Part shown: piece after piece, positions 1 through 64,000 of the stretch
Numbering within the stretch: the stretch's first letter is position 1
Layout: each line of letters begins with the position of its first letter
Assembly: GCF_020215705.1 (NCBI RefSeq)
Contig: NZ_JAIWNB010000034.1
Location: forward strand, 1 to 64,000
Direction of reading: 5' to 3'
DNA: 64,000 nucleotides
From: Nonomuraea aurantiaca
GTDB lineage: Bacteria; Actinomycetota; Actinomycetes; Streptosporangiales; Streptosporangiaceae
The notes under the pieces: generated by a model
What the model was told of the DNA's origin: nothing
Database searches by the model: none
Seen by the model: only the letters and a program-made list of their open reading frames with translations
Program-made: the position numbers and the translations under genes

Positions 1-66
1 GAGCCATCGTGAGCGTGTCCTTCCGGGAAGAATGAGCGCTTCCCTTCGACCGTCACACGATGGCTC
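1..66. repeat. Nested inverted repeat at the left edge
   Basis: An 11-bp inverted repeat (GAGCCATCGTG at 1-11, complement at 56-66) encloses a second stem (GGGAAG at 25-30 with CTTCCC at 39-44). The structure may continue left of the window. It could be a terminator, a recombination site or a regulatory hairpin; the sequence alone does not decide. Confidence 0.5.
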
Positions 67-263
67 ACCTTCTGCCAGACCTCGGTGACTGATCGTCACG
101 AACTACACCACTCGATGGGACGCCATCCGCTGTGTTGGCCAGATCGCTCCGGATGACATAACCATCCGGACAATCCATGCCACGCGAACCTCCCCAGGCC
201 ACCAGTTTGCAGGCACGCGTGTCAGGCCGGAGGGGGAAGCCGGAAACCATCCGGAGATCCGTA

Positions 264-446
264 ATGACGGCAACGTCTCCGGCCTACAGGCCAGAGCTCG
301 AACCGTCAGGAGATTCCACAGTGTTTGATCATCCGTTCCTGCACCGCCTGGTCCGCACTGTGATCACCGCAGCCGTCCATGGAACCGTAACCGCCGTTGT
401 GTCCGCTCCCATCACTCTGGCTATCTGGTGGATCACTCAGCGTTAA
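264..446 (+). CDS. Possible small membrane protein
   Basis: A 60-codon frame starting at an internal ATG. The C-terminal half holds one hydrophobic segment (residues about 34-56) ending in WWITQR, as in a single-span membrane peptide. The frame extends upstream to 177, but that part is Arg-rich and looks non-coding. No convincing ribosome binding site precedes the ATG. It is not recognised as a family and lies in the part interpreted as the end of an integrative element. Confidence 0.3.
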   Translation: MTATSPAYRPELEPSGDSTVFDHPFLHRLVRTVITAAVHGTVTAVVSAPITLAIWWITQR

Positions 447-638
447 CCAGCCAAACGGGATACAACAACATGAACCCGGGAGCGGCGGTCAGCCGCTCCC
501 AATTGGGGGGGCACAGCCTGGGCGCCGAGTATCGATAGCTCACATCACTTCGCATCCGTGAGCTGCCGCACCACCGTCACCGACAAGCGAGCCGCATCCG
601 CATCCGGCCTAGTTCAGCGCCAATCGAAGCCGACAGCA

Positions 639-1325
639 TCATCCCAGATCCCCCGCCAAACCAGCGTTCTTGATCCAGCGTCCCCAACGAGGACTACGTG
701 AGAACTGCGTAGCGATGACCTTCCCGGACGGGAGAGCTCCATCCGGGCGTCGGTTCTCCTGCGCCCAACGCCAGGCAGAGCGATGAAGACTCGTGATCTC
801 GTTGTCAGGGCGCCCGGCTCGGTCCACAGGCAGAGCCAGAGCGCCACAGGTCTCGTCTCCGGCCTCAGGGACGTCCGACCCTCCGGCCGCAAGCGTCTCC
901 TCGCGCTCCTGCACACGGCTAGAGGTCGCTGACAACCGACGGACCTGGGACATCAACAGCTCATAGCTGCCGATAAGAGCGGCACTCGGCCAGGCAGCGA
1001 TGATGCGGCCGATCATGCTGGGCTCGGCAACCGCGATGTTCGCGCCGAGACTGGCCAGGCTGGCGACCACGAGAAGGCCCCAAGCCAGTGCGCCGCCGCG
1101 AGAGCCGTACCGGTTGGCCAGCAGGATGGACATCGACGCGACAACGATGGCGCCATCCACCGCGAGCGGGATGAGCACCGCCGCGAAATGGTCCTCACCA
1201 TGACGCAGGCACAGTTCATGCATGTGACGGAAAGAGACGACGGCCGCGATCCCGGCCAGCAACACAACCCCGCCGATGGTCGTACGCTGAATGTGACGCA
1301 CCGCAAGAAGGCTCGGCTCCACCAT
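639..1325 (-). CDS. DUF2637 domain membrane protein
   Basis: A 228-residue protein with four hydrophobic segments in the first 120 residues and the pattern typical of DUF2637: a histidine-rich loop after the first span, then LIPLAVDGAIVVAS. In actinomycetes, DUF2637 proteins are common on conjugative and integrative elements and near spread or replication genes; their exact role is not settled. The basic C-terminus (residues about 185-225) resembles a small DNA-binding region. The last 100 bp coding for it recur at 32885-32985. The gene ends next to the tRNA-end scar at 1378, so it is probably cargo of an integrated element that extends left. Confidence 0.75.
   Translation of the reverse strand: MVEPSLLAVRHIQRTTIGGVVLLAGIAAVVSFRHMHELCLRHGEDHFAAVLIPLAVDGAIVVASMSILLANRYGSRGGALAWGLLVVASLASLGANIAVAEPSMIGRIIAAWPSAALIGSYELLMSQVRRLSATSSRVQEREETLAAGGSDVPEAGDETCGALALPVDRAGRPDNEITSLHRSAWRWAQENRRPDGALPSGKVIATQFSRSPRWGRWIKNAGLAGDLG
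664..764. repeat. Dispersed repeat, copy 1 (3' end of the DUF2637 gene)
   Basis: About 101 bp that match 32885-32985 in the same orientation with roughly seven mismatches by eye. Here it is the coding end of an intact DUF2637 gene. Its partner is a fragment without the rest of the gene. Confidence 0.85.
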
Positions 1326-1377
1326 TCACCCCTGTCCCAACAGGAACTTGGTGGTGAGAGTGAAGTGGTGTGCAATT

Positions 1378-1402
1378 GGTTCGACTCCCCCCTCGGACAC
1401 CA
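1378..1402 (+). other. tRNA 3'-end remnant, probable attachment site (attR/attL)
   Basis: The 25 bp read as a tRNA 3' part: T-loop TTCGACT after GG, five bases of T-stem, seven of acceptor stem (CTCGGAC), discriminator A and encoded CCA. The bases upstream (ATTGG) do not pair with the CCCCC of the T-stem, and no D-arm, anticodon arm or 5' acceptor strand is present, so this is not a tRNA gene. Integrases commonly use tRNA 3' ends, and a DUF2637 gene lies just left while an integrase fragment lies to the right. The most likely reading is the chromosomal end of an element integrated from the left. Confidence 0.65.
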
Positions 1403-1407
1403 AAGAA

Positions 1408-1440
1408 GCCCCGAGAATGTGCAGGTCACAGGCTCGGGGC
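1408..1440 (+). terminator. Hairpin downstream of the tRNA end
   Basis: GCCCCGAG (1408-1415) pairs with CTCGGGGC (1433-1440) across a 17-nt loop, starting six bases after the CCA. This is the arrangement expected of the native terminator of a tRNA gene, and supports this side being the original chromosomal flank. Confidence 0.6.
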
Positions 1441-1517
1441 ATCTTCATTTCTGCCTCCAGAACGAGCCGTGATACTCCGCTGATACTTGTGGGTCCGAGG
1501 CACGCGGGTCACGCGCT

Positions 1518-1832
1518 CTAAACCAGGGCCGCGAACCAGTCGGCGGCCTCTCGCTGATTGCCGGGCATAACATGAGCGTAGACCCGGAGAGTGATGGCTG
1601 GGTCGGCGTGACCGAGGCGCTCGGCGACCATCTTCAATGGCTTGCCGCCCGCGATGAGGATCGTGGCGTGGGTGTGGCGGAGGTCGTGGACGCGGATGCG
1701 GCAGCGCCTCGCGCCCTCGTACGCGAGGCGTGGCTGACCCAGGCGTCGCCTATCGGAGCGCCGCTCATGCTCATCGGCTTCTGGCCGCTCGCCGTAAGGA
1801 GTACAGGTAATGGGTGGTCCTGCCAAGCTCAC
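1518..1832 (-). pseudogene. Tyrosine recombinase (integrase), C-terminal fragment
   Basis: The last 60 residues hold the end of a phage-type integrase catalytic domain: HDLRHTHAT (HxxR), LGHAD, and the nucleophile Tyr in VYAHVMPG. The SAM-like and core-binding domains, and the first catalytic Arg, are missing; residues 1-45 look like out-of-frame sequence. Full integrases are about 370-450 residues, so the gene is a 3' remnant. Its 3' end faces the tRNA scar about 115 bp away, the usual integrase-att arrangement, so it may have belonged to the element that used that site or to an older one. Confidence 0.7.
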
Positions 1833-1954
1833 CCCCCGACCTCGAGGCCGGCCATAACGCGGCCGTCGTCGAGGGCATCGCCGAGGTGAAGCAGCGCCGC
1901 CAGGCGCAGAACAACCCTCAAGGGCGGCCAGCGGGTGAACTGGCCGCCGGCTAA
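1814..1954 (+). CDS. Short orphan frame, possibly a gene fragment
   Basis: A 46-codon frame (GTG start) rich in Glu, Gln and Arg in its middle (AEVKQRRQAQ), ending at TAA 1952-1954. Composition is protein-like, but it overlaps the integrase fragment antisense and matches nothing I recognise. It could be the C-terminal tail of a lost gene. Confidence 0.2.
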   Translation: MVLPSSPPDLEAGHNAAVVEGIAEVKQRRQAQNNPQGRPAGELAAG

Positions 1955-2004
1955 CAGCAGAAACGTAGGTAGTTCTGCAGGTCGCCGAGTATGCGCGCCG
2001 GGCC

Positions 2005-2577
2005 TCATCCGGGGCCGGACATCGCGAGCAGTTGTTCGAGCATGGCCCTGTAGTCGCGAAGAGCCAGCCTGAGCTGCTCGGTGTCGCTCTGGTCGGCGTT
2101 CTTCCACCGGTCGCGCAACTCGCTCGTGCGCGTGGTCAGCGAGCCGGTGAGCGTGATGACGATCTCCTCGACCAGCCCATCCGCCCGCTCCATCGCCTCA
2201 CGCGGGTCGTCCACGAACGTGGCCTGCAGGTCTCGCCAGCGCGTGTGCGCCTGGTCAAGATCCTGGTCGAACAGGGCAGGGCTCTGTGGGGGTACGGCAT
2301 GCGCCCGGGCGGGGGCGGGTTCGGGCTCGACCGGCACGTCGGCGGCGTTGGGGCCCGTGGACCGCCTGTCCTGGATTCCGACGTCGGGGTCGGTTGGACC
2401 CTGGGCCTGGTGGCCCGTCGGCTCCTCCACCGAGCCGGGGGCATTCCCGTGGGTCTGTTCCTGTTGCAGGTTGTGCGCAGGGCCAGGGCCCTTCATCGGG
2501 GTGTCGCCCTCGTACACCGTGGTGTCGCGCTGCCGCGGCGATTGCAGATCTTCGTCTTCGTGCTTGCGCGGGTCCAT
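2005..2577 (-). CDS. Paralogous stress-island protein, soluble form (copy 1)
   Basis: A 190-residue protein in two parts. Residues 1-110 are acidic, Pro/Gln-rich and apparently disordered. The C-terminal 80 residues form an alpha-helical domain with RWRDLQATFVDDP, then ADGLVEE, then DTEQLRLALRDYRAMLEQLL. The same domain recurs at 7218, and in a membrane-anchored form at 2582 and 14093. The ATG at 2577 follows GGAGGA at good spacing and lies five bases after the stop of the upstream paralogue, so the two are probably co-transcribed. The family is a conserved actinobacterial hypothetical as far as I can tell; function unknown. Confidence 0.7.
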   Translation of the reverse strand: MDPRKHEDEDLQSPRQRDTTVYEGDTPMKGPGPAHNLQQEQTHGNAPGSVEEPTGHQAQGPTDPDVGIQDRRSTGPNAADVPVEPEPAPARAHAVPPQSPALFDQDLDQAHTRWRDLQATFVDDPREAMERADGLVEEIVITLTGSLTTRTSELRDRWKNADQSDTEQLRLALRDYRAMLEQLLAMSGPG

Positions 2578-2581
2578 GTCG

Positions 2582-3211
2582 TCACCGTCCTCCGGGATCG
2601 CGACGGAGGGTGCGTTCGTCTTGGTCATCGCGGCCCGTCGCCGCATCGCGGCGGGAGGCGCGGTCGTTCACCGGCGATTCGCCGAGGAGTTCCTCGAACA
2701 GAGAGCGGTAGTGGACCATCGCCTGGCGCAACTCCTCCGTCGAGGCCTTCTTCGTGGCCACACGGCCGCTGATCTCATGGGCTTGCCGGTAGTGGTCAAG
2801 GGTGTCGCCGTGTCCCACCGAAAGGTCGGACACCCGCTGCTCGAAGTCCTCGATCGGGTAGCCGCGCTCGGCCATGACCGCAGTCACCAGCTGGTCGGCT
2901 TCTGTCACCGCGAAACCTGGAGCATCGACGAAACGCTCCTGCACCTCGGTCCAGCGCACGGCATAGGTCTGCCGGCTCTCGGGCGCCAGCGGTCGGATGT
3001 CGAGCTCGGCGACGCGCTCCTCACGGGCGAGCAACTCCTGTTCGGCCGCGCCCCTGTTCTCTTGCCCAGCCAGCGTGCGTTCGTATTCCGGGCCGAACCG
3101 TTCACGGAGGCGGCTACGGCGCTGATGCCGTAGTGCGAGATACGCGACTGCGGCGATGGCCACCACCACTACCACGACGACGGCCACCCAGATCAGAGTC
3201 CCGGCGGTCAT
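2582..3211 (-). CDS. Paralogous stress-island protein, membrane-anchored form (copy 1)
   Basis: A 209-residue protein with one N-terminal transmembrane segment (residues about 4-26, an almost unbroken Val/Ala run), a basic stop (RHQRRSRLRERFG), then a cytoplasmic helical domain with RWTEVQERFVDAP, ADQLVTAVMAERGYP, VSDLSVGHGDTLDHYRQAHE and EELRQAMVHYRSLFEELLG. The membrane segment, FGPEYERT and the helical motifs also occur in the protein at 14093, and a fragment at 3776 carries the same domain on the other strand. The motifs RW..Q..FVD.P and LR.A...YR also occur in the soluble paralogues. No function is known. Confidence 0.75.
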   Translation of the reverse strand: MTAGTLIWVAVVVVVVVAIAAVAYLALRHQRRSRLRERFGPEYERTLAGQENRGAAEQELLAREERVAELDIRPLAPESRQTYAVRWTEVQERFVDAPGFAVTEADQLVTAVMAERGYPIEDFEQRVSDLSVGHGDTLDHYRQAHEISGRVATKKASTEELRQAMVHYRSLFEELLGESPVNDRASRRDAATGRDDQDERTLRRDPGGR

Positions 3212-3336
3212 GTGACGCCTCCTCATCTGCTGTTGAGATCACGGCTGCCCTGGAGACGCCGCTCGAAACGCCCAGGTCAGCCCACTTGGGTTGCCGGTAG
3301 CCGAAGGCCTCTGCCCGAGGGCTTTTCTCGTCCCGC

Positions 3337-3648
3337 TCACACGGTTCGCCCGTGCACATAGCACCATCGCCAGCTCGAGCCCGCCTCGATCGCGGCGACC
3401 ACCGGATGATCGGTCTCCTGGTAGTGCGCCTGGGCGTGGCTGCCGGGAGAATCGTCGGAGCAGGCCACCCATCCGCAGGTCAGGCAGGCCAGGAGGCGTG
3501 TCCAGGCCCAGCCGAGGACCAGGCATTCCTTGCATTCGGGTGATCCGCGTTCCACAACCATCAGCGTGTCGAGGTGATTGCAGCGCGGCGCGCTACCGTT
3601 CAGAGCGGCCCGCCCGGTTACCTGCATACCTTCTGCGTCCAGGGTCAT
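3337..3648 (-). CDS. UBP-type zinc finger protein
   Basis: About 103 residues from ATG 3648. The Cys/His pattern is that of the ZnF-UBP fold: CNHLDT, then ECKECLVLGWAWTRLLAC, CGWVACSD, HAQAHYQETDHP and a closing CYVHG. In eukaryotes this domain binds ubiquitin C-termini. Bacterial stand-alone versions are common in actinomycetes and their role is unknown; they are often near stress or redox genes. The frame continues upstream to 3678, but ATG 3648 gives the usual length. Confidence 0.8.
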   Translation of the reverse strand: MTLDAEGMQVTGRAALNGSAPRCNHLDTLMVVERGSPECKECLVLGWAWTRLLACLTCGWVACSDDSPGSHAQAHYQETDHPVVAAIEAGSSWRWCYVHGRTV

Positions 3649-3775
3649 CACGACCCCCTCACGGCGACAGCGACGCAAGGTGCGCCGACTGATCTCATAC
3701 CTCAGTCAACGTGATCGGCGAATCAGCGGAAACAGGCAATCGCAGCAAGCCCCATCACCAGCAGCGATAGCGGGG

Positions 3776-3955
3776 ACGACGGTATCCGATCTGTCGGTCA
3801 CTCACGGCCCCACCCTGGACCGATATAGGCAGGCGCACGCGATCAGTGGACGCGCCGCCCGGGACGAGGCAACCACCGAGGATCTACGGCAGGCCATGCA
3901 GCACTACCGCGCCCTGTTCGACGACCTCCTCATCGGGGCCGACGAGGGTCAACGA
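3776..3955 (+). pseudogene. Fragment of the membrane-anchored paralogue family
   Basis: On the plus strand, a 60-codon stretch reads VSDLSVTHGPTLDRYRQAHA followed by EDLRQAMQHYRALFDDLL, matching the C-terminal third of the proteins at 2582 and 14093. No membrane segment or middle part lies upstream in any frame. The fragment shows that the family has been duplicated and partly lost in this island. Confidence 0.75.
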
Positions 3956-4052
3956 CAAACGACACCAGCCCACGGCGAGCCGTCGCTTCAGGGCGACGGC
4001 TCTGGAGACTGCTGCTGCGCGACGACGCCGATGGCCACGGGACGCGGTGACC

Positions 4053-4235
4053 ATGATCGAAACCATCGCGGCCATCATCTTCGGACTCGGCCTGCTCTTC
4101 GACCTGCTCAACGTCTCGCTCGCCGGGCTCGACGGAGTTTTCTTCGTGCTCCTTGGGCTATGCCTGCTCGCCCTGCACCGGTCGGGCATCGGTACCGCTG
4201 GCCTCTGCACCGGCTGGCGGAGGAGAAGGAGCTGA
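4053..4235 (+). CDS. Small two-span membrane protein
   Basis: Sixty residues from ATG 4053. Residues 1-20 and about 25-46 are hydrophobic, joined by a short loop, followed by a basic tail ending in RRRRS. The start is preceded by GCGGTGACC, a weak ribosome site. It resembles small actinobacterial membrane proteins of unknown function. The last base overlaps the start of the kinase fragment. Confidence 0.5.
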   Translation: MIETIAAIIFGLGLLFDLLNVSLAGLDGVFFVLLGLCLLALHRSGIGTAGLCTGWRRRRS

Positions 4236-4510
4236 TGCGGGGCCGTGCAGGGCGCGCCACAGGCGTGAGCTTCCCTTCCGACCGGGGCTGCCACTGCACC
4301 CCACAGCAGCGGACAGGCAGGCCGGACGAGCGATTAATCGCCGGCCGTCACCGCCTGTTCGAACCCCTCGGCAGGGGCGGACTGGGGACCGTCTGGCGCG
4401 GACGCATCAAGCTGCTGCCGCGCGACGTCGCGATCAGGGAGGTGGCGCTACCCTCAGGCCCCGAACGGACGATCCTGGCCGAGCGCGGATCGTGCTGGAG
4501 TTCGTCGGCA
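4235..4510 (+). pseudogene. Ser/Thr protein kinase, N-terminal fragment
   Basis: The frame reads LIAGRHRLFEPLGRGGLGTV followed by WRG and DVAIREV, a normal start of a bacterial Hanks-type kinase: the glycine-rich loop (GRGGLGTVW) and the beta-3 strand. Homology stops near residue 85, and the sequence enters the antisense end of the VC0807-like gene. The beta-3 Lys appears replaced by Arg (VAIREV). Catalytic loop, DFG and APE motifs are absent, so this is a 5' remnant. Confidence 0.75.
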
Positions 4511-5204
4511 GGTGACGGGTTTGGTCGGCTCTGGCAGAGATGCCGAGTCGGCGCAGCACCCGCAGGAAGAGCGTCACCGAGCAGGTGAAGGCGAGCACGC
4601 TGATGACCGCGACGGCGATGGGGCGGACGAGCAGGTAGGTGCCGAGCGTCGCGTGCAGCAGCAGCCAGATGCTCAAGGTCGAATTCAGCAACAGGATCAG
4701 TGCCCACAGCAGGGTGAGCTGGACGAAGCAGCGGCGGACCCGCTCGTGCGTGATGACCGCCCGGGGCAGCCGGACGTATTCGCCGATCAGCTTGCCCACC
4801 AACGGACGGCGCAGCCGGACGGAGACCAGGAACACCATGCTGAAGCAGAGTGTGCCCAGCTCGGGCTGCAGGAAGTAGATGATCGCGTTTCCGCTCCAGG
4901 CCGCCAGCGCGACGCGTACGGTGATCGCGATCGTGGCCAGGATCATGCTCGCGGAGACCGTGCTGCCCCTGAGCAGCCGCCAGGCCACGCTGCCATAGGC
5001 CCAGGCGAGCACCGCGGCCAGCGCGCCGTACAGGCCGAAGACGGCCAATGCAGTGTAGAACAGCGTGAGAGGGACGATCACCGCCTCCAGCAGGCGGGGG
5101 GCGGCCTGCCTGGCCAAGGACGTCAGGCCGGGAAAGACCACCAGCGCTGGGCCCGCTACCACCGGAGCGGCATTGCTTGCGGTACTGGCCTGAACGGTGG
5201 CCAC
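4434..5204 (-). CDS. VC0807-like multi-span membrane protein
   Basis: About 256 residues from GTG 5204, which has TTTGGAGGACATC upstream; a longer frame to 5273 is less likely. At least five hydrophobic segments lie between residues 20 and 220, with LLGSTVSASMI-like spacing and a conserved cytoplasmic RRPLVGKLIGEY motif. The pattern matches VC0807/septation-protein-A-like membrane proteins. The last 40 residues (Arg/Pro/Ser-rich) overlap the kinase fragment on the other strand, so the native C-terminus may have been replaced by the junction. Confidence 0.65.
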   Translation of the reverse strand: MATVQASTASNAAPVVAGPALVVFPGLTSLARQAAPRLLEAVIVPLTLFYTALAVFGLYGALAAVLAWAYGSVAWRLLRGSTVSASMILATIAITVRVALAAWSGNAIIYFLQPELGTLCFSMVFLVSVRLRRPLVGKLIGEYVRLPRAVITHERVRRCFVQLTLLWALILLLNSTLSIWLLLHATLGTYLLVRPIAVAVISVLAFTCSVTLFLRVLRRLGISARADQTRHLPTNSSTIRARPGSSVRGLRVAPPP

Positions 5205-5463
5205 GATGTCCTCCAAAGACCCGAAGACGCCTTGGCGAGCGTGCTGCGAGCAGCCAGGCTCCCGAGCACCCATCGCGGCACACCGCCTCAGGCCGGCGGC
5301 CGGACCCCCTCAGTTAACGCCCATCGCCGCCGCCCGGATACGGGCGAAGCCAGCAAGGCTCATCGCCGCCGCCGATCACCAAATCCGCTCAGCGGCGCCA
5401 CTGGATCCAGCACCCCGGCTCGACGGCGGGGCGCAGGTCTGATGGTTAGGTCGGTGAGGTCGT

Positions 5464-6300
5464 CTAGCCGGGCTCTGTCTTGCGCCAGCGCGCCTCGAAC
5501 CAGGAGTAACACCCGAAGGTGACCAAGCCGAGCGCGACGGCGACCAGCAGCCAGGGGCCAAGGGGCGTCAACGTGAACTTGCGCAGCGCCCCGTCCAGCC
5601 CCTGGGCCTCTTTCGCATCGAACGTGGCGGCGGTGACGACGAGGAACACGCCGAGGACGGCGAACACGCTCCCACGCGCGAAGATGCCCACGATCCCCAG
5701 CGCCTGGACGGTCTTGCGGGTGCGCGCGCTCATCTGTGTCATGTGCAGGTTGTCGACGAACTTTCTGCGGACGGCTTCCACCATCATGCTGAGGCCCACC
5801 CCGACGACGCCTAGACCGACCAGCAGGACCAGCCATCGGCCGCCCGTAAAGCTCATGAGGATCGCGGTGAAATCCTTGGATTGCTTGTTGCCCGACCGCT
5901 GACTTCCGACGCCGAGCAGGAAGGTGACAATGCCGATGCACAGGGCTATGTACATGACGGCACGGCCCAGCGACGCCAGCCGTTTGGTGACTGTCTGGCC
6001 GTTCGGGCTGGCCTGCCCGTAGACCACCTCGGCCAGCCGCCACAATGCCAGCCCCGCGAAACCGACCGCTACCAGCCACAAGAGCACCAACCCGCCGGGG
6101 TAGGCGATGACGGCACGCATCGCTCCTGAGGTGTCGGCCGCCTCACCGCCGGCGCCTACGCCGATCTGTACGGCCAGCACGCCGATGAGCAGGTAGTTGA
6201 CACCGCATGCCACGAACCCTCCTCGGGCGAGCCCTTCAAGCCAGCGGCTTGAGGCCGCCTGGCGGCCCGCGGACTTGACCCCGCTCTTCACCGTCATCAC
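5464..6300 (-). CDS. DUF1206 membrane protein
   Basis: A 278-residue membrane protein with six hydrophobic spans arranged as three pairs, the architecture of DUF1206. Typical features: an N-terminal LEGLARGGFVACGVNYLLIG, GLALWRLAEVVYG after the second span, and repeats of ARGSVFAVLGVFLV type in the last pair. The function is unknown. It lies 17 bp after the sigma-factor gene on the same strand, so the two probably form one transcript. Confidence 0.85.
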   Translation of the reverse strand: MMTVKSGVKSAGRQAASSRWLEGLARGGFVACGVNYLLIGVLAVQIGVGAGGEAADTSGAMRAVIAYPGGLVLLWLVAVGFAGLALWRLAEVVYGQASPNGQTVTKRLASLGRAVMYIALCIGIVTFLLGVGSQRSGNKQSKDFTAILMSFTGGRWLVLLVGLGVVGVGLSMMVEAVRRKFVDNLHMTQMSARTRKTVQALGIVGIFARGSVFAVLGVFLVVTAATFDAKEAQGLDGALRKFTLTPLGPWLLVAVALGLVTFGCYSWFEARWRKTEPG

Positions 6301-6316
6301 AGACCTCCAGGTGCGG

Positions 6317-7087
6317 TTAGTCGGTCAGCGCCTTGCGTAGCTGGCCCAGGACGTTGCGCAGGATGCGGGAGATATGCATTTGGGAGAGTCCGAACTCAGC
6401 GGCGATCTCGGCTTGGGTCTGGTTGCCGTGGAAGCGCAGCAGTAGGATGTGCTTCTCGCGCGTGGGCAGGGCGTCGATGAGCGCCTTGACGGATTGCCGG
6501 CCGATGACGGTGTCCAGTGCTTCGTCGTCCTGGGACAGGAAGTCGCCCAGACTGGAGGAGTCGCCGTCGTTGTTGACGGGGGCATCCAGCGACAGAGTGC
6601 TGTAGGCGGCCGAGGCGTCCATCGTCAGCAGGACGTCTTCCTCCGACAGGCCCATCTCGAGCGCCAGCTCGGCGACGGTAGGCGAGCGGCCCAGGCTCTG
6701 GCTGAGGTCGGCGGACAGCTTGTTCAGCTTCGAGCGGCCTTCCTGGTAGACGCGGGGAACCCGGATGGCCCACGCATGGTCCCGGAAATGGCGTTTGACC
6801 TCACCCGCCATGGTGACGGCCGCGTAGCGGCGAAAGTCGTGCCCGAGGCCGGCGTCGAACCCGTTGATGGCCTTGACCATGCCGACGTAGGCGGCCTGGA
6901 GGAGGTCATCGACGGGTTCCCCTCGGTTGCGGTAGCGGCGCGCGAGGGACTTGGCCATCCAGGCGTGCGTCTCAACCAGCCGCTCGCGCAGCCGTGCTTT
7001 GTGCGCTTCCGAGATCTGCGGCCGGACCATTTCGATCAGGAGCTCTTCGGCGGTCATCTGTTCCAGGCCAGTGTCCAGGACGGCCAT
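6317..7087 (-). CDS. SigB/SigF-type general stress sigma factor
   Basis: A 256-residue sigma-70 group 3 protein. Region 2 includes DDLLQAAYVGMVKAINGFDAGLGHDF and the promoter-recognition helix near RRYAAVTMAGEVKRHFRDH; region 3 follows RVPRVYQEGRSKLNKL; region 4 ends with the helix-turn-helix QTQAEIAAEFGLSQMHISRI. These are hallmarks of the SpoIIAB/RsbW-controlled SigB/SigF family. Such factors are usually held by an anti-sigma kinase freed by STAS antagonists; STAS proteins are present at 10826, 11436 and 18759, but no RsbW homologue is seen. It likely controls many of the small stress genes around it; that is inference. Confidence 0.92.
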   Translation of the reverse strand: MAVLDTGLEQMTAEELLIEMVRPQISEAHKARLRERLVETHAWMAKSLARRYRNRGEPVDDLLQAAYVGMVKAINGFDAGLGHDFRRYAAVTMAGEVKRHFRDHAWAIRVPRVYQEGRSKLNKLSADLSQSLGRSPTVAELALEMGLSEEDVLLTMDASAAYSTLSLDAPVNNDGDSSSLGDFLSQDDEALDTVIGRQSVKALIDALPTREKHILLLRFHGNQTQAEIAAEFGLSQMHISRILRNVLGQLRKALTD

Positions 7088-7217
7088 CCTTTATCCTTTC
7101 TTCCGGTTGCCTGGCAAACGCCCGGCGATCCGTCGGTGGACAAGGACGGCCAAGATCGGGGGACGTGGAGGACGGCCGGAGTCAGTGTTCAACCGCACCA
7201 ACGGGACGGGGTTACCG

Positions 7218-7694
7218 TTACGCGTCATCACGGTCGGAGGCGTCGGTGAGTGGCAGCAGCCGGTGCAGGGTGTCGCGGTAGGAGCGCAGGGTTATTCTCA
7301 GCTGCTCGGTGTCGTTGTGGCCGGAGTTCTTCCACAGGTCCTGCAGCTCACGGATGCGGCTTTCCAGGGCTTGATGGACTGAGGCCATCACTTCGTCCAG
7401 GAGCGAGTCGGCGCGTTGCACCGCATCGCGGGGATCGTCGACGAAGGCCGTCTGAAGGTCGCGCCAGCGGTCATGGACACCGGCCGGGTCGCTGTCGAGC
7501 AGAGACACCGCTGGTGCCGGCGGTGCGGGTGGTGGCTGGGCCGACAGGTCGAAGACGAGCTTGTCAGACGGTGTCGTCGGCGGGGCCTCCTCAGCGCTGT
7601 CGCGTTCCTGAACGGGGACAGGTACGGGCCGGAGCGGCGGTGTGTCGGCGAATTCGTCGAGGCGCTTGTCAAGGCGTACGTGGTCGTTGCGCAT
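7218..7694 (-). CDS. Paralogous stress-island protein, soluble form (copy 2)
   Basis: A 158-residue paralogue of the gene at 2005. The N-terminal 75 residues are Pro/Ala-rich and probably unstructured. The rest carries RWRDLQTAFVDDPRDAVQRA, SLLDEVMASVHQ, LWKNSGHNDTEQLRI and a closing YRDTLHRLLPL. ATG 7694 is preceded by CCAGGAGGCAGAC, an excellent ribosome site. It lies upstream of and on the same strand as the sigma-factor gene, with a 130-bp gap. Confidence 0.7.
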   Translation of the reverse strand: MRNDHVRLDKRLDEFADTPPLRPVPVPVQERDSAEEAPPTTPSDKLVFDLSAQPPPAPPAPAVSLLDSDPAGVHDRWRDLQTAFVDDPRDAVQRADSLLDEVMASVHQALESRIRELQDLWKNSGHNDTEQLRITLRSYRDTLHRLLPLTDASDRDDA

Positions 7695-7915
7695 GTCTGC
7701 CTCCTGGAGATGTCGATGCCTTCGCGCACGTTGGCGAGGACGGGGCAAAGACAACGGTTGGACATAGGTTGAGCAGCGGCACGCCGATACCGGTGTGCCG
7801 CCTGGTCCTGACCGCCCATCGGAGTTGCCGCGGCGTACCGGCCGCCGCCGGCACGGGCGTTCCGCACGGCTTCAGATCGGAAGCGGTCACCGGTACGGTC
7901 TTGGCGCTTCCCTTT

Positions 7916-8218
7916 TCACAGGCGACGATCGTCCGGGGCCGCCCTGCGGGTTCCACCCCGTCTGCCGTCGTGGTCGGGCAGGTCTATCAGGGTGGGTGGC
8001 GGCCGGTCGTCGATGACGTCCTGGCGGCTGCGGACGGTGGACTGGCTCCAGCGTGACCGACTGCGCAGCAGCAGAGGCAGCAAGAAGGCGGCGGTGCCGC
8101 CGAGCATCAAGACGGCACCTACGATGCGTAGGTTGAAGCCGCCCGCCGAGCCGTCCGCCACGGCGAAGGTGAGAATGGCGCCGAAGACGATGACCGCGAT
8201 GGCCGCGGCAATGGGCAT
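7916..8218 (-). CDS. DUF6458-like small membrane protein
   Basis: About 100 residues. Two hydrophobic segments (about 3-21 and 31-50) are joined by a short loop, with AVIVFGAILTFAVADGSAGG and IVGAVLMLGG, the pattern of DUF6458 proteins. The rest is a basic, Pro-rich cytoplasmic tail. A GTG at 8221 directly precedes the ATG and could also serve as the start. The family is common among actinobacterial stress-associated genes; function unknown. Confidence 0.65.
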   Translation of the reverse strand: MPIAAAIAVIVFGAILTFAVADGSAGGFNLRIVGAVLMLGGTAAFLLPLLLRSRSRWSQSTVRSRQDVIDDRPPPTLIDLPDHDGRRGGTRRAAPDDRRL

Positions 8219-8273
8219 CACGCATTACCCCTGCCGCGGCAGACACCTGAGCCGCGGGGTGAGTGGGGCGGGG

Positions 8274-8558
8274 TCATCGGCGGCCGGCCCAGCGACCCGA
8301 ACGCCGGCCGATGATCAGGTTGTAGCCGAGCAGCAGGACTGCCGCGCCGACGATGGCGCAGATCCAGGTGGACAGGTTGAAGAAGCCCTGGATGCCCGAG
8401 ACGTGGAACACCTTGGTGGCCACGAAACCGCCCAGCAGCGCCCCGGCGATGCCGAGCGCGAAGGTGATGATCAAGCCTTGCGAGTCTTTACCGGGGACCA
8501 GCATTCTGGCCAGCAGTCCGGCGACCAGTCCGAGGATGATCCAAGCGATGATGCCCAT
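8274..8558 (-). CDS. GlsB/YeaQ/YmgE family stress membrane protein
   Basis: A 94-residue, three-span protein: MGIIAWIILGLVAGLLARML, PGKDSQGLIITFALGIAGAL and a third span near residues 61-80, ending in a basic tail. This is the transglycosylase-associated protein family (GlsB/YeaQ/YmgE), small membrane proteins induced by envelope and general stress. The start at ATG 8558 has CAGGGAGTTCGGTC upstream. A longer frame upstream is out of register with the family. Confidence 0.9.
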   Translation of the reverse strand: MGIIAWIILGLVAGLLARMLVPGKDSQGLIITFALGIAGALLGGFVATKVFHVSGIQGFFNLSTWICAIVGAAVLLLGYNLIIGRRSGRWAGRR

Positions 8559-8792
8559 GACCGAACTCCCTGTGGCGGTGCATCGATGTCTGCGCGGGAT
8601 CGGTCTTCCGGACCGGTCGAAGCAGGGGCCGGCCGCTGCGGGGTTGCTGGGGCCGACGGTCGTACTCGTTCGCCTTGAGCCAACACCCACGCGTACGGGG
8701 CGGAAACAGGCGATCCGCAAAGGAGCCATCTCCAGAACCGATCAGCAGGAGAAGGAGCACCGCGGCGCGACCGGCATTGAAACCCCGGCGCA

Positions 8793-9758
8793 TCACACAG
8801 GCTCATCGCTGCGACTGGTGGCTATCGGAGCGCCGGGTATCGGTTCGGTGGGCCGGGCGACGGATTGCAGCCAGCCGAGCCGTTGGGCGAGTTGTCGGGC
8901 GCTGTCGATGACGGCGGCGACGTGGGGCGAGGCGTTGGCGTCGTGCCACAACAGTGACCAGGGATAGTACGTGACGGGCTCGGTCAGCGGCCGCCAGGTG
9001 GTGCCCGGCCGGTTGGAGGTGTGGGAGGAGGAAGGGATGCAGTACACGCAGCGGTGCTGGAGGACGAGGTCGGCGGCGGCCCGGGTGCTCTCCACGGTCC
9101 CCTCGTAGATCGTGGGCGCGAATCCGGCCGAGCGGCACAGCTCGATGACGAACTGGTTGAGCTCCGGTGTCTGGCTCTCCTCGCCGAGCAGCAGGAGCTC
9201 GTCGGCGAGGGCGGCGACGGGCACGGCGTCCAGGCCGGCGAAGCGGTGGTCGTCGGGCACCAGCACGCCGAGCGGATCGAGCCTGATCAGCTCGGAGGCC
9301 ACTTCGTGCGGAACCTGCGAGGCATGCCCGATGCCGATGTCCAGGCGCCCGTCGGCCAGTTGCCGGTACTGCTCGGGGGTGCCCGCCTCGACCTGATGGA
9401 TCGTGATGCCGGGATGGTTGCGCTGGAGCTCACGCAGGATCTGCGGCATTGAATCGTAGCCGGCGTCGATGATGCCGACCCGAAGCGTCGGTGTTACCGC
9501 GACGGCGTTGCGCGCGACCTGCTTGGCCCGTCCCACGTGGTCGAGGATCTGGCGCGCCTCGACGAGGAAGGCGGCGCCCGCGGGAGTCAGATCGACGTGA
9601 TGGGTACTGCGATCCAGCAACCGCACCCCCAGCTCGCGCTCCAGCCGCTGCACCTGCTGGCTCAGCGCGGACTGCACGATGTGCTCACGGGCAGCCGCCC
9701 GGCCGAAATGCAGCTCCTCGGCCAGCGTCACGAAATAACGCAACTGGCGCAGTTCCAT
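8793..9758 (-). CDS. LysR family transcriptional regulator
   Basis: A 321-residue LysR regulator from ATG 9758. The N-terminal winged helix reads MELRQLRYFVTLAEELHFGR, then ALSQQVQRLERELGVRLLDR, followed by a linker helix and a periplasmic-binding-like effector domain (from about residue 90). The frame runs to 9812, but the family always begins at MELRQLRYF. The ligand is unknown. The gene may not belong to the stress island, because no target gene is divergent from it at the usual distance. Confidence 0.92.
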   Translation of the reverse strand: MELRQLRYFVTLAEELHFGRAAAREHIVQSALSQQVQRLERELGVRLLDRSTHHVDLTPAGAAFLVEARQILDHVGRAKQVARNAVAVTPTLRVGIIDAGYDSMPQILRELQRNHPGITIHQVEAGTPEQYRQLADGRLDIGIGHASQVPHEVASELIRLDPLGVLVPDDHRFAGLDAVPVAALADELLLLGEESQTPELNQFVIELCRSAGFAPTIYEGTVESTRAAADLVLQHRCVYCIPSSSHTSNRPGTTWRPLTEPVTYYPWSLLWHDANASPHVAAVIDSARQLAQRLGWLQSVARPTEPIPGAPIATSRSDEPV

Positions 9759-9846
9759 GCCCGCCACCCCTCCCTCAACCGGGCAGCGCCGATATGGACC
9801 GTCTTCCTGCACTTTCGACCCTCGCGCGGCTTTGACAGCCCTGCCA

Positions 9847-10044
9847 CTACTTGCTGGGCTTGGGAGTCTGGCAGGCGATCTTCGGGTTCATACCAAGATA
9901 GTTGAGCGGGCCTGCCAGGACCGTTACGGCGATGGTGGCCACCTGGTTGCAGTTCTCGACCGGTCCTGTGTAGTAGCCACGTTGGCCCGCCGCGACGGCG
10001 CCGGCGATCAGCCACAGGATGAGCACTATCGACGCGAAGCGCAT
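9847..10044 (-). CDS. Small membrane or secreted protein
   Basis: A 65-residue protein with an N-terminal hydrophobic segment (residues 2-20, ASIVLILWLIAGAVAAGQRG) and two cysteines (in ENCNQ and IACQT) that could form a disulfide outside the membrane. A second hydrophobic stretch, IAVTVLAGPLNYLG, follows. The same pattern occurs in many actinomycete small proteins of unknown function. It has a poor ribosome site (AGATGGAGACAGAAGCG). Confidence 0.55.
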   Translation of the reverse strand: MRFASIVLILWLIAGAVAAGQRGYYTGPVENCNQVATIAVTVLAGPLNYLGMNPKIACQTPKPSK

Positions 10045-10191
10045 CGCTTCTGTCTCCATCTTTTCGTTGCGCGGAAGTGTCGGAGGCGATGAGGGGGAAC
10101 GGCGAGTCGCACGGCTCATCGTGGGGTGTGGCAGTATCCGGGCGGGACCGGTTCGCGGCCCGGCCCCGCCGGGCAGCCTGCCCAGAGGGAG

Positions 10192-10365
10192 TCAGCGCTT
10201 GAAGGCGTCCTTGGCCTTCCCGCCGGCCTGCTTCAGGTTGCCCATGACCCGATCGGTCTTGCCCTCAGTCTGGAGGCGCTGGTTGTCGGTGGCGCGGCCC
10301 AAACGCTGCCTAGCCCAGCCCTTGACAACCTGCGCCTTATCTCGGATCTTCCTACCAAGACTCAT
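10192..10365 (-). CDS. CsbD family stress protein
   Basis: Fifty-seven residues, starting MSLGRKIRDKAQVVKGWARQ and ending KQAGGKAKDAFKR, with NQRLQTEGKTDRVMGNL between. Small, charged, helical CsbD-like proteins are classical members of SigB-type general stress regulons (CsbD of Bacillus). GGGAAATCGCT precedes the ATG. Its presence beside a SigB-like factor, GlsB and STAS proteins fits a stress cluster. Confidence 0.85.
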   Translation of the reverse strand: MSLGRKIRDKAQVVKGWARQRLGRATDNQRLQTEGKTDRVMGNLKQAGGKAKDAFKR

Positions 10366-10825
10366 AGCGATTTCCCTTCACCGCCCGCTCTGCCATCACC
10401 CGGGCAGACCATTGATCCGTCTGCCCGTCAGCCATGACCTCGCGCAGACGGACACTCACCGCGCTCAGGCGGCTTGGAGTCCCAGTGTCCTCCCCGGCCT
10501 ATGGCGGGGAAATGAGCAAAGATCAGGCCGGTTATCACTGGAACCGATGAGCGTACCCCCGGGCCGATGTCGGTGCCCGGGGCCGGGAGATCGGCACTTC
10601 TTCGGGCAAGGTCCCGCTACTCTCACCCGACCAGCCCCTGGCCGGTGATCGCCACTGGTGATAAGCCTGGCTGACATCGGTGGTTTCCGCTCCGTCGAGC
10701 CTGCTGGATGATCAGGTCACTGCACCGTACGACACTGCTCACGCTGGCATCCTCGCAACGTGTTCACGCCGCCGCTTCGACCCTGCGGCCCTCTTGTCTC
10801 CCGTACTCCCCTGTAGGAGCCCGGC
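10366..10825. other. Intergenic stretch with one hairpin
   Basis: About 460 bp between the minus-strand CsbD gene and the plus-strand STAS gene, so it should hold at least two divergent promoters. CCCCGGGC (10557-10564) pairs with GCCCGGGG (10575-10582) around a 10-nt loop. No frame here has protein-like composition. Confidence 0.4.
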
Positions 10826-11275
10826 ATGAGCACCAAGGACGCCGCCAGCGCCCCCGCTTCCGTGATCGCCGCCCTGGTCGAACGATTCGTGACCGCGCTC
10901 ACCCCCATCACGACCGCACCCATCAGGGCCGTCCCCGTCACGGCCACCGACCAGCTCCTGCGCATCACCCCACTTGCCGATCGTGCGGGCCTGTGGATCG
11001 AGGGCGAACTCGACCACTCCACCCTGCCCGACTTGAGGCAGGCGCTGGGGTCGATGGCGAGCGGCCGCGGCTTCTGTGTCGATCTGAGCGGCCTGGCGTT
11101 CATCGACGTCGGCGGGCTACGCGCCCTGGTCAGCGTCGCCGCCGCTCTGCACGACGGCGGAGACCATGTTCTAACGCTGCGCTCAGCGCCCCCACAGCTG
11201 CGACGCCTGCTCCAGCTCACCGGCTGGCGCCAGACGCCCGGCCTCCACCTGCAGGTACCGACGCACCCCGGCTAA
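10826..11275 (+). CDS. STAS domain protein lacking the phosphorylatable serine
   Basis: A 149-residue protein. Residues 45-140 are a STAS domain of the anti-sigma-antagonist type: GLWIEGELDHSTLPDLRQAL, then CVDLSGLAFIDVGGLRALV, then the helix after SAPPQLRRLLQLTGW. In SpoIIAA/RsbV the position after the conserved Asp is the Ser or Thr phosphorylated by the anti-sigma kinase; here it is Val95 (IDVGG). The 45-residue N-terminal extension is Ala/Thr-rich. Same strand as a second STAS gene and a kinase, so one operon is likely. Confidence 0.8.
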   Translation: MSTKDAASAPASVIAALVERFVTALTPITTAPIRAVPVTATDQLLRITPLADRAGLWIEGELDHSTLPDLRQALGSMASGRGFCVDLSGLAFIDVGGLRALVSVAAALHDGGDHVLTLRSAPPQLRRLLQLTGWRQTPGLHLQVPTHPG

Positions 11276-11435
11276 ACGGCTCCGCTCACTCATGTGCCAC
11301 CGATCCCCGAGGGATGCCCCCGGCGTTGTGCCGCCGGCCACCTGCGCAGCACGGTCACCGACCTCGTTCGACCTCTTCGCGAAGCCCTATCGCCGCGAGG
11401 CCCGCATCCTGTGATGCCCCCGATCGGAGAACCCC

Positions 11436-11831
11436 ATGACCACCCTCCACCTCCGCCTTGGGGCAGGTCTGTGGCTCATCCCTGCTGCCGCCACCATCGT
11501 TCACCTGCGCGGCGAGCTCGACCTCGCCACCCGCGAGGCGGTGCGCGAACGCCTGCTGCGCGCCCTGCAACACAGCACCAGCATGCTCATCCTCGACCTG
11601 TCCGGGGTGTCGTTCTGCGACGCCGCCGGGCTGAGCGTCCTTGTCGGCGTCCAACGCCAGGCCAGATCCCTGGACATCGCCCTCGGCTTGGCCGCGCCCC
11701 GCCCGCATGTGGCCAAGGTGCTGCGCCTCACCGGCCTGGACTGCAGCTTCCCGATGTACGGCACCACCCCCGGCACGGGTACGGGCGGGGTCTGGGGCAG
11801 GGTCGGGTCCGGCCCTGCGGCAGCGCGCTAA
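11436..11831 (+). CDS. STAS domain protein lacking the phosphorylatable serine (second copy)
   Basis: A 131-residue anti-sigma-antagonist-like protein: VHLRGELDLATREAVRERLL, LILDLSGVSFCDAAGLSVLV and RPHVAKVLRLTGL. The site aligned with the phosphorylated Ser of RsbV/SpoIIAA is Ala63 (CDAAG). The C-terminal 20 residues are Gly/Thr-rich. The stop is 14 bp before the kinase start, which argues for co-expression. If it binds an anti-sigma factor, it could not be switched off by the usual phosphorylation. Confidence 0.82.
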   Translation: MTTLHLRLGAGLWLIPAAATIVHLRGELDLATREAVRERLLRALQHSTSMLILDLSGVSFCDAAGLSVLVGVQRQARSLDIALGLAAPRPHVAKVLRLTGLDCSFPMYGTTPGTGTGGVWGRVGSGPAAAR

Positions 11832-11845
11832 GACTTCGTGCGCCT

Positions 11846-13105
11846 ATGTCTGTTCTCCCAGCCGGCACCGGGACGACCGCTCGGCCTCGTCCTGGTCTAC
11901 CCGCCGTGGCAACAACCGAGGTGGACCCGCTACGCCATCAGGTGGTGCGCGAAGCCCAGATCGAGGCCGCCGCGATCATCGCCCAGGCCCGCTCCGACGC
12001 CGAGCAGATCATCGCCTCAGCACAGATCATCGCCTCGGCCAAGCTGCAGCGTGCGCGCAGCCAGCACCCGCCGCGGCGGAGGAGCCAGGCAGACCAGGCC
12101 ACGCAGCCGGCGCCCGCACCCGGCGACGGCGACGTCCCTGTGCCGATCATGGTGCTCAACGACCGCTGGCGCATCTACGCCCCCTTGAACGCCGACGCCA
12201 GCGCCATGGCCGCCCTGTACATGGCCTACGAACTCGCCGACCCCGCCACCACCGTCGTGGCCAAGGTGTTCCACCAAGCCAACAACGACTCCCAACGGTT
12301 CCGCGCCTTCCTGCGGGAAGTACGCGGCATGCGCCTGAACCACCCGCACATCGGGCAGATCATCGGCTCCGGCCAAGACCGCAGATCCCAAGCGGTCTAC
12401 CTCATCTCGCCCCTCTACCAGCCGGGCAGCCTCAACCTCCATCTCCAAAAGCGGGCAGGCGCCGGCGTCTCGCTGACGTGGGCTTTGCAGGTCCTGGATC
12501 AGGTGCTGGCCGGGCTGCAGGCCGCCGCTCTGAGCAACATCATCCACCTGGACATCAAGCCGCAGAACATCGTGCTGGACGGCCCCACCAACATCAGGAT
12601 CATCGACTGGGGAATGTCCCAGCTGCACCAGGCCGGCAAGAGCGTCTCGACGGTATCCCCCGGCGGCACCAAATGGTTCGCCAGCCCTGAGCAGCTCGGC
12701 GCCACCGACGCCGCCCCCAGCGGCCTGTCCGACCTGTACGGCGTCGGCGCCCTGGCCTACTGGCTGCTGACCGGCCTGGCACCGCTGCGACGCGAGATCG
12801 AAACCGCCATCGGCGCCGACGCCGATCTGCTTCAGGTCCGCCACCTGATGCAAGCCGGAACCCGGCCCGAACGCGCCGATCACCTCACCCCGGACGTCCC
12901 CGAACACCTGGGCCGGCTCATCGACCAATGGCTCAGCTACACCCCCACCGACCGCATCCCGCACGGGATGGACCTCACCGCTGCGCTCGTCTGGGCGCGC
13001 ACGGCGTTGGCTGACAACGCCCGTATCCACATCCCGGTGGCAGACGCTGACTGGAAGTGCCCGGCAACCTGGACTTCCTCGGGCGCGCAGAGACATCAGT
13101 GCTAG
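11846..13105 (+). CDS. Atypical Ser/Thr protein kinase with N-terminal coil
   Basis: A 419-residue protein from ATG 11846. Residues about 25-65 form an Ala/Gln/Arg-rich helix (REAQIEAAAIIAQARSDAEQ) like the coil of ATP synthase subunit b. The kinase domain follows from about 100. It keeps a beta-3 Lys (VAKVF, Lys140), a catalytic loop HLDIKPQN (Asp236, Asn241), DWG in place of DFG (254-256) and a SPEQ motif, but the glycine-rich loop is not recognisable (PLNADASAMAALYM). It may be catalytically altered. It is downstream of two STAS genes and ends overlapping the next gene by four bases, convergent. A role in their partner-switching is inference. Confidence 0.8.
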   Translation: MSVLPAGTGTTARPRPGLPAVATTEVDPLRHQVVREAQIEAAAIIAQARSDAEQIIASAQIIASAKLQRARSQHPPRRRSQADQATQPAPAPGDGDVPVPIMVLNDRWRIYAPLNADASAMAALYMAYELADPATTVVAKVFHQANNDSQRFRAFLREVRGMRLNHPHIGQIIGSGQDRRSQAVYLISPLYQPGSLNLHLQKRAGAGVSLTWALQVLDQVLAGLQAAALSNIIHLDIKPQNIVLDGPTNIRIIDWGMSQLHQAGKSVSTVSPGGTKWFASPEQLGATDAAPSGLSDLYGVGALAYWLLTGLAPLRREIETAIGADADLLQVRHLMQAGTRPERADHLTPDVPEHLGRLIDQWLSYTPTDRIPHGMDLTAALVWARTALADNARIHIPVADADWKCPATWTSSGAQRHQC

Positions 13106-13314
13106 GAAGCGGACCGGCGCAGGTCTTCTTTGGCGATCCGCTCGACGAAGATCGGAACGAAGTCACGGATCGGCCGCCCATCGAAACGGTGGTGGGCCAC
13201 CACCACCGCAGAATGTACCCGTTCAGCCGAATGGCTGCGGGCGAAGGCTCCGGCCAACCGTGCCTTCAGTTCATCCACCGCCAGGTGTTCACGTTCGGCG
13301 ACATCAATGTCCAT
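13102..13314 (-). CDS. DUF3562-type three-helix bundle protein
   Basis: Seventy residues from ATG 13314: a short acidic start, then DELKARLAGAFARSHSAERV, VVVAHHRFDGRPIRDFVPIF, and VERIAKEDLRR. The pattern fits the small three-helix-bundle dimerisation domain (DUF3562) found in many actinomycetes. Function unknown. Its stop overlaps the end of the kinase gene on the other strand. Confidence 0.7.
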   Translation of the reverse strand: MDIDVAEREHLAVDELKARLAGAFARSHSAERVHSAVVVAHHRFDGRPIRDFVPIFVERIAKEDLRRSAS

Positions 13315-13384
13315 GTACTCTCCTACGAAGGGGTTGGAGGGCGTATCTCGCCGAGCACCTCGGGGCCTGCGTACCGCCGCCCGG

Positions 13385-13954
13385 CTAGTCCTCGTTGTGT
13401 GTTGTCTGCGGCGGGTTGGTCGTTGCCTGGCGGCGCAGGTCGACGATCGGCTGCAGGAGCCACAGCCAACAGGTCGCCAGCGCCGCAGCGGCACCGAACA
13501 CGATGGCGAGCCAATTGCCGAGCACAACCTCGGCCACCAAAGCCACTCCGGCGGTAATCGCGACCGCCAGTGATACGGCGCCGACGAGGCCCAGCTCGTT
13601 GGCGCGATGCACGATCTTCTCCTTCAGCCCGGTACGAAACAGCAACCGGTGCTGAACAGCGGGCGTGATGAAACAGACCGAGGCGGTGGCCGACCCTGTC
13701 AACGCGATGAAGAACAACCAATGGCCCGAGGTGTCCACCTTGGCGAAGCCACTCTGAAACGGCATCGCCAGCAGGAAGGCGAAAAGCACCTGTACCCCGG
13801 TCACCATGACTCTCAGCCCCTGCAGGAGCTCGGACAATTCACGATCGATGCGTTCCTTGTGGCTTTCGTCGGCGCCGCTCTTCTCGGCCGTCCCGGCAGA
13901 GGAGTCGCCATTGGCGAGAAGGCGGCTTTGGCTCTCCTGATGAGGTAACGCCAT
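13385..13954 (-). CDS. DUF6328-type membrane protein
   Basis: A 189-residue protein with four hydrophobic spans. Upstream of the first lies the family signature: RELSELLQGLRVMVTGVQVL, followed by FAFLLAMPFQSGFAKV and a loop to ITPAVQHRLLFR. This matches DUF6328, small actinobacterial membrane proteins of unknown role. ATG 13954 is the natural start; the frame extends to 13993. The N-terminal 35 residues are polar and probably cytosolic. Confidence 0.8.
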   Translation of the reverse strand: MALPHQESQSRLLANGDSSAGTAEKSGADESHKERIDRELSELLQGLRVMVTGVQVLFAFLLAMPFQSGFAKVDTSGHWLFFIALTGSATASVCFITPAVQHRLLFRTGLKEKIVHRANELGLVGAVSLAVAITAGVALVAEVVLGNWLAIVFGAAAALATCWLWLLQPIVDLRRQATTNPPQTTHNED

Positions 13955-14092
13955 CGGTCTGACACCTCCGTGAGTTCTCCGTGGCACGACCACGGAGTGG
14001 ATCCATCAATCGTGTTTCCGGCTCGCGGCCTCCTGAGCACCGCGACCTTACTGGCGGGGACTCGCAGCTCCGTGCGGGCGTGTCAGGGGTGC

Positions 14093-14641
14093 TCAAACGG
14101 CAGCCCGAGCCCGGAGAGTCCACTGATCGCCGCCGATGAGGTCATCGAACAAGGCGTGATAATGCGTCATGGCCTGTCGCAGTTCCTGTATTGACACCCA
14201 ACCGTCCCCGGCGCGCCCGCTGATCTCATGGGCTTGGCGGTAGTGCTCCAGGGTGCGGCTGTGTCGCAGCGACAAGTCGGAAACCTGCTGCGCGAAGTCC
14301 TCGGTGCTATAGCCGCGCTTGGCCATGACGGCCCGCACCAGCAGATCGGCCTCGCTGACCGCGGGACCCGGCTCATTCACGAAACGCTCCTGAACCGCGG
14401 CCCACCTCTCGGCATAGCCGCGGCGTGAGTCGGGATCGAGCGGCTGTATATCGAGTGGACCCGATCGCATTCGACGGGCTCGCAGCTCACGCTCGGCCGC
14501 CCTGCGGTTGCCCGCAGCGGCAACAGTGCGTTCGTACTCGGGGCCGAATCGCTCGCGAAGGCGGTCACGGCGCCTCCGCAGCCAGAAAAAGCCGACGGCC
14601 GACGCCACCACCATCACCCCGCTGATGACGGCCACCCACAT
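14093..14641 (-). CDS. Paralogous stress-island protein, membrane-anchored form (copy 2)
   Basis: About 182 residues. One N-terminal transmembrane segment (MWVAVISGVMVVASAVGFFW) is followed by RRRRDRLRERFGPEYERTVA, RWAAVQERFVNEPGPAVSEA, VVMAKRGYS-like and HYRQAHEISGRA motifs, and ELRQAMTHYHALFDDLIGG. This is the close paralogue of the protein at 2582 and of the fragment at 3776. The frame extends to 14731. The function is unknown; duplication within a sigma-factor island suggests stress regulation, which is inference. Confidence 0.75.
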   Translation of the reverse strand: MWVAVISGVMVVASAVGFFWLRRRRDRLRERFGPEYERTVAAAGNRRAAERELRARRMRSGPLDIQPLDPDSRRGYAERWAAVQERFVNEPGPAVSEADLLVRAVMAKRGYSTEDFAQQVSDLSLRHSRTLEHYRQAHEISGRAGDGWVSIQELRQAMTHYHALFDDLIGGDQWTLRARAAV

Positions 14642-14786
14642 CACTGCCTCGGCGGACACGACCGCCTCCGCCCCGGGTATCGCCGGCGCATCCCGCCCGA
14701 AGACAGGTGACCGGACACCGCCAGTCAACACTGCTCACCCGAAGACGGATATGGGCGTTTCACGCAAAGCTCATCGCGGGAGCTGA

Positions 14787-15206
14787 TCACAGCTCACGCC
14801 CCTCGACAGGCTGAACTGTCGCCTCGACCCAGAGCGGCTCCGTGGCGACGTCGAGATCATCCTCGATCCGCGCCAGGCCGGATCGAAGATCTGGATGATA
14901 CGCACATGCCAGCAGAATCGCCTCGTCAGGCACGCCGAGCTCCAGCGCGTGCTCGCGGAAGTGGACGGCCTCGCCCCGAGGGAAGCGGGCCGCCGTGGTG
15001 GGGCTGGTGGCGCCGGAGAAGACCAGCAGCGGGAACCAGCCGGCGCGGTACAGCTCGGCCGCCGCACGCGCGACTCCCAGATCGTGGCTGCCCAGGCCGA
15101 TGGCCACATCGCACCGACGCAGGTCGTGGTGCATCTGGTGGTAATCCCAGATGGTGCGGGCGTGCTGCCACTGCTCGTCGGTGATTACTTGCTGCTCGAC
15201 GCTCAC
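14787..15206 (-). pseudogene. YdcF/DUF218 family protein, truncated
   Basis: Residues 10-95 are a clear start of a YdcF-like (DUF218) protein: TIWDYHQMHHDLRRCDVAIG, GSHDLGVARAAAELYRAGW, FPLLVFSGATSPTTAARFPR and EHALELGVPDEAIL. After that the family continues with a second half (to about 200 residues) that is missing; instead come 45 unrelated residues ending VQPVEGREL. So this is probably an N-terminal remnant joined to foreign sequence. Confidence 0.7.
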
Positions 15207-15329
15207 TCGGCTGCTCCTTGATCGCCGCCCTTGTGGGCGTACTCCACCTTCGAGGATTAGCAGGGGACGCTCGCGGGGATCCGTCTGCCCGTCAGCGTGC
15301 TATTGGTGGTCTGCCACTGCCAGCCGTGA

Positions 15330-16226
15330 TTAGGGAACTGGCATCCAACGCCATGGACGCGACCCGCGTTCGCCACGCAGGCATGCCAGCCGTAGCATCA
15401 CTTCGTCGTGCCGCGTCGGGTTCTCCGCCGCGACCTGGGCAGCCATGCACGTCATTCGAAACTCGCGGATGTCCCGCAGCGTCTCGAACCCGGCCCACGC
15501 GGTGACGTCGTGCCCGTACGCCCGCACGAACACGTCGTAGTCCTCGACGGTGATGCCAGCCAGCGTGAACGCCTTCACGGCCGTGGAAGTCAGGTCCCAC
15601 TCCGGGGGGCCAACCGAGCAGCGCTCAAGGTCGAGCAGCACCACATCGCCGTCGTCAGTCGAGACGACGTTGCCGATCCAGGCGTCGCCATGCACCACGC
15701 ACTCGGGCAGCCCCTTGGGCAGTTCGGCGTAGTGGGCTTCCAGCTCGTTCAGGTGGCGGCGCATCCACCGCCGGTCGGCGTCGTTGAGCGTGGCGGCGCG
15801 CTCGATGCGGTCGGCCAGGCGAACGAACGGGTCCAGGCGGCCGACGTCAAACGACGGCGGCGGCAGGTCGTGCAGGCGCCGCAGCGCGGTGGCCACCTGC
15901 AGCGCGGTCCCGTGCCGGTGCGCCGACAGTTCCCCCCACCAGGTGATCGCGCGGCCGTCCACTTCGGCGGGCTGGTCGACGTCGGGCCACGGCTTCACGG
16001 CGGATACGTCGTTGGCGTCCAGCCACCTGGCCACGGCCACTTCGCGCGCCGCGGCGGCGGTCTGGCCTGAGCGGGTGATGCGGGCGATGATGCCGCCGGG
16101 GAGCCGGAACAGTGCGTTCTCGCCGAGCCGGATCAGTTCGGCCCCGGCCGCGTCGAGCCCGGCGCGGCGGCTGGCCGCTCCGAGCACATCCCGCGCGGCC
16201 GCCTCGGTGCTCGTGGTGTCGGTCAT
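15330..16226 (-). CDS. Aminoglycoside phosphotransferase (APH) family protein
   Basis: A 298-residue APH/choline-kinase-like protein. It has LGENALFRLPGG with IARITRSG (nucleotide-binding loop and possible Arg in place of Lys at strand 3), the Brenner motif VVHGDAWIGNVV (catalytic Asp, Asn) and the metal-binding LLDLERCSVGPPEWDL. The substrate cannot be predicted; many such proteins act on small alcohols rather than antibiotics. The start codon overlaps the stop of the upstream short frame (ATGA at 16223-16226), indicating translational coupling. Confidence 0.88.
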   Translation of the reverse strand: MTDTTSTEAAARDVLGAASRRAGLDAAGAELIRLGENALFRLPGGIIARITRSGQTAAAAREVAVARWLDANDVSAVKPWPDVDQPAEVDGRAITWWGELSAHRHGTALQVATALRRLHDLPPPSFDVGRLDPFVRLADRIERAATLNDADRRWMRRHLNELEAHYAELPKGLPECVVHGDAWIGNVVSTDDGDVVLLDLERCSVGPPEWDLTSTAVKAFTLAGITVEDYDVFVRAYGHDVTAWAGFETLRDIREFRMTCMAAQVAAENPTRHDEVMLRLACLRGERGSRPWRWMPVP

Positions 16227-16447
16227 GTCTGGACCGCCTCACGGATGCGGCGCCTCAGCTCGGCCACCGGCGTCCGTCTCTCATGCGGGTGCGCGAACCG
16301 GGAAAGCTCGCGCATGTCGTCTTGGGCGCGGCGAGAACGCACAGTACCCGCATCGCTGACCGCACGCCCGCCGATCACCGCGCCCTCCTCGACCTCGCCG
16401 TGGGACTTCGACGGGCTGATCGTGGACTCGGAGATGGCCGATTGCAC
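16223..16447 (-). CDS. Short frame coupled to the phosphotransferase gene
   Basis: A frame of up to 74 codons whose stop overlaps the phosphotransferase start (ATGA). The C-terminal 38 residues (DDMRELSRFAHPHERRTPVA then ELRRRIREAVQT) look like a real helical protein; the N-terminal half overlaps an antisense HAD fragment. It could be the C-terminal end of a lost upstream gene, for example a regulator. Not recognised as a family. Confidence 0.4.
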   Translation of the reverse strand: MQSAISESTISPSKSHGEVEEGAVIGGRAVSDAGTVRSRRAQDDMRELSRFAHPHERRTPVAELRRRIREAVQT

Positions 16448-16478
16448 GGCCTGGCGCGATGAGTTCGAGCGCGCCGCT
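16398..16478 (+). pseudogene. HAD hydrolase, N-terminal fragment
   Basis: The plus strand encodes WDFDGLIVDSEMADCTAWRD, the nucleophile motif I of HAD-superfamily phosphatases (DxDGLIVDSE) and the start of the cap region. Upstream and downstream the homology ends at once, so fewer than 30 codons remain. It is another small relic in a stretch of broken genes. Confidence 0.6.
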
Positions 16479-16485
16479 GTCGCGA

Positions 16486-16893
16486 TCAGGCAGCGCCGCC
16501 GCGCTCGTTGAGCCCGTCATCCGTCCACCCGTTGGTGAGGATCACCGGCAGGCCGGCTACGACGGCGATCGCGACGACCGGCGCCGGGACGTGCAGCGCC
16601 AGCCCCCAGAGGCTGAACGTGTCGGCGACCCAGGGCAGGTGGGGCCAGCCGCACAGGACGAGCATCGCCGCGAGGAAGAGCCGCTCGATCCGTATTAGCT
16701 TCGGCGAGCGGATCGGCTGACCGCGCGTAATCAGGTAGATGCGGGTGCCGAACACGGCCAGTACGAGCAGTGACACTGCCGGTCCGATCAGCCACCCGGT
16801 TACCCACTCGCGCGTCCAAGGGGCGAACTCATCTGCGGCGACGCCTTGAATCTCGACGCTGGTCCAGGCCAGCGCCAGCGTCAACACGATCAT
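16486..16893 (-). CDS. Four-span membrane protein of unknown function
   Basis: A 135-residue protein with hydrophobic segments at about residues 1-12, 34-54, 70-88 and 98-122. Loops are short; acidic residues near the first loop (DEFAPWTREW). The frame is open further upstream (INAANRLAAAG precedes the ATG), but that part runs into the hairpin at 16926-16996. I do not recognise the family. If the native start was upstream, the hairpin element has replaced it. Confidence 0.5.
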   Translation of the reverse strand: MIVLTLALAWTSVEIQGVAADEFAPWTREWVTGWLIGPAVSLLVLAVFGTRIYLITRGQPIRSPKLIRIERLFLAAMLVLCGWPHLPWVADTFSLWGLALHVPAPVVAIAVVAGLPVILTNGWTDDGLNERGGAA

Positions 16894-16925
16894 TCCTGCG
16901 GCTGCCAGCCGGTTGGCGGCGTTGA

Positions 16926-16992
16926 TAACTAATTAATAACCCTTGAGTTGCTTGAGGCTCACAGAGCCTCAAGCAACTCAAGGGTATTAGTT
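16926..16992. repeat. Long near-perfect hairpin with AT-rich ends
   Basis: Two 21-bp arms pair perfectly: 16940-16960 and 16964-16984, with a loop of only three bases (ACA). Beyond a short bulge the pairing continues with TAACTAAT against ATTAGTTA. The AT-rich ends stand out in a region of about 70% GC. Lying between two minus-strand genes it could be a terminator, a two-sided operator or a miniature mobile element. Confidence 0.85.
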
Positions 16993-17007
16993 ACCGGCTG
17001 CGGCGTC

Positions 17008-17154
17008 TCATTCTCTCCGGATCAGCAAGAAGGCCCCAAGGGCGATCAACACAATCCCCAGCAGGACCAGGGTCGCACCGATGCCGATCAGGATCGTCCC
17101 CAGGAGGACGAGGATCGTCCCGATGAGGAGGAGAAAGATCGCGAGCACGGTCAC
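17008..17154 (-). CDS. Tiny hydrophobic two-span peptide
   Basis: Forty-eight residues, GTG start, with an excellent ribosome site (ACAGGAGGCCGCC). Almost all residues are Leu, Ile, Val, Gly or Thr: LLIGTILVLLGTILIGIGA and LVLLGIVLIALGAFL, ending in RRE. The Gly residues recur every 6-8 positions, as in packed transmembrane helices. It is like small membrane peptides of the DUF6458 and YqhR type in spirit, but I cannot assign it. A long hairpin follows immediately downstream. Confidence 0.6.
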   Translation of the reverse strand: MTVLAIFLLLIGTILVLLGTILIGIGATLVLLGIVLIALGAFLLIRRE

Positions 17155-18048
17155 GGCGGCCTCCTGTCACCCTTCCGCCCGACACCCTTCCCCTCTCCAG
17201 CGCAAACACTCTGCCCCCGACGACTCTCAACGGCGTCCTTCTCGCCGGGTAGCCCCGGTGCATTGCTGCACCGGGGTCAGGTAGCGACGGCGCATTGCTG
17301 CGCCGCCGCCCCCTCGGAACCGTGCATGCGACGGGCCTTGCCCACCACATCGCCCATCCTCCGCCACCACCACGGCGACGACCAGCGGGATGGACCGCTT
17401 CATCCCTGAGGGGAGCCGCGATCGTGGTTCGGGTAGTTCAGCAGGTGGACGGCCACCGGTGTAACGGCGTTCCGCTCGTCAACGGCGCCGCTGGAAGGCT
17501 GCCGCGTCCGACCCCGAAAACCTGTGTTCGCCGCAGTAGACATTTGTGGCCGCTGAGGCTATTGTTTCTCACATCGCAAGGACGGATCGACTGGGCAGCG
17601 GAAGTATTGGCACCACGATGAACTGCCCGGAGCAAGATGAAGTGGAAGTAGATGGCAGAGGGTCGGACGTGACGGGCCAGCGCAGTAGTTAAGGGCCCCG
17701 ACCGTGGACGCGCTGCCGCAAGTGAAGTTGCAGTAGCAGTTGGTAGGTGGCAGAAGGTCGGACGTGACGGGCCAGCGCAATGGTTAGGGGCCCTGATCGT
17801 GGACGCGCTGCCGTAGGTGAAGTTGGACAATAGGTCGCGAAGATAGAGATGAAGGGAGTGTTGAACGCCATCGGGATCGCCCGTTGTCGGCTGTGTCTCG
17901 CCGCTCGGGTACCGCAGTTCCACAGATAGGCAGGTGGTCTCCGGTCACGCATCCGCGATCCCCGCATCACCGCCGGACAGTACGGCGGAGCGGAAAACAG
18001 TAAGCCGGCCAGATGGCCGGTAGATGGTAGATGGTGTTTGAACTCTTC
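17155..18048. other. Long non-coding stretch with a tandem duplication
   Basis: About 900 bp without a convincing gene on either strand. Two imperfect direct copies of about 77 bp (17654-17730 and 17749-17826, offset 95-96 bp) contain the shared block GGTCGGACGTGACGGGCCAG. The frames that cross it in all registers lack a plausible start and have repetitive Arg/Ala-rich translation. The stretch ends in the hairpin before the MerR gene. Confidence 0.5.
17654..17826. repeat. Two tandem 77-bp direct repeats
   Basis: Copy 1 is 17654-17730 and copy 2 is 17749-17826. They share GGTCGGACGTGACGGGCCAG, GGGCCC, GTGGACGCGCTGCCG and GTGAAGTTG in the same order. The role is unknown. Confidence 0.8.
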
Positions 18049-18079
18049 GGGGCCCCGGCGCGACAGGCGCCGGGGCCCC
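18049..18079 (+). terminator. GC-only hairpin upstream of the MerR gene
   Basis: GGGGCCCCGGCGC (18049-18061) pairs perfectly with 18067-18079 across GACAG. It ends 23 bases before the MerR start codon, so it is either the terminator of something upstream or, if transcription starts further left, a stable structure in the 5' leader. Confidence 0.65.
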
Positions 18080-18102
18080 TGTGCGTAAACGGAAAGGAAT
18101 GT

Positions 18103-18504
18103 ATGGATCAACGTCGCTCGGCTGCCGACGGTGACACGCTCACTCACGGCAGGACTGCGAACACGGCCGGGTCCAGGGCTGGATTCAGGGCCGAAGAGGG
18201 GTTCGAGGATCGGTTCGACGATGAGGACTACCCCGCCTACAGCATGGGGGCGGCCGCGGAGATGCTCGGTGTCAGCCCCACGTTCCTGCGGGCGCTGGGC
18301 GCGGCGAAACTGATCGAGCCGAAACGCTCCGGCGGCGGCCACCGCCGCTACTCCCGCTACCAACTGCGGCTGGCCGCGCGAGCCCGGGAACTCGTCGATC
18401 AGGGCACCCCCGTGGAAGCCGCCTGCCGGATCATCATCTTGGAAGACCAACTCGCCGAGGCGCTGCGCATCAACAACGCGCGCGACCGCCCGGCCGGACA
18501 CTAG
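18103..18504 (+). CDS. MerR family transcriptional regulator
   Basis: A 133-residue regulator from ATG 18103 (AAAGGAATGT upstream). Residues 1-45 are a polar tail. The MerR winged helix follows: YSMGAAAEMLGVSPTFLRAL, then RSGGGHRRYSRYQLRLAARA, and a helix that ends LEDQLAEALRINNA. The protein stops soon after the DNA-binding domain and has no effector domain or metal-binding cysteines, as in the short MerR/BldC-like regulators of actinomycetes. It is followed by a clear terminator. Confidence 0.88.
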   Translation: MDQRRSAADGDTLTHGRTANTAGSRAGFRAEEGFEDRFDDEDYPAYSMGAAAEMLGVSPTFLRALGAAKLIEPKRSGGGHRRYSRYQLRLAARARELVDQGTPVEAACRIIILEDQLAEALRINNARDRPAGH

Positions 18505-18520
18505 CCCCCGGCGGTGTGAG

Positions 18521-18552
18521 AAGACCCGGCAGCGTGAGGCTGACCGGGTCTT
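18521..18552 (+). terminator. Terminator of the MerR gene
   Basis: AAGACCCGG (18521-18529) pairs with CCGGGTCTT (18544-18552) with a 14-nt loop, 16 bp after the MerR stop. Confidence 0.75.
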
Positions 18553-18758
18553 GGTGCGCGAGAGCGCGACTTGATCGCGCTCGTTGCCGCCGGCCACGCA
18601 TCTCCGCAATTCATGCCACCTACCAGGTGTGATGACGTTTCGCACGCCAATGGACATCTGGGCTTCAGCACGTGCGGTTCCCAGGCGCCCGTGACGGCGC
18701 CCGTGACATGGTCCTTGCGTCTCCAGCCAGATCGGCCTATGACCGGTCGGCCTGCTGT

Positions 18759-19151
18759 TCAGGTGCCTTTAGGCCCGGGCGGCGGCTGCACCGTCTCAAT
18801 CGCCTCCTCCACCGACGACTCCACCTGGAACGCGGTGCGCAGGCCGGTGATCGTCAAGATGCGCTCCAGCGGGCGCGGGATGCTCGACAAGACCAGGCTG
18901 CTCTGCTGTTCGCGGCTCTGCTTGAGCAGCAGCACCAGCACGCCGACGCCCATGGAATCGCAGAACGTCACGCCGCTCAGATCCAGCACCATCCCCGCCG
19001 ACTGCGTCGTCTGCCAGGCGTCCTTCACCTGGCGGTGCAACAGACCCGCGGAGTTGTAGTCGAGCTCGCCGGCCACGCGCGCGACGATGAAGGTCTCGTG
19101 CAGCCCGATCGAGACGGTGAAGCGGTCGGAGGAACCATCGTCCTCATCCAT
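18759..19151 (-). CDS. STAS domain anti-sigma factor antagonist with intact serine
   Basis: A 130-residue protein with a complete STAS domain: TFIVARVAGELDYNSAGLLH, MVLDLSGVTFCDSMGVGVLV and RPLERILTITGLRTAF. Ser66 (CDSMG) occupies the site phosphorylated by RsbW/SpoIIAB kinases, unlike the two copies at 10826 and 11436. It is thus the most likely regulated antagonist for the SigB-like factor in this island. No kinase partner of the RsbW type is next to it. Confidence 0.88.
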   Translation of the reverse strand: MDEDDGSSDRFTVSIGLHETFIVARVAGELDYNSAGLLHRQVKDAWQTTQSAGMVLDLSGVTFCDSMGVGVLVLLLKQSREQQSSLVLSSIPRPLERILTITGLRTAFQVESSVEEAIETVQPPPGPKGT

Positions 19152-19346
19152 GAGGCATCATCCTTGACCCCAGACCGACAACGAGCAACCCTCCCGGAAC
19201 GGGGCGGTATTACCAGGTCAGCGCAGCAGGACGACTAACCCGCCGCCGACCGAAGTCGAGGGGCTCGCGCTGCTGGAACACCTGCTCGGCGCAAGGGTGA
19301 TCACCCCGCGCCGCGCCGGAGCCGGTGCGGGCAGAAAACGCGACAC

Positions 19347-19499
19347 TCAGTGGTGGTGACGCCGCGAGCGGACCTTGTCGAAGAAGTGGTGAGCCTTCTG
19401 CTGGGCGTGCGGATCCCCGGCCACCCGCTTGACCTTCTCGACGTCCCGCTTGCGCGGGCGGCACAGGTACGCGCGCACCTTGTCCATGAGCGAAATCAT
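19347..19499 (-). CDS. Small basic protein with His tail
   Basis: Fifty residues starting MISLMDKVRAYLCRPRKRDV and ending DKVRSRRHHH; more than a third of the residues are Lys, Arg or His. GGGTAGGGGGTGCGC precedes the ATG. Too small to appear among long frames, but codon use and start context look real. Not recognised; a helical nucleic-acid-associated peptide is possible. Confidence 0.5.
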   Translation of the reverse strand: MISLMDKVRAYLCRPRKRDVEKVKRVAGDPHAQQKAHHFFDKVRSRRHHH

Positions 19500-19808
19500 G
19501 CGCACCCCCTACCCAGAAAGCGCCCCGCCACCGCCCTGACCATTACGCCAGGCCACAAGCCTCGGGGGTCCGGCCCTCGGGAGGAATGGAACGATCAGTA
19601 GCGGTTCGGTGTGCAGTTGCCACGCTGATCGCCGTCGCGGCCAGCAGGCGGACGGGGGGTAGGGATGCACCGCCACTGACTGCAAATTGTAACTTAACAG
19701 CTACATCGTGTGTCAGTGGGGTGGGGGAGAACGAACACGCAGAGTCCGCCCGCAGGACGGAGGGAACCCCGCCCTCCCTCACCGCCCCCTCCGACGTGAG
19801 GAAACGCC
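19500..19808. other. Intergenic stretch, no gene seen
   Basis: About 309 bp between divergent genes. Frames crossing it are Arg/Ala-rich without plausible starts. An AT-richer patch (19682-19705, with TTGTAACTTAACAG) could hold a promoter for the plus-strand gene. Confidence 0.35.
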
Positions 19809-20436
19809 ATGTTCACCCGTTTCCGCCAGCGCCCTTGCCGCCGCCACGGCCCTCACGCTTACCCTGGCCGGCCCCGCCGCCTCCGCAGCCGATTCCCCAC
19901 CCCCGGCGACAGCTTCAGGCTCAGCCTCAGCGCCGAGCAAGTGACGTTCACCTGCGACAAAAAGACCCACACCATCAGCCTGAAAGGCAGCGTCTCCCTC
20001 CAGGCGGGCCTGCCAAGCCCGGCTCACCCGCTCTCCCTGCCCATGACGGTCACCAGCGCCGAGCTGTCCGGCACCAGCTCCGCATTCGGCAAGGTCATGG
20101 CGAGCCTGGACGGCACGCCGATCGGCGAACTGGTCAAGCAGGGCGTGGCGACGCCCTTCCCCGCCCGGCATGACCTGCCGCTGAAGCTCAACATCACTTT
20201 CGAGCGCGCGGCCTGCGGCGGCGGCGCCAACGCCGCGCAGAGCTCCATGCGGCGAGCGGCTGAATCCCTGGTCCTGACCACGAAGGATCCCGCCAAACTG
20301 ATCGGCACCCTCACCACGTTTCGCCCAAGAGCGGCCTGTACCAACTGCAAAACCCCGTCGACCTGATCCTGCCGGACACCCCGGAAACGACCGTCGCCAG
20401 CATCCAAAGATCCCCGTCCAGGTCGGCGGCCTGTAG
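19809..20436 (+). pseudogene. Secreted protein broken by several frameshifts
   Basis: Reading across frames reconstructs a secreted protein of about 205 residues. After MFTR the signal peptide lies in the +1 frame (VSASALAAATALTLTLAGPA then ASAADS). The mature part returns to the first frame (QVTFTCDKKTHTISLKGS to AKLIGTLTT), then the natural continuation is shifted again (SPKSGLYQLQNPVDLILPD), and the closing IPVQVGGL is in yet another register. At least four indels are needed. I do not recognise the family. Sequencing error is possible, but four in 600 bp makes true decay likelier. Confidence 0.7.
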
Positions 20437-20773
20437 GGGTGGAGGGGACCATTCCGGTTAACTGGCGGTTCCGAGATACGGGTGAAACCGGCCATCAGTC
20501 GATCATGTTCGTAAGGAAGTGAACCGGAGCGTCTCCGTGACCCTGGGGTGCGGAATCTCGGAAGTGCGGCATGGAGTCGACGCCAATTACAACGGGCGTC
20601 GCTCGCACTATGGCGAGTCGACCTGGTACGCCTGCCTGGCTTCTGCGCCAACCGGCTGAATCTATGGTGTGAAAGAACCCAGGGCTGCACATCAGCAGCC
20701 CTGGGTTTCGTCGTTCACCATGGCGCTGCGGCCGTTGCGATGTACGTCGCCGGCAGGCCGCAAGCGCGGGAGC
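20437..20773. other. Intergenic stretch ending in a terminator
   Basis: About 340 bp with no frame of convincing composition on either strand. The only clear element is the hairpin at 20676-20707. Confidence 0.35.
20676..20707. terminator. Strong hairpin terminator
   Basis: AACCCAGGGCTGC (20676-20688) pairs with 20695-20707 around a six-base loop, 13 bp in all. It sits beyond the 3' end of the minus-strand gene at 20774 and downstream of the pseudogene, so it may serve either side. Confidence 0.75.
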
Positions 20774-21226
20774 TTACGGTTCGGGAATCTCTCGTACCAG
20801 GCGTGAGGTCCAGGGGCACCAGATGAGGCCGGGAAGGAAGGGGCCGCCCGCTTCGTCCAGGTGCTCTTCGACGTAGGGGATCGTGGCGTCGCACACTTCG
20901 ATGGCGAAGTCGAAGAAGTCGACCGTGTCGGGGTTGTAGTGGTAGCTCCAGCGCCAGTTGTAGGGGGCGGGGCGCTTGATGATCCTGCCGATGATGTGAG
21001 GCTCGCTGGTGGTCGCGCCGCTCAGCAGGTCTCTGGCGTGCTGGATCTTGGCGGGGTCGGTGAGCTTGAGGACGGCCGTTTCCTGGGTGATGTCGGTGAA
21101 CTCGAAGTAGGCCTCCGAGGCGGTGGCGCGGTGGGCCGCGTCGGCCTGCTGGGCCTGGGCGGGTGCGGCCAGGGCGATCATCGCGACCGCTGCGAGGGCG
21201 GCGATCTGGGGGGTGATACGTCGCAT
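20774..21226 (-). CDS. Secreted BP74-like protein
   Basis: About 150 residues with a signal peptide ([19 protein letters not shown]). The mature part shows the BP74 N-terminal-like pattern found in secreted actinomycete proteins often named calmodulin-binding: [59 protein letters not shown] and [17 protein letters not shown]. The two Cys may form a disulfide. ATG 21226 is favoured because CAGGAG lies six bases upstream. The ligand in bacteria is unknown. Confidence 0.75.
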
Positions 21227-21427
21227 TGGCATCTCCTGTGCCTGGTGGGGTCGTGCCCACGCCCCGTCGTCACGTACTGCAACAGAAGGAGTGCGTTGGG
21301 TGCTTGGAGTTGTCCTCGTCCGGACTGGCCGGCTACTGATGCAGCCGGTGCGCTAGGCGGGCGACGTCACAGGTTCCGGTCGGCAGACCGATGCGGGCTT
21401 CCTGTGCTTGATGCGATCGGGAGGAAG

Positions 21428-21652
21428 TCAGTAGAACCTCACGAGCACGCCGTCCCGGCACACGTGCATCTCGCCGTTGTAGTAGCCGTAGTGGCCGTCG
21501 AGCCAATAGCTGCCCAGGGGGTGCATACCGCAGTGGTTCCCGGCTGCCGGTGCTGAGTGGGTCTGGGCGCTGGCGACGGTGAGGGGGGCCTGCAGGGCGG
21601 CTGCTGCCGCGACTCCCGCGATCAGGACGCGCAGTCCAGTGATCATGCGCAT
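21428..21652 (-). CDS. Small secreted protein
   Basis: Seventy-four residues from ATG 21652 (CTGAAAGGTGGATCAAGC upstream). A signal peptide (about residues 1-30, ending TVASAQ) precedes a 45-residue mature peptide with two Cys (NHCGMHPLG and HVCRDGVLVRFY) and many Tyr/Gly/His residues (SYWLDGHYGYYNGEM). Not recognised beyond a small secreted actinomycete protein. The upstream 300 bp are AT-richer and probably hold its promoter. Confidence 0.65.
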   Translation of the reverse strand: MRMITGLRVLIAGVAAAAALQAPLTVASAQTHSAPAAGNHCGMHPLGSYWLDGHYGYYNGEMHVCRDGVLVRFY

Positions 21653-21959
21653 GCTTGATCCACCTTTCAGGGTCTGTACATGGAGAGCGCGCAAAGCTAA
21701 GGCCGTGCCGCTCACCTGCTAAGAATTACATAAAGCAATCATAACTTCACTATCCGTGTTCGCACTAGTCGTACGGAGACTGGCAGGCCGTCACCGGGGC
21801 GAGGCCACCGGCCAGGCCGGCGGGCACGAAACAACTCCATGTCTGCCACCGCCCATCCGCTGGCTCACGTTCTCGGGGCAGCAAGCTGTCACCGAGCGGT
21901 AGTGATCCTCCAATGCCAGTCGTAATTGCTTAGCGTTTACATTCCGTGCGGGCGGCTGG
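21653..21959. other. Promoter-like intergenic stretch
   Basis: About 307 bp upstream of the small secreted protein. It includes an AT-rich patch (21720-21770) unusual for this DNA, suited to a promoter. No gene is seen. Confidence 0.35.
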
Positions 21960-23386
21960 CTAATGGTCACCCGCCCGGCGCGGACTTCCGGCGGCGGGAC
22001 GTAGCGCCCGGCAGCGGTACGGCGTCCGGGGTGGCCAGCTTGTCGACGGCCGCGCGGCGGGCCCGCTCCGGCCGCCGGTCATAGCGCGCCGTCGTGGCCG
22101 GGGAGGCGTGGCCGGGGAGGCGTGCCCGAGTAGGGCTTGCGCGGTGGCCAGGTCCACGCCGGCGTCGAGGAGTTCGCCGGTAAACGTGCGGCGGAAGTCA
22201 TGCGCGTCCGGGGCTTCGGCGAGCCCGGCTTGTTCGGCGCGGTTGGCGATGACGTCGCCGACCGTCTGGCCGCTCATGTGGACGGCGACGAAGTCACTCT
22301 GGCTGACCAGGGCCTCGTGCGCGGGCCGCTCAGAGATGACCCAGTCCTCAGGCAGACTCCACCGCTGAACCTGACGATGACCCAGGCCGGTATTCGACGT
22401 GTCCATCAGGTCGTACGCCGACGGCTGCCGGTTCCACACCTCATGACCGGTGTAGCGGGGACTGGCCAGGATCGCGCGGACCGTAGTCAGTGTCCACCGC
22501 TCGGCACTCCGATGCGCATTGCGCTGCGGGTCCGCCACCGACGGGCAGGGGATGTCCATGTCGTTCAGGGCACTAGTGATCCGCGCCAGGCTATGCCCAG
22601 CCAGTCGCCGGCCGAACATCCACTTCACGATCTCAGCGGTCGCCGGATCCGGCTCCAGCCGATGCGCGCGGCGGCCCCACGCCGCGTGCGCCCGGTTGGG
22701 ATGCGGTCCCGCGTCCACCAGCCGATACCCGTACGGCGGCCGCCCGCCCAGATACCGGCCCTGCACGCTCACCTGGGCGGCCATCGCCGTCCGTACCCGG
22801 ATCCGTGTCCGGGTGATCTCCCGTTTCGACTGCACTCCCAGCTCGACCATCAACCGCTCGTGGCCTTCGGCCTGGAAATCGACCCGGCCACCAGCTTCCG
22901 GCAGCCACAACTGCACACCGTAGTGTTCGAACAACGGAGCCATCAGGCTGAACTGATTACCGTAGAACGCACGCTCGTACTCGCCCACCACGATCGCGTC
23001 GAAGGCCCGATCCGGATCGGCCATCGCCAGTACCAGCGCAGCCGCCTGCGTCCGCCTTGACCAGGGCAGTACCCGGCTCTCCCCACGTCGAAGAACTCCG
23101 CCACGATCCGGCCGGACCCCGCCACCAGCGCCTCGGCCTGAGCCCGCTGCCGTGCCCGCGACGTCACCGGATCCTGATGATCCTCCGTCGACACCCGGCC
23201 GTAGGAGGCGAACCGCAACGCACCCCCCGCGCCGCGCCGTAGGCCGATTCCGCGACCGCTCCACCCACGCCAGCAACCCGTCCCCACGTGTACCCGGCAG
23301 CGTCCTGGTTCTCCCCGACCTCGTCGGATTTGAAGGCACTCGCTCAGAATGAACGAACCCACATCAGCACACACGAGAAATCCCAC
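21960..23386 (-). pseudogene. Serine recombinase fused to a tyrosine recombinase C-terminus, frameshifted
   Basis: The N-terminal resolvase domain (SYGRVSTEDHQDPVTSR, nucleophile Ser) is in one frame until about 23085, where a base is missing in a G-run; the rest (VLPWSRRTQAAALVLAMADP, EYERAFYGNQFSLMAPLFEH, RPPYGYRLVDAGPHPN, and a recombinase domain to VISERPAHEALVSQSDF) is in the next frame. At that point the zinc-ribbon end of a large serine recombinase is replaced by the end of a tyrosine integrase: APDAHDFRRTFTGELLDAGV and QALLGHASPAT. A 14-bp duplication then shifts the frame, so the nucleophile Tyr (ARYD) is lost from the reading frame. The start codon is uncertain. Confidence 0.85.
22093..22120. 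repeat. 14-bp tandem duplication in the recombinase pseudogene
   Basis: CGTGGCCGGGGAGG occurs twice in a row (22093-22106 and 22107-22120). With one copy the minus-strand frame reads GHASPATTARYDRRPERARR; with two it shifts before the Tyr. Confidence 0.9.
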
Positions 23387-23696
23387 TCATATAGCCTTGA
23401 AGCCATATGCACAGAAGACGATAAATGACCAAATCACACGAAATACCATTTATGCAGTCAACCCCCTGTTGCTGGCTATGAGCTGGCAGGGAGCAGGACC
23501 CGCCACCACCTCGCTCCCGGACCCTCAGGAATCCGAATCACGCCGGATACCTCTTTCCCGGGGCCATGATCGCGGCGCGGATACGAGCCGCTTCAATAAA
23601 CGCCCCGTCCACTTCATCGGTGCAGATTCCGGGCGCCTAAGGCGCCGCGATGATGCATGATAGAGGGGCTCAACGACGTGGACCCAGGAGGTGGGC
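23387..23696. other. Intergenic stretch with an AT-rich island
   Basis: About 310 bp upstream of the antitoxin gene. From about 23345 to 23480 the base composition is far more AT-rich than the surroundings, with no open frame of note. It may be the flank of a mobile element. Confidence 0.4.
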
Positions 23697-24398
23697 ATGG
23701 CCATCGATCGGTTCGCCACACCGTTGTACGGCATCGCCGAAGCGGCCGGCTACCTCTCGATCCCCGCCTCCACCTTCACCACCTGGGCCTTCGGCTACCA
23801 GCGCCGCCAACGTGACGGCCGAGCCGTTCACGCCAAGCCGGTCATCACTGCCGTTCGAGCGGGGCGGCCGAACGAGGCCTCGGTGCCTTTCATCGGACTG
23901 GCCGAGGGATACGCCCTGGCCACGTTCCGGCAGGCAGGCGTGCCACTCCAGCGCATCCGCCCGGAGATCGACGCACTCCAGCGCGAACTCGGCCTGGAAC
24001 ACGCCCTTGCCAGCCGCCGGCTCTTCACCGACGGCGCCGAAGTCCTCTACGACTACGCCGAGAACGTCGGCGACGACTCGGCGCGCGAACTGGTCGTCGT
24101 CCGCAACAACCAACGCGTCTTCACCGAGGTCGTGGATAGCTACCTGCGCCGGGTGGACTTCGCCCACGATGGCTACGCCCAGGTGATCACCCTCCCGCAA
24201 TACCGCGTCGCCAAGGTCACGGTCGACGCCGACCATGCCTTCGGTCGGCCCCGGTTCGCCCACGGCGGCGCCAAGCTCGAAGACGTGATCGATCTGTTTC
24301 GGGCCGGTGAACCCGTCGACGTCGTAGCAGAGGAATACGGGCTCACCCGCGACGAGATCGAGGACGTCCTGCGTGTCGCCACTCGAACAGCCGCGTAA
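23697..24398 (+). CDS. VapB45-like antitoxin (DUF433)
   Basis: A 233-residue protein from ATG 23697, with AGGAGG five bases upstream. The N-terminus resembles a helix-turn-helix (YGIAEAAGYLSIPASTFTTW), and the C-terminal 60 residues are a DUF433 domain: RFAHGGAKLEDVIDLFRAGE and VAEEYGLTRDEIEDVLRVA. This two-domain arrangement is that of the VapB45 antitoxin of Mycobacterium tuberculosis. The antitoxin would bind its toxin and its own promoter. The 3' end overlaps the toxin start by 26 bases. Confidence 0.85.
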   Translation: MAIDRFATPLYGIAEAAGYLSIPASTFTTWAFGYQRRQRDGRAVHAKPVITAVRAGRPNEASVPFIGLAEGYALATFRQAGVPLQRIRPEIDALQRELGLEHALASRRLFTDGAEVLYDYAENVGDDSARELVVVRNNQRVFTEVVDSYLRRVDFAHDGYAQVITLPQYRVAKVTVDADHAFGRPRFAHGGAKLEDVIDLFRAGEPVDVVAEEYGLTRDEIEDVLRVATRTAA

Positions 24399-24563
24399 GT
24401 TCTTCGTCGACCGCAGCCTCGGCCGGGTCGCAGTCCCCAGATTGCTCCGCGAAGCGGGATGGGACCTGATCACCCTGGCCGAACACTACGGCGTGCCCCA
24501 AGACGAAACGATCGAAGACACCCGCTGGATCGAAGACAGCGCCAAACTCGGCTGGGCCGTCCT
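24373..24563 (+). pseudogene. VapC45-like PIN toxin, truncated
   Basis: From GTG 24373 the frame reads KFFVDRSLGRVAVPRLLREA, GWDLITLAEHYGVPQDETIE and DTRWIEDSAKLGWAVL, the N-terminal part of a VapC45/DUF5615-like PIN ribonuclease with two conserved Asp. The protein should run on to about 130 residues with the other acidic metal ligands; instead it stops matching at about codon 63, where sequence of the molybdopterin oxidoreductase begins. The toxin is therefore dead while its antitoxin is intact. Confidence 0.8.
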
Positions 24564-24574
24564 AGCTGTGGTCG

Positions 24575-25534
24575 GTGATACCGAAGCTGTTCACCTGGCC
24601 ACCGGCCCGCTCCCCCGCCGAAGCCGTGGAGCGTGCCAGCCTGCTGCTCCTCGTCGGCGGCGCGGTGTTCGAGTTCGTCACCGGCATCCTGAACATCCAG
24701 CTCTTCTACGTCTTCCCATTCTCCTTCTACCCGGCCCACCTGTACGGGGCGTGGATCTTCCTCGCGGCCTTCGTCGTCCACGTCGCCTTCGAGCTGCCGA
24801 AGATGATCCGATCGCTGCGCTCGCGGAGCCTGCTCCATGAGCTGCGGACCAGGCTGGAAGAGACCCGGCCGGAGCCACCCGATCCCGATGGCCTGGTTCC
24901 CCCGTCTCCGGCGGAGCCCACCATGTCCCGGCGAGGCGTGCTCGCCTTCGTGGGCAGCGCCTCGCTGCTCACCCTCGGCCTGTCCGTCGGCCAGACAATA
25001 GACGGACCGCTGCGCCGCACCGCGCTACTGGCCCCGCACGGACGGGTCTACGGCCCCGGCGCCAACGACTTCCAGGTGAACAAGTCCGCCACCGCCATGG
25101 GTGTCCATCTGGCGGACACCGGCCCGGCATGGAGGCTGGAGCTGGCCGGACCGCATCCGGCGCGCCTGAGCCGCGCCGAACTGCTGGCGATGCCGCTGCA
25201 CACCTACGCGCTGCCGATCGCGTGCGTGGAGGGATGGTCCACCGAAGAGTCGTGGACGGGCGTACGGCTGGCCGATCTGGCCCGGCTGGCAGGGGTGGTG
25301 CCCGGCACGGCGGAGGTGCTCGTCGAATCCCTGCAACGCGGCGGCTCCTTCAGCCGGGCGTCGCTGAGCGCGGGTCAGGTGGCCGACCCCCGCTCCCTGG
25401 TCGCCTTGCGGGTCAACGGCGCCGATCTGTCCCTCGACCACGGCTATCCCGCCAGGATCATCGTCCCGAACGCCCCAGGCGTCCACAACACGAAATGGGT
25501 CCGCGAACTCAGCTTCCATCCGACGGCGAAATGA
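24575..25534 (+). CDS. Molybdopterin-dependent oxidoreductase, N-terminally truncated
   Basis: A 319-residue frame. It starts inside a membrane domain (two spans about residues 22-68, FVTGILNIQLFYVFPFSFYP). After a linker and an RRGVLAFVGSAS segment comes the sulfite-oxidase-like molybdopterin domain: VYGPGANDFQVNKSATAMGV, ELLAMPLHTYALPIACVEGW with the cysteine that ligates Mo, and NAPGVHNTKWVRELSFHP. Relatives have further N-terminal membrane spans. The ATG at 24575 appears only because of the toxin junction just upstream, so the product may be inactive or expressed by chance. It overlaps the next gene by four bases. Confidence 0.75.
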   Translation: MIPKLFTWPPARSPAEAVERASLLLLVGGAVFEFVTGILNIQLFYVFPFSFYPAHLYGAWIFLAAFVVHVAFELPKMIRSLRSRSLLHELRTRLEETRPEPPDPDGLVPPSPAEPTMSRRGVLAFVGSASLLTLGLSVGQTIDGPLRRTALLAPHGRVYGPGANDFQVNKSATAMGVHLADTGPAWRLELAGPHPARLSRAELLAMPLHTYALPIACVEGWSTEESWTGVRLADLARLAGVVPGTAEVLVESLQRGGSFSRASLSAGQVADPRSLVALRVNGADLSLDHGYPARIIVPNAPGVHNTKWVRELSFHPTAK

Positions 25535-26091
25535 GTGACGACATGCCTTCCCGGATCCGCAGGAGGATGGCCAGCCGCTATGGGGCCGACCCGTTGCACC
25601 TGCTGGCGCTGCTCGCCTGCTTCGCCCTGGCCGGATACGCCGCGAGTCGTGTCGTCGCCGCGGGCATCTGGATCGGCTTCCTGGTGTGGTTCGTCGGCGC
25701 CGCGATCATCCACGACCTCCTGCTGTACCCGCTGTACGCCCTCGCCGACGTCGCCGCGCAACGGCGGCCGTGGCGTCGCCGCCGGCGACCGTCCGGCACC
25801 CCCACCTGGCCGCCACCGATCAATTACCTGCGCATACCGGTCGCGCTGTCCGGTCTGCTGTTCCTCATCTGGTTCCCCCTCATCCTCCGACTGGCCGAGG
25901 GCAACTACCACCGGTCAACGGCGCTGGACGCGAGCCCGTACCTCGGCCGCTGGCTGCTGGTCACCGGCGTGCTCTTCGCCGGATCCGCACTCGCGTACGC
26001 CATCCGGCTGCGCCGACACAAGGCCGCGGCTGAGCCGCGACGGCCCCGCCTTCGCCCACCGCAAGCCCCGCGATCCTCGCCGAGTGGATGA
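25531..26091 (+). CDS. Membrane protein paired with the molybdopterin oxidoreductase
   Basis: A 186-residue protein with four membrane spans (about 25-45, 47-68, 96-116, 136-156). It starts at ATG 25531 in an ATGA overlap with the oxidoreductase stop, showing the two are translationally coupled. The loop WPPPINYLRIPVALSGLLFL is conserved-looking, and the C-terminus is Arg/Pro-rich. I do not recognise a named family; as the partner of a membrane-bound molybdoenzyme, it may be an electron-transfer or assembly subunit. Confidence 0.65.
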   Translation: MSDDMPSRIRRRMASRYGADPLHLLALLACFALAGYAASRVVAAGIWIGFLVWFVGAAIIHDLLLYPLYALADVAAQRRPWRRRRRPSGTPTWPPPINYLRIPVALSGLLFLIWFPLILRLAEGNYHRSTALDASPYLGRWLLVTGVLFAGSALAYAIRLRRHKAAAEPRRPRLRPPQAPRSSPSG

Positions 26092-26373
26092 GGCGCCCTT
26101 GAGCACCAGGCCGATCAGCGACCACGCCCTGCTGGGGGACTGCCGATCCGCGGCCCTGGTCACCTCCGACGGCTCGGTGGACTGGCTCTGCATGCCGCGC
26201 TTCGACAGCCCATCGATCTTCGCCCGGCTGCTCGACGAGAACGCCGGGCACTGGTCCATCCGGCCCACCCGGCCCACGGAGATCACCCGCAGGTATCTGG
26301 ACGACACCCTGGTGCTGGAGACCACCTTCCGTGGCCCCGACGGAACCGTGGTACTCGTGGACGCCCTCTGTCG
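26084..26373 (+). pseudogene. GH15 (trehalase/glucoamylase-like) N-terminal fragment
   Basis: From GTG 26084 the frame reads ISDHALLGDCRSAALVTSDG, SVDWLCMPRFDSPSIFARLL, AGHWSIRPT and TRRYLDDTLVLETTFRGPDG, the N-terminal beta-sandwich of a GH15 trehalase or glucoamylase. The family needs about 600 residues; here the match ends after about 95 at VDAL. The next bases belong to an unrelated ABC permease fragment. Confidence 0.85.
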
Positions 26374-26502
26374 CCCTTCGCCCCCCAGGTGCCCGGGGGC
26401 GAGGTGAGCGCCGCGCCGCTGCTCTGGTTGACCGCCGTCGCGTTGGCGCTCGTTCTGGCCGGTGTCACCGCCTTCCAGCGGCGCGACCTGGTCGGCAACT
26501 GA
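26374..26502 (+). pseudogene. ABC exporter permease, C-terminal fragment
   Basis: Forty-two codons in the frame shifted from the GH15 fragment: PFAPQVPGGEVSAAPLLWLT, then ALALVLAGVTAFQRRDLVGN and a stop. It matches the end of the intact permease at 33372 ([19 protein letters not shown] and [14 protein letters not shown]). So the end of a second, related exporter gene has been joined to the GH15 fragment. Confidence 0.8.
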
Positions 26503-26582
26503 CTCGTGGGAGTTGCCCTGCAAATGCGAGACGAAGCGCCGTCCGTCATCCCCGGGGCTCTGCCGCACAGGATGGCAGGACT

Positions 26583-28073
26583 TCAGGGGAGTATCGCGGT
26601 GAGCAACCCACCGGCCTTGCGGACATCGGCGTCCAGCGGGCGGTCGGGATCGACGGGAGGGATCGCCTCGACCAGGGCGTCGAGGAGTGCCGCGCAGCCT
26701 GGGGCCGTGGGGCGGCGGGCGCCGACGTACGCTGCCTGCCGCAGTCCCACCGCCAGCGAGCCGCAGAGCAGGTGCAGCAGGGCGGCCATGTCATAGGCGC
26801 GAAGGGCGGCCTGGGTACCGAACGGCACGACATCCTGGTTGTGCAGGTTGGTCGGCAGGCTCTGCATGCCGGCCGGAACGGCAGCGCGGCGGATCTCGGC
26901 GACGAACGCGGTCGTGGCGAGCTGTACGCCTTGCATCCCGTGTTGGCGGCCGGGCCCGGCGGCGAGCATCGGGGGGAGCCCGCCATTGCGGGCCGGGTCG
27001 ACGAGGAGGTCGAGCTGCCGCTCGGTGAGGTTGCCGAGCTGAGCGGTGACCATCGCCAGGACATCGGCGGCGAACGCGGCCGGCTGCCCGAAGAAGTTAC
27101 CGCCGTGCACCACCAGGTCGTCGTCGGGGAAGAACAGCGGGTTGTCGCTGACGCTGGACAGGTCGGCCTCGACGACACCGTCGACGTACCGCAGGGCGTC
27201 CTCGGCGGCGCCCAGCAGTTGCGGGGAGCAGCGGATGCTGTACGGCTCCTGCAGCGCACGTGTGCGGGTCGGGATGATCCCGGAAAGGGTCTTGCGCATG
27301 CCGTCGGCGACGTCGATCGCGCCGGGATGGCCATAGGCGTCGAGCAGACGCGGGTTGAGGAAGCCCGGGTCGCAGCCGAGCAGATCGACCAGCAGACAGG
27401 TGAGCGCCTGTATCGCGCGGTGGGAGGACCGGATGCTGTCCAGGGCCAGGGCGGTCGCGGCGGTGGTGAGGGAGGTGCCGTTGACGAGCGCGAGGGCATC
27501 CCGGCCGTCGAGCGTCAACGGGGTCAACCCAGCATGGCGCAGCGCCTCGGCGGCGGGCATCCGCCGGCCGTCGACAGACGCCTGTCCCCGGCCACGCAAT
27601 GCCTGGGCGGCATAGGCGAGCGGGATCAGGTCTCCGCTCGCGCCGACCGAACCGTAGCGTGGGATCACCGGAACGAACGTCGTGGCGAACATCGCGGCCA
27701 GCCCGTCGACCACGTGAGCCGACACCCCGGACAGTCCCTGGGCGAGAGACCACACGCGCACGAGAATCGCGGCGCGGCTCACGTCATGGGCCAGATCCGG
27801 CCCCTGCCCGGCACCGAGGTGGGCCAGGGTGTTGTCGCACTGGTCCGCCTCCTCGTCCCGGCCGGCGAACCCGACCAGGGCGCCGAAGCCGGTGGTCGCG
27901 CCGTAGACCGGGCGTTCCTCCTCCTTCAGCACGCCGCGCAGATGGTCACGGCCGCGCTCGACGCGGCCGCGGACGGCCTCGTCGACCACGACGGAGACCG
28001 GTGTCGCGGCGCGGTGCAGGTCGGCGGAGCGCAGCGGGGCGCTGAGGTTGATGGAGCCTTCGACGGCGGGCAT
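26583..28073 (-). CDS. Aromatic amino acid ammonia-lyase/aminomutase (MIO family)
   Basis: A 496-residue member of the HAL/PAL/TAL family. The MIO prosthetic group forms from Ala145-Ser146-Gly147 (YGSVGASGDLIPLAY). Other family marks are the catalytic Tyr57 in VYGATTGFG, LALVNGTSLTTA, SDNPLFFPDDD and the C-terminal helices. The substrate-selecting pair in the NTLAHLGAG stretch is His85-Leu86, as in Rhodobacter tyrosine ammonia-lyase (His89-Leu90), rather than Phe-Leu (PAL) or Ser-His (HAL). This points to tyrosine, giving p-coumarate, or beta-tyrosine if it is an aminomutase. It is divergent from three biosynthetic-looking genes with a 62-bp shared promoter. Confidence 0.9.
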   Translation of the reverse strand: MPAVEGSINLSAPLRSADLHRAATPVSVVVDEAVRGRVERGRDHLRGVLKEEERPVYGATTGFGALVGFAGRDEEADQCDNTLAHLGAGQGPDLAHDVSRAAILVRVWSLAQGLSGVSAHVVDGLAAMFATTFVPVIPRYGSVGASGDLIPLAYAAQALRGRGQASVDGRRMPAAEALRHAGLTPLTLDGRDALALVNGTSLTTAATALALDSIRSSHRAIQALTCLLVDLLGCDPGFLNPRLLDAYGHPGAIDVADGMRKTLSGIIPTRTRALQEPYSIRCSPQLLGAAEDALRYVDGVVEADLSSVSDNPLFFPDDDLVVHGGNFFGQPAAFAADVLAMVTAQLGNLTERQLDLLVDPARNGGLPPMLAAGPGRQHGMQGVQLATTAFVAEIRRAAVPAGMQSLPTNLHNQDVVPFGTQAALRAYDMAALLHLLCGSLAVGLRQAAYVGARRPTAPGCAALLDALVEAIPPVDPDRPLDADVRKAGGLLTAILP

Positions 28074-28093
28074 GCCTGGACCATAGGCGGTGA

Positions 28094-28115
28094 ATTCTCA
28101 GAATCCTCTGAGAAT
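28094..28115. promoter_or_regulatory. Perfect inverted repeat in the divergent promoter
   Basis: ATTCTCAGA and TCTGAGAAT flank ATCC, forming a perfect 9-bp inverted repeat within the 62 bp between the lyase and flavoprotein genes. Position and symmetry suit an operator for a dimeric repressor or activator controlling both directions. No regulator gene lies within the cassette. Confidence 0.7.
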
Positions 28116-28135
28116 CCGTCCGTAGCTTCCGGATC

Positions 28136-29689
28136 ATGGCTCATGACTATTTGATCATCGGGGCCGGACCGGCCGGGCTGCAGCTCGCCGCGCTGCTGGA
28201 ACTGGGCGGTCACGACTATGTCGTCCTGGAACGCGGAGCCGGGCCGGGTACCTTCTTCACCCGGTTCCCACGGCACCGCCAGCTGATCTCCATCAACAAG
28301 GTGCACACCGGGTATGAGGACCCGGAGTTGCGGCTGCGGATGGACTGGAACTCGTTGCTCAGCGACGATCCGGAGCTGCTGTTCACCCGGTACAGCGAGC
28401 TGTACTTCCCGCAGGCCGACGATCTCGTGCGCTACCTGTCCGACTTCGCGTCGGCGACCGGCGTCCGGGTGCACTACGACACCCACGTCTCCCGGATCAG
28501 CCGGGACGACGATGGGTTCACCGCCGTCGACCTCGGTGGACGTTCATGGCGGGGCCGGCGGCTGGTCGTGGCCACCGGCGTCTCCCAGCCGTACATCCCG
28601 CCGATCCCCGGCATCGAGGCCGCAGAACGCTACGACACGTTCGAGACCGACCCGGCGTCCTTCGTCGACCAGCGGGTCCTGGTGATCGGCAAGGGCAACT
28701 CGGGGTTCGAGACCGCCGAGGCACTCATGGACAAGGCCGCGGTCATCCACGTCGCCGGGCCGCACTCCATCAAGATGGCCTGGCAGTCGCACTTCGTCGG
28801 GCACCTACGCGCGGTCAACAACAACTTTCTCGACAGCTACCAGCTGAAGTCCCAGAACTCGGTCCTCGACGGCACGGTGGAAAGCATCGAACGCCGTGAT
28901 GACGGTCGCTTCCGGGTGATGTTCCGCTACGCCCGTACCGTGGAAGCGCTGCGCGAGCTGTTCTACGACCGGGTGATCGTGTGCACCGGTTTCCGGTTCG
29001 ACGCCTCGGCGTTCGACGACAGTTGCCGGCCGGCGCTGGTCATCAACGACCGTTTCCCCGAGCAGACGTCAGCGTATGAGTCGACCACCGTGCCCGGTCT
29101 GTACTTCGCCGGCACGCTCACCCAGCAGCGCGATTTCAAGAAGTCCACGAGCGGGTTCATCCACGGCTTCCGCTATGGGGTGCGTGCGCTCCACCGGATC
29201 CTGGCCACCCGCTACCACGGTGGGACCTGGCCTGCCAGGAAGGTCGAGCCGACCCCGGAGGCGATCAGCGACGCGATCATCGCCCGGGTCAACCGCTCTT
29301 CCGCGCTGTGGCAGCAGTTCGGCGTGCTCGGAGACGTGGTCACCGTTGAGGGCGACACCGCGCTGTACCAGGAGGAGGTCCCGGTGGCGTACGCCGCCGA
29401 CGGCGGCCTCGGCCGTGCCCGGCACACGTTCGTCGTCACCCTGGAGTACGGAAAGGATCACGACGCCGTCGACCCGTTCGACATCTCGATCCGGAGGGTC
29501 GTCGAGAACGACGTCGCCAACGCTCACGACGCGAACTACCTGCACCCGGTGGTGCGGCACTACCGAGAGGGGACGCCGACCGGCGTCCACCACCTCGCCG
29601 AGAACCTGGACAACCAGTGGAACCTGCCGGCGGTGCACCAGCAGCCCCTGGCCGTCTTCGTCAAGGAGTGCCTTGCCGACGCCGGCTGA
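28136..29689 (+). CDS. FOXRED2-like FAD-dependent oxidoreductase
   Basis: A 517-residue flavoprotein. FAD-binding motif IIGAGPAGLQ (residues 7-16); NADPH-binding motif VIGKGNSGFETAE (from 183); and the CTGF motif near 283. The N-terminal third (FFTRFPRHRQLISINKVHTG, DWNSLLSDDPELLFTRYSEL, YFPQADDLVRYL) and KKSTSGFIHGFRYGVRALHR closely follow the FOXRED2 type of two-dinucleotide-binding oxidoreductases. The last 130 residues are an extra domain. It may oxygenate or oxidise the aromatic substrate or an amine; the reaction is unknown. First gene of a tight plus-strand operon. Confidence 0.85.
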   Translation: MAHDYLIIGAGPAGLQLAALLELGGHDYVVLERGAGPGTFFTRFPRHRQLISINKVHTGYEDPELRLRMDWNSLLSDDPELLFTRYSELYFPQADDLVRYLSDFASATGVRVHYDTHVSRISRDDDGFTAVDLGGRSWRGRRLVVATGVSQPYIPPIPGIEAAERYDTFETDPASFVDQRVLVIGKGNSGFETAEALMDKAAVIHVAGPHSIKMAWQSHFVGHLRAVNNNFLDSYQLKSQNSVLDGTVESIERRDDGRFRVMFRYARTVEALRELFYDRVIVCTGFRFDASAFDDSCRPALVINDRFPEQTSAYESTTVPGLYFAGTLTQQRDFKKSTSGFIHGFRYGVRALHRILATRYHGGTWPARKVEPTPEAISDAIIARVNRSSALWQQFGVLGDVVTVEGDTALYQEEVPVAYAADGGLGRARHTFVVTLEYGKDHDAVDPFDISIRRVVENDVANAHDANYLHPVVRHYREGTPTGVHHLAENLDNQWNLPAVHQQPLAVFVKECLADAG

Positions 29690-31136
29690 ACCCTACCCGC
29701 GTTCCATCCTGGACCTCCTTGGCGCGGCCGGGGACCGATCCGTCTTCGAGCATGGTGCCCGTACCGTCACCGGCGCGCAGATGCTCGACCTCGTCCGGCG
29801 GATGGCCACCGGACTGCGCGCGGCGGCCATCGGGCCAGGGGACGGCCTCGCCATGCTGCTGGGCGTCACTGCCGAAGCGTTCGCCGCGATGATCGCCGGC
29901 TACGTCGTGGGGGCTCGGGTCGTCGGTGTGCGGCCCGGGCTGTCCGACGGCCAACTGCGCCACGTGCTCCACCAGGACGTCGCCGCGGTCGTGACCGACG
30001 CGGCCACCGGGCCGGAGCACGCTCCGCGCACCCTGACCGTCTCCGAGCTGCTGGCCGCACCCGACGAGGACGGTCCGCTGCACCTGTCCGGCCACCCGCA
30101 CGACGTCGCCCGGCTCGTCTACACCAGCGGCAGCACCGGCACACCAAAGGCATGCGCACAGACCTACGCCGCGCTGAACGCGGCGTGGACGGCCCGCCCG
30201 GCGGCGTGGCCGCCGGCGATCCGAGAACTGGCGTCCCGCCTGCGGCGCTACCTCGTATTCGGGTCGCTGAGCAGCCAAGTGATGATGGAGTACGGTGTCC
30301 TCACCCTTGCCGCGGGCGGGACCATGGTCGTCGCCGACCCGCCCGTGTTTCCCGACGCGATCACCAGACATCGGGCGTCCGCCAGCGTCATCACCGTGCC
30401 CCGCCTGTACAAACTCGTCGCCGCGCAGCGTAGCGCTCCGGCCGACCTGAGCAGCCTGCGGGCGCTCATGGTGTCCGGGTCACCGCTGGAGGCGTCCCGG
30501 CTCCGCGAAGCACTCGATGTGCTCGGCCCGATCGTGTTCCAGGGCTACGGGCAGAGCGAGACCGGCACGATCTCCATGGCCAGGCCGTCAGATGTCGCCC
30601 CTTCGGTCGGGTTCCCGCCCGACGTCATCGACGTCGTGATCCGGGACGCGGACGGCAGGCCCGTCCCGCCCGGTGTCGACGGCGAGCTGTACGTCCGCAC
30701 ACCCTCCCAGGCCATCGGGTACTGGGCCGAACCGACGCAGACCGCGGAGGTGTTCATCGACGGGTGGGTGCGTACCCGGGACCTGGGCCACTTCGACCGG
30801 GACGGGCGACTGTACCTGGCCGGGCGGACGCGGGACGTCATCATCGTCAACGCGAACCTCTACTACGCCGGTCCGATCGAGCGGGTCCTGGCCGCTTCCC
30901 CTGACATCGCGGAGGCGTACGTGATCGGCGCCCCGGACGAGGACACCGGCGAGGCGGTGCACGCATTCGTGGTACCAGTGGCGGGCCGGGCCCTCGACCT
31001 CGCCTCGCTGCGGACACTGGTCAGCGAGCGACTCGGTGACGCATGCGTACCGGCGACCATCACCGTCATCGACGAGGCGCCGACGGCGCCGAACGGCAAA
31101 CCGGACAAGCGCCTCCTGATGAGGAGCGGGTACTGA
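29673..31136 (+). CDS. Adenylate-forming ligase (ANL superfamily)
   Basis: A 487-residue acyl/aryl-AMP ligase. Core motifs: YTSGSTGTPK (150-159, P-loop), FQGYGQSETG (A5), RTRDLGHFDRDGRLYLAGR with the hinge, and the C-terminal PNGKPDKRLL with the catalytic Lys. The start is inferred to be TTG 29673, with AAGGAG upstream and a 17-bp overlap with the flavoprotein gene. Expected substrate is a carboxylic acid made by the lyase (a cinnamate or beta-tyrosine), to be loaded on CoA or another acceptor. No carrier protein or NRPS lies nearby, so CoA or an amine acceptor is favoured. Confidence 0.88.
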   Translation: MPTPAEPYPRSILDLLGAAGDRSVFEHGARTVTGAQMLDLVRRMATGLRAAAIGPGDGLAMLLGVTAEAFAAMIAGYVVGARVVGVRPGLSDGQLRHVLHQDVAAVVTDAATGPEHAPRTLTVSELLAAPDEDGPLHLSGHPHDVARLVYTSGSTGTPKACAQTYAALNAAWTARPAAWPPAIRELASRLRRYLVFGSLSSQVMMEYGVLTLAAGGTMVVADPPVFPDAITRHRASASVITVPRLYKLVAAQRSAPADLSSLRALMVSGSPLEASRLREALDVLGPIVFQGYGQSETGTISMARPSDVAPSVGFPPDVIDVVIRDADGRPVPPGVDGELYVRTPSQAIGYWAEPTQTAEVFIDGWVRTRDLGHFDRDGRLYLAGRTRDVIIVNANLYYAGPIERVLAASPDIAEAYVIGAPDEDTGEAVHAFVVPVAGRALDLASLRTLVSERLGDACVPATITVIDEAPTAPNGKPDKRLLMRSGY

Positions 31137-31137
31137 C

Positions 31138-32760
31138 GTGAGATCTGCCTCGTACGAACATCCTTTGGCGTTCTGGTCCGGCGTAACGATCACCACGGTC
31201 GGCGTGCTGTTACAGCTGCCGAGCTACTTCATGGCCCATGACATGCGCTATCACCTTGCCGGCATGCCCGTGACGACCGAGATGGCCGTCGGCATGGTCC
31301 TGCTGTTCATCGGCGTCGGCATCACCACCTACAGCCTGTTCCCGAAGTCCCGAGGCAGCCGGCCCGAGCTGAGCAAGGTGAGCATCACCCCTCTCGACGA
31401 CGCGCCGATCAGGCCCGCCCACATCGGGCTGCTCCTGGTCATGGCGGCCGCCATCACGATCGACGTGATGAAACCGACCGCCTTCGCGTTCCTCGCGCCC
31501 GGCGCCGCGGCGGAGTACGGGCTGCGCGGACCGCTGAACCCGACGGCGGACGCGCTGCCGATCGGCCTCTACCCGCTGGCCGGCATCTCCGGAACCATGA
31601 TCGGCTCGTTCATCTGGGGATGGCTGGGCGATCGCATCGGCCGACGGGCGTCCATCCTGCTGGCGGCGATCATCTTCATCGCGACGTCGACGTGCGGCAC
31701 CATGCCCGAGTTCTGGATGAACCTGATCACATGCTTCGTCATGGGTCTCGGCGTCGGCGGCATGCTGCCCCTCACCTTCGTGCTGCTCTCGGAGACGGTA
31801 CCGAGGAGACATCGCGGCTGGATGATCGTGCTCATCGGCAGCGACATCGCCGGCGCCTACATCATCGTGAGCTGGCTGGCCTCCACCTGGGCCGCGCCGG
31901 ACCAGCTCGGCTGGCGCCTGCTGTGGCTGATCGGCCTTCCCACCGGTCTCATCCTGCTGCTGCTGAACCGCTGGATCCCGGAGTCGCCGCGCTTCCTGAT
32001 CAAGCAGGGCCGCGATGAGGAGGCCCAGTCCGTCATGCGCAAATACGGCGCCACCATCGTCGAGACGCCGTCCGAGCTCGCCGTCGAGCAGAACCTGGAA
32101 CGCGGCTCCCGGCTGGCGTTCAGCAAGCCGTTCCTCGGCCTGACCGTCGTCGTCGTCCTGCTGGCCCTGAGCATCGGCACCACCCAGTACGGCTTCCAGC
32201 AGTGGATGCCGTCCAACCTCCAGCGGCTCGGCTTCTCCGAGGTGAACGCCAGCGAGATCCTCCGTAACGCCGCGATCATCGGATTCCCGTTCAGCCTGCC
32301 GATCGCGCTGCTGTACGGATTCTGGAGCAGCAAGAAGACCATCATCCTCGTGACCGCGGTGATGGGCGGCTCCCTCGCCACCTTCGCGTTGCTGGGCGAT
32401 CAGGTGGCCGCCAACCGCACTCTGCTGTACGTCCTGCTCGTTGTGCCGGTATGGGGAATCAGCATCCTGAACGCCGTGCTCGCCGCCTACACCGCGGAGA
32501 TCTATCCGACCGTGATCCGCGCCCGCACCAGCGGTCTGTCCGCTGGAGCGACCAAGGCCGGTGGCGTGCTGATCCTGGCCCTGGTGGTCACCGCCGTCGC
32601 GATCCCTTCCGTACGAGTGACCGCCGCTGTCGGCGTCATCCCGATGGCCCTGGCCATGATCGCCCTCATCGCCTTCGGCCCGGAAACCCGGCACAAGCAA
32701 CTCGAACGCATCACGGCCGAGGAGCTCATGTCGTCCTCCCGACGATCCGGCGAATTGTAG
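31138..32760 (+). CDS. MFS transporter with two extra N-terminal spans
   Basis: A 540-residue major facilitator protein. After two extra hydrophobic segments (about 12-30 and 45-68) comes a 12-span MFS core; the signature after span 2 is GWLGDRIGRRASILL and the equivalent in the second half is LSAGATKAGG-like. WIPESPRFLIKQGR is the sugar/aromatic-acid porter mark. The GTG start is one base after the ligase stop, so it belongs to the same operon. It could import the aromatic substrate or export the product. Confidence 0.87.
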   Translation: MRSASYEHPLAFWSGVTITTVGVLLQLPSYFMAHDMRYHLAGMPVTTEMAVGMVLLFIGVGITTYSLFPKSRGSRPELSKVSITPLDDAPIRPAHIGLLLVMAAAITIDVMKPTAFAFLAPGAAAEYGLRGPLNPTADALPIGLYPLAGISGTMIGSFIWGWLGDRIGRRASILLAAIIFIATSTCGTMPEFWMNLITCFVMGLGVGGMLPLTFVLLSETVPRRHRGWMIVLIGSDIAGAYIIVSWLASTWAAPDQLGWRLLWLIGLPTGLILLLLNRWIPESPRFLIKQGRDEEAQSVMRKYGATIVETPSELAVEQNLERGSRLAFSKPFLGLTVVVVLLALSIGTTQYGFQQWMPSNLQRLGFSEVNASEILRNAAIIGFPFSLPIALLYGFWSSKKTIILVTAVMGGSLATFALLGDQVAANRTLLYVLLVVPVWGISILNAVLAAYTAEIYPTVIRARTSGLSAGATKAGGVLILALVVTAVAIPSVRVTAAVGVIPMALAMIALIAFGPETRHKQLERITAEELMSSSRRSGEL

Positions 32761-32876
32761 GCAGCTCCGGGCTGGGCGATCTTGTTCGCCGGGCACGAAG
32801 CGTCATCCCCCGCACCGCAGCCTCAGACCGAACGGTAACCTTTGTGATCTACACATGAAGGGACCGATCTACGGCT

Positions 32877-33359
32877 CTACGGCCGCGTTCTTGATCCAGC
32901 GTCCCCAACGAGGACTGCGCGAGAACTGTGTAGCGATGACCTTCCCGGACGGGAGAGCCCCATCTGGACGTCGGTTCTCTTGCGCTCGGAGGCGTTGGCC
33001 ACGAGTAGTTGCGCGCCCAGGAGTGTTCCGCCCAGGCCGAGGAACGTCCGGACTGTCTCCAGCGCGAGGCGAGGCCGTACCGTCGCCTCCAGGTAGTCGT
33101 CGGTCTCCGAGGGCAGTGCGTCGCGTGGAGCGGTGCGGGCGAACCGTACGAGCAGGATCGCCGCTCCGAGCAGTGCCGCGCTCAGGGCGATACCTGTCGG
33201 CGGGCCGAGACCGTACAGCAGGGCGATGACGATGACGACGACGATGACGGGTGGGATGCCGAGCCGCTCGGCCGGCCGTCCGGAGCCCACGACCAGACGG
33301 TCGGCGGCCAGGGCGAGCACCGCCAGGCCGGCCACGCTGAGAATCGCCAGAGTCAGCAC
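32877..33359 (-). pseudogene. Sodium/calcium antiporter remnant fused to a DUF2637 gene end
   Basis: The first 124 codons keep pieces of a CaxA-type antiporter: ADRLVVGSGRPAERLG and PRLALETVRTFLGLGGTLLG, but the conserved acidic helix (GTSxPE) is missing, so there is an internal deletion. From about 32990 the frame passes out of register into the 101-bp copy of the DUF2637 3' end (32885-32985) and stops. This is a junction between two unrelated broken genes. Confidence 0.75.
32885..32985. repeat. Dispersed repeat, copy 2 (3' end of a DUF2637 gene)
   Basis: About 93% identical by eye to 664-764 and in the same orientation. In the proper frame it still encodes QENRRPDGALPSGKVIATQF and SRSPRWGRWIKN. 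The upstream part of the gene is missing. Confidence 0.85.
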
Positions 33360-33371
33360 CGCAGGCCCCCG

Positions 33372-34970
33372 TCAGTCGCCGCTCAGGTCGCGGCGGCCGA
33401 ACGCGGCGATCCCGGCCAGGGCGAGCAGCGCCGCGACTCCGGCCAGCCAGACGAGCGGCACGGCGCTGAACTGGCCACCGGGGACCTGCGGGAGGTGGAA
33501 GTAGGGCGAGATGGCGCGGACGCGTTCGTCGATCTGCAGCAGCTGGCCCAGCTGTCCGAGGAGCACGAAGGTCACCAGCGCCGCCCACGTGAGCGCTGTG
33601 AGCTTGGGCAGCGCGCCGAACAGCAGCACCGCCAGCCCCGCCAGCACCCACACCGCCGGCACCTGGACCAGGGCCGCACCCAGGATGCGTACCGCTTCGG
33701 TGAGGGGTTGCCCGGTCCGCAGCCCATGCGTGAGCCCCGCGGCGAAACCGGTGACGGCGAGGATCACGGCGCTGCCGAGCAGCGCGAACGCCAGGTGGCC
33801 GGCCAGCCACCGCCATCGCGGCACGGCGGTGGACAGCACCGGTTCGGCGCGCGCCGCGGCCTCCTCGGTCCGCGACCGCAGCGCGGCCTGCACGGCGTAG
33901 CCTCCGGCGACCACTCCACACAGGCCCAGTTCGGTGGCGAAGAAGGTGTCCACCAGCGTGTCCCCGCCGCCCACCATGGAGATCAGTTCGGCGATCCGCG
34001 GGTTGTCGCTCACGATGTCGCGCATGCTTTCGGCCAGTGTCCCGAACACGGCACCGGCCACGGCGAAGCCGATCGTCCAGGCGAGCAGCGCGCCGCGGTG
34101 CAGCCGCCAGGCCAGGGCGAGGGGGCTGCGCAGGGAGTGGGCGGCGTTCGCGGGGCCGCTTCGTGGCGCCATCATCCCGGCTCCGAGGTCGCGCCGCCGT
34201 GCCAGCAGGCCGGACGCGCCCAGCAGGAGGAGGCCGGCGACCGCGATCAAAGCCGGCACCCACCAGCGCTCCCCGGCGAACGGGCGCAGGCGCTGCGCCC
34301 ACCCCAGCGGGGACAGCCATGACACCGCCTCGACGTCGGCGGCGTCACCTGCCGCCCGTACCAGGAAGCACAGTGCCAGGGCGGAGCACGCGATGGCGTT
34401 GGCGGTCCGTGCGCCCTCCGTCAACTGCGCGGCCAGCACGGACAGGCCGGTGAACACCCAGCCCACCCCGGCGATCGCCAGACCGAGAGCGAGCGAACCA
34501 GCAGCGGGGAGCCCCTGCGCGGATAGGCCGAGGCCGATGAGCAGGCCGGTGGCGAGGTTCGCCAGGCTCGCGACGAGCACCGCGGCGGCGGGCAGCGCAT
34601 GGCGGCCGACCGCCCCCGCGCCGATGAGCTCCGCTCTCCCGCTCTCCTCCTCCGCCCGGGTGTGCCGGGTGACCAGCAGGATGCTCATCAAGGCGGTCAG
34701 GACGGCGGCGATGGTGGTCGCTCGCCAGGCAATCAGGCCGCCCACAGACGTGGGGTCGAACACCGGCCCGGTCAGGGCGCGCATCGCCGGATTGCCGCTG
34801 ATCATGGCTCCCAGTGCGAGGCGCTGCGCTGGATCGGCGTACACCGACGTGATCGCCGAAGCGATGGCGGAAACCACCCCGCCGATCGCCACGACCCAGA
34901 CCGGAAGTAGCAGGCGATCACGGCGCAGCACAAGCCGAACCAGCAGGCCGGTGCCGGCGAAGGCGGTCAT
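33372..34970 (-). CDS. ABC-2 type exporter permease (antibiotic-exporter-like)
   Basis: A 532-residue membrane protein from ATG 34970 with about 12 spans in two similar halves; the second begins near [20 protein letters not shown]. It resembles the large permeases of polyketide-antibiotic exporters (tetronasin type). Typical features: [20 protein letters not shown] in the first cytoplasmic loop, and [19 protein letters not shown] as its repeat, and the end [14 protein letters not shown]. The start overlaps the ATPase stop (ATGA), so both subunits are made together. Substrate unknown; it may protect against or secrete a hydrophobic compound. Confidence 0.85.
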
Positions 34971-35854
34971 GACGCCATCACCTGGTAGTGCCGCAGGAAC
35001 AGCTCCTCCAGCGTGGGCGGCCGGCAGGTCAGGCCGCGCACCCCGCACCCGACCAGGGTTCGCAACACGTCCTGCAGCCGGTCGGCGTCCGCCTCGAAAT
35101 GGATCTGGGAGCCGTTGACCACCAGGTTGTGCGCACCGGGCAGGTCGGCGGGCACGTGTTCGAGTTCGGCGCTGATCGAGGTGCGGGTCAGGTGGCGCAG
35201 CTCGGCCAGCGTCCCGCTCTCCACCGCGCGTCCGTCGCGGATGATGGTCACCCGGTCGCACAGCGCCTCGACCTCGGACAGGATGTGGCTGGACAGCAGC
35301 ACGGTACGGCCGTTGCGGCGTTCCTCATTGACGCAGTCGCGAAAGACCGCCTCCATCAGCGGGTCCAGCCCGGCGGTCGGCTCGTCGAGCAGCAGGAGCT
35401 CGACGTCGGAGGCGAGCGCCGCGATCAGGGCGACCTTCTGGCGGTTGCCCTTGGAGTAGGTTCGGCCCTTCTTGGTCGGGTCCAGGGCGAAGCGCTCCAG
35501 CAGCATCGCGCGTCGCCGCGGGTCCAGCCCGCCGCGCAGGCGTCCGATCAGGTCGATGGCCTCGCCGCCGGACAGCGTCGGCCACAGCGTCACGTCGCCC
35601 GGCACGTACGCCAGCCGCCTGTGCAGCTCGACCGCGTCCCGCCAGGGATCGCCGCCGAGCAGCTCGGCATGGCCGGCATCAGCCCGCAGCAGGCCCAGCA
35701 GGACCCGCAGAGTGGTGGTCTTTCCCGCGCCGTTCGGGCCGAGGAATCCGTGCACCTCGCCCGCACTGACGACCAGTTCCAGGCCGTCCAACGCCCGTAC
35801 GGCACCGAAACGCTTGGTCAGGCCGCTGATCAGGATGGCAGGAATGTCCGGCAC
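34967..35854 (-). CDS. ABC transporter ATP-binding protein
   Basis: A 295-residue ATPase from GTG 35854 with GGAGGCGCACC upstream. Walker [11 protein letters not shown]-loop before [20 protein letters not shown]; signature [18 protein letters not shown]; Walker [13 protein letters not shown]; and switch His in [13 protein letters not shown]. The C-terminal 80 residues form the regulatory domain usual in drug-exporter ATPases ([20 protein letters not shown]). It forms an operon with the permease. Confidence 0.93.
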
Positions 35855-36154
35855 GGTGCGCCTCCATGAAGCCGGTCGGATATGACGTTGCCGACCAGAC
35901 TTCCCGGCGCTCCGCCTTTGACGGTAACAGCGCCGTGCGGGCCCCGCCAGGCCCATCTCGATGGACTTATGACGCTCGACGTCCAGGCCTTCAGAATCAG
36001 GAACCGCCACGGCTGAGATCAGGGCGGTGGTCTCGTCCCTTGCTCGGCGTCCGGCAGGCGGGCCAGCGAGGGGGAGCCGCCCCGGAATCCGCGATGAAAG
36101 CGGCCGGGCGGACCTTGACCGAAGAACTCTCGCAGCCAGGCGACGTGCTCGACG
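35855..36154. other. Intergenic stretch, no gene seen
   Basis: About 300 bp upstream of the exporter operon. A minus-strand frame passes through it (with [18 protein letters not shown]), continuous with the ATPase, but has no start context; I treat it as upstream non-coding sequence or relic. Confidence 0.35.
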
Positions 36155-36709
36155 TTGAGCCGGCGGGGCCTGAACCGGGCCACGCCGGCGCGCCAGTTCC
36201 TGCTGGAGCGTGTTGAGCTGCCGGCGCTGGAGGCGATCGAGCACCTGGCGGGGATGCAGTCGCAGGCGCCGCTCGCGCCGTACGTCGGCCTGTGGACGCG
36301 ACTGGCCGGCTTTCGCACGGTCGAGTTGTCCACGCTGACCGTGGAGCGGGCCGCCGTACGCGCGCAGTTGATGCGCAACACCGTGCACCTGTTCAGCGCC
36401 CGCGACTGCCTGAACTGGTAGCAGCTGTTCGAGTCGGTGCACTCAAGGGACTTCGCCGCCCACTTCGGTGGCCGTCTCAATGGAGTGGATCAGGCGGAAT
36501 TACTGGGGCATGCCCGAACCATCCTGGATGACAAGCCGCGTACTCGCGCCGGCACCCTGCTGGTGGACGGATTCTGGCGTGGTGTCTGGAGCCGGCGTGC
36601 CGGCCAGATTCACGTCGAGCCGTTCACGCCGCTGTCGCCGGCCGAGCGCGACGCCGTGGAGCCCGAGGCCGAGATGCTGCGCGGATTCCTCGGCATCCGG
36701 ACTGGGTGA
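36155..36709 (+). pseudogene. Winged-helix DNA-binding-domain protein with an in-frame TAG
   Basis: The frame reads [60 protein letters not shown] and [15 protein letters not shown], the start of a winged-helix (HTH_42, YcaQ/AlkX-like) protein. TAG (36419-36421) follows, and the same frame goes on with [20 protein letters not shown] and LDDKPRTRAGTLLVDGFWRG. The full family has about 350 residues. The jump from the KPRTRA stretch to GTLLVDGFW shows an internal deletion as well. Confidence 0.8.
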
Positions 36710-36834
36710 AGGGGCGGGGCCAAGACGTCGGCCGTCGCTCTTCGCGATCCTGATCGCCGCGCCGCCGAGCCCGTGTGGCTTTCAAGTATTTTGAACTTTG
36801 CGGCCCTGCGGTGAAAACGTGAAATCGTTTCGCT

Positions 36835-39800
36835 ATGGGGACACGGTTCGGTGTTCTGGGGGCCCTTGAGGTGGTGCGCGATGGGGTGCCGGTAGCCGTG
36901 TCGGCGCTCAAGTAGCGGATTGCGCTGGCCACGTTGCTCCTTCAGGCGAATCAGCACGTATCGCTCGATCAGCTCGCCGAACGGATGTGGGACGGTCGCG
37001 AGGCTCCGGAGGATACGCGCGGGGCCGTACAAACGCATATCGGCAGATTGCGGCGTACCTTGCGCGACCGCAGTGACGAGCGGCAGCTGATCCGCACCCG
37101 GGGGGAGGGGTATGTCCTCAAGCTCGCGGTGGAGGACCTCGACGTCGCTGTCTTCCTTGATCTCGTCGCCCGTGCCAAGAGAGCCGGTCAGGCCGGTGAC
37201 GAGAGGCGCGAGACCGACCTCCTCCAGCGGTCGCTGGCATTGTGGCGTGGTCCTGCCCTGGTCGACGTGCCGTCGGAGTCGTTGTATCGCGATCACGTGC
37301 TCGTGCTGACCGAGCAGCGGGTGCAGGCGCTGGAGCGCTGGTTCGGCCTCAGGCTGCGGTCAGGCCGCCATGATGAGCTGGTCGTGGAGCTCAGAGCGGC
37401 CACCACGGCGCACCCGCTGCGTGAGCGGTTGTGGGCTCAGCTCATGCTCGCACTGTATCGATCCGGTCATCAGGCCGAAGCGCTCCAGGTCTACCGCACC
37501 GTCGGCGACCTGCTCCGCCAGGAGCTGGGCGTCGATCCCGGTGACGAGCTGCGGAAGCTGCATCACGACATCCTCACCGGCAATCCCGCCCTGCTGATTC
37601 CCGCCGTCCCGAACAGCGTGGCCGGTGCTCAGGAGCGGCTGGAAGTCGTGACCGCGCAGCCGCCACGAGCAGCCGCGGCCGCCCCTCCCCGGCAGTTGCC
37701 CGCTGACACCGCGCACTTCACCGGCCGCCTCGCCCAGCTGGCGACCCTGGAAGAAATGCTGCCCGCGTCCGAGGGCCAGGCCCAGCGGCCGATCATCATC
37801 GGCGGCACCGGCGGGGTGGGAAAAACCGCGCTGGCCGTCCATTGGGCGCACATGGTCCAGGACCGGTTCCCTGACGGCCAGCTCTACCTCGATCTACGTG
37901 GTTTCGGGCCCGGCGCGCCGGTTGAGCCCGCCGCCGCTCTGGAGATGCTGCTGCGGGCGCTGGATGTCGCGCCCGAGCGGCTCCCGGCCGAGCTGGAGGC
38001 GCGCTCGGCGCTGCTGCGCAGCATGCTGGCCGGGCGCCGCATGCTGATACTCCTCGACAACGCCCGCGACGAGGCGCAGGTACGCCCCCTGCTCCCCGGC
38101 GCGCAGTCGACGGTGCTGATCACCAGCCGCAACCAGCTGCGCGGACTGGCCGCCCGAGAAGGCGCGTTCCGCGTCACCCTCGACGTCTTCTCACCGCAAG
38201 AAAGCCATTCCCTCCTGCTCTCGCTCCTGGACGAAGACCGCCTGAGTGCCGCTCCGCAGGCGGAGACGGAACTCGGCGAATTATGCTCCCGACTCCCCTT
38301 GGCGCTGAGCATCGCGGCTGCCAACCTCGACGCCAACCCACACCTGAGCCTGACCGACTACGTGAGCGAGCTGCGCGAAGGCAACCGGCTGGCCGCTCTG
38401 GAAACCGGGAATGATCAAGCAGCCGCGGTGCACGCCACCTTCGACCTGTCCTACACCGCCCTGCCCGAGCCACAGCGCAGGTTGTTCCGTCTGCTCGGGC
38501 TGCTGCCCGGCGCGGACTTCACCGCGGCCGCCACGGCCGCGCTGGCCGGCTGCTCGACAGCCGAGGCGAGGCAAGGGCTGGACAGGCTCGCCGCCTACCA
38601 TCTGATCCGCGCGCACGGCCGCGGCCGCTACGCCTTCCATGACCTGCTACGCCTGTTCGCCGCCGAGCACGCCCACTCCGACGAAACCCCCGGAGAGCTG
38701 CTGGAGGTCAGTCGGCGCCTGCACGATTGGCACCTGCACAGCGTGCTCGCCGCCGCCCAACTGCTTCACCCCCATTGGGTACGGCTGCCGCAGCCACCCC
38801 TCACCAGCACCGCACTTCCGGAGGCCTTCGACAGCCAGGAATCCGCCGCCGCCTGGCTGGAGGCCGAACACGCCAACCTCGTCGCCATGATTCGCCACGC
38901 GCATCAGCACGGTCCCGGCGAGCTGGTATGGCGGCTGACGGACGCGCTACGTGGCCATTTCTGGGTGAGCAGGCATCTGGACGACTGGCTCACCTGCGCC
39001 CAAGCCGCCCTCACCGTCGCCGAGGCCGAAGGTAGCCGTGCCGCCCAGGCCGTGATCCAGTTGAGCCTGGCCGACGCCCACACGCATCAGGACCGGCCCG
39101 CGGCGGCGATGGAGTTGTACGCCCGCGCCCTGTCGCTCACCGAGGAGGTCGGATGGCTGGACTGCCAGGCTTCCGCCCTCGGCGGGCTGTCCAACGCCTA
39201 CCTGCGCCTGGGACATCTGCTGGAGGCTGTCGAACATCTCGACAGGGCTCTCGAACTGTCCCGGCAGACCGATCGCAAGCGCGGACAACAGGCATACCTC
39301 AATAACCTGGCGAACGCCCACCACCAGCTCGGACGGCTGGAGCTGGCCCTCGATCAACTCGGTCAGGCCCTAGAGCTTGCCACAGACCGTTCCGCAGCCT
39401 TGATCTGCACGATGGGAGCGGTCTGCCACAGCCTGGGGCGGCTCGATGAGGCGGCCCAGTATCTCAACGACGGCATCTCCCTCAGCCGCCGGCTAGGTGA
39501 CCACGCCGTCGAGCTGGAGTGCCTGGTCGCGCTGGCAGCGTTGCGCCGGGACCTCGGACACCACGCGGAGGCGCTCGAACTAAGCGACACGGCTCTGGCA
39601 ATGAGCCACGACCTGGACGACCATCTCATCCAGGCGGCCACCCTGAATGTCGTGGCGATGCTCCATTGCGACCTTGGCCGACACGGCGAGGCGCTGAAAC
39701 TCCACCAGCAGGCGCTCGATGCCACCAAACAGGGCGGAAACCGCCATCCCGAAGTCGTCAGCCTGATCGGCCTGGCCGACGCCGCCAGAGGCCTTGGCCG

Positions 39801-40167
39801 CCATTCCGACGCCGCCGCACACGCCGAACAGGCCTGCGCGATCGCCCGCGACCGGTCCTTCCGCGTGCTCGAGGGCCTCGCACTGACCGCGCTCGCAGAG
39901 ATCAGCATCGCAAGGGACGCGCCGGCTGAAGCCGTCACTCAGGCCCGTCAGGCTCTCGTACTGCACCGCGACACCGGACACCGCCTCGGCGAAGCAAGAG
40001 CTCTGCGCGTGATCGGTGAGGCTCTGTACGAAGAGGAGGGAGCCGACACCGCGCTGCCGTACTGGCGGGAAGCGCTCTCACTGTTCGCCGCGATCGGCAG
40101 CCCGGAAGCCGCCGAGGTCAGCTCCCTCATCAGCGGTTGCTGCGGCTCATCCCCCATTCATGGATGA
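36835..40167 (+). CDS. AfsR/SARP family regulator interrupted by an early TAG
   Basis: A 1110-codon frame: MGTRFGVLGALEVVRDG starts a SARP winged-helix domain, with TAG as codon 27 (36913-36915) where the family has Gln (VSALK-stop-RIALATLLLQ). After it the frame is open to 40167. Order: OmpR-like DNA-binding domain to about 95 (GAVQTHIGRLRRTL), BTAD helical domain to about 250, NB-ARC ATPase (P-loop GGTGGVGKTALA; LILLDNARDE), then TPR-like repeats. Full-length relatives control antibiotic clusters. Internal starts (for example ATG... at 36934-36936 is in frame) would lack part of the DNA-binding domain. Otherwise the gene is intact for 3.2 kb. It ends 21 bases into the convergent gene at 40147. 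Confidence 0.85.
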
Positions 40168-40386
40168 CGTGGAAACACCTCCGCCGTCCACCCAATAGCG
40201 CGAGTCAGGGTCGTCGAGCATCGAATAATCGCGGTTCTCCATCGAGAATTCGCGGTTGTCGGCTGAGAAGTCGCGGTTGTCAGCTGAGAAGTCGCGGTTC
40301 TCCGCGCTCGCCGGGGCGGCGGCGAACGCGAGTCCGGCCCCGGTGAACGCCAAAGTCGCGGCCAGGGCGAGAACGGTCTTGCGCAC
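40147..40386 (-). CDS. Secreted peptide with four heptad repeats
   Basis: Seventy-nine residues, GTG 40386, with AGGAGGAAGAA upstream. A signal peptide (RKTVLALAATLAFTGAGLAF, cut after PASA near residue 28) precedes four seven-residue repeats: ENRDFSA, DNRDFSA, DNREFSM, ENRDYSM (residues 29-56), then a 23-residue acidic, Gly/Ser-rich tail. The DNA of the repeats is 4 x 21 bp (40219-40302). Not recognised. It is divergent from nothing obvious and convergent with the SARP gene. A secreted structural or signalling peptide is possible. Confidence 0.65.
   Translation of the reverse strand: MRKTVLALAATLAFTGAGLAFAAAPASAENRDFSADNRDFSADNREFSMENRDYSMLDDPDSRYWVDGGGVSTSSMNGG
40219..40302. repeat. Four 21-bp tandem repeats inside the secreted peptide gene
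   Basis: Units on the minus strand each encode (D/E)NR(D/E)(F/Y)S(A/M). They differ at a few positions, so they are not a recent perfect slippage array. Confidence 0.85.
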
Positions 40387-40621
40387 TTCTTCCTCCTGAT
40401 GCTCGTGTACTCGGTCTCCTGCGGTGGATCGTACGCAGAGCTGGAACGCCGGACTATCCGGCAAGTGAGCGGCCTGCGGCGCGATCTGGACACCGCGTCC
40501 AGAGCCGACCAGGCGACGACGAAACGACGCCAGGACGACAACGGCGTGCAGAAATGTGAGTCACCCATGGACCTACAGCGATCAGTCGCACCTCTGATGC
40601 GAAGAGATGAGCTGACCTTCC

Positions 40622-41609
40622 GTGAACACTTGGCATGGAGACACGTCAGGAGAATGGGTGTCATTGACGTCCGAAGGAAATTTCCCCGGAGATTTTCAAA
40701 AGGCTCGAGACTGCGTATCGCGCATCTCATGGCCGCACACCGTCGAGGTCATCAAGGGGCATCCGGCAGGCGGCCGCTGCAAAGAGCTGTACGAGGGCAA
40801 CATCGGCATGCGCATCCTGTCGTACGGAGCCGAAGTCCGTGTCACCGTCCCGCGGTGCCCGGACTCCTACAAGATCTACCTTCGCTGAGAGGCGCCGGAA
40901 AGGTGAAAATCGAGGGCGAGTATATCGACGCGCCCTCGATCATCGTCGGCCCGCAAGAGAGGTCCGACATGTGGTGGAGCATCGACCACGAGGTGCTGAT
41001 CATCCACATTCCCTCGGCGCTGATCGAGCGGACACTTGCCGACTATCTGGGCGATCCTCCGAAGCAAGCCCCGCGTTTCAGGCCGGACATCACCAGAGAC
41101 AGCGCTCTCACCGGAGCGCTGACCATGTTGTCGCTGGCGAGTGCCGACGGCAGGCTACCGTTCATGGCCTCGCCCTTGGCCGGGCACCATTTCGAGCAAT
41201 TTCTGCTGCACACCCTTCTGGACTCGCAGCCGCACGACTACTCCGCCACCCGCGGCGAGCCTGACGCCTCGTCCGGTCCAGCGGCATTGCGCCGAGCGCA
41301 GCGCTACTGCGAGGAACACGCGGGTGAATGTATCTCCCTGCGGGACATCGCCGCCGCGGCCAGAGTCAGCGTCCGCACCCTGCAATACGACTTTCGCCAT
41401 CACCTGCACACCACACCGCTCGCCTACCTGCGCAAAGTACGGCTGGCGCACGCCCATGCCGACCTGGTGCGCATAGCCCAGACGGGCGCTCAGACCACTG
41501 TCACGGAAGTGGCCACGCGTTGGGTTTCATGCATCTGGGCCGCTTTGCCTGCAGCTACAGGGAGACCTACGGCCAACCGCCCTCCAGCACCTTGTACGGG
41601 TCACGGTGA
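40622..41609 (+). pseudogene. AraC family regulator, two frameshifts
   Basis: From ATG 40622 the frame encodes an AraC-binding-like N-terminus (WVSLTSEGNFPGDFQKARDC, GHPAGGRCKELYEGNIGMRI, LSYGAEVRVTVPRCPDSYKI). A missing base near 40883 moves the continuation (KIEGEYIDAPSIIVGPQERS ... the HTH_18 domain CISLRDIAAAARVSVRTLQY) to another frame; a second missing base near 41522 moves the end (FMHLGRFACSYRETYGQPPS). Restored, it is about 328 residues with both domains. Each lesion is a single base, so decay is recent or a sequencing artefact. Confidence 0.8.
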
Positions 41610-41616
41610 GCGCCGG

Positions 41617-42717
41617 CTACCCGAACGCGCGGTGGAGCTGGGTCATGGTGTTCTCGACGCGGCTCTTGTCGCCGACGACCACGTAGGTCTCGTAGTTGAC
41701 CTTGTCTTTTCTGTCCATGGTTCCACTGGGGCTGGTGACTTGGATGGTGTTCTCGCCGAAGTAACCGTTGTAGTCCATGGGCGAGCGGGTCATCGTGTAG
41801 TAGTAGGCCTTGCTGCCGAGGACTTCGGGCTTGACGTACATGCCGAGGCAGTAGGCGCCGTCGTCCGTGCAGCGGACCATGGGGTCCTTGCTCGTGTGGG
41901 AGTCCACGGGCTTGGGCGACAGGCGGCCGGTGGCGGGGCTGTAGGAGAAGACCTTCGTGAAATCCGGCTGCAGGTAGGCGACGAAGACGCCGTTGAAGCG
42001 GTCATGTCGTTCGTCGTCCGAGGTGATCGTGGCGGCAGCGCGGAAGACGTTCTCCAGCGCGGGCGCGTCGTGATCGGGGGCGAGCTCGATCTCGGTCTGC
42101 AGCCAGTACGGCGACAGGCCCATGGTGAAGGGGGAGCGCTTGTCCTGGTGGTCGGCGCTGCGGCAGTTGCCCCAGCCCGGTTTCGTGTCCGCGAGGGTCA
42201 CGAACATCGCGGGCCTGCCCGCCGTACGGATGGAGCTGCCGGACCTGGCCATGGTGTAGAGGGCGCTCGTGCTGGGACCGTGGTAGGGAGGCGGCTGGCC
42301 CGCGTCGTCCAGGCGGGTGCCGGCCTGTGTGGGGTTGTAGCACTCGGTCGCCGCCTCGCCCTCCTGCCAGGCGTGGAAGGCGTACTGGAAGGCGGCGCCG
42401 TGGCCGCCGCTGGAGATGAACTCCTTGTTGTTGACCTTGACTGACGCGATCGCGCCAGCCAGCGCCGTCGACGTCGTGACTGCCAGCCTGTTGCGCTTGT
42501 CGACCAGGACGGACGCTGTGACGTCCTGGAACGTCCGGTCGTAGTTCTTCTTCGTGGCGCATGGGGACTTGTACGTGAGCACGAAGTCGTTGTAGGCCGA
42601 GCTGCTCCGTGGCGGCGCCTCGCACGAGCTCTGCGCGGCCGTCGCCGCCGCTGGGGTGACCACCGCCGTCATGACCGTGAGCGCGGCCAGTACGGCCCCC
42701 TGCCGGATGGATCTCAT
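41617..42717 (-). CDS. Large secreted protein of unknown function
   Basis: A 366-residue protein with a clear signal peptide (RQGAVLAALTVMTAVVTPAA, cut near AQS). The mature part has six or more Cys in pairs (SSCEAPPR, SPCATKKN, TECYNPTQ, NCRSADHQ, VRCTDDGAYC) suggesting disulfides. Motifs include RLAVTTSTALAGAIASVKVN and YYYTMTRSPMDYNGYFGENT. I do not recognise the family; no catalytic signature is evident. The mature sequence resembles a beta-rich secreted binding protein. Nothing downstream is co-oriented within the operon distance. Confidence 0.75.
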   Translation of the reverse strand: MRSIRQGAVLAALTVMTAVVTPAAATAAQSSCEAPPRSSSAYNDFVLTYKSPCATKKNYDRTFQDVTASVLVDKRNRLAVTTSTALAGAIASVKVNNKEFISSGGHGAAFQYAFHAWQEGEAATECYNPTQAGTRLDDAGQPPPYHGPSTSALYTMARSGSSIRTAGRPAMFVTLADTKPGWGNCRSADHQDKRSPFTMGLSPYWLQTEIELAPDHDAPALENVFRAAATITSDDERHDRFNGVFVAYLQPDFTKVFSYSPATGRLSPKPVDSHTSKDPMVRCTDDGAYCLGMYVKPEVLGSKAYYYTMTRSPMDYNGYFGENTIQVTSPSGTMDRKDKVNYETYVVVGDKSRVENTMTQLHRAFG

Positions 42718-43087
42718 GCGCGAAGTAAACCGGCAGCCGGCGATGCGGCGGGATCTGTTCGAGAAAAGGGTAAGTGTTGGGGGTTGCCGGTCCCAGGCCG
42801 AACGCCGCCTGGCCGGAAAGGGAGATCACGTGCCCGGAGCACGGCTGGACTTGCAGAATGAGCCCGCCGATGGCGAGCCCCCAAGCCATCACCACGACCG
42901 TGTGACAGCGCGCAGCCCGTCCTTGTCCGCGGTGGCCCTGTACAGGTGTGCTCGTCCGATGCGCTCGCGGGAGACCATGCCCTTGTGCGAGAGCCGCCGT
43001 CCGACAACCGGCGACCACCACCGTTGCCAGGCTCGCGCCCATCCCCTACGCTATTTCGTAATAACGGAATAACGTAGGAGAGCCCCG
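42718..43087. other. Divergent intergenic stretch
   Basis: About 370 bp between the secreted protein (minus) and the winged-helix regulator (plus). Immediately before the regulator, AATAACGGAATAACG (43060-43074) is a direct repeat of AATAACG, a possible operator or promoter. No gene is seen. Confidence 0.4.
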
Positions 43088-43648
43088 ATGAGCGAGGACA
43101 GACTCGCCGCACTCGAACGCCGGATCGCCCGCCTGGAGAGTCGGCTGCACACCGTCAGCCCACCGGAGTCGCCGTCTCTCGGCGCAGCGGCCACCGGCAT
43201 GCTGCGCCAGGCGAAGAAAGAGGACAAGCTCGGGTCAGTGGGCTACATCGGAGCATCACGGCTGGCCGCCGGCGAAAGCCTCTGGGACAGGCAGCTCTCC
43301 CTTGCCGAGTTGCTGTCGGCTGATTGGACGCCGGTGGCCCACATCCTCGAGACCCTTGGCAGCAGGCCGCGGCTGGCGCTGCTCGCCGCACTTCTCCGGC
43401 AGGGCCGGCGCACCAGCAACGACCTCCAAGAGTCCCTTGCCGGAGACGGCGAGCAGACCACCAGCGGCCAGCTCTATCACCACCTACGCGCGCTCCAGAG
43501 TGCCAGGCTGATCACGCAACGGCGGCGCGGCGAGTACGAGCTGGCGCCTCAGGCCATGCCTCAGGTCCTCAGCATCCTCGCCGCCGCGTTCGACCTGGCC
43601 AACGATCCCCCACTCGGCCCACCTATCGATCTCCCCGGCATGGAGTGA
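43088..43648 (+). CDS. Winged-helix (ArsR-like) transcriptional regulator
   Basis: A 186-residue protein from ATG 43088 with TAGGAGAGCCCCG upstream. An N-terminal coil (LAALERRIARLESRL) is followed by a winged-helix domain: ILETLGSRPRLALLAALLRQ, RRTSNDLQESLAGDGEQTTS, QLYHHLRALQSARLITQRRR. The layout is that of ArsR/PadR-like regulators in which the coil dimerises. No metal-binding Cys are seen, so the effector is unknown. The AATAACG direct repeats just upstream may be its own operator. Confidence 0.8.
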   Translation: MSEDRLAALERRIARLESRLHTVSPPESPSLGAAATGMLRQAKKEDKLGSVGYIGASRLAAGESLWDRQLSLAELLSADWTPVAHILETLGSRPRLALLAALLRQGRRTSNDLQESLAGDGEQTTSGQLYHHLRALQSARLITQRRRGEYELAPQAMPQVLSILAAAFDLANDPPLGPPIDLPGME

Positions 43649-43738
43649 CCAGGCGGGCAAGATCGGGCTCGCCCGATGGGACCGTTCGTTTCGTCATGGT
43701 CGCAGGGCGCTCTCAGCGTTGATCGTTACCCTGCGACC

Positions 43739-44098
43739 ATGACGTTCATCTATCGATCGTCCGGCGCGATCGCGCTCGCGGCCGCCACCGCACTGGCCAC
43801 CGGCACGACCTCGATCGCGCAGGCGCAAGCAGCGCCCACGACCGCGGCGGGCCGGGTGCTGCGCGTCTACGACAACAACATCGAGAACCTGGTGCGGAAC
43901 AACGCCGACGGCTCCTGCACCCGGATCTCCGGCCCCGACCACCTCACGTCGATGCTGGTCGACGACAACGGCAAGACGGGCACCTCCGGCGTGCAGGTTC
44001 CCGATCTCCTGATCGTGCAGCAGGTGCGCGGCACCGGACAGGCCACGGCGTACGCCGACCAGCTCTCGGCCAAGTTCGGATATCCGGCGGGCACCTAA
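43739..44098 (+). pseudogene. Secreted endonuclease/exonuclease/phosphatase fold protein, truncated
   Basis: From ATG 43739: a signal peptide (AIALAAATALATGTTSIAQA) then VLRVYDNNIENLVRNNADGS and VPDLLIVQQVRGTGQATAYA, the first metal-binding Asn and Gln/Glu motifs of DNase-I-like EEP enzymes. The frame stops after YPAGT at 44098, near residue 120, while the family needs 250-350. Further family-like pieces (YKPPSNDDGSTNAYKW) follow in another frame to about 44190, so a frameshift or deletion broke the gene. Confidence 0.65.
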
Positions 44099-44197
44099 AG
44101 CCCGGGACATCGTACGGCGGCGGAGCCGGATGCACGCTGTACAAGCCGCCAAGCAACGACGACGGCAGCACCAACGCCTACAAGTGGAAGGAGGGGC

Positions 44198-44413
44198 ATG
44201 ACGCAGGTGCGGGAGGAGCAGGAGCGGCGGATCGGCGGTCAGCGCATGGCCGAGGAGCGTGAGCAGGAGATGGGGGCGCTCAGCGCGGAAGAGCTCGCGC
44301 AGCTGTCCCGCAAGCGCGAGGAGAGCATGCGTGGACTCAGCGACGAGGAGGTCGCTGAGATGCAGCGCCGGCGCAGCCAGGCCATGCCGGGCTTCGGCCA
44401 GACCGAGGCATGA
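44198..44413 (+). CDS. Small charged helical protein
   Basis: Seventy-one residues, ATG 44198, with GGAAGGAGGGGC upstream. The sequence is almost wholly helical and charged: REEQERRIGGQRMAEERE, GALSAEELAQLSRKREESMR and GLSDEEVAEMQRRRSQAMPG. Two similar 20-residue units (LSAEELAQLSRKRE and LSDEEVAEMQRRR) repeat. Not recognised as a family; the good ribosome site and composition support expression. Confidence 0.55.
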   Translation: MTQVREEQERRIGGQRMAEEREQEMGALSAEELAQLSRKREESMRGLSDEEVAEMQRRRSQAMPGFGQTEA

Positions 44414-44520
44414 GCCCGGTCGGGCGACCGCAGCGCCTCTACCGAACCGGCGTCATCACGTAGTCGGCCGGTGCCGCGCATGCGGGGCGCCGGTCGCCCG
44501 GCTCGTGTGCGTCGTGCACG

Positions 44521-45948
44521 TCAATGTCCGTGCCCGTGCCCGTGGCCGACGAACGCCGCCGCGGGCCTGCCCGGTGGCACCAGCCACAGCGCGATGGCTG
44601 CCGCGGCGCCCGCGGCGACGGCGCACAGCGTGAGCCCCGAGACGAAGCCGCCGATGCCCGCCGCCGAGCCGGGCACGAGGCTCGACGCGGCGACCGTGGA
44701 GACGACGGCCACGCCGATCGAGCCGCCGAGTTCATGGAAGGTGTTGATGACGCCGGAGGCGACGCCGTTCTCGCCGGGCGGGATGTTCGCCATGGTCGTG
44801 GTGGTGGCCGTCACGAACGCCGGCCCGATTCCCAAGGCGGCCAGCACGAAGCCGGGCAGCAGCGTGGTGTACGCGCTCGCGTCGGGCGAGATGCGGGTCA
44901 TCAGCGCCGCTCCGGCCGCGGTCACCACGAAGGAGGCCACCGCCACCGGCCGTCCGCCGATCCGGCCGATGAGGTGGCCGCCGAGCTGCGCGCCGACCGT
45001 GATCGCGATGGCCACGGGCAGGAACAGCAGCCCGGTCTCCAGCGCGCTGAACCGCAGCACGTTCTGGAGGTAGAGGGAGCTGAGAAAGAACAACCCCAGC
45101 ATCAGCCCGGTGGCCATCAGCATGACGAACGTCCCCGAGATCACCGGCCGTCTGGCCAGGGTCTCGGCGCGCATGAGCGGTGAGCGTACGGACCGCTCGA
45201 CGACCACGAACAGCGCGTACAGCAGCACGGCCCCCACCAGCGGCAGCACCGTGCCCAGCGCGCCCCAGCCGGCGTCGCCCGCCGTTACCAGCCCGTAGAT
45301 CAGCAGGGCCGTCGCCAGCGTGACGACCAGGGCGCCAGGTACGTCGACCCGCTCGCTGCGCCCGGGCGTGGACGGCACGACGGCGGGCACGGTGGCGAGC
45401 ACCACCAGCCCGATCGGGACGTTGACGATGAACACCCACGTCCAACCCGGCCCGGCGGTCAGCACGCCGCCGAGCAGCACGCCCAGGGCCGCCCCCGTAC
45501 CGCCGATGGCCGCCCAGACGCCGAGCGCCCGGCCGCGCCGTTCGCCCTGGTAGGTGGTGGTGATGACGGCCAGGGCCGCGGGGGAGAGCAGCGCCGCTCC
45601 GACGCCCTGGAGCGCCCGTCCGGCGATGAGCATCACGCCGCTCCCGGCCAGCCCGCACAGCAGCGAGGCCGCCGTGAACAGTGCCAGCCCCGTCATGAGC
45701 GTGCGGCGGGCGCCCCACGCGTCGGCGAGCCGCCCGCCGAGCACCATGAGGCCGCCGAAGCACAGCGTGTACGTGGTGACCACCCAGGTCAGCGACTCGC
45801 GGTCGAGCGCGAGGTCCGTGCCGATGGTGGGCAGCGCCACCTGCACCACGGTGATGTCGACGATCAGCATGAACTGGGCCAGGCACAGCAGCACGAGCAG
45901 GCCCCACCCGCTCGTGCGTGTCTGGGCGGAAGGCATGCCAAGACTCAT
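44521..45948 (-). CDS. DHA2-type (14-span) MFS drug exporter with His tail
   Basis: A 475-residue exporter of the EmrB/QacA type. Motif A GGRLADAWGARRTLM, motif D1 LTWVVTTYTLCFGGLM at the start, and motif C-like GVGAALLSPAALAVIT; 14 hydrophobic spans. ATG 45948 follows TTAAGGAGACTTCGG. The C-terminus ends VGHGHGHGH, an alternating Gly/His tail able to bind metal. The gene is 110 bp downstream of, and same-strand as, the TetR gene, with two inverted repeats between. Confidence 0.9.
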   Translation of the reverse strand: MSLGMPSAQTRTSGWGLLVLLCLAQFMLIVDITVVQVALPTIGTDLALDRESLTWVVTTYTLCFGGLMVLGGRLADAWGARRTLMTGLALFTAASLLCGLAGSGVMLIAGRALQGVGAALLSPAALAVITTTYQGERRGRALGVWAAIGGTGAALGVLLGGVLTAGPGWTWVFIVNVPIGLVVLATVPAVVPSTPGRSERVDVPGALVVTLATALLIYGLVTAGDAGWGALGTVLPLVGAVLLYALFVVVERSVRSPLMRAETLARRPVISGTFVMLMATGLMLGLFFLSSLYLQNVLRFSALETGLLFLPVAIAITVGAQLGGHLIGRIGGRPVAVASFVVTAAGAALMTRISPDASAYTTLLPGFVLAALGIGPAFVTATTTTMANIPPGENGVASGVINTFHELGGSIGVAVVSTVAASSLVPGSAAGIGGFVSGLTLCAVAAGAAAAIALWLVPPGRPAAAFVGHGHGHGH

Positions 45949-45960
45949 CCGAAGTCTCCT

Positions 45961-45986
45961 TAACTCGAACACTGATGTTCAAGTTA
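45961..45986. promoter_or_regulatory. Operator-like inverted repeat 1 before the exporter
   Basis: Arms TAACTCGAACA and TGTTCAAGTTA surround CTGA, 11 bp each with one mismatch. It lies 13 bp upstream of the exporter start, as expected of a TetR operator. Confidence 0.65.
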
Positions 45987-45992
45987 GCACCC

Positions 45993-46018
45993 ATGAACCA
46001 TACGCGGGTAGGGTTCAT
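45993..46018. promoter_or_regulatory. Operator-like inverted repeat 2 before the exporter
   Basis: Perfect seven-base arms ATGAACC (45993-45999) and GGTTCAT (46012-46018) with a 12-bp spacer; the weaker of the two candidate TetR sites. Confidence 0.4.
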
Positions 46019-46057
46019 TCGGGATGAGCTCCTGGGAAGGGTCTGTGGAGATCGCGG

Positions 46058-46654
46058 TCAGGCGGGCTCGGCGAGCAGCGCCAGCATCGTCTTGATCAGC
46101 ACCGGCTCGACCTCTTCGGCCGCCAGCCGCCCGGCCTCGCGCTCCTGGGCCGCGCTGTGGATGATCGAGAAGAACGTCGTCACCAGCCAGGCCAGCGGCA
46201 GGTCGGTACGGAAGTCGCCCGCGCGCTGACCCCGCTCGATGAGCCGCTCCACCCGCTGCAGCGGCCGGTCGTGGTGCTTCCTGATCTGCTCCGTGGCCAG
46301 TGTCCGGTCGGCGGCCAGGAACAGGCGGCGGTGCCGGTCGAGGATCTCCCAGGACGACCGCAGCAGCTTGGCCATGGCCTCGGGCGCGGGCGCCGTGTCG
46401 ATCGAATCGTCCGCCAGCACCGTCTCCGCCACGCCGACCGCGTGGTCGAGCACCGCGTCCACCAGCGCTTCCCGCGACGGGAAGTGACCGTAAAGGGTGA
46501 CCCTGCCCACCCCGGCGGCCTTGGCGATGTCGGCCACGCTGGCCGTGAGGTCGGCGCTGAGCAGCCGGGTCCCGGCCGCGAGGATCGCGGCGATGTTGCG
46601 CTCGGCGTCCGCCCGCCGGGTGGGTGCCGGCTGCCGTGCCGCGGTCTTCACCAT
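46058..46654 (-). CDS. TetR family regulator of the adjacent exporter
   Basis: A 198-residue TetR regulator. The helix-turn-helix is complete: NIAAILAAGTRLLSADLTAS, VADIAKAAGVGRVTLYGHFP and SREALVDAVLDHAV. The C-terminal domain is helical, with no recognised ligand site. It lies upstream of the DHA2 exporter on the same strand, so it probably represses that gene and perhaps itself, with release by the exported compound. Confidence 0.9.
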   Translation of the reverse strand: MVKTAARQPAPTRRADAERNIAAILAAGTRLLSADLTASVADIAKAAGVGRVTLYGHFPSREALVDAVLDHAVGVAETVLADDSIDTAPAPEAMAKLLRSSWEILDRHRRLFLAADRTLATEQIRKHHDRPLQRVERLIERGQRAGDFRTDLPLAWLVTTFFSIIHSAAQEREAGRLAAEEVEPVLIKTMLALLAEPA

Positions 46655-46746
46655 ACGGCCACCCTACGACCCGCCCTTCGACGGCTGTGCGCCAGATCTC
46701 GTAGAGCCGTCCCCATTCCCCAGCTCCACACCGCCTTGCCGAAGAG

Positions 46747-46763
46747 ATACCCCCTACGCGTAT
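46747..46763. promoter_or_regulatory. ATAC-N9-GTAT motif, copy 1
   Basis: ATACCCCCTACGCGTAT, 12 bp before the DUF4396 ATG. Identical outer tetranucleotides and spacing occur at 50490 and 54309. The C-tract beside ATAC resembles operators of CsoR-type copper or persulfide repressors. Confidence 0.7.
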
Positions 46764-46774
46764 GCTCATGCGGC

Positions 46775-47251
46775 ATGGGAGAACACAGCGAACATGAGCA
46801 CCCCGCCTCGCCCGCGGCCACGTGGGCGACAGCCGCGCAGGCGACCCTGCACTGCCTGACCGGATGCGCTATCGGCGAGGTGCTGGGCATGGTCATCGGC
46901 ACCGCCGCCGGCCTGTCCAACTTCACCACCGTCGTGCTGTCGGTGGTGCTGGCCTTCGTGTTCGGCTACGGGCTGACCATGCGGGGCGTACTGCGGGCCG
47001 GAGTCGGTTTTCGCGACGCGTTGAAGGTGGCGCTTGCCGCGGACACCGTCTCCATCGCGGTGATGGAGGTCATGGACAACGCGGTGGTCGTGGTCGTGCC
47101 CGGTGCCATGGACGCGGGGCTGACCAGCTGGCTGTTCTGGGCATCGCTGGCCGGGTCGCTGGTGGTGGCCTTCGTGGTGACGACGCCGGTGAACAAGTGG
47201 CTGATCTCCCGGGGCAAGGGCCATGCGGTGGTGCACCAGTACCACCACTGA
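46775..47251 (+). CDS. DUF4396 membrane protein
   Basis: A 158-residue protein. After a His-rich N-terminus (GEHSEHEHP) come four hydrophobic spans, starting QATLHCLTGCAIGEVLGMVI. The spans, VLRAGVGFRDALKVALAADT and EVMDNAVVVVVPG are marks of DUF4396, a family often found with copper genes. Two Cys (HCLTGC) at the first membrane segment and the His-rich end could bind metal. The ATG follows the ATAC-N9-GTAT motif; the gene is convergent with the CopA gene, separated by a perfect terminator. Confidence 0.85.
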   Translation: MGEHSEHEHPASPAATWATAAQATLHCLTGCAIGEVLGMVIGTAAGLSNFTTVVLSVVLAFVFGYGLTMRGVLRAGVGFRDALKVALAADTVSIAVMEVMDNAVVVVVPGAMDAGLTSWLFWASLAGSLVVAFVVTTPVNKWLISRGKGHAVVHQYHH

Positions 47252-47283
47252 GTGGCCGAAGGCGGTGAGCCGCCTTCGGCCAC
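47252..47283. terminator. Bidirectional terminator
   Basis: A perfect 14-bp stem (47252-47265 with 47270-47283) and a TGAG loop fill the gap between the convergent DUF4396 and CopA genes. Confidence 0.9.
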
Positions 47284-47292
47284 GCGAATGGA

Positions 47293-49503
47293 TTACTTGA
47301 AGCGGCGCAGGCGCAGGCTGTTGCTCACCACGAACACGCTGGAGAACGCCATCGCGGCCCCTGCGATCATCGGGTTGAGCAGGCCGAGCGCGGCCAGTGG
47401 CAGGGCGGCCACGTTGTAGGCGAATGCCCAGAACAGGTTGCCCTTGATGGTGGACAGCGTGCGGCGGGACAGGCGCAGCGCGTCGGCCGCCACCCGCAGA
47501 TCGCCCCTGACCAGGGTCAGGTCGGAGGCCTCGATGGCGGCGTCGGTGCCGGTGCCCATCGCCAGCCCCAGGTCGGCCTGGGCGAGCGCGGCGGCGTCGT
47601 TGACCCCGTCACCCACCATGGCCACGACCTTGCCCTCGGCCTGCAGCTTCTTGACGGCATCGACCTTGTCGGCGGGCAGCACCTCGGCTATGACGTCGTC
47701 GATGCCCACCTCGGCCGCCACCGTACGGGCCACGGCCTCGTTGTCGCCGGTCAGCAGAACCGGTGTCAGGCCGAGCGCCCGCAGGTCGGTGATGGCCTGC
47801 TTGCTGGTCGGCTTGACCACGTCGGCCACCACCAGCACCGCGCGGGCCTGGCCGTCCCAGCCGACCGCCACCGCGGTGCGGCCCTTGGCCTGCTCGTCGG
47901 CCAGCTTGCGTTCCAGATCGACGGGCAGGCGCTGGGACCACTCCGCCAGCAGCCGGGGACGGCCGACCAGCACCGCGTGGCCGTCGACGATGCCCTGTAC
48001 GCCGAGCCCTTCCACGTTGGCGAAGTCCTCCACCGTGGCGTCGGAGCGGGCCTCACGGGCGATGGCCTGGGCGATCGGGTGCTCGGAGGCGTGCTCCAGC
48101 GCGCCCGCCAACCTCAGGACCTCTTCGCGGTCCTCACCCTCGGCGAGGTGGACGGCGACCAGGGTCATCTTGCCCTCGGTGACCGTGCCGGTCTTGTCCA
48201 GCACGATCGTGTCGACCTTGCGGGTCGACTCCAGCACTTCCGGGCCCTTGATCAGGATGCCCAGCTGGGCGCCCCGCCCGGTGCCGACCAGCAGCGCGGT
48301 CGGCGTGGCCAGGCCCAGCGCGCAGGGGCAGGCGATGATCAGCACGGCGACCGCCGCGGTGAAAGCCGCCGCCGCGCCGTTGCCCGTGCCGAGCCAGTAT
48401 CCGAGCGTCCCGACCGCCAACGCGATCACGATCGGTACGAAGATCCCCGAGATGCGGTCGGCCAGCCGTTGCACCTGCGCCTTGCCGGTCTGCGCCTCCT
48501 CGACCAGCCTGGCCATCTGCGCGAGCTGGGTGTCCGCGCCCACTCGGGTGGCCTTGACGATCAGGCGGCCGCCCGCGTTCACCGTGGCGCCGGTGACCGC
48601 GTCGCCGGGCTTCACCTCGACGGGTACGGATTCGCCGGTCAGCATCGAGGCGTCCACGGCGGAGCTGCCCTCGGTGATCACGCCGTCCGTGGCGATCTTC
48701 TCGCCCGGCCGGACGACGAAGGTGTCGCCGACCTGCAGTTGCTCGGTGGGGATGCGGCGGCCGTCGGCCAGTTCGACCTCTTTGGCGCCCAGTTCCAGCA
48801 GCGCCTTCAGGGCCGCGCCGGCGCGGCGTTTGGCGCGGGCCTCGAAATAGCGACCGGCCAGGATGAACGCGGTCACCGCCGCCGCCGTCTCGAGGTAGAT
48901 GTTGCCCGACCCGTCGGAGCGCTCGATGGTGAACGAGAAGGGATGCGTCATGCCGGGCGTACCCGCCGTGCCGAAGAACAGGGCCCACAGCGACCATCCG
49001 AGCGCGGCCAGCGTGCCCAGCGAGATCAGCGTGTCCATGGTGGCCGCGCCGTGCCGGAGGTTGGTCCAGGCGGCCTTGTGGAAGGGCCAGCCCGCGTACA
49101 CCACCACCGGCGCGGCCAGCACCAGCGACAGCCATTGCCAGTTGGTGAACTGCAGCGCCGGGATCATCGCCATCGCCACCACCGGCACGCTCAGCACCAA
49201 CGCGGTGCGCAGGCGCTGGCGCAGCGGCCGCAGCTCGTCCTCCGGCTCCTCCTGTCGCTGCGCCTCCGTCTTGGGCGGGGCGGGCAGAGCTGCGGTGTAA
49301 CCCACCTTCTCCACCTCGCTGATCAACTGCTGCGGGTCGATGTCCTCGGGGAAGGTGATCTTCGCCTTCTCCGTCGCGTAGTTGACGGTCGCGGTCACGC
49401 CGTCGAGCTTGTTCAGTTTGCGCTCGATGCGGTTGGCGCAGGAGGCGCACGTCATGCCGCCGATGGTGAGTTCGACAGCTCTGCCTTCAATGAGGGAAGA
49501 CAT
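47293..49503 (-). CDS. copA: Copper-translocating P1B-type ATPase
   Basis: A 736-residue heavy-metal ATPase. N-terminal metal-binding domain with GMTCASC (Cys19, Cys22); membrane spans; TGES actuator; CPC in span 6 (Cys392-Pro-Cys394, ACPCALG); phosphorylated Asp436 in DKTGT; HP motif in SEHPIA; and [13 protein letters not shown] and the single HMA domain indicate Cu(I) export (P1B-1). It is the second gene after the His-rich secreted protein, 16 bp away, and the pair is probably driven from the ATAC-N9-GTAT promoter at 50490. Confidence 0.95.
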
Positions 49504-49519
49504 CACTCCCCCTTTCTGC

Positions 49520-50437
49520 TCAGTGCGTGTTGTCGCCGTGGGACGGGCTGACACTCGGCTCCGCCGCGGGCTTGGGCTGTCCGGCCGCCGCGCGGGCGGT
49601 GAAGTCGGCGGTGCGTACCTTGCCGGCGTGCTGGAAGTCCAGGAACAGCCGGTAGTCGCCGCCGCTGGGCACTTCGGCATAGAAGGTGATCTCGGGCCCG
49701 GCCTTGTCGCTTTCTTCCGGATGTACGTGTAGATAGGCCAAATCCCCGGCCCGCAGCGCCACCAGGTGGCCGTACGCCCCCAGGTATGGCTGCAGATCCG
49801 TTACCGGCTTGCCGTCCTTGCTCACGCTCAGCGTGAGCTTGCTGGCCTGGCCGGGAACCAGGTCGCCCGTCAGGGAAACCGTGTAACCGTCCACCTCCGC
49901 CGTACGAGTGACCGCGGGCAGGGCTCGCGGCTGGTAGTCGCCCGCGACCGGCACATCCGTACCAAGTGTCAGACCGCTCCCACCCGCGGGAGCGAAGTCG
50001 GCGAAGGCCCGGTAGGCGCCAGGATCGGCCAGCGTCAGCTTCACCGACCACACCCCGTCACCGGCCTGTTCGGGGTGCAGGTGCTGGAACGCCGCCAGGT
50101 CACGTGAGACCAGAATGAAATGGAGCTTTTTATCGTGTTTCACCTGGTAGTCGGTCACCGGCTTGCCATCGGGCCCTGTCACGGTGAACCGGAAATCGGT
50201 GGGCTCGCCGGCCTTGACGGTGGTCAACGGATTGAGGGTGTAGCCGTTCTCGGACACCTGCAGCCCTCCGGGGGTATCGGCCTGCGGTTCTGCGACGACC
50301 TCGGCGTGGGCGCTCCCATGGCTCGGCCGCGCCGGTGCGGGGGTACTCTCCCCGACCGCGCTCCCGACGCCCAGGGCGCCACCGAAGACGACGGCCAGCC
50401 CCACGGCGTAGGCACCTAGTTTGCTCGCGGTGTTCAT
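49520..50437 (-). CDS. His-rich secreted protein in the copper operon
   Basis: A 305-residue protein with a signal or anchor segment ([20 protein letters not shown]). The mature part has two similar beta-rich domains, each with a His pair at the same place: [20 protein letters not shown] and [20 protein letters not shown]. Extra His lie in [10 protein letters not shown] and SPSHGDNTH. This suggests a periplasmic or extracellular metal-binding (copper) protein that hands metal to or from CopA. The family is a common actinomycete hypothetical. ATG 50437 has GGAGGCGGTATGAC upstream. Confidence 0.75.
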
Positions 50438-50489
50438 GTCATACCGCCTCCTCGGTCGTCAGGAACGCTTTCGACTCCTTCAACATACT

Positions 50490-50506
50490 ATACCCCCCCA
50501 CCGTAT
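50490..50506. promoter_or_regulatory. ATAC-N9-GTAT motif, copy 2
   Basis: ATACCCCCCCACCGTAT, 53 bp upstream of the His-rich secreted protein/CopA operon. It lies between the end of the molybdenum hydroxylase operon and this start. Confidence 0.7.
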
Positions 50507-50515
50507 TCCCACCCG

Positions 50516-52801
50516 CTACATGAGTTTGTCCGGAGTGATGGGGAGGGAGCGGACGCGTTCGCCGGTCGCGTGATAGACGGCGTTCGCGATGGCGGCCGCC
50601 ACGCCCACGATGCCGAGCTCGCCGATGCCCTTGGCGCCCAGCGGGGTCTGCGGGTCGGGCTGGTCGACGAAGTGGATGTCGATGGCGGGCACGTCGGCGT
50701 GCGTGGGCAGGTGATAGTCGGCCAGGCTGCGGTTGACGATGAGGCCGGTGCGCTCGTCGAGCAGCGTCTCCTCGGTCAGTGCCATGCCGATGCCCATGAT
50801 GATGCCGCCGCGCATCTGGCTGGTGGCCTGCTTGGGATTGACGATCCTGCCGCCGTCGAACGCCCCGACCCAGCGCGTGACGCGCGCCTCGCCGGTCTCC
50901 TCGTCGACCCGCACCTCGCAGAAGTGCGCGCCGTAGGAGTAGGTGCCCCGCTTGACGGTCTGGTACGGCAGCGCCGACTTCCCCGTCACCTCCACGGCCT
51001 CCACCCCGGCTCTGGCCAGAATGCGCTCGTAGCTCTGACCCCCGCTGGGCCCGAACAGGCCACCGGCGCGGGTGTCCACCTCCTCGAACGACCGTCCCGC
51101 CAGCGGTGAGCCGGTGTCGCGCACCAGCTTCAGCAGCTCGCGGACGAGGTTGTCGCGGGCGGACCAGATGGCCGAGGCCAGCGTCGTGGTCGCGGCCGAG
51201 GCGCCGGGGATGCGGGTCCTGGCCACGTCGGAGTCGCCCTGCTCGAAGCGGATCCGGTCAAGAGGCAGCCCAAGACGGTCGGCCGTGGCCTGGCTCTGCG
51301 CGGTCGAGGTGCCGGCGCCCAGCTCGTTGGTGCTGCTGCGGATGGTGACGGTGCCGTCGGCGGCCAGGCGCAGCTGCACTCCGGCGATGAGCACGGCGTC
51401 GGGGTTGATCGCCGCGGCCATCCCATGCCCGATGAGCCAGCGGCCGTCCCGCGTCGCGCGGGGTGCGGGTGGGCGCCGGGACCAGCCGAACGCCTCGGCG
51501 CCCAGAGCGTACGCCTCGCGCAGGTGGCGGCTGGTGAACCTGATGCCGCTCATCGGGTCCCGCTCCGGTTCGTTGCGCAGGCGCAGCTCAAGCGGGTCGA
51601 GGCCGAGCCGCCAGGCCAGCTCGTCCATGGCGGATTCCAGCGCGAAGGATCCTGGGGCGACGCCGGGGCCGCGGAAGAAGGCGTTCTGGATGCGGTCCAG
51701 GCGGACGACCTGCTGGGCGACGTGGACGTTGGGGCAGGTGTACAGGTGGCGGGAGGCGGCGACGGCGGCCTCGGCGAACTCGTCGGTCGTGCACGGGGCC
51801 AAGGCGTGGTGTTCGAGCGCGGTGAGCCGCCCCGTGGCATCGGCGCCGAGCGCGACGCGGCTGCTGGTCGGGGCCCGGCCGCCGGTCATGGCGAACACGT
51901 CGGCCCGCGACAGCACGAGCTTGACGGGACGGCCGGAGAGCTTGGCCGCCGCCACGGTGAGCCAAACGTGCGGCCAGGCCGGCGTCTTGCCGCCGAAGCC
52001 GCCACCGATGAACGGCGCCAGCACGCGGACGTTCTCCTCGGCGAGCGAGAACTTCTTGGCCAGCATCTCCTTGACGCCGTAGGGGTACTGCGCGGTGTCG
52101 TGGACCGTGAGCCGGTCGCCCTCCCAATGGGCCACGGTGGCGTGCGGTTCCATGGCGTTGTGGTGTTCGAGCGGCGTGGTGTACTCGGCCTCGACCGTGG
52201 CCGTCGCCGCGCCGAGCGCCGTACGGACATCGCCGCGCCTGGTCACGGGCTCCTCCAGCACGGCGTGCGCGGGAGTGTACGGTTTCCCGTCGGCCATCGA
52301 CAGCCTGGCGGGCCACGGCTCGTAGTCGGCATGAATCAGCGACGCCGCGTACCGGGCCTGTTCCAGGGACTCGGCCACGACGACCGCGATGGGCTGGCCG
52401 TACCAGAAGATCTCGTCGGTGTTGAGCACCGGCAGGCTCATCGCGGCGGCGCCGAGCGGGCCCTTCATGGTGGCGTAGGCAGGGGTGCGCTTCATCGCGG
52501 GCGCGTTCTCGTGCGTCATCACGAGCAGCACGCCGGGCGCCGGCGGAACGTGGACGGCGGTGACCCGGCCCCTGGCGATGGTGCTGCCCACCACGACCGC
52601 GTAGGCGAGGCCGGGGAGTTGCCGCTCGGCCGTGTAGCGGACGGCGCCGGTGGCCTTGGCCCGGCCGTCCAGCCGGTCGGTCGGCCTGCCGAGCTCGGCG
52701 CGGCGGTGGGCCAGGGGATCGGGCCTGCCGTCGGGCAGGAGTCTGGCCAGCCTGGTCAGCGCCTTGCCGGCGAGGGTGAAGCCGCGTGCGGCGAGATTCA
52801 T
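50516..52801 (-). CDS. Molybdenum hydroxylase large subunit (xanthine dehydrogenase family)
   Basis: A 761-residue Mo-cofactor subunit of the xanthine dehydrogenase/aldehyde oxidoreductase family. Marks: RLDGRAKATGAVRYTAERQL, the molybdopterin loops FIGGGFGGKT, ELGAGTSTAQSQATADRLGL and GGRIVNPKQATSQMRGGIIM, and the catalytic Glu in GAKGIGELGIVG. It resembles the PaoC/YagR type of aldehyde oxidase. The start overlaps the FAD subunit stop (ATGA at 52798-52801). The substrate is not predictable. Confidence 0.92.
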   Translation of the reverse strand: MNLAARGFTLAGKALTRLARLLPDGRPDPLAHRRAELGRPTDRLDGRAKATGAVRYTAERQLPGLAYAVVVGSTIARGRVTAVHVPPAPGVLLVMTHENAPAMKRTPAYATMKGPLGAAAMSLPVLNTDEIFWYGQPIAVVVAESLEQARYAASLIHADYEPWPARLSMADGKPYTPAHAVLEEPVTRRGDVRTALGAATATVEAEYTTPLEHHNAMEPHATVAHWEGDRLTVHDTAQYPYGVKEMLAKKFSLAEENVRVLAPFIGGGFGGKTPAWPHVWLTVAAAKLSGRPVKLVLSRADVFAMTGGRAPTSSRVALGADATGRLTALEHHALAPCTTDEFAEAAVAASRHLYTCPNVHVAQQVVRLDRIQNAFFRGPGVAPGSFALESAMDELAWRLGLDPLELRLRNEPERDPMSGIRFTSRHLREAYALGAEAFGWSRRPPAPRATRDGRWLIGHGMAAAINPDAVLIAGVQLRLAADGTVTIRSSTNELGAGTSTAQSQATADRLGLPLDRIRFEQGDSDVARTRIPGASAATTTLASAIWSARDNLVRELLKLVRDTGSPLAGRSFEEVDTRAGGLFGPSGGQSYERILARAGVEAVEVTGKSALPYQTVKRGTYSYGAHFCEVRVDEETGEARVTRWVGAFDGGRIVNPKQATSQMRGGIIMGIGMALTEETLLDERTGLIVNRSLADYHLPTHADVPAIDIHFVDQPDPQTPLGAKGIGELGIVGVAAAIANAVYHATGERVRSLPITPDKLM

Positions 52802-53769
52802 GACCTGACTCCTTGCAACGCTCGCCGGATCAGGCGCCGGGCCAGCTCGGCCTTGAACGCGTTGTGCGCGTTGTGCGCGCGCTGGCGGGAGCCGGCCAGC
52901 GCCTGTCCGGCCGCCTGGTGGATGAGCTCGTCGTCGAGAGAGGTGCCGGTCAGCAGTTCTTCGGCTTCGTACGCGCGCCACGGCTTGGCGGCCACCCCAC
53001 CCAGCGCGATGCGTACGCGGGTCGCGCGGCCCGCTTCCATGCGGACGACGGCGGCCACGCTGACCAGCGCGAAGGCGTAACTGGCCCGATCGCGCACCTT
53101 GAGGTACACCGAGCGGCCCGGCTGAGCCGGCGGCAGGTCGATGGACGTGACCAGCTCCCCCGGCGCGAGCATCGTCTCCACGTGCGGCGTGTCTCCGGGC
53201 AAGCGGTGGAAGTCCACCAGCGGTACGGGGTCGCGGCCCGCGATGTTGACCACGGCGTCCAGGGCGGCCAGGGCCACGCACATGTCCGACGGATGTACGG
53301 AGACGCAGCTCTCGCTCGTGCCGAGGATGGCGTGCGTGCGGTTGAACCCGTCGAGAGCGGCGCAGCCGGCGCCCGGATCACGTTTGCCGCAGGCCGAGTG
53401 CCGGTCGTAGAAGTAGCCGCAGCGGGTGCGCTGCATCAAGTTGCCGCCCACGGTCGCGCGGTTGCGCAGCTGGGGGGAGGCGCCGTTCAGGATGGCCTGG
53501 GCCAGGACCGGATAGCGATCGCGGATCCGCTCGTCGGTGGCCACCCGCGTGTTGCGGACCAAGGCCCCGATCCGCAGGCCGCCGCCCGGCTGCTCCTCGA
53601 TGTCGGCCAGCGGCAGCCGGGTGATGTCCACGAGCTCGCGCGGCGTCTCGATGCCCTGGCGCATCAGGTCGACGAGATTGGTGCCGCCCGCCAGGTACTT
53701 CGCCCCTCCTGCGGCGAGGGCGACGGCCGAGGAGGTGTCGGTGGCCGGTACGTAGGAGAACGGGTTCAC
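52798..53769 (-). CDS. Molybdenum hydroxylase FAD-binding subunit
   Basis: A 323-residue subunit from GTG 53769. FAD-binding motifs: LAAGGAKYLAGGTNLVDLMR, RNRATVGGNLMQRTRCGYFY and LVTSIDLPPAQPG; the CO-dehydrogenase flavoprotein C-terminal domain follows from about 220. The insert with Cys in CGYFYDRHSACGKRDPGAGC is typical of PaoB-like subunits, which carry an extra [4Fe-4S] cluster. It overlaps the iron-sulfur gene (GTGA), so the three subunits are translationally coupled. Confidence 0.9.
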   Translation of the reverse strand: MNPFSYVPATDTSSAVALAAGGAKYLAGGTNLVDLMRQGIETPRELVDITRLPLADIEEQPGGGLRIGALVRNTRVATDERIRDRYPVLAQAILNGASPQLRNRATVGGNLMQRTRCGYFYDRHSACGKRDPGAGCAALDGFNRTHAILGTSESCVSVHPSDMCVALAALDAVVNIAGRDPVPLVDFHRLPGDTPHVETMLAPGELVTSIDLPPAQPGRSVYLKVRDRASYAFALVSVAAVVRMEAGRATRVRIALGGVAAKPWRAYEAEELLTGTSLDDELIHQAAGQALAGSRQRAHNAHNAFKAELARRLIRRALQGVRS

Positions 53770-54257
53770 CGTGCGACCTCCCGCACCGCCGCCAGGATCC
53801 CGTTGTACGCGCCGCACCGGCACAGGTTGCCCGCCAGCCGTTCCCTGATCTCAGCGTCCGTCAGACCGGCCTCGCCCACAGCGCTCGGTACCTCGGCCTC
53901 GTACTCGGCGAGCATGGCCACGGCCGAGCAGACCTGGCCCGGGGTGCAGTAGCCGCACTGCAGGCCGTCGTTGCGGACGAACGCCTTCTGCATCGCCCGG
54001 CCGGCCTCTGATGACGCCAGCCCCTCGATGGTGGTGACCTCCGCGTCCGCGCACTGCGCGGCGAGCACGAGGCAGGAGTTGACCCGCTCACCGTCCAGCA
54101 GCACCGTGCAGGCGCCGCAGGCCCCCTGGTCGCAGCCCTTCTTGGTGCCGGTCAGGCCGAGGTGCTCGCGCAGGCAGTCGAGCAGGCTGACCCGGGAGTC
54201 CAGCTCCAGCTCGTGTTCGCGGCCGTTCACCGACAGCCGCAGCTGAATGGATGACAT
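53766..54257 (-). CDS. Molybdenum hydroxylase [2Fe-2S] subunit
   Basis: A 163-residue electron-transfer subunit. The first cluster (plant ferredoxin type) has CDQGACGACTVLLDG; the second has QCGYCTPGQ and NLCRCGAYNGI. ATG 54257 is 7 bases from GGAGGA and is preferred to ATG 54263. It is the first gene of the operon and sits opposite a response regulator across the ATAC-N9-GTAT motif. No Tat signal is present at the start, unlike periplasmic PaoA, so a cytoplasmic location is likely. Confidence 0.93.
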   Translation of the reverse strand: MSSIQLRLSVNGREHELELDSRVSLLDCLREHLGLTGTKKGCDQGACGACTVLLDGERVNSCLVLAAQCADAEVTTIEGLASSEAGRAMQKAFVRNDGLQCGYCTPGQVCSAVAMLAEYEAEVPSAVGEAGLTDAEIRERLAGNLCRCGAYNGILAAVREVAR

Positions 54258-54308
54258 CCGCATTCCTCCTATCTCGTACATCCATGTACGGGTTCTAGAA
54301 GGGGGACT

Positions 54309-54325
54309 ATACCCCTCCTCCGTAT
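54309..54325. promoter_or_regulatory. ATAC-N9-GTAT motif, copy 3
   Basis: ATACCCCTCCTCCGTAT, between the divergent molybdenum hydroxylase and response-regulator genes. It has the same eight outer bases and the same spacing as copies 1 and 2. Confidence 0.7.
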
Positions 54326-54413
54326 GAGGGTTGATTCGTGGCTGATACATGGCTGAGGCATCACGGATGTCCGCGGCTTGTATCGTCTGTTGCGCCAAAG
54401 CTCTTGGGGAGAA

Positions 54414-55127
54414 ATGTCGGTTTCGGAGGTCGGAGGCAGGGTGTCGGCTCCGGTGACCGTGCTGCTCGTCGAGGACGACGAGGTGATCCGCAAGACCGTC
54501 GGGATGGTGCTGGAGCGCTACGGCTATCGCGTGAGCACGGCGGGCGATGGCCTGACGGGCCTGGAACTGTTCAGGGAGCAGCGGCATGACGTGCTCCTGC
54601 TGGACGTGATGCTGCCGGGGCTGGACGGCATCGGGCTGTGCCGGCAGGTCAGGGAGTGGAGCCTGGTGCCGATCCTGATGATGTCCGCGCGTGGTGACGC
54701 CCTCGACGTGGTGTCGGGGCTGGAAGCGGGGGCCGACGACTACGTGGTCAAGCCGGTCGACACCTCCGTGCTGGTGGCCAGGATCCGTTCCCTGCTGCGC
54801 CGGGCCTCCTTCGCTCCGGGTCCTGAACACGTCCAGGAGGCCACTGAGCTGGTATTCGGGGACCTGACCATCGATCCGCAAGGGCTGGTGGTGCGCCGCG
54901 CCGGTGAGCCGGTCGAGCTGGCTCCCACCGAGTTGCGGCTGCTGCTGGAGTTCGCCGCGAATCCGGGGATCGTGCTGGACCGGCAGACGCTGCTGCGCAA
55001 CGTCTGGGACTACGGCTGGGACGGGGACAGCCGCGTCGTCGACCTGTGCGTGCAGCGGCTACGCAAGAAGATCGGCGCCGACCGGATCGAGACGGTGCGC
55101 GGCTTCGGTTACAAGCTGCGGCGCTGA
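54414..55127 (+). CDS. OmpR-family response regulator
   Basis: A 237-residue regulator from ATG 54414. Receiver domain with acidic pair (VEDDE), phospho-acceptor Asp64 (LLLDVMLPGLDG) and Lys in YVVKPVD; winged-helix output domain from about 140 (LAPTELRLLLEFAANPG, DSRVVDLCVQRLRKKIG, TVRGFGYKLRR). The histidine kinase starts one base after its stop. It is divergent from the molybdenum hydroxylase operon, a natural target. Confidence 0.93.
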   Translation: MSVSEVGGRVSAPVTVLLVEDDEVIRKTVGMVLERYGYRVSTAGDGLTGLELFREQRHDVLLLDVMLPGLDGIGLCRQVREWSLVPILMMSARGDALDVVSGLEAGADDYVVKPVDTSVLVARIRSLLRRASFAPGPEHVQEATELVFGDLTIDPQGLVVRRAGEPVELAPTELRLLLEFAANPGIVLDRQTLLRNVWDYGWDGDSRVVDLCVQRLRKKIGADRIETVRGFGYKLRR

Positions 55128-55128
55128 C

Positions 55129-56370
55129 GTGGGTCCGGCCATCGCCCGGGCGGCACGTGGGCCGCTGAACTGGCGGTCGCTGCGCTGGAAGATCGCCGCG
55201 CTGGTGGCCGTGACGTCCTGCGCAGTCGCGCTGGCCGTCGGGGTGCTGGTCCACCGCAGCGCCTTCGACCGGTCCATGAGCCTGGGCAGGGACCGGGCTT
55301 TCAGCGAGCTGCTGGTCGTGGTGGACACCTACCGGCGTACGGGCGATGCGCCGCAGCCCGCTCAGGTTCCGCCCGCGCTGCTCCAGCGGGCCAGGAGCAC
55401 AGGCGAGTTCAGCACCTGGTACGACGACCGTCGGCCGGACGTTCCCTGGATGTGGGCGGCGCAGCTGATCGACGGCCAGGTGCTGGCCGTGCAGATCGAC
55501 ATGGGCTCGGAGATCCGCGGCCTGTGGGCCCTGGACCGGAACATCGTGAAGGCGTCGCTGGTCGCGCTCGCGATCGTCGTACCTCTGGCCGTGTTGGCCG
55601 CCGAGACGTCCAACCGGCGGCTGAGACGCGTGGCCCGCACCGCGCGGCGGATCGCGGACGGCGACCTGGACGCCAGGAGCATGATGGGCGGCCGGGGCGG
55701 TGACGAGATCACCGAGATCTCGGCCACCATCGATTCGATGGCCGACAGTCTGCGGGACCGGCTGCTCAGCGAGCAGCGCTTCACCGCCGATGTGGCCCAC
55801 GAGCTACGTACCCCGCTGATGGGACTGGTCGTCTCGGCCGAACTGCTCCCGGAGAGCGAGGCCACCGACCTGGTACGCGACCGGGTTCGGGTCCTGCGGG
55901 CGCTGGTGGAGGACCTGCTGGAGATCTCCCGGCTGGACGCGGGCGCGGAGTGGGCCGATCGCCGTCCGGTGCCGCTGGGCCGGGTCGTCGAGGAGTGCGT
56001 GGCCCGGACCAAACTCGAGGTCCGGCTGACGGTGACCGGTGAGCCGGTCGTCGACACCGATCCGCGGCGCATCGACCGGATCATCACGAACCTGGTCACC
56101 AACGCCCACCGGCACGGGCGCTCGCCGGTCGAGGTCGCCGTGAACGACACGACGATCGTCGTACGCGACCACGGCCCCGGATTCCCGGACGGGCTGCTGG
56201 CGGAGGGACCGCAGCGTTTCCGTACGGGTGGGGCCGAGCGGGGCAACGGCCATGGCCTGGGCCTGGCCATCGCCGCCGGACAAGCCCAGGTGATCGGCGC
56301 GGAGCTCGCCTTCGCCAACGCCCCGGACGGCGGCGCGACGGCCACGCTCCGCCTTCATTACCCGGTGTAG
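55129..56370 (+). CDS. Sensor histidine kinase
   Basis: A 413-residue kinase from GTG 55129. Two membrane spans (about 22-44 and 142-164) bracket an extracytoplasmic sensor domain (with STWYDDRRPDVPWMWAAQLI). A HAMP domain follows, then phospho-acceptor His224 (HELRTPL), N-box (IITNLVTNAHRHG), and G1/G2 boxes (DHGPGFPDG; GNGHGLGLAIAAG). No metal-binding His/Cys pattern is obvious in the sensor. It pairs with the regulator just upstream. Confidence 0.92.
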   Translation: MGPAIARAARGPLNWRSLRWKIAALVAVTSCAVALAVGVLVHRSAFDRSMSLGRDRAFSELLVVVDTYRRTGDAPQPAQVPPALLQRARSTGEFSTWYDDRRPDVPWMWAAQLIDGQVLAVQIDMGSEIRGLWALDRNIVKASLVALAIVVPLAVLAAETSNRRLRRVARTARRIADGDLDARSMMGGRGGDEITEISATIDSMADSLRDRLLSEQRFTADVAHELRTPLMGLVVSAELLPESEATDLVRDRVRVLRALVEDLLEISRLDAGAEWADRRPVPLGRVVEECVARTKLEVRLTVTGEPVVDTDPRRIDRIITNLVTNAHRHGRSPVEVAVNDTTIVVRDHGPGFPDGLLAEGPQRFRTGGAERGNGHGLGLAIAAGQAQVIGAELAFANAPDGGATATLRLHYPV

Positions 56371-56448
56371 TTCTTCCCAGGGAGGACCGCCTCCACGAGC
56401 TGGCGAGGTTTCCCTTCTCGATCTCAGAGGTGAGCCTGTCTCTACGGA

Positions 56449-56802
56449 TCACGACCAGTGGTAGGCCAGGTTCACGGCTAGTGCGGCCACCGCGGTGAAG
56501 AAGAATCCGCCCCAGTTCACGAGCTTGCGGGAACCCACTCGCAGGTGCGCGAGGAGCGCGCCGATGAAGTACAGCACGAGGCTGTAGGCGGCGAGTGTCC
56601 CCAGCATGGGCACGGCGAATCCGCCCAGCAGCCCCAAAGAGCCCGCCGCCAGCAACATGCCCAGCACCGGTACCCACGACCGGGGCAGGCGCTTCATGTC
56701 CGCCTGGGCCTTGGGGAATTCGTGGCCGATCATGTAGACGACGGCGGCGCTGCCGTACAGGAGCGAGGCGAAGATGGTGACCGCGGCATAAACGGTGAAC
56801 AT
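56449..56802 (-). CDS. DoxX family membrane protein
   Basis: A 117-residue, four-span protein: YAAVTIFASLLYGSAAVVYM, FPKAQADMKRLPRSWVPVLG, MLLAAGSLGLLGGFAVPMLG and LVLYFIGALLAHLRVGSRKL. This matches DoxX-like proteins. It is divergent from an ECF41-type sigma factor across about 200 bp. ECF41 factors are often adjacent to DoxX-like or carboxymuconolactone decarboxylase-like genes and regulate them. Confidence 0.85.
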   Translation of the reverse strand: MFTVYAAVTIFASLLYGSAAVVYMIGHEFPKAQADMKRLPRSWVPVLGMLLAAGSLGLLGGFAVPMLGTLAAYSLVLYFIGALLAHLRVGSRKLVNWGGFFFTAVAALAVNLAYHWS

Positions 56803-57000
56803 AGGCTTTCCTTTGTGGTTGTCAGCTGCAAGAACTTCCGTTGCGGAAGCCGGCCGGCGCATCATTGATCGCTGCGACCCGGCCCAGCAGTCCGACGAAT
56901 CACCTGCGGAAAATGTCAGGCGACGCGCCGACCTCACAGTCCCGTGCGCTGTCTCGTCGAACGGGTGAGGGCAGCTGCGAGCAAGGGAGCCATCGACACC

Positions 57001-57921
57001 ATGACCACCCCATCCGACCCGGGCCTGAGTGCGATCATGAGCGAGCGGCGTCAGCTGATCAATCTCGCCTATCGCCTCCTGGGCTCCCTGGCCGACGCGG
57101 AGGATGTCGTACAGGAGACCTACGCCCGCTGGTACGCCATGACCCGGCAGCAGCAGGAAGCCATCGAAGTCCCCGGCGCCTGGCTGACCACGGTCGCCAG
57201 TCGCATCTGCCTGGACCTGCTCGGCTCGGCACGGACCCGGCGCGAGAGCTATGTCGGCGAATGGATCCCCGAGCCGCTGCCCGACCCGACGGAGTGGATC
57301 ACCGGGCGGTCGGGCGACCCGGTCGACCGCGTCACTCTCGACGAGTCGATCACCATGGCCTTCCTGGTGGTGCTGGAGTCGATGACCCCGGCCGAGCGCG
57401 TCGCGCTCGTCCTGCACGATGTCTTCCGCTACTCCTTCGCCGAGGTGGCCGAGATCGTCGGCCGTACGCCAGGGGCCTGTCGCCAGCTGGCTTCCTCGGC
57501 CCGCCGCCGTCTTGGTGCCTCGCAGGCGCCGGCAACTCCGGCGGCGCGGCAGTCCGGCGTCGTCAGGGACTTCAAGCAGGCATGGGAGGCCAAGGACATC
57601 GACGCCCTCATCGGTCTCCTCGACCCCGACGCCACGGCGATCATCGACGGCGGCGGCCTCGTCAGCGCCGGACGCCACCCGATCGAAGGCGGCGAGCGGA
57701 TCGCCCGCTACATCCTCGCCCTCGCCGGCAAGGCACCCAACCTGACCATCCTGGAGCGTACGGTCAACGGTCAGCCCGGTCTGGTGGCTCAGCAGGACGA
57801 TGTCACGGTCACGGTGACGGCGTTCGACGTCGAAGACGGCAGGATCAAGCGCATCTGGGCGATACGCAACCCCGAGAAGCTCCGGCCTTGGACGGCGGCT
57901 GGCCGCCCATCCCCTCGGTGA
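57001..57921 (+). CDS. ECF41-type (SigJ-like) RNA polymerase sigma factor
   Basis: A 306-residue sigma factor from ATG 57001. Region 2: INLAYRLLGSLADAEDVVQE and TYARWYAM; region 4: PAERVALVLHDVFRYSFAEV, AEIVGRTPGACRQLASSARR. The C-terminal 110 residues are a SnoaL-like extension (QAWEAKDIDALIGLLDPDAT, GGERIARYILALAG), the mark of ECF41/SigJ factors, whose activity is controlled by this extension rather than by a separate anti-sigma factor. The probable target is the divergent DoxX gene. Confidence 0.92.
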   Translation: MTTPSDPGLSAIMSERRQLINLAYRLLGSLADAEDVVQETYARWYAMTRQQQEAIEVPGAWLTTVASRICLDLLGSARTRRESYVGEWIPEPLPDPTEWITGRSGDPVDRVTLDESITMAFLVVLESMTPAERVALVLHDVFRYSFAEVAEIVGRTPGACRQLASSARRRLGASQAPATPAARQSGVVRDFKQAWEAKDIDALIGLLDPDATAIIDGGGLVSAGRHPIEGGERIARYILALAGKAPNLTILERTVNGQPGLVAQQDDVTVTVTAFDVEDGRIKRIWAIRNPEKLRPWTAAGRPSPR

Positions 57922-57937
57922 CCTGGTGACGCCCGGA

Positions 57938-57969
57938 GGGGTGGCGCGAGCGTGTCGTCGCGCCACCCC
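57938..57969. terminator. Terminator between convergent genes
   Basis: GGGGTGGCGCGA (57938-57949) pairs with 57958-57969 around an 8-nt loop, between the sigma factor (plus) and the secreted protein (minus). Confidence 0.8.
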
Positions 57970-57983
57970 GGGGAGGGTTCCGG

Positions 57984-58601
57984 TCAGGGATCGTTCGGCT
58001 TGGGGTTGTGCGGGCTGCCGCCGCCACCCCCACTGCTGCCGTTGTTGCCGGCGAACTCGATGGGCTGGTACCGGGGCAGGACCACGGTGTTGGCCGAGGC
58101 GTCGGAGCCGTCGGTGCTGAGCGTCTTGTACACGGTCCAGATGAACTTGGCGAAGCCGAGGACCTGACCCCAGTCGATGCCGTTGTTCCAGTGCACGATC
58201 GACACCGCGTACGTCTGCTCGGCGATGGCCGGCGAGACCTGCCCGGACCAGTTCTCCGTACGCTTGGAGTAGCCCAAGGCGGTGCCGTTGACGCCCCAGC
58301 AGTCGCCGCCGACCTCGCCGATGACCATGCCGTCGATGTTGAGGAGCAGGGCCTTGGCGCACAGGCGGACGCCGGTGAGGTAGACGCCCGACTCGACCGT
58401 CGAGACGCCGTAGACGTTGCCGCTGGCGTAGACCTTGACCGTGGTGTCGATGGTCTTGTTCTGGTTGTTGGCGTGCCAGGAGTGCAGTGACGCCTCGGCG
58501 ACCAGTCTGTCGGCGCTGGCCGGCGGTGACGCGACGACGAAGCCGACCAAGACGATGAGGGCGCTGAGTAATCCGGTGAGCAGTCTTCTGGGGGTGCCCA
58601 T
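57984..58601 (-). CDS. Secreted protein of unknown function
   Basis: A 205-residue protein from ATG 58601. Signal peptide (TGLLSALIVLVGFVVASPPA, cut near SADR). The mature part (VAEASLHSWHANNQNKTIDT, VKVYASGNVYGVSTVESGVY, VRLCAKALLLNIDGMVIGEV) is beta-rich with two Cys (RLCAKA and GDCWGV) likely in a disulfide. The C-terminal tail is Gly/Ser/Asn/Pro-rich (NNGSSGGGGGSPHNPKPND). Not recognised beyond an actinomycete secreted hypothetical. Confidence 0.7.
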   Translation of the reverse strand: MGTPRRLLTGLLSALIVLVGFVVASPPASADRLVAEASLHSWHANNQNKTIDTTVKVYASGNVYGVSTVESGVYLTGVRLCAKALLLNIDGMVIGEVGGDCWGVNGTALGYSKRTENWSGQVSPAIAEQTYAVSIVHWNNGIDWGQVLGFAKFIWTVYKTLSTDGSDASANTVVLPRYQPIEFAGNNGSSGGGGGSPHNPKPNDP

Positions 58602-58778
58602 GGAGGCCTTTCCGTTCGTGGTGCTCGGTTGATCCGTCCGAATTCTCACCACGCGGCCATTCACCGGCGAAGAGCCACCGACCCGTAATCGGGAAGGTCC
58701 GTCATTTCACGGATGCCACCCTGTCAGGGGTACGTCGTTCGACGGATCCCGCGGCCGGGCCCGCCGATCCACCATGTT

Positions 58779-58827
58779 CAGGTGACCTCACGCCCGCCGC
58801 TTCACCGTGTGTCCAGGTGACCTCACG
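58779..58827. repeat. 14-bp direct repeat at the end of the LuxR gene
   Basis: CAGGTGACCTCACG occurs at 58779-58792 and 58814-58827; the second copy includes the LuxR stop codon. It looks like a small slippage duplication. Confidence 0.7.
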
Positions 58828-59938
58828 TCTGGCCCGTCGACCGGCGGGCCAGGGCCGCGCGCGTGCTGACGCCGAGCTTGCGGAAGACCCGGGAAAGGTG
58901 CGTCTCGACCGTGCGCGGGCTCAGGTACAGCCGCTCGCCGATCTGCCGGTTCGTCAGGCCCTCGCCGACCAGCTCGACGATCTCGCGTTCGCGCTCCGAC
59001 AGCCGTCCACCCGCCCCATGGGCCGCGGTGCCGCGCTGCCGGCGCCCGGCCTGCGCCGCCGGCCACGGAGCACCGACCCGCGTGAACAGGGCCTTGGCCC
59101 GGCCGAGCTGCTCCTGCGCCGTGCGGACGTCGCCCACGTCCGCACTCACCTCGGCCAGCAGCAGCCGGGCGAAGCCTTCGCCGACAGGCAGTCTGGCCGT
59201 GACGAGGCATGCCACGGCCTCGCGAGCCGCCGCTTCCGCCTCGTGCGGGCGGTCCGCGGCCATCGCCAGCGCCGCGCGGGCCGCCTCGACGTCAGCGGAC
59301 CGGGCGGGCGGCGCTCCCGACGCCACGACCGCGACGGCCCGCTCGTACCACTGCCCGGCCGCCGTCAGATCGCCGCAGGCCGCCTCCGCCCGCGCGCGGC
59401 GGGCGAAGACACTCGCCGCGCCGGTACGGCAGGCGAGCACGATCACGGCGCTCGTGTTCGGCGGATGCCTGATGTGGTAGTCGATCACCTCCACCGAGGC
59501 GTCGTCGGCCCACTGCACGTCGTCCATGAGGACCAGCAGCGTGCTCGACTCGCCCATCCGCTCCACGCCCTGACGCATCTCGCGGAAGCGGCGGTGACGG
59601 TCCAGACCGGCCAGGTCACCTGTCCCGGTCTCCCGTGACAGCAGCGCGCGCAGCCCATCGAGGTGTCCGGCGAGCTCAGGATGCCGGTGGGCGTCGGCGA
59701 GCGCGTCCTGCACGATCCCGTACGGCGCGCTGCGCTCGAACTCGGTGGCCCGCCCGGCGATGGCCATGATGCCCCGTTCGCGCGCGAGGTCGGCGAACGC
59801 GCCCAGCATCCGGGTCTTGCCGATGCCCGGCTCACCGGTCAGCAGCACGAAGACCCACTGCCGCCGCGCGTCCAGGAGATCCGACAGGTGAGCCAGTTCG
59901 GCGGTTCTGCCGACCAGTGGACGCCGGATCTCGAACAC
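58823..59938 (-). CDS. LuxR-type ATPase regulator with a large internal deletion
   Basis: A 371-residue protein from GTG 59938. The N-terminus is that of a large LuxR (LAL) regulator: LVGRTAELAHLSDLLDARRQ, P-loop GEPGIGKTRMLG, and Walker-B-like VLMDDVQWADDAS. After VIVLACRTG (about residue 170) it jumps directly to a TPR-like stretch (ASVFARRARAEAACGDLTAA) and then the LuxR helix-turn-helix (LSEREREIVELVGEGLTNRQ, SPRTVETHLSRVFRKLGVST). Typical LALs have about 900 residues, so roughly 500 are missing in frame. It may still bind DNA. Confidence 0.8.
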   Translation of the reverse strand: MFEIRRPLVGRTAELAHLSDLLDARRQWVFVLLTGEPGIGKTRMLGAFADLARERGIMAIAGRATEFERSAPYGIVQDALADAHRHPELAGHLDGLRALLSRETGTGDLAGLDRHRRFREMRQGVERMGESSTLLVLMDDVQWADDASVEVIDYHIRHPPNTSAVIVLACRTGAASVFARRARAEAACGDLTAAGQWYERAVAVVASGAPPARSADVEAARAALAMAADRPHEAEAAAREAVACLVTARLPVGEGFARLLLAEVSADVGDVRTAQEQLGRAKALFTRVGAPWPAAQAGRRQRGTAAHGAGGRLSEREREIVELVGEGLTNRQIGERLYLSPRTVETHLSRVFRKLGVSTRAALARRSTGQT

Positions 59939-60032
59939 CTGCTGCCTCCCACGGACACGCCGCTCTCGGCCGGGAGGATCGCCCGGACATGATCCATGTC
60001 TATCCCACGCGAGTCCCCGTCGAAGCAGCGCC

Positions 60033-60230
60033 ATGTTCCTCAGCAACGTGTTGAGCGTCACCGCCTTGACGTGGCTGGCCATGCCGCTGGTGAACAGGGT
60101 CTTCGCGGCATGGCTCGTACCCGGCCGGACGGCCTCCGCCCGCTGGAACGTGGTGGGCGCGGTCGTGATCGTGCTCTGCTACGCGGTCTCCATCGCCGTC
60201 TTCGGGTTGCTCGCCGGCTCATCGACCTGA
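60033..60230 (+). pseudogene. C-terminal membrane fragment (monooxygenase-like protein)
   Basis: Sixty-five residues with two membrane spans: MFLSNVLSVTALTWLAMPLV, NRVFAAWLVPG and VVGAVVIVLCYAVSIAVFGL. NVLSVTALTWLAMPLVNR resembles the C-terminal membrane end of antibiotic-biosynthesis-monooxygenase-like proteins. The start is an internal Met. It could instead be a real small membrane protein; the evidence is modest. Confidence 0.4.
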
Positions 60231-60354
60231 CGGGATTCCGCTCGGACAAGTGTCCGGCTGGCGGTCGCCCGCTGGTATAATCAGGCGATTCGCCGCAGGT
60301 GCCACGGCCGGGACGCCGCCGCCATGCGGACACCCGAGCAGAGGAAGACCTCCC

Positions 60355-61155
60355 ATGGCGCGCGCCGAGACCGGACCCGATTTCATCGAGGCGCTGGCCC
60401 GTGGCCTCGATGTCATCAGAGTGTTCCAGCCGGGACGGGCGAGCATGTCGCTGACCGAGGTGGCCACCGCGGCCGGGCTGGCCCGGCCGACGGCCCGCCG
60501 CATCCTGCTGACTCTTCAGGAGCTGGGATACGCGCGGGCCGAGCAGGGCGGCTTCGCGCTCACGCCGCGCGTGCTGGAGCTCGGGATGTCGTACGTGCGC
60601 TCGATGGGTCTGTGGGAGGTCGCCCGGCCGCATCTGGAGCGGCTGGTCGCGCAGACCAACGAGTCCTCCTCGATCGCCCAGCTCGACGGGTCGGACATCG
60701 TGTACGTCGCCCGGGTGGCCGTGCCGAAGATCGTCGCCCTTCGGGTGCAGATCGGGACGCGGTTCCCGGCCCTGCAGACCTCGCTCGGCAAGGTGCTGCT
60801 CGCCGCGCTGCCTCCCGCCGAGGTGAGCCGGGTCCTTGCCGAGCCGAGCCGCTCGGGCATCCAGCCGCGCTGGGAGCCGGACGCGGAGGAGCGCGACGCG
60901 GCGCTGCGGGTGGTGCGGGCCAAGGGCTGGGCGCTGACGGACGAGGAGCTCTCGCTGGGGATCCGGTCGGTGGCCGCGCCCCTGCGCAACGGGCTCGGCG
61001 AGGTCATCGCGTCCGTCAACGTCAACGTGCACGCCGCCGAGACCTCCGTACGGAAGCTGACCCAGGAATACCTGCCGCTGCTGCTCACCACGGCCGGCGC
61101 GATCAGCGCCGACTGGGCGCAGTATGAGACGGTGCCCGAGGTCACCGCCTCGTGA
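60355..61155 (+). CDS. IclR family regulator of aromatic catabolism
   Basis: A 266-residue IclR regulator from ATG 60355 (GAGGAAGACCTCCC upstream). Winged helix: DFIEALARGLDVIRVFQPGR, MSLTEVATAAGLARPTARRI, LLTLQELGYARAEQGGFALT. The effector domain has IVALRVQIGTRFPALQTSLG, KVLLAALPPAEV and LRNGLGEVIASVNVNVHAAE. The pattern fits PcaR/PcaU-type regulators. It converges with the dioxygenase operon (5 bp between stops), so it most likely controls that operon. Confidence 0.9.
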   Translation: MARAETGPDFIEALARGLDVIRVFQPGRASMSLTEVATAAGLARPTARRILLTLQELGYARAEQGGFALTPRVLELGMSYVRSMGLWEVARPHLERLVAQTNESSSIAQLDGSDIVYVARVAVPKIVALRVQIGTRFPALQTSLGKVLLAALPPAEVSRVLAEPSRSGIQPRWEPDAEERDAALRVVRAKGWALTDEELSLGIRSVAAPLRNGLGEVIASVNVNVHAAETSVRKLTQEYLPLLLTTAGAISADWAQYETVPEVTAS

Positions 61156-61159
61156 TGAC

Positions 61160-61519
61160 TTAGGTGGCGATGTCGGGATAGGGCATGGCGAAGTGCGCGA
61201 GCCGCTGGGCGTACTCGAGCTGGAATCCCAGAGGCTCGTGGTCCCGCTCGAACATCGCGATGAACAGCGTGAGCGTGAGGAAGGGATGCGCCCCCAGCCC
61301 GAACAGTGCCGGATAGTCGTGCGTGGCCAGCGCCTCGCGCTCGACGTCGTCGAACCGCAGCCAGGTGGAGGACTCACCGTCGTGGCAGTTGAGGATGCGG
61401 TTGGCGTACTCGGCCTCCCACATCGCCACCGTGCCGCGCGGGTCCTCGCGGTAGCGCTCGACGAGCTCGGGATCGCGGTCGACGGTGAACAGGAACTTGT
61501 CGAGCAGGTACTTGCTCAC
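61160..61519 (-). CDS. LigA-like extradiol dioxygenase small subunit
   Basis: A 119-residue protein from GTG 61519, overlapping the LigB stop (GTGA at 61516-61519). The pattern matches the alpha subunit of protocatechuate 4,5-dioxygenase-type enzymes: YLLDKFLFTVDRDPELVERY, REDPRGTVAMWEAEYANRIL and LTLTLFIAMFERDHEPLGFQ. This subunit has no metal site; it completes the active site of LigB. The pair is translationally coupled. Confidence 0.82.
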   Translation of the reverse strand: MSKYLLDKFLFTVDRDPELVERYREDPRGTVAMWEAEYANRILNCHDGESSTWLRFDDVEREALATHDYPALFGLGAHPFLTLTLFIAMFERDHEPLGFQLEYAQRLAHFAMPYPDIAT

Positions 61520-62379
61520 GAGCCGCCTCCGTTGGGATACCAGGTGAAGTAGGCCTCCATGGTGTGGAACAGGTCGTAGGTGTCGACGTAGTCGGCCTTC
61601 CTGCCCTCGCCCGCGACGCCCATCATCAACATGAAGTCCATGAACCCGTGGGTGGCGTTGCCCGGCGTCCACAGGCTGTCCAGCGTCACCTCGGCCAGGC
61701 AGCCCTCGATGTCCCCGGACGCGATCCAGCCGACGGCCTTCTGGTCGAACTCCGGGTCCGGCCCGTGCGGGCCGAACTGGCGCGGCCCGCCGAGCTCGAG
61801 CGACAGGTGCCCGGTGCCGATGACCGCGACCCTCTTGTCTGCCGGCCACGCCTCGACCAGCTGCCTGATCGTCCGCCCGAGCTGGACGAACCTGGAAGGG
61901 CGCGGTAAGGGCGGCGCGAAGATGTTGGTGTAGATCGGCACGATCGGCAGGTCGTTCTGCGGCCGGAGCGTGATGATCGGGCACGTGATCGAGTGGTCGA
62001 TCCGCAGCTCGTTGGAGAACGCCAGGTCGAACCCGGCGTCGATGCCTTCGCGCAGCACGTACGCCGACAGGTCCTCCTGGCCCTTGAACAGCATCCTCGG
62101 CAGGCCGAACTCGCGCTCCTCGTTGTAGAAGTTCGCGTCGTAGAAGGGGGCCTTGCCGACCAGGAACTGCGGCATGTTGTCCAGCCACAGCTGGTGGAAG
62201 TGGTCCGAGCCGACCATCACCAGCACGTCCGGGCGGGCCCGGGTCAGCGTCTCCCGGAACGCCTCCACCTTGCGTACCCACTCGTCCGCGAACGGCGGGC
62301 GGTCCTCCCCGGTGGCGGTGCTGGCCCGGTAGAAGAAGGGATGGTGGGTGGACGCGATCACCGCGACCAGTTCAGCCAT
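61516..62379 (-). CDS. LigB-like class III extradiol dioxygenase
   Basis: A 287-residue extradiol ring-cleavage dioxygenase (LigB superfamily). Expected Fe(II) ligands: His12 in IASTHHPFF and a second His in GSDHFHQLWL region, with the Glu in the C-terminal half; the catalytic His lies in IGTGHLSLELGG. With LigA it forms the alpha-beta unit of protocatechuate/gallate/syringate 4,5-dioxygenases. The aromatic substrate is probably a dihydroxybenzoate, opening the ring to a 4-carboxy-2-hydroxymuconate semialdehyde type product. Confidence 0.88.
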   Translation of the reverse strand: MAELVAVIASTHHPFFYRASTATGEDRPPFADEWVRKVEAFRETLTRARPDVLVMVGSDHFHQLWLDNMPQFLVGKAPFYDANFYNEEREFGLPRMLFKGQEDLSAYVLREGIDAGFDLAFSNELRIDHSITCPIITLRPQNDLPIVPIYTNIFAPPLPRPSRFVQLGRTIRQLVEAWPADKRVAVIGTGHLSLELGGPRQFGPHGPDPEFDQKAVGWIASGDIEGCLAEVTLDSLWTPGNATHGFMDFMLMMGVAGEGRKADYVDTYDLFHTMEAYFTWYPNGGGS

Positions 62380-63193
62380 GCGAACCTCCTGGGGGATGCG
62401 GCTCGGGCGAGACGGACTGGTGGTTCAGGTCGACCGACAGGAAGATCTCGTTGGCCACCGGGTGACGCAGCTCCTCGGCCAGCTGCCCGATCAGCCCCGC
62501 CGTCCGGGCCAGCAACGCGAACCCGCGCAGCAGCTCCAGAGGCAGCCCCAGGTCGGCGAGCGCCGCGCCGCAGACCCCGGCGCCGTTGAGCGGCAGCGTA
62601 CGGCCCAGCACCCGCGGATGGACCCGGCCGATCGCGGCGAACAGCGACAGGTGCGACCCGAGGAGCCCCTCCTCTTCGGCGATCTGGAACAGCCGTGGCG
62701 TCCGTGGATCGACCTCCTTGTGCACGTGGTGGCCGAGGCCGGGGATGCGCCGCGCCGCCGTACGCTGGGCCGACACGACGTCCAGGGCGACGGCGTCCCA
62801 CCCGGCGTCGTCGGCCGGCGGCGGGCCGTCGAGCGAGGTCAGCACGTCGTGCAGGAACCGGCCGCTGTCCTCGGTGACCCCGAGGAAGCGGGACCCGCCG
62901 CCGAGCAGCCCGGCCGCCAGCGCGCCCTGTACGGAGTCGGGCGCGGACAGGTACGTCAGCCGGGTCACGATCGCCGTGGGCGTGAACCCGTGGTCGGCCA
63001 GCGCGGCGAGCACGGCTTCGAACACGCGGGTCTCGCCCGGCGTCGGCCGCCGCTGGGTGGCCAGCCAGAAGGCCAGCTCGCCGAAGCCGACCTTGCCCAT
63101 CACCTCATGGGCCAGATCGTGGCCGAGCAGGGTGATCGACGTCGGCGTCGACGCGCCGAGCGCCGTGGGGTAACCGTTCACGGGGTCAGCCAT
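62372..63193 (-). CDS. Citryl-CoA lyase-like protein (citrate synthase superfamily)
   Basis: A 273-residue citrate synthase-superfamily protein. ITLLGHDLAHEVMGKVGFGE, LVTRLTYLSAPDSVQGALAA, ARRIPGLGHHVHKEVDPRT (citrate synthase His and arginine equivalents), SLFAAIGRVHPRVLGRTLPL and NGAGVCGAALADLGLPLELL. In related operons such short proteins are named citryl-CoA lyase. With an adjacent CoA-transferase it could cleave a CoA-activated C6 or C7 acid derived from ring cleavage. It overlaps LigB by eight bases; its start lies in a duplicated segment (see repeats). Confidence 0.85.
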   Translation of the reverse strand: MADPVNGYPTALGASTPTSITLLGHDLAHEVMGKVGFGELAFWLATQRRPTPGETRVFEAVLAALADHGFTPTAIVTRLTYLSAPDSVQGALAAGLLGGGSRFLGVTEDSGRFLHDVLTSLDGPPPADDAGWDAVALDVVSAQRTAARRIPGLGHHVHKEVDPRTPRLFQIAEEEGLLGSHLSLFAAIGRVHPRVLGRTLPLNGAGVCGAALADLGLPLELLRGFALLARTAGLIGQLAEELRHPVANEIFLSVDLNHQSVSPEPHPPGGSHG

Positions 63194-63259
63194 GCGCGCG
63201 GCTCCTCGCTGTGGGACAAGCGTTCACGAGGTCAGCCATGCGCGCAGCTCCTCGCCGTG
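63175..63259. repeat. 39-bp tandem duplication at a gene junction
   Basis: 63175-63213 and 63221-63259 match at 36 of 39 bases by eye. Copy 1 contains the citryl-CoA lyase start; copy 2 contains the end of the CoA-transferase gene and an equivalent start codon. Confidence 0.85.
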
Positions 63260-64000
63260 CTCGTCGAGGTCGGGCGGCGGCAGCCGGTAGCTCACCGGGG
63301 TCTCGGAGAACCTGATCGGATGCCGCGTCGTCGGCATCGCGCGCTCGCCCTCCCCGGCGGCCACGACCGGGTCCAGCCCGAAGCGCTCGGCCATCGCGAA
63401 GCCCCCGTCGATCGTGTTGATCGGCCCGCTCGGCACCCCCGCCTCGACGAGGAGCTGGAACCACTCGACCGCGCCGCGCTTGGCCAGCCGCTCGACGAGG
63501 ATGGGCCGCAGCTCCTCGCGGTGCGCCACCCGGTCGACGTTGCGCGCGAACCGCGGGTCGCGGGGGACGTCCGGGATGCCGAGGACCTCGCAGAGCCGGC
63601 GGAACGACCCGTCGTTGGGCGCGGCGATGATCAGGTCGTTGTCCGCGGTCGGCAGCGGCTCGTACGGGAACACGCTCGGATGCGCGTTGCCCATCCGGTA
63701 CGGCACGGTGCCGCCCGCCACGTACGCGGAGCTGTGGTTGACCAGCCCGGTGAGCGCCGACGACAGCAGGTTGACCTCGACCAGCTGCCCCTGCCCCGCG
63801 GCGTCGCGGTGCCGCAGCGCGGCCAGGATGCCGATGACGGCGTGGTTGCCCGCCATGACGTCGAAGACCGAGATCCCGGCCCGGTACGGCGGCCCGTCCG
63901 CGTCGCCGGTGAGACTCATCAGGCCGGAGATGGCCTGGACCATCAGGTCGTAGCCCGGCACGTCACGCCCGGCGCCCGACCCGAACCCGGTGATCGAGGC
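63224..64000 (-). CDS. CaiB/BaiF family CoA-transferase, C-terminal part (runs off the window)
   Basis: The last 258 residues of a family III CoA-transferase, 5' end beyond 64000. Motifs: PGYDLMVQAISGLMSLTGDA, ISVFDVMAGNHAVIGILAAL and DNDLIIAAPNDGSFRRLCEV, and GLDPVVAAGEGERAMPTTRH. The catalytic Asp of the family lies upstream, outside. As the first gene of the operon here, it would activate the acid for the citryl-CoA lyase-like protein. Confidence 0.88.
   Translation of the reverse strand, partial: ASITGFGSGAGRDVPGYDLMVQAISGLMSLTGDADGPPYRAGISVFDVMAGNHAVIGILAALRHRDAAGQGQLVEVNLLSSALTGLVNHSSAYVAGGTVPYRMGNAHPSVFPYEPLPTADNDLIIAAPNDGSFRRLCEVLGIPDVPRDPRFARNVDRVAHREELRPILVERLAKRGAVEWFQLLVEAGVPSGPINTIDGGFAMAERFGLDPVVAAGEGERAMPTTRHPIRFSETPVSYRLPPPDLDEHGEELRAWLTS

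Follow-up and report, generated by a model that had tools for sequence, protein, structure and literature searches.

The locus examined here, on contig NZ_JAIWNB010000034.1 of Nonomuraea aurantiaca, raises the question of whether four adjoining genes enclosed by gene fragments constitute a pathway of their own or belong to something larger. The window, i.e. the whole stretch of 64,000 nucleotides that was analyzed, contains the four intact genes claimed in the preliminary description: a MIO aromatic amino acid lyase of 496 residues (LYA, 26583..28073, minus strand) and, on the plus strand, an FAD/NAD(P)-binding flavoprotein of 517 residues (FMO1, 28136..29689), an ANL-superfamily adenylating ligase (LIG, 29673..31136) and an MFS transporter (31138..32760). 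An operator-like palindrome, TCTCAGA-ATCC-TCTGAGA (28096..28113), is located in the divergent promoter region. The LIG start is probably the TTG codon at 29673, which stands behind AAGGAG and overlaps the flavoprotein stop. The flanks, described earlier as broken genes, were found to be a truncated GH15/trehalase-like gene on the left (26084..26407, plus strand; a TREH_N fragment) and on the right a 160-residue ORF (32877..33359, minus strand) which is probably a gene remnant. Only 96 residues of the left gene remain from the shared motif to the stop, compared with 594 and 600 in two full-length relatives; the match to a third relative (L179) spans just 42 residues. No Pfam family matched the right ORF, which may resemble cation exchangers, and past it an ABC ATPase and a permease-like partner are both intact. 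Beyond the truncated GH15/trehalase-type gene is a stretch which, read by eye, is apparently the 3' remainder of a gene for an ABC permease.

LYA was assigned by Pfam to Lyase_aromatic (PF00221, 1.7e-132, 442.9 bits), and its top PDB sequence match was 2o6y (8e-70), an entry listed as a putative histidine ammonia-lyase which we take to be RsTAL, the tyrosine ammonia-lyase of Rhodobacter. The MIO site, Tyr and Asn-Gln-Asp of RsTAL align with LYA, and His89/Leu90, a pair with a role in tyrosine selectivity, are both kept, although RsTAL is the best of several graded matches. In the alignment Gln occupies the position of the Glu of histidine ammonia-lyase (HAL). Motif alignment covered the window and 75 of the 79 loci with a lyase, and the MIO-forming Ala-Ser-Gly, NTLAHL, NQD and the selectivity His-Leu pair were kept in LYA and at 75/75 of these loci. 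Judged by its active-site residues LYA is a tyrosine-type MIO lyase, in agreement with the earlier claim. As it falls below the cut-offs of all eight NCBIfam lyase/mutase models matched, it is probably a subfamily of its own.

LIG contains the AMP-binding (PF00501, 3e-53) and AMP-binding_C (PF13193) domains, and its top PDB sequence matches were 6sq8/6h1b (8e-66) and 8pyy (4e-54). We take the first two to be McbA, of marinacarboline biosynthesis, and 8pyy to be an amide bond synthetase as well. LIG shares with McbA the ANL superfamily by sequence, the C-terminal GKPDK lysine and an A8 motif departing from G-G (N-A in LIG, x-A in every ligase of the trio and of the second locus, E-A in McbA). 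Where McbA has T-G-D in motif A7, LIG has T-R-D, a replacement observed in LIG, 74/74 orthologues and 23/23 ligases of the second locus described below (98/98). The amine-tunnel residues E400, Y402 and W246, reported as common to McbA and ShABS, correspond to N, N and R in LIG in an alignment read by eye, so that amide formation by LIG is a tentative reading. In sequence LIG is closest to the amide bond synthetases, yet is a divergent subfamily. When phage families were compared at E<=1e-10, two matched LIG, both of unknown function, and none matched FMO1.

FMO1 matched Pyr_redox_3 (6e-45) over residues 6-326 of 517, leaving approximately 190 C-terminal residues beyond the domain, and contains two dinucleotide-binding motifs, GAGPAG and GKGNSG, as expected of a class B flavoprotein monooxygenase. 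PDB sequence searches returned only weak matches to monooxygenases. The name "FOXRED2-like" for this flavoprotein is provisional. FMO1 was distinguished from a second flavoprotein, FMO2, by tree, best-match assignment having proved misleading; in the FastTree phylogeny FMO1 formed a separate clade with support 0.977. The MFS transporter matched Sugar_tr (2.3e-32) and MFS_1 (1.1e-27).

Among 345 genomes, the arrangement of a lyase divergent from a flavoprotein-ligase pair was kept in all 16 that contained a close FMO1, that of the window included. The preliminary description had placed the lyase opposite a flavoprotein-ligase-MFS operon, and the trio stood while the transporter did not: gene maps revealed that the MFS gene adjoins the trio in the window only and is non-adjacent in the other 15 trio genomes, so that the conserved unit is three genes and a conserved unit of four is ruled out. 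Relatives of the transporter at E<=1e-60, counted from the four best candidates per genome, were found in only 3/16 trio genomes (own genome included), and in a different genus five genomes had relatives at 38-41% no more than 2.5 kb from FMO2. The gene was probably recruited locally, and its broad family matches the transporters of related clusters.

A species-wide scan yielded 80 loci (L068-L147), with genes outside the window called by a codon-usage script, for which starts and short or missing genes are rough. The lyase was present at 79, the ligase at 75, FMO1 at 73 and FMO2 at 65, and tandems were observed for FMO1-ligase (72), FMO2-FMN oxidase (65) and FMN oxidase-P450 (63). FMO1 was absent from 7/80 loci, and in one of these genomes (G347) it was absent genome-wide. 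Distances between the proteins increased in parallel for lyase, FMO1 and ligase (Spearman 0.82-0.84, 69 rows, window included). FMO2 and an FMN 2-hydroxyacid oxidase lay near the trio in 65/80 loci, mostly with a P450 and a transporter as neighbours and often with a two-component system. Co-occurrence elsewhere, which the preliminary description had made a test of its reading, was found for three of the four genes. The conserved set contains neither NRPS nor PKS genes, as had been proposed, and occurs in differing genomic places.

Both parts form a single cluster in Saccharothrix, Lentzea, Micromonospora, Actinoplanes and Streptomyces. In the 16 trio genomes a second locus was found in every case (16/16), containing FMO2, P450, transporter, regulator and kinase genes; in the window's own genome it is on contig C44. 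The base rate of FMO2 was 74/345 genomes (hypergeometric 5e-12, a value not corrected for kinship). The trio was not seen in 58 of these 74 genomes, and the link between trio and FMO2 is therefore one-way. The cluster is split in Virgisporangium as well. The cassette had been read as a complete pathway, a claim that the data do not support: it belongs to a cluster of 8-9 genes, divided in Nonomuraea and its kin.

The two loci also have related DNA motifs. TCTCAGA-N4-TCTGAGA between lyase and FMO1 is the sole site with 0 mismatches in the 11.85 Mb genome, and the palindrome was found within 2 mismatches in 79/80 divergent lyase/FMO regions, the window included. In the same genome, a site with 2 mismatches precedes FMO2 (C44:117884), and a related direct repeat was observed upstream of FMO2 at 16/16 second loci. 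In the split Virgisporangium genome the trio half-sites are 15 bases apart rather than 4, and no such site was found directly upstream of FMO2.

Three of the four genes originally flagged are probably half of a widespread actinobacterial cluster which would convert tyrosine to a small aromatic natural product, and we consider it reasonably probable that the satellite half of such a split cluster is what the window contains. Activation of p-coumarate is the likeliest chemistry. LYA would deaminate L-tyrosine to p-coumarate, and LIG would adenylate this acid or a derivative and transfer it to either an amine or CoA, the amine being slightly favoured. As the preliminary description suggested, an activated aromatic acid would thus be made and then oxidised, with FMO1, FMO2, the FMN oxidase and the P450 acting on the conjugate or its partner and the MFS transporter exporting the product. 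The larger cluster found in other actinobacteria comprises the trio with FMO2, FMN 2-hydroxyacid oxidase, P450, an antiporter or MFS, a response regulator and a histidine kinase. The OmpR-type regulator of the second locus may bind TCTGA half-sites at both loci, switching them together.

It is unlikely, in our estimation, that the trio is a self-contained pathway to a p-coumarate conjugate, with the second locus a paralogous cluster sharing a duplicated flavoprotein and ligase. The 58/74 FMO2 genomes without a trio, and a second ligase which adjoins FMO2 in 24/29 second-type loci examined, indicate that each part can stand alone; however, the parts are joined in the five genera named above, the second part with its related motif accompanies the trio in all 16 genomes, and two trio genomes (G158, G161) have a second locus without a called second ligase. 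The activity of each enzyme may also be read differently. MIO lyases and aminomutases have a common fold and common tyrosine-binding residues, and residues alone cannot tell them apart. LYA as a tyrosine 2,3-aminomutase, supplying beta-tyrosine as the building block activated by LIG, is about as improbable as the self-contained trio: a score of 274.8 bits with TIGR03832 speaks for it, but the cut-off is 501, and RsTAL (239 bits) is closer than the aminomutase PDB entries (210-212 bits or less). A role in ordinary histidine catabolism among unrelated neighbours can practically be dismissed. Although the top NCBIfam scores came from HutH models (363.5 and 355.2 bits), the cut-offs of these are 524 and 539.15, the Glu of HAL is replaced, the neighbours are conserved and biosynthetic, and the genome has three further MIO lyases, of which C44:99041 outscores LYA with the general Pfam model (610.7 vs 442.9 bits).

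For the ligase, a real but lesser chance is given to an aryl-CoA ligase, with p-coumaroyl-CoA as the oxidised intermediate. The best NCBIfam matches are acyl-CoA synthetases (every one under cut-off), a feruloyl-CoA synthetase structure matches not much lower (5e-52) and the amine-tunnel residues described for McbA are not kept, whereas the top structures are those taken above to be amide bond synthetases and the A8 G-G of 3/4 ANL relatives in the same genome is N-A in LIG, comparable to E-A in McbA. A nitrite-using diazotase is highly improbable. ANL enzymes do act in the cma/ava clusters for p-coumaric and avenalumic acid, likewise an actinobacterial, NRPS-free p-coumarate-type route, but their gene table contains no such lyase, and genes for AHBA, type II PKS and nitrous acid take its place (PMC10777205); AHBA synthase, type II PKS and nitrosuccinate genes are absent from the conserved genes identified here.

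The bagremycin/ferroverdin cluster resembles the proposed one in that an actinobacterial tyrosine lyase (BagA/FevW) feeds a small aromatic product, but LYA scores 225 against the NF041222 cut-off of 1000 and, to our knowledge, that cluster has no FMO1/FMO2 pair. A search of open-licence literature, limited to titles and abstract openings, found no description of the present cluster. We tentatively suggest, at somewhat less than even confidence, that it represents a new PKS/NRPS-free family in approximately 85 sequenced actinobacterial species, producing a tyrosine-derived conjugate by means of a T-R-D ligase and paired FOXRED2-type flavoproteins, cut in two in Nonomuraea, Microbispora and kin, with the halves coordinated by a common response-regulator operator. 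If true, the FOXRED2-type family would gain a biosynthetic role, and what began as an odd four-gene cassette would become a cluster family that is well delimited, open to testing and assigned to named hosts. Attention would be drawn to two groups in the biosynthesis of natural products, a ligase subfamily that is unstudied and a flavoprotein family that has received little study. The cluster would also be a case of division over two loci, apparently under one regulator, and proximity-based cluster finders would overlook the link between the halves. Carriage on a plasmid was considered and rejected: a protein search of a plasmid collection returned 52 records, only one of which covers at least 80% of the query; this match, at 61%, is in an FMO2-like place on a chromosome-sized N. 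gerenzanensis record and is unannotated there.

The four intact open reading frames of the preliminary description were present where it had placed them and belonged by Pfam to the MIO lyase, Pyr_redox_3 flavoprotein (FMO1), AMP-binding ligase and MFS transporter families. The first three genes (the trio) occupy 26583-31136 and the MFS gene adjoins them on the right (31138-32760). For the ligase, the probable start is a TTG codon at 29673 preceded by AAGGAG, its gene overlapping that of the flavoprotein. When the flavoprotein was used as query against 345 genomes of the order, own genome included, matches at E<=1e-30 were obtained in 125, and a close flavoprotein (84-100% identity) was found in 16, again including the own genome. 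Further flavoprotein groups among the matches listed were at 55-64% and, for a third group, 42-48% identity. All 16 trio genomes had the lyase gene pointing away from that of the flavoprotein, with the ligase gene following the latter. A lyase query of the 345 genomes returned 23 at E<=1e-120, these being the same 16 at 85-100% and seven others at 52-60%. In none of the 15 other trio genomes did a relative of the window MFS gene adjoin the ligase, and relatives at E<=1e-60 occurred in only three of the 16, own genome included. Its nearest relative (86%) had other neighbours and came from a genome lacking the trio; relatives at 38-41% lay within 2.5 kb of a second, related flavoprotein gene (FMO2) in five genomes of a different genus within the order. 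The proposed four-gene unit was thus upheld for lyase, flavoprotein and ligase and not for the transporter, and the conserved unit is three genes, not four.

Trio flanks were mostly unlike between genomes, as would suit a unit that is mobile or maintained at varying sites; exceptions were some flanks common within one genus (g30) and those shared by two Nonomuraea locus pairs (L035/L036 and L048/L049). At the left border of the window trio a GH15/trehalase-type gene was reduced to 96 residues past the shared motif, compared to 594 and 600 residues in two relatives, while a third matched over 42 residues only. The 160-aa ORF on the right is probably a remnant, and this border also carries an ABC ATPase and a permease-like partner. 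The left border looks as if two rearrangements had met there. By eye, the sequence following the truncated GH15 gene (window 26408-26500) resembles the 3'-terminal part of an ABC permease gene, with similarity to the last portion of the intact permease gene at 33372-34970. An ORF some 3 kb to the left of the trio (21960-23339) matched both the Recombinase and Phage_integrase models.

A species-collection scan, for which the flavoproteins of 14 of the 16 trio genomes were aligned as query, gave 92 relatives, the best 80 of which were taken; 11 of these loci were already in the 345-genome set, so that about 85 species were in view. FMO1 and FMO2 were told apart by a FastTree of 174 sequences, where the FMO1 clade comprised 74 with the window (support 0.977). 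Among these best 80 of 92, lyase was present in 79, FMO1 in 73, ligase in 75 and FMO2 in 65, and genes for antiporter, MFS, regulator and kinase were found in 45, 10, 37 and 42, respectively, absences not being proof since several loci were cut by contig ends or by the fetched stretch. The lyase was divergent from an FMO gene in 79 loci (50 FMO1, 29 FMO2), and the tandems FMO1-ligase, FMO2-FMN oxidase and FMN oxidase-P450 occurred in 72, 65 and 63, respectively. In sample clusters Pfam identified, next to FMO2, an FMN-dependent 2-hydroxyacid oxidase and a divergent P450, together with a Na/H antiporter and a two-component system (OmpR-type response regulator, histidine kinase). Hosts included Nonomuraea, Microbispora, Actinomadura, Saccharothrix, Lentzea, Actinoplanes, Micromonospora and Streptomyces. 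This gene content places the trio within a larger cluster, a description of which was not found in titles and abstract starts of the open-licence literature.

In the own genome the other part of the cluster was located at C44:116268, as a leftward sulfotransferase gene followed by rightward genes for a second ligase (ligase2), FMO2, FMN oxidase, P450, antiporter, regulator and kinase, families being assigned via the relative locus L055 (Pfam). FMO2, P450, antiporter, regulator and kinase followed in that order at the second locus of all 16 trio genomes; FMN oxidase was missing from the gene calls of one (G145) and ligase2 from those of two (G158, G161), while seven had a called sulfotransferase gene. 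FMO2 (55-64%) occurred in 74 of the 345 genomes and in 16/16 trio genomes (p 5e-12, kinship not corrected for); 13 loci of the remaining 58 genomes were examined. In Virgisporangium, a member of another order, the trio and a group of FMO2, antiporter, FMN oxidase and P450 genes were on separate contigs, and a Saccharothrix coeruleofusca locus grouped with the window's clade in three trees. The cluster is split in the window's kin.

The 62-bp gap between lyase and FMO1 in the window contains the palindrome TCTCAGA-ATCC-TCTGAGA (28096-28113). When the regions between divergent lyase and FMO genes were scanned in 79 loci and in the window (80 in all, 150 bases added each side), it was found within two mismatches in 79 (24 had none, 51 one and 4 two), compared to 113 of 4000 random 380-base stretches of the same loci, from which the palindrome was not purged. 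In the sole exception, Virgisporangium (L097:8949), both half-sites are kept but their spacing is 15 rather than 4 bases, an increase of about one helical turn. Across the own genome the window site was the only exact one, and one of six further two-mismatch sites lay just ahead of FMO2 at the second locus, in a short intergenic gap; a backwards control pattern gave three sites, so stray two-mismatch sites are expected and location is what counts. At the second locus the motif is closer to a direct repeat, TCTGA-N6-TCTGA, lying no more than about 120 bases ahead of where FMO2 was called to start. This repeat was present at 16/16 second loci of trio genomes and 10 of the 13 others, one of the three lacking it carrying the exact palindrome. 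Both halves of the cluster would accordingly share a putative control motif. Half-sites spaced by one helical turn suit an OmpR-type regulator, a gene for which is present at the second locus, and we infer that its product binds the motif.

For the window lyase, HutH models scored highest in NCBIfam, yet below cut-off, as did the other lyase/mutase models listed. The nearest solved sequence was 2o6y (RsTAL). The His89/Leu90 pair of RsTAL is matched by His and Leu in the window lyase, while the HAL Glu position is Gln; these are active-site positions tied to substrate selectivity. Lyase motifs were kept in the window and in 75/75 loci examined, and the own genome holds three other MIO lyases. 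Tyrosine is the likely substrate of this MIO enzyme, be it lyase or mutase.

The best structure matches of the ligase were 6sq8/6h1b (8e-66), presumably McbA, then 8pyy (4e-54), presumably ShABS, and a feruloyl-CoA synthetase scored little lower (5e-52). Its only close own-genome relative was the second-locus ligase (50%, next 35%). Motif A7 was T-R-D in the window ligase, 74/74 orthologues and 23/23 second-locus ligases, compared to T-G-D in two unrelated ANL proteins of the loci and, among the four next-best own-genome relatives, T-G-D in three and S-G-D in one. The amine-tunnel residues of McbA (PMC10804368; compare PMC6282839) were not kept. The ligase is predicted to act as an ANL ligase and may act like an amide synthetase, without being classed as one.

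Most likely, the trio would supply and couple a p-coumarate unit, FMO1 would oxidise it, and the second locus would provide further oxidations, export and control. This chemistry is drawn from family knowledge, the split and shared motif from sequence. A different route to p-coumarate has been described (PMC10777205).

Seven Streptomyces loci (L127, L132, L136, L139, L144, L145, L147) carried no FMO1-clade gene, four of them (L136, L144, L145, L147) being cut by a contig end. At E<=1e-60 the sole FMO1/FMO2-family flavoprotein of the L127 genome was its FMO2, so FMO1 may be dispensable. Loci L062-L066 hold a third flavoprotein group (45-47%) beside carboxymuconolactone-decarboxylase/AhpD-like genes, with a SnoaL-like gene in 3/5, and are another uncharacterised context for FMO1/FMO2-related flavoproteins. 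The cluster P450 (own genome, C44; L051:6747-8105) is very divergent, its best match to solved P450s (E 3e-7) covering one C-terminal stretch, and by eye the consensus of 88 P450 rows seems to lack the I-helix acid-Thr pair usual in P450s.
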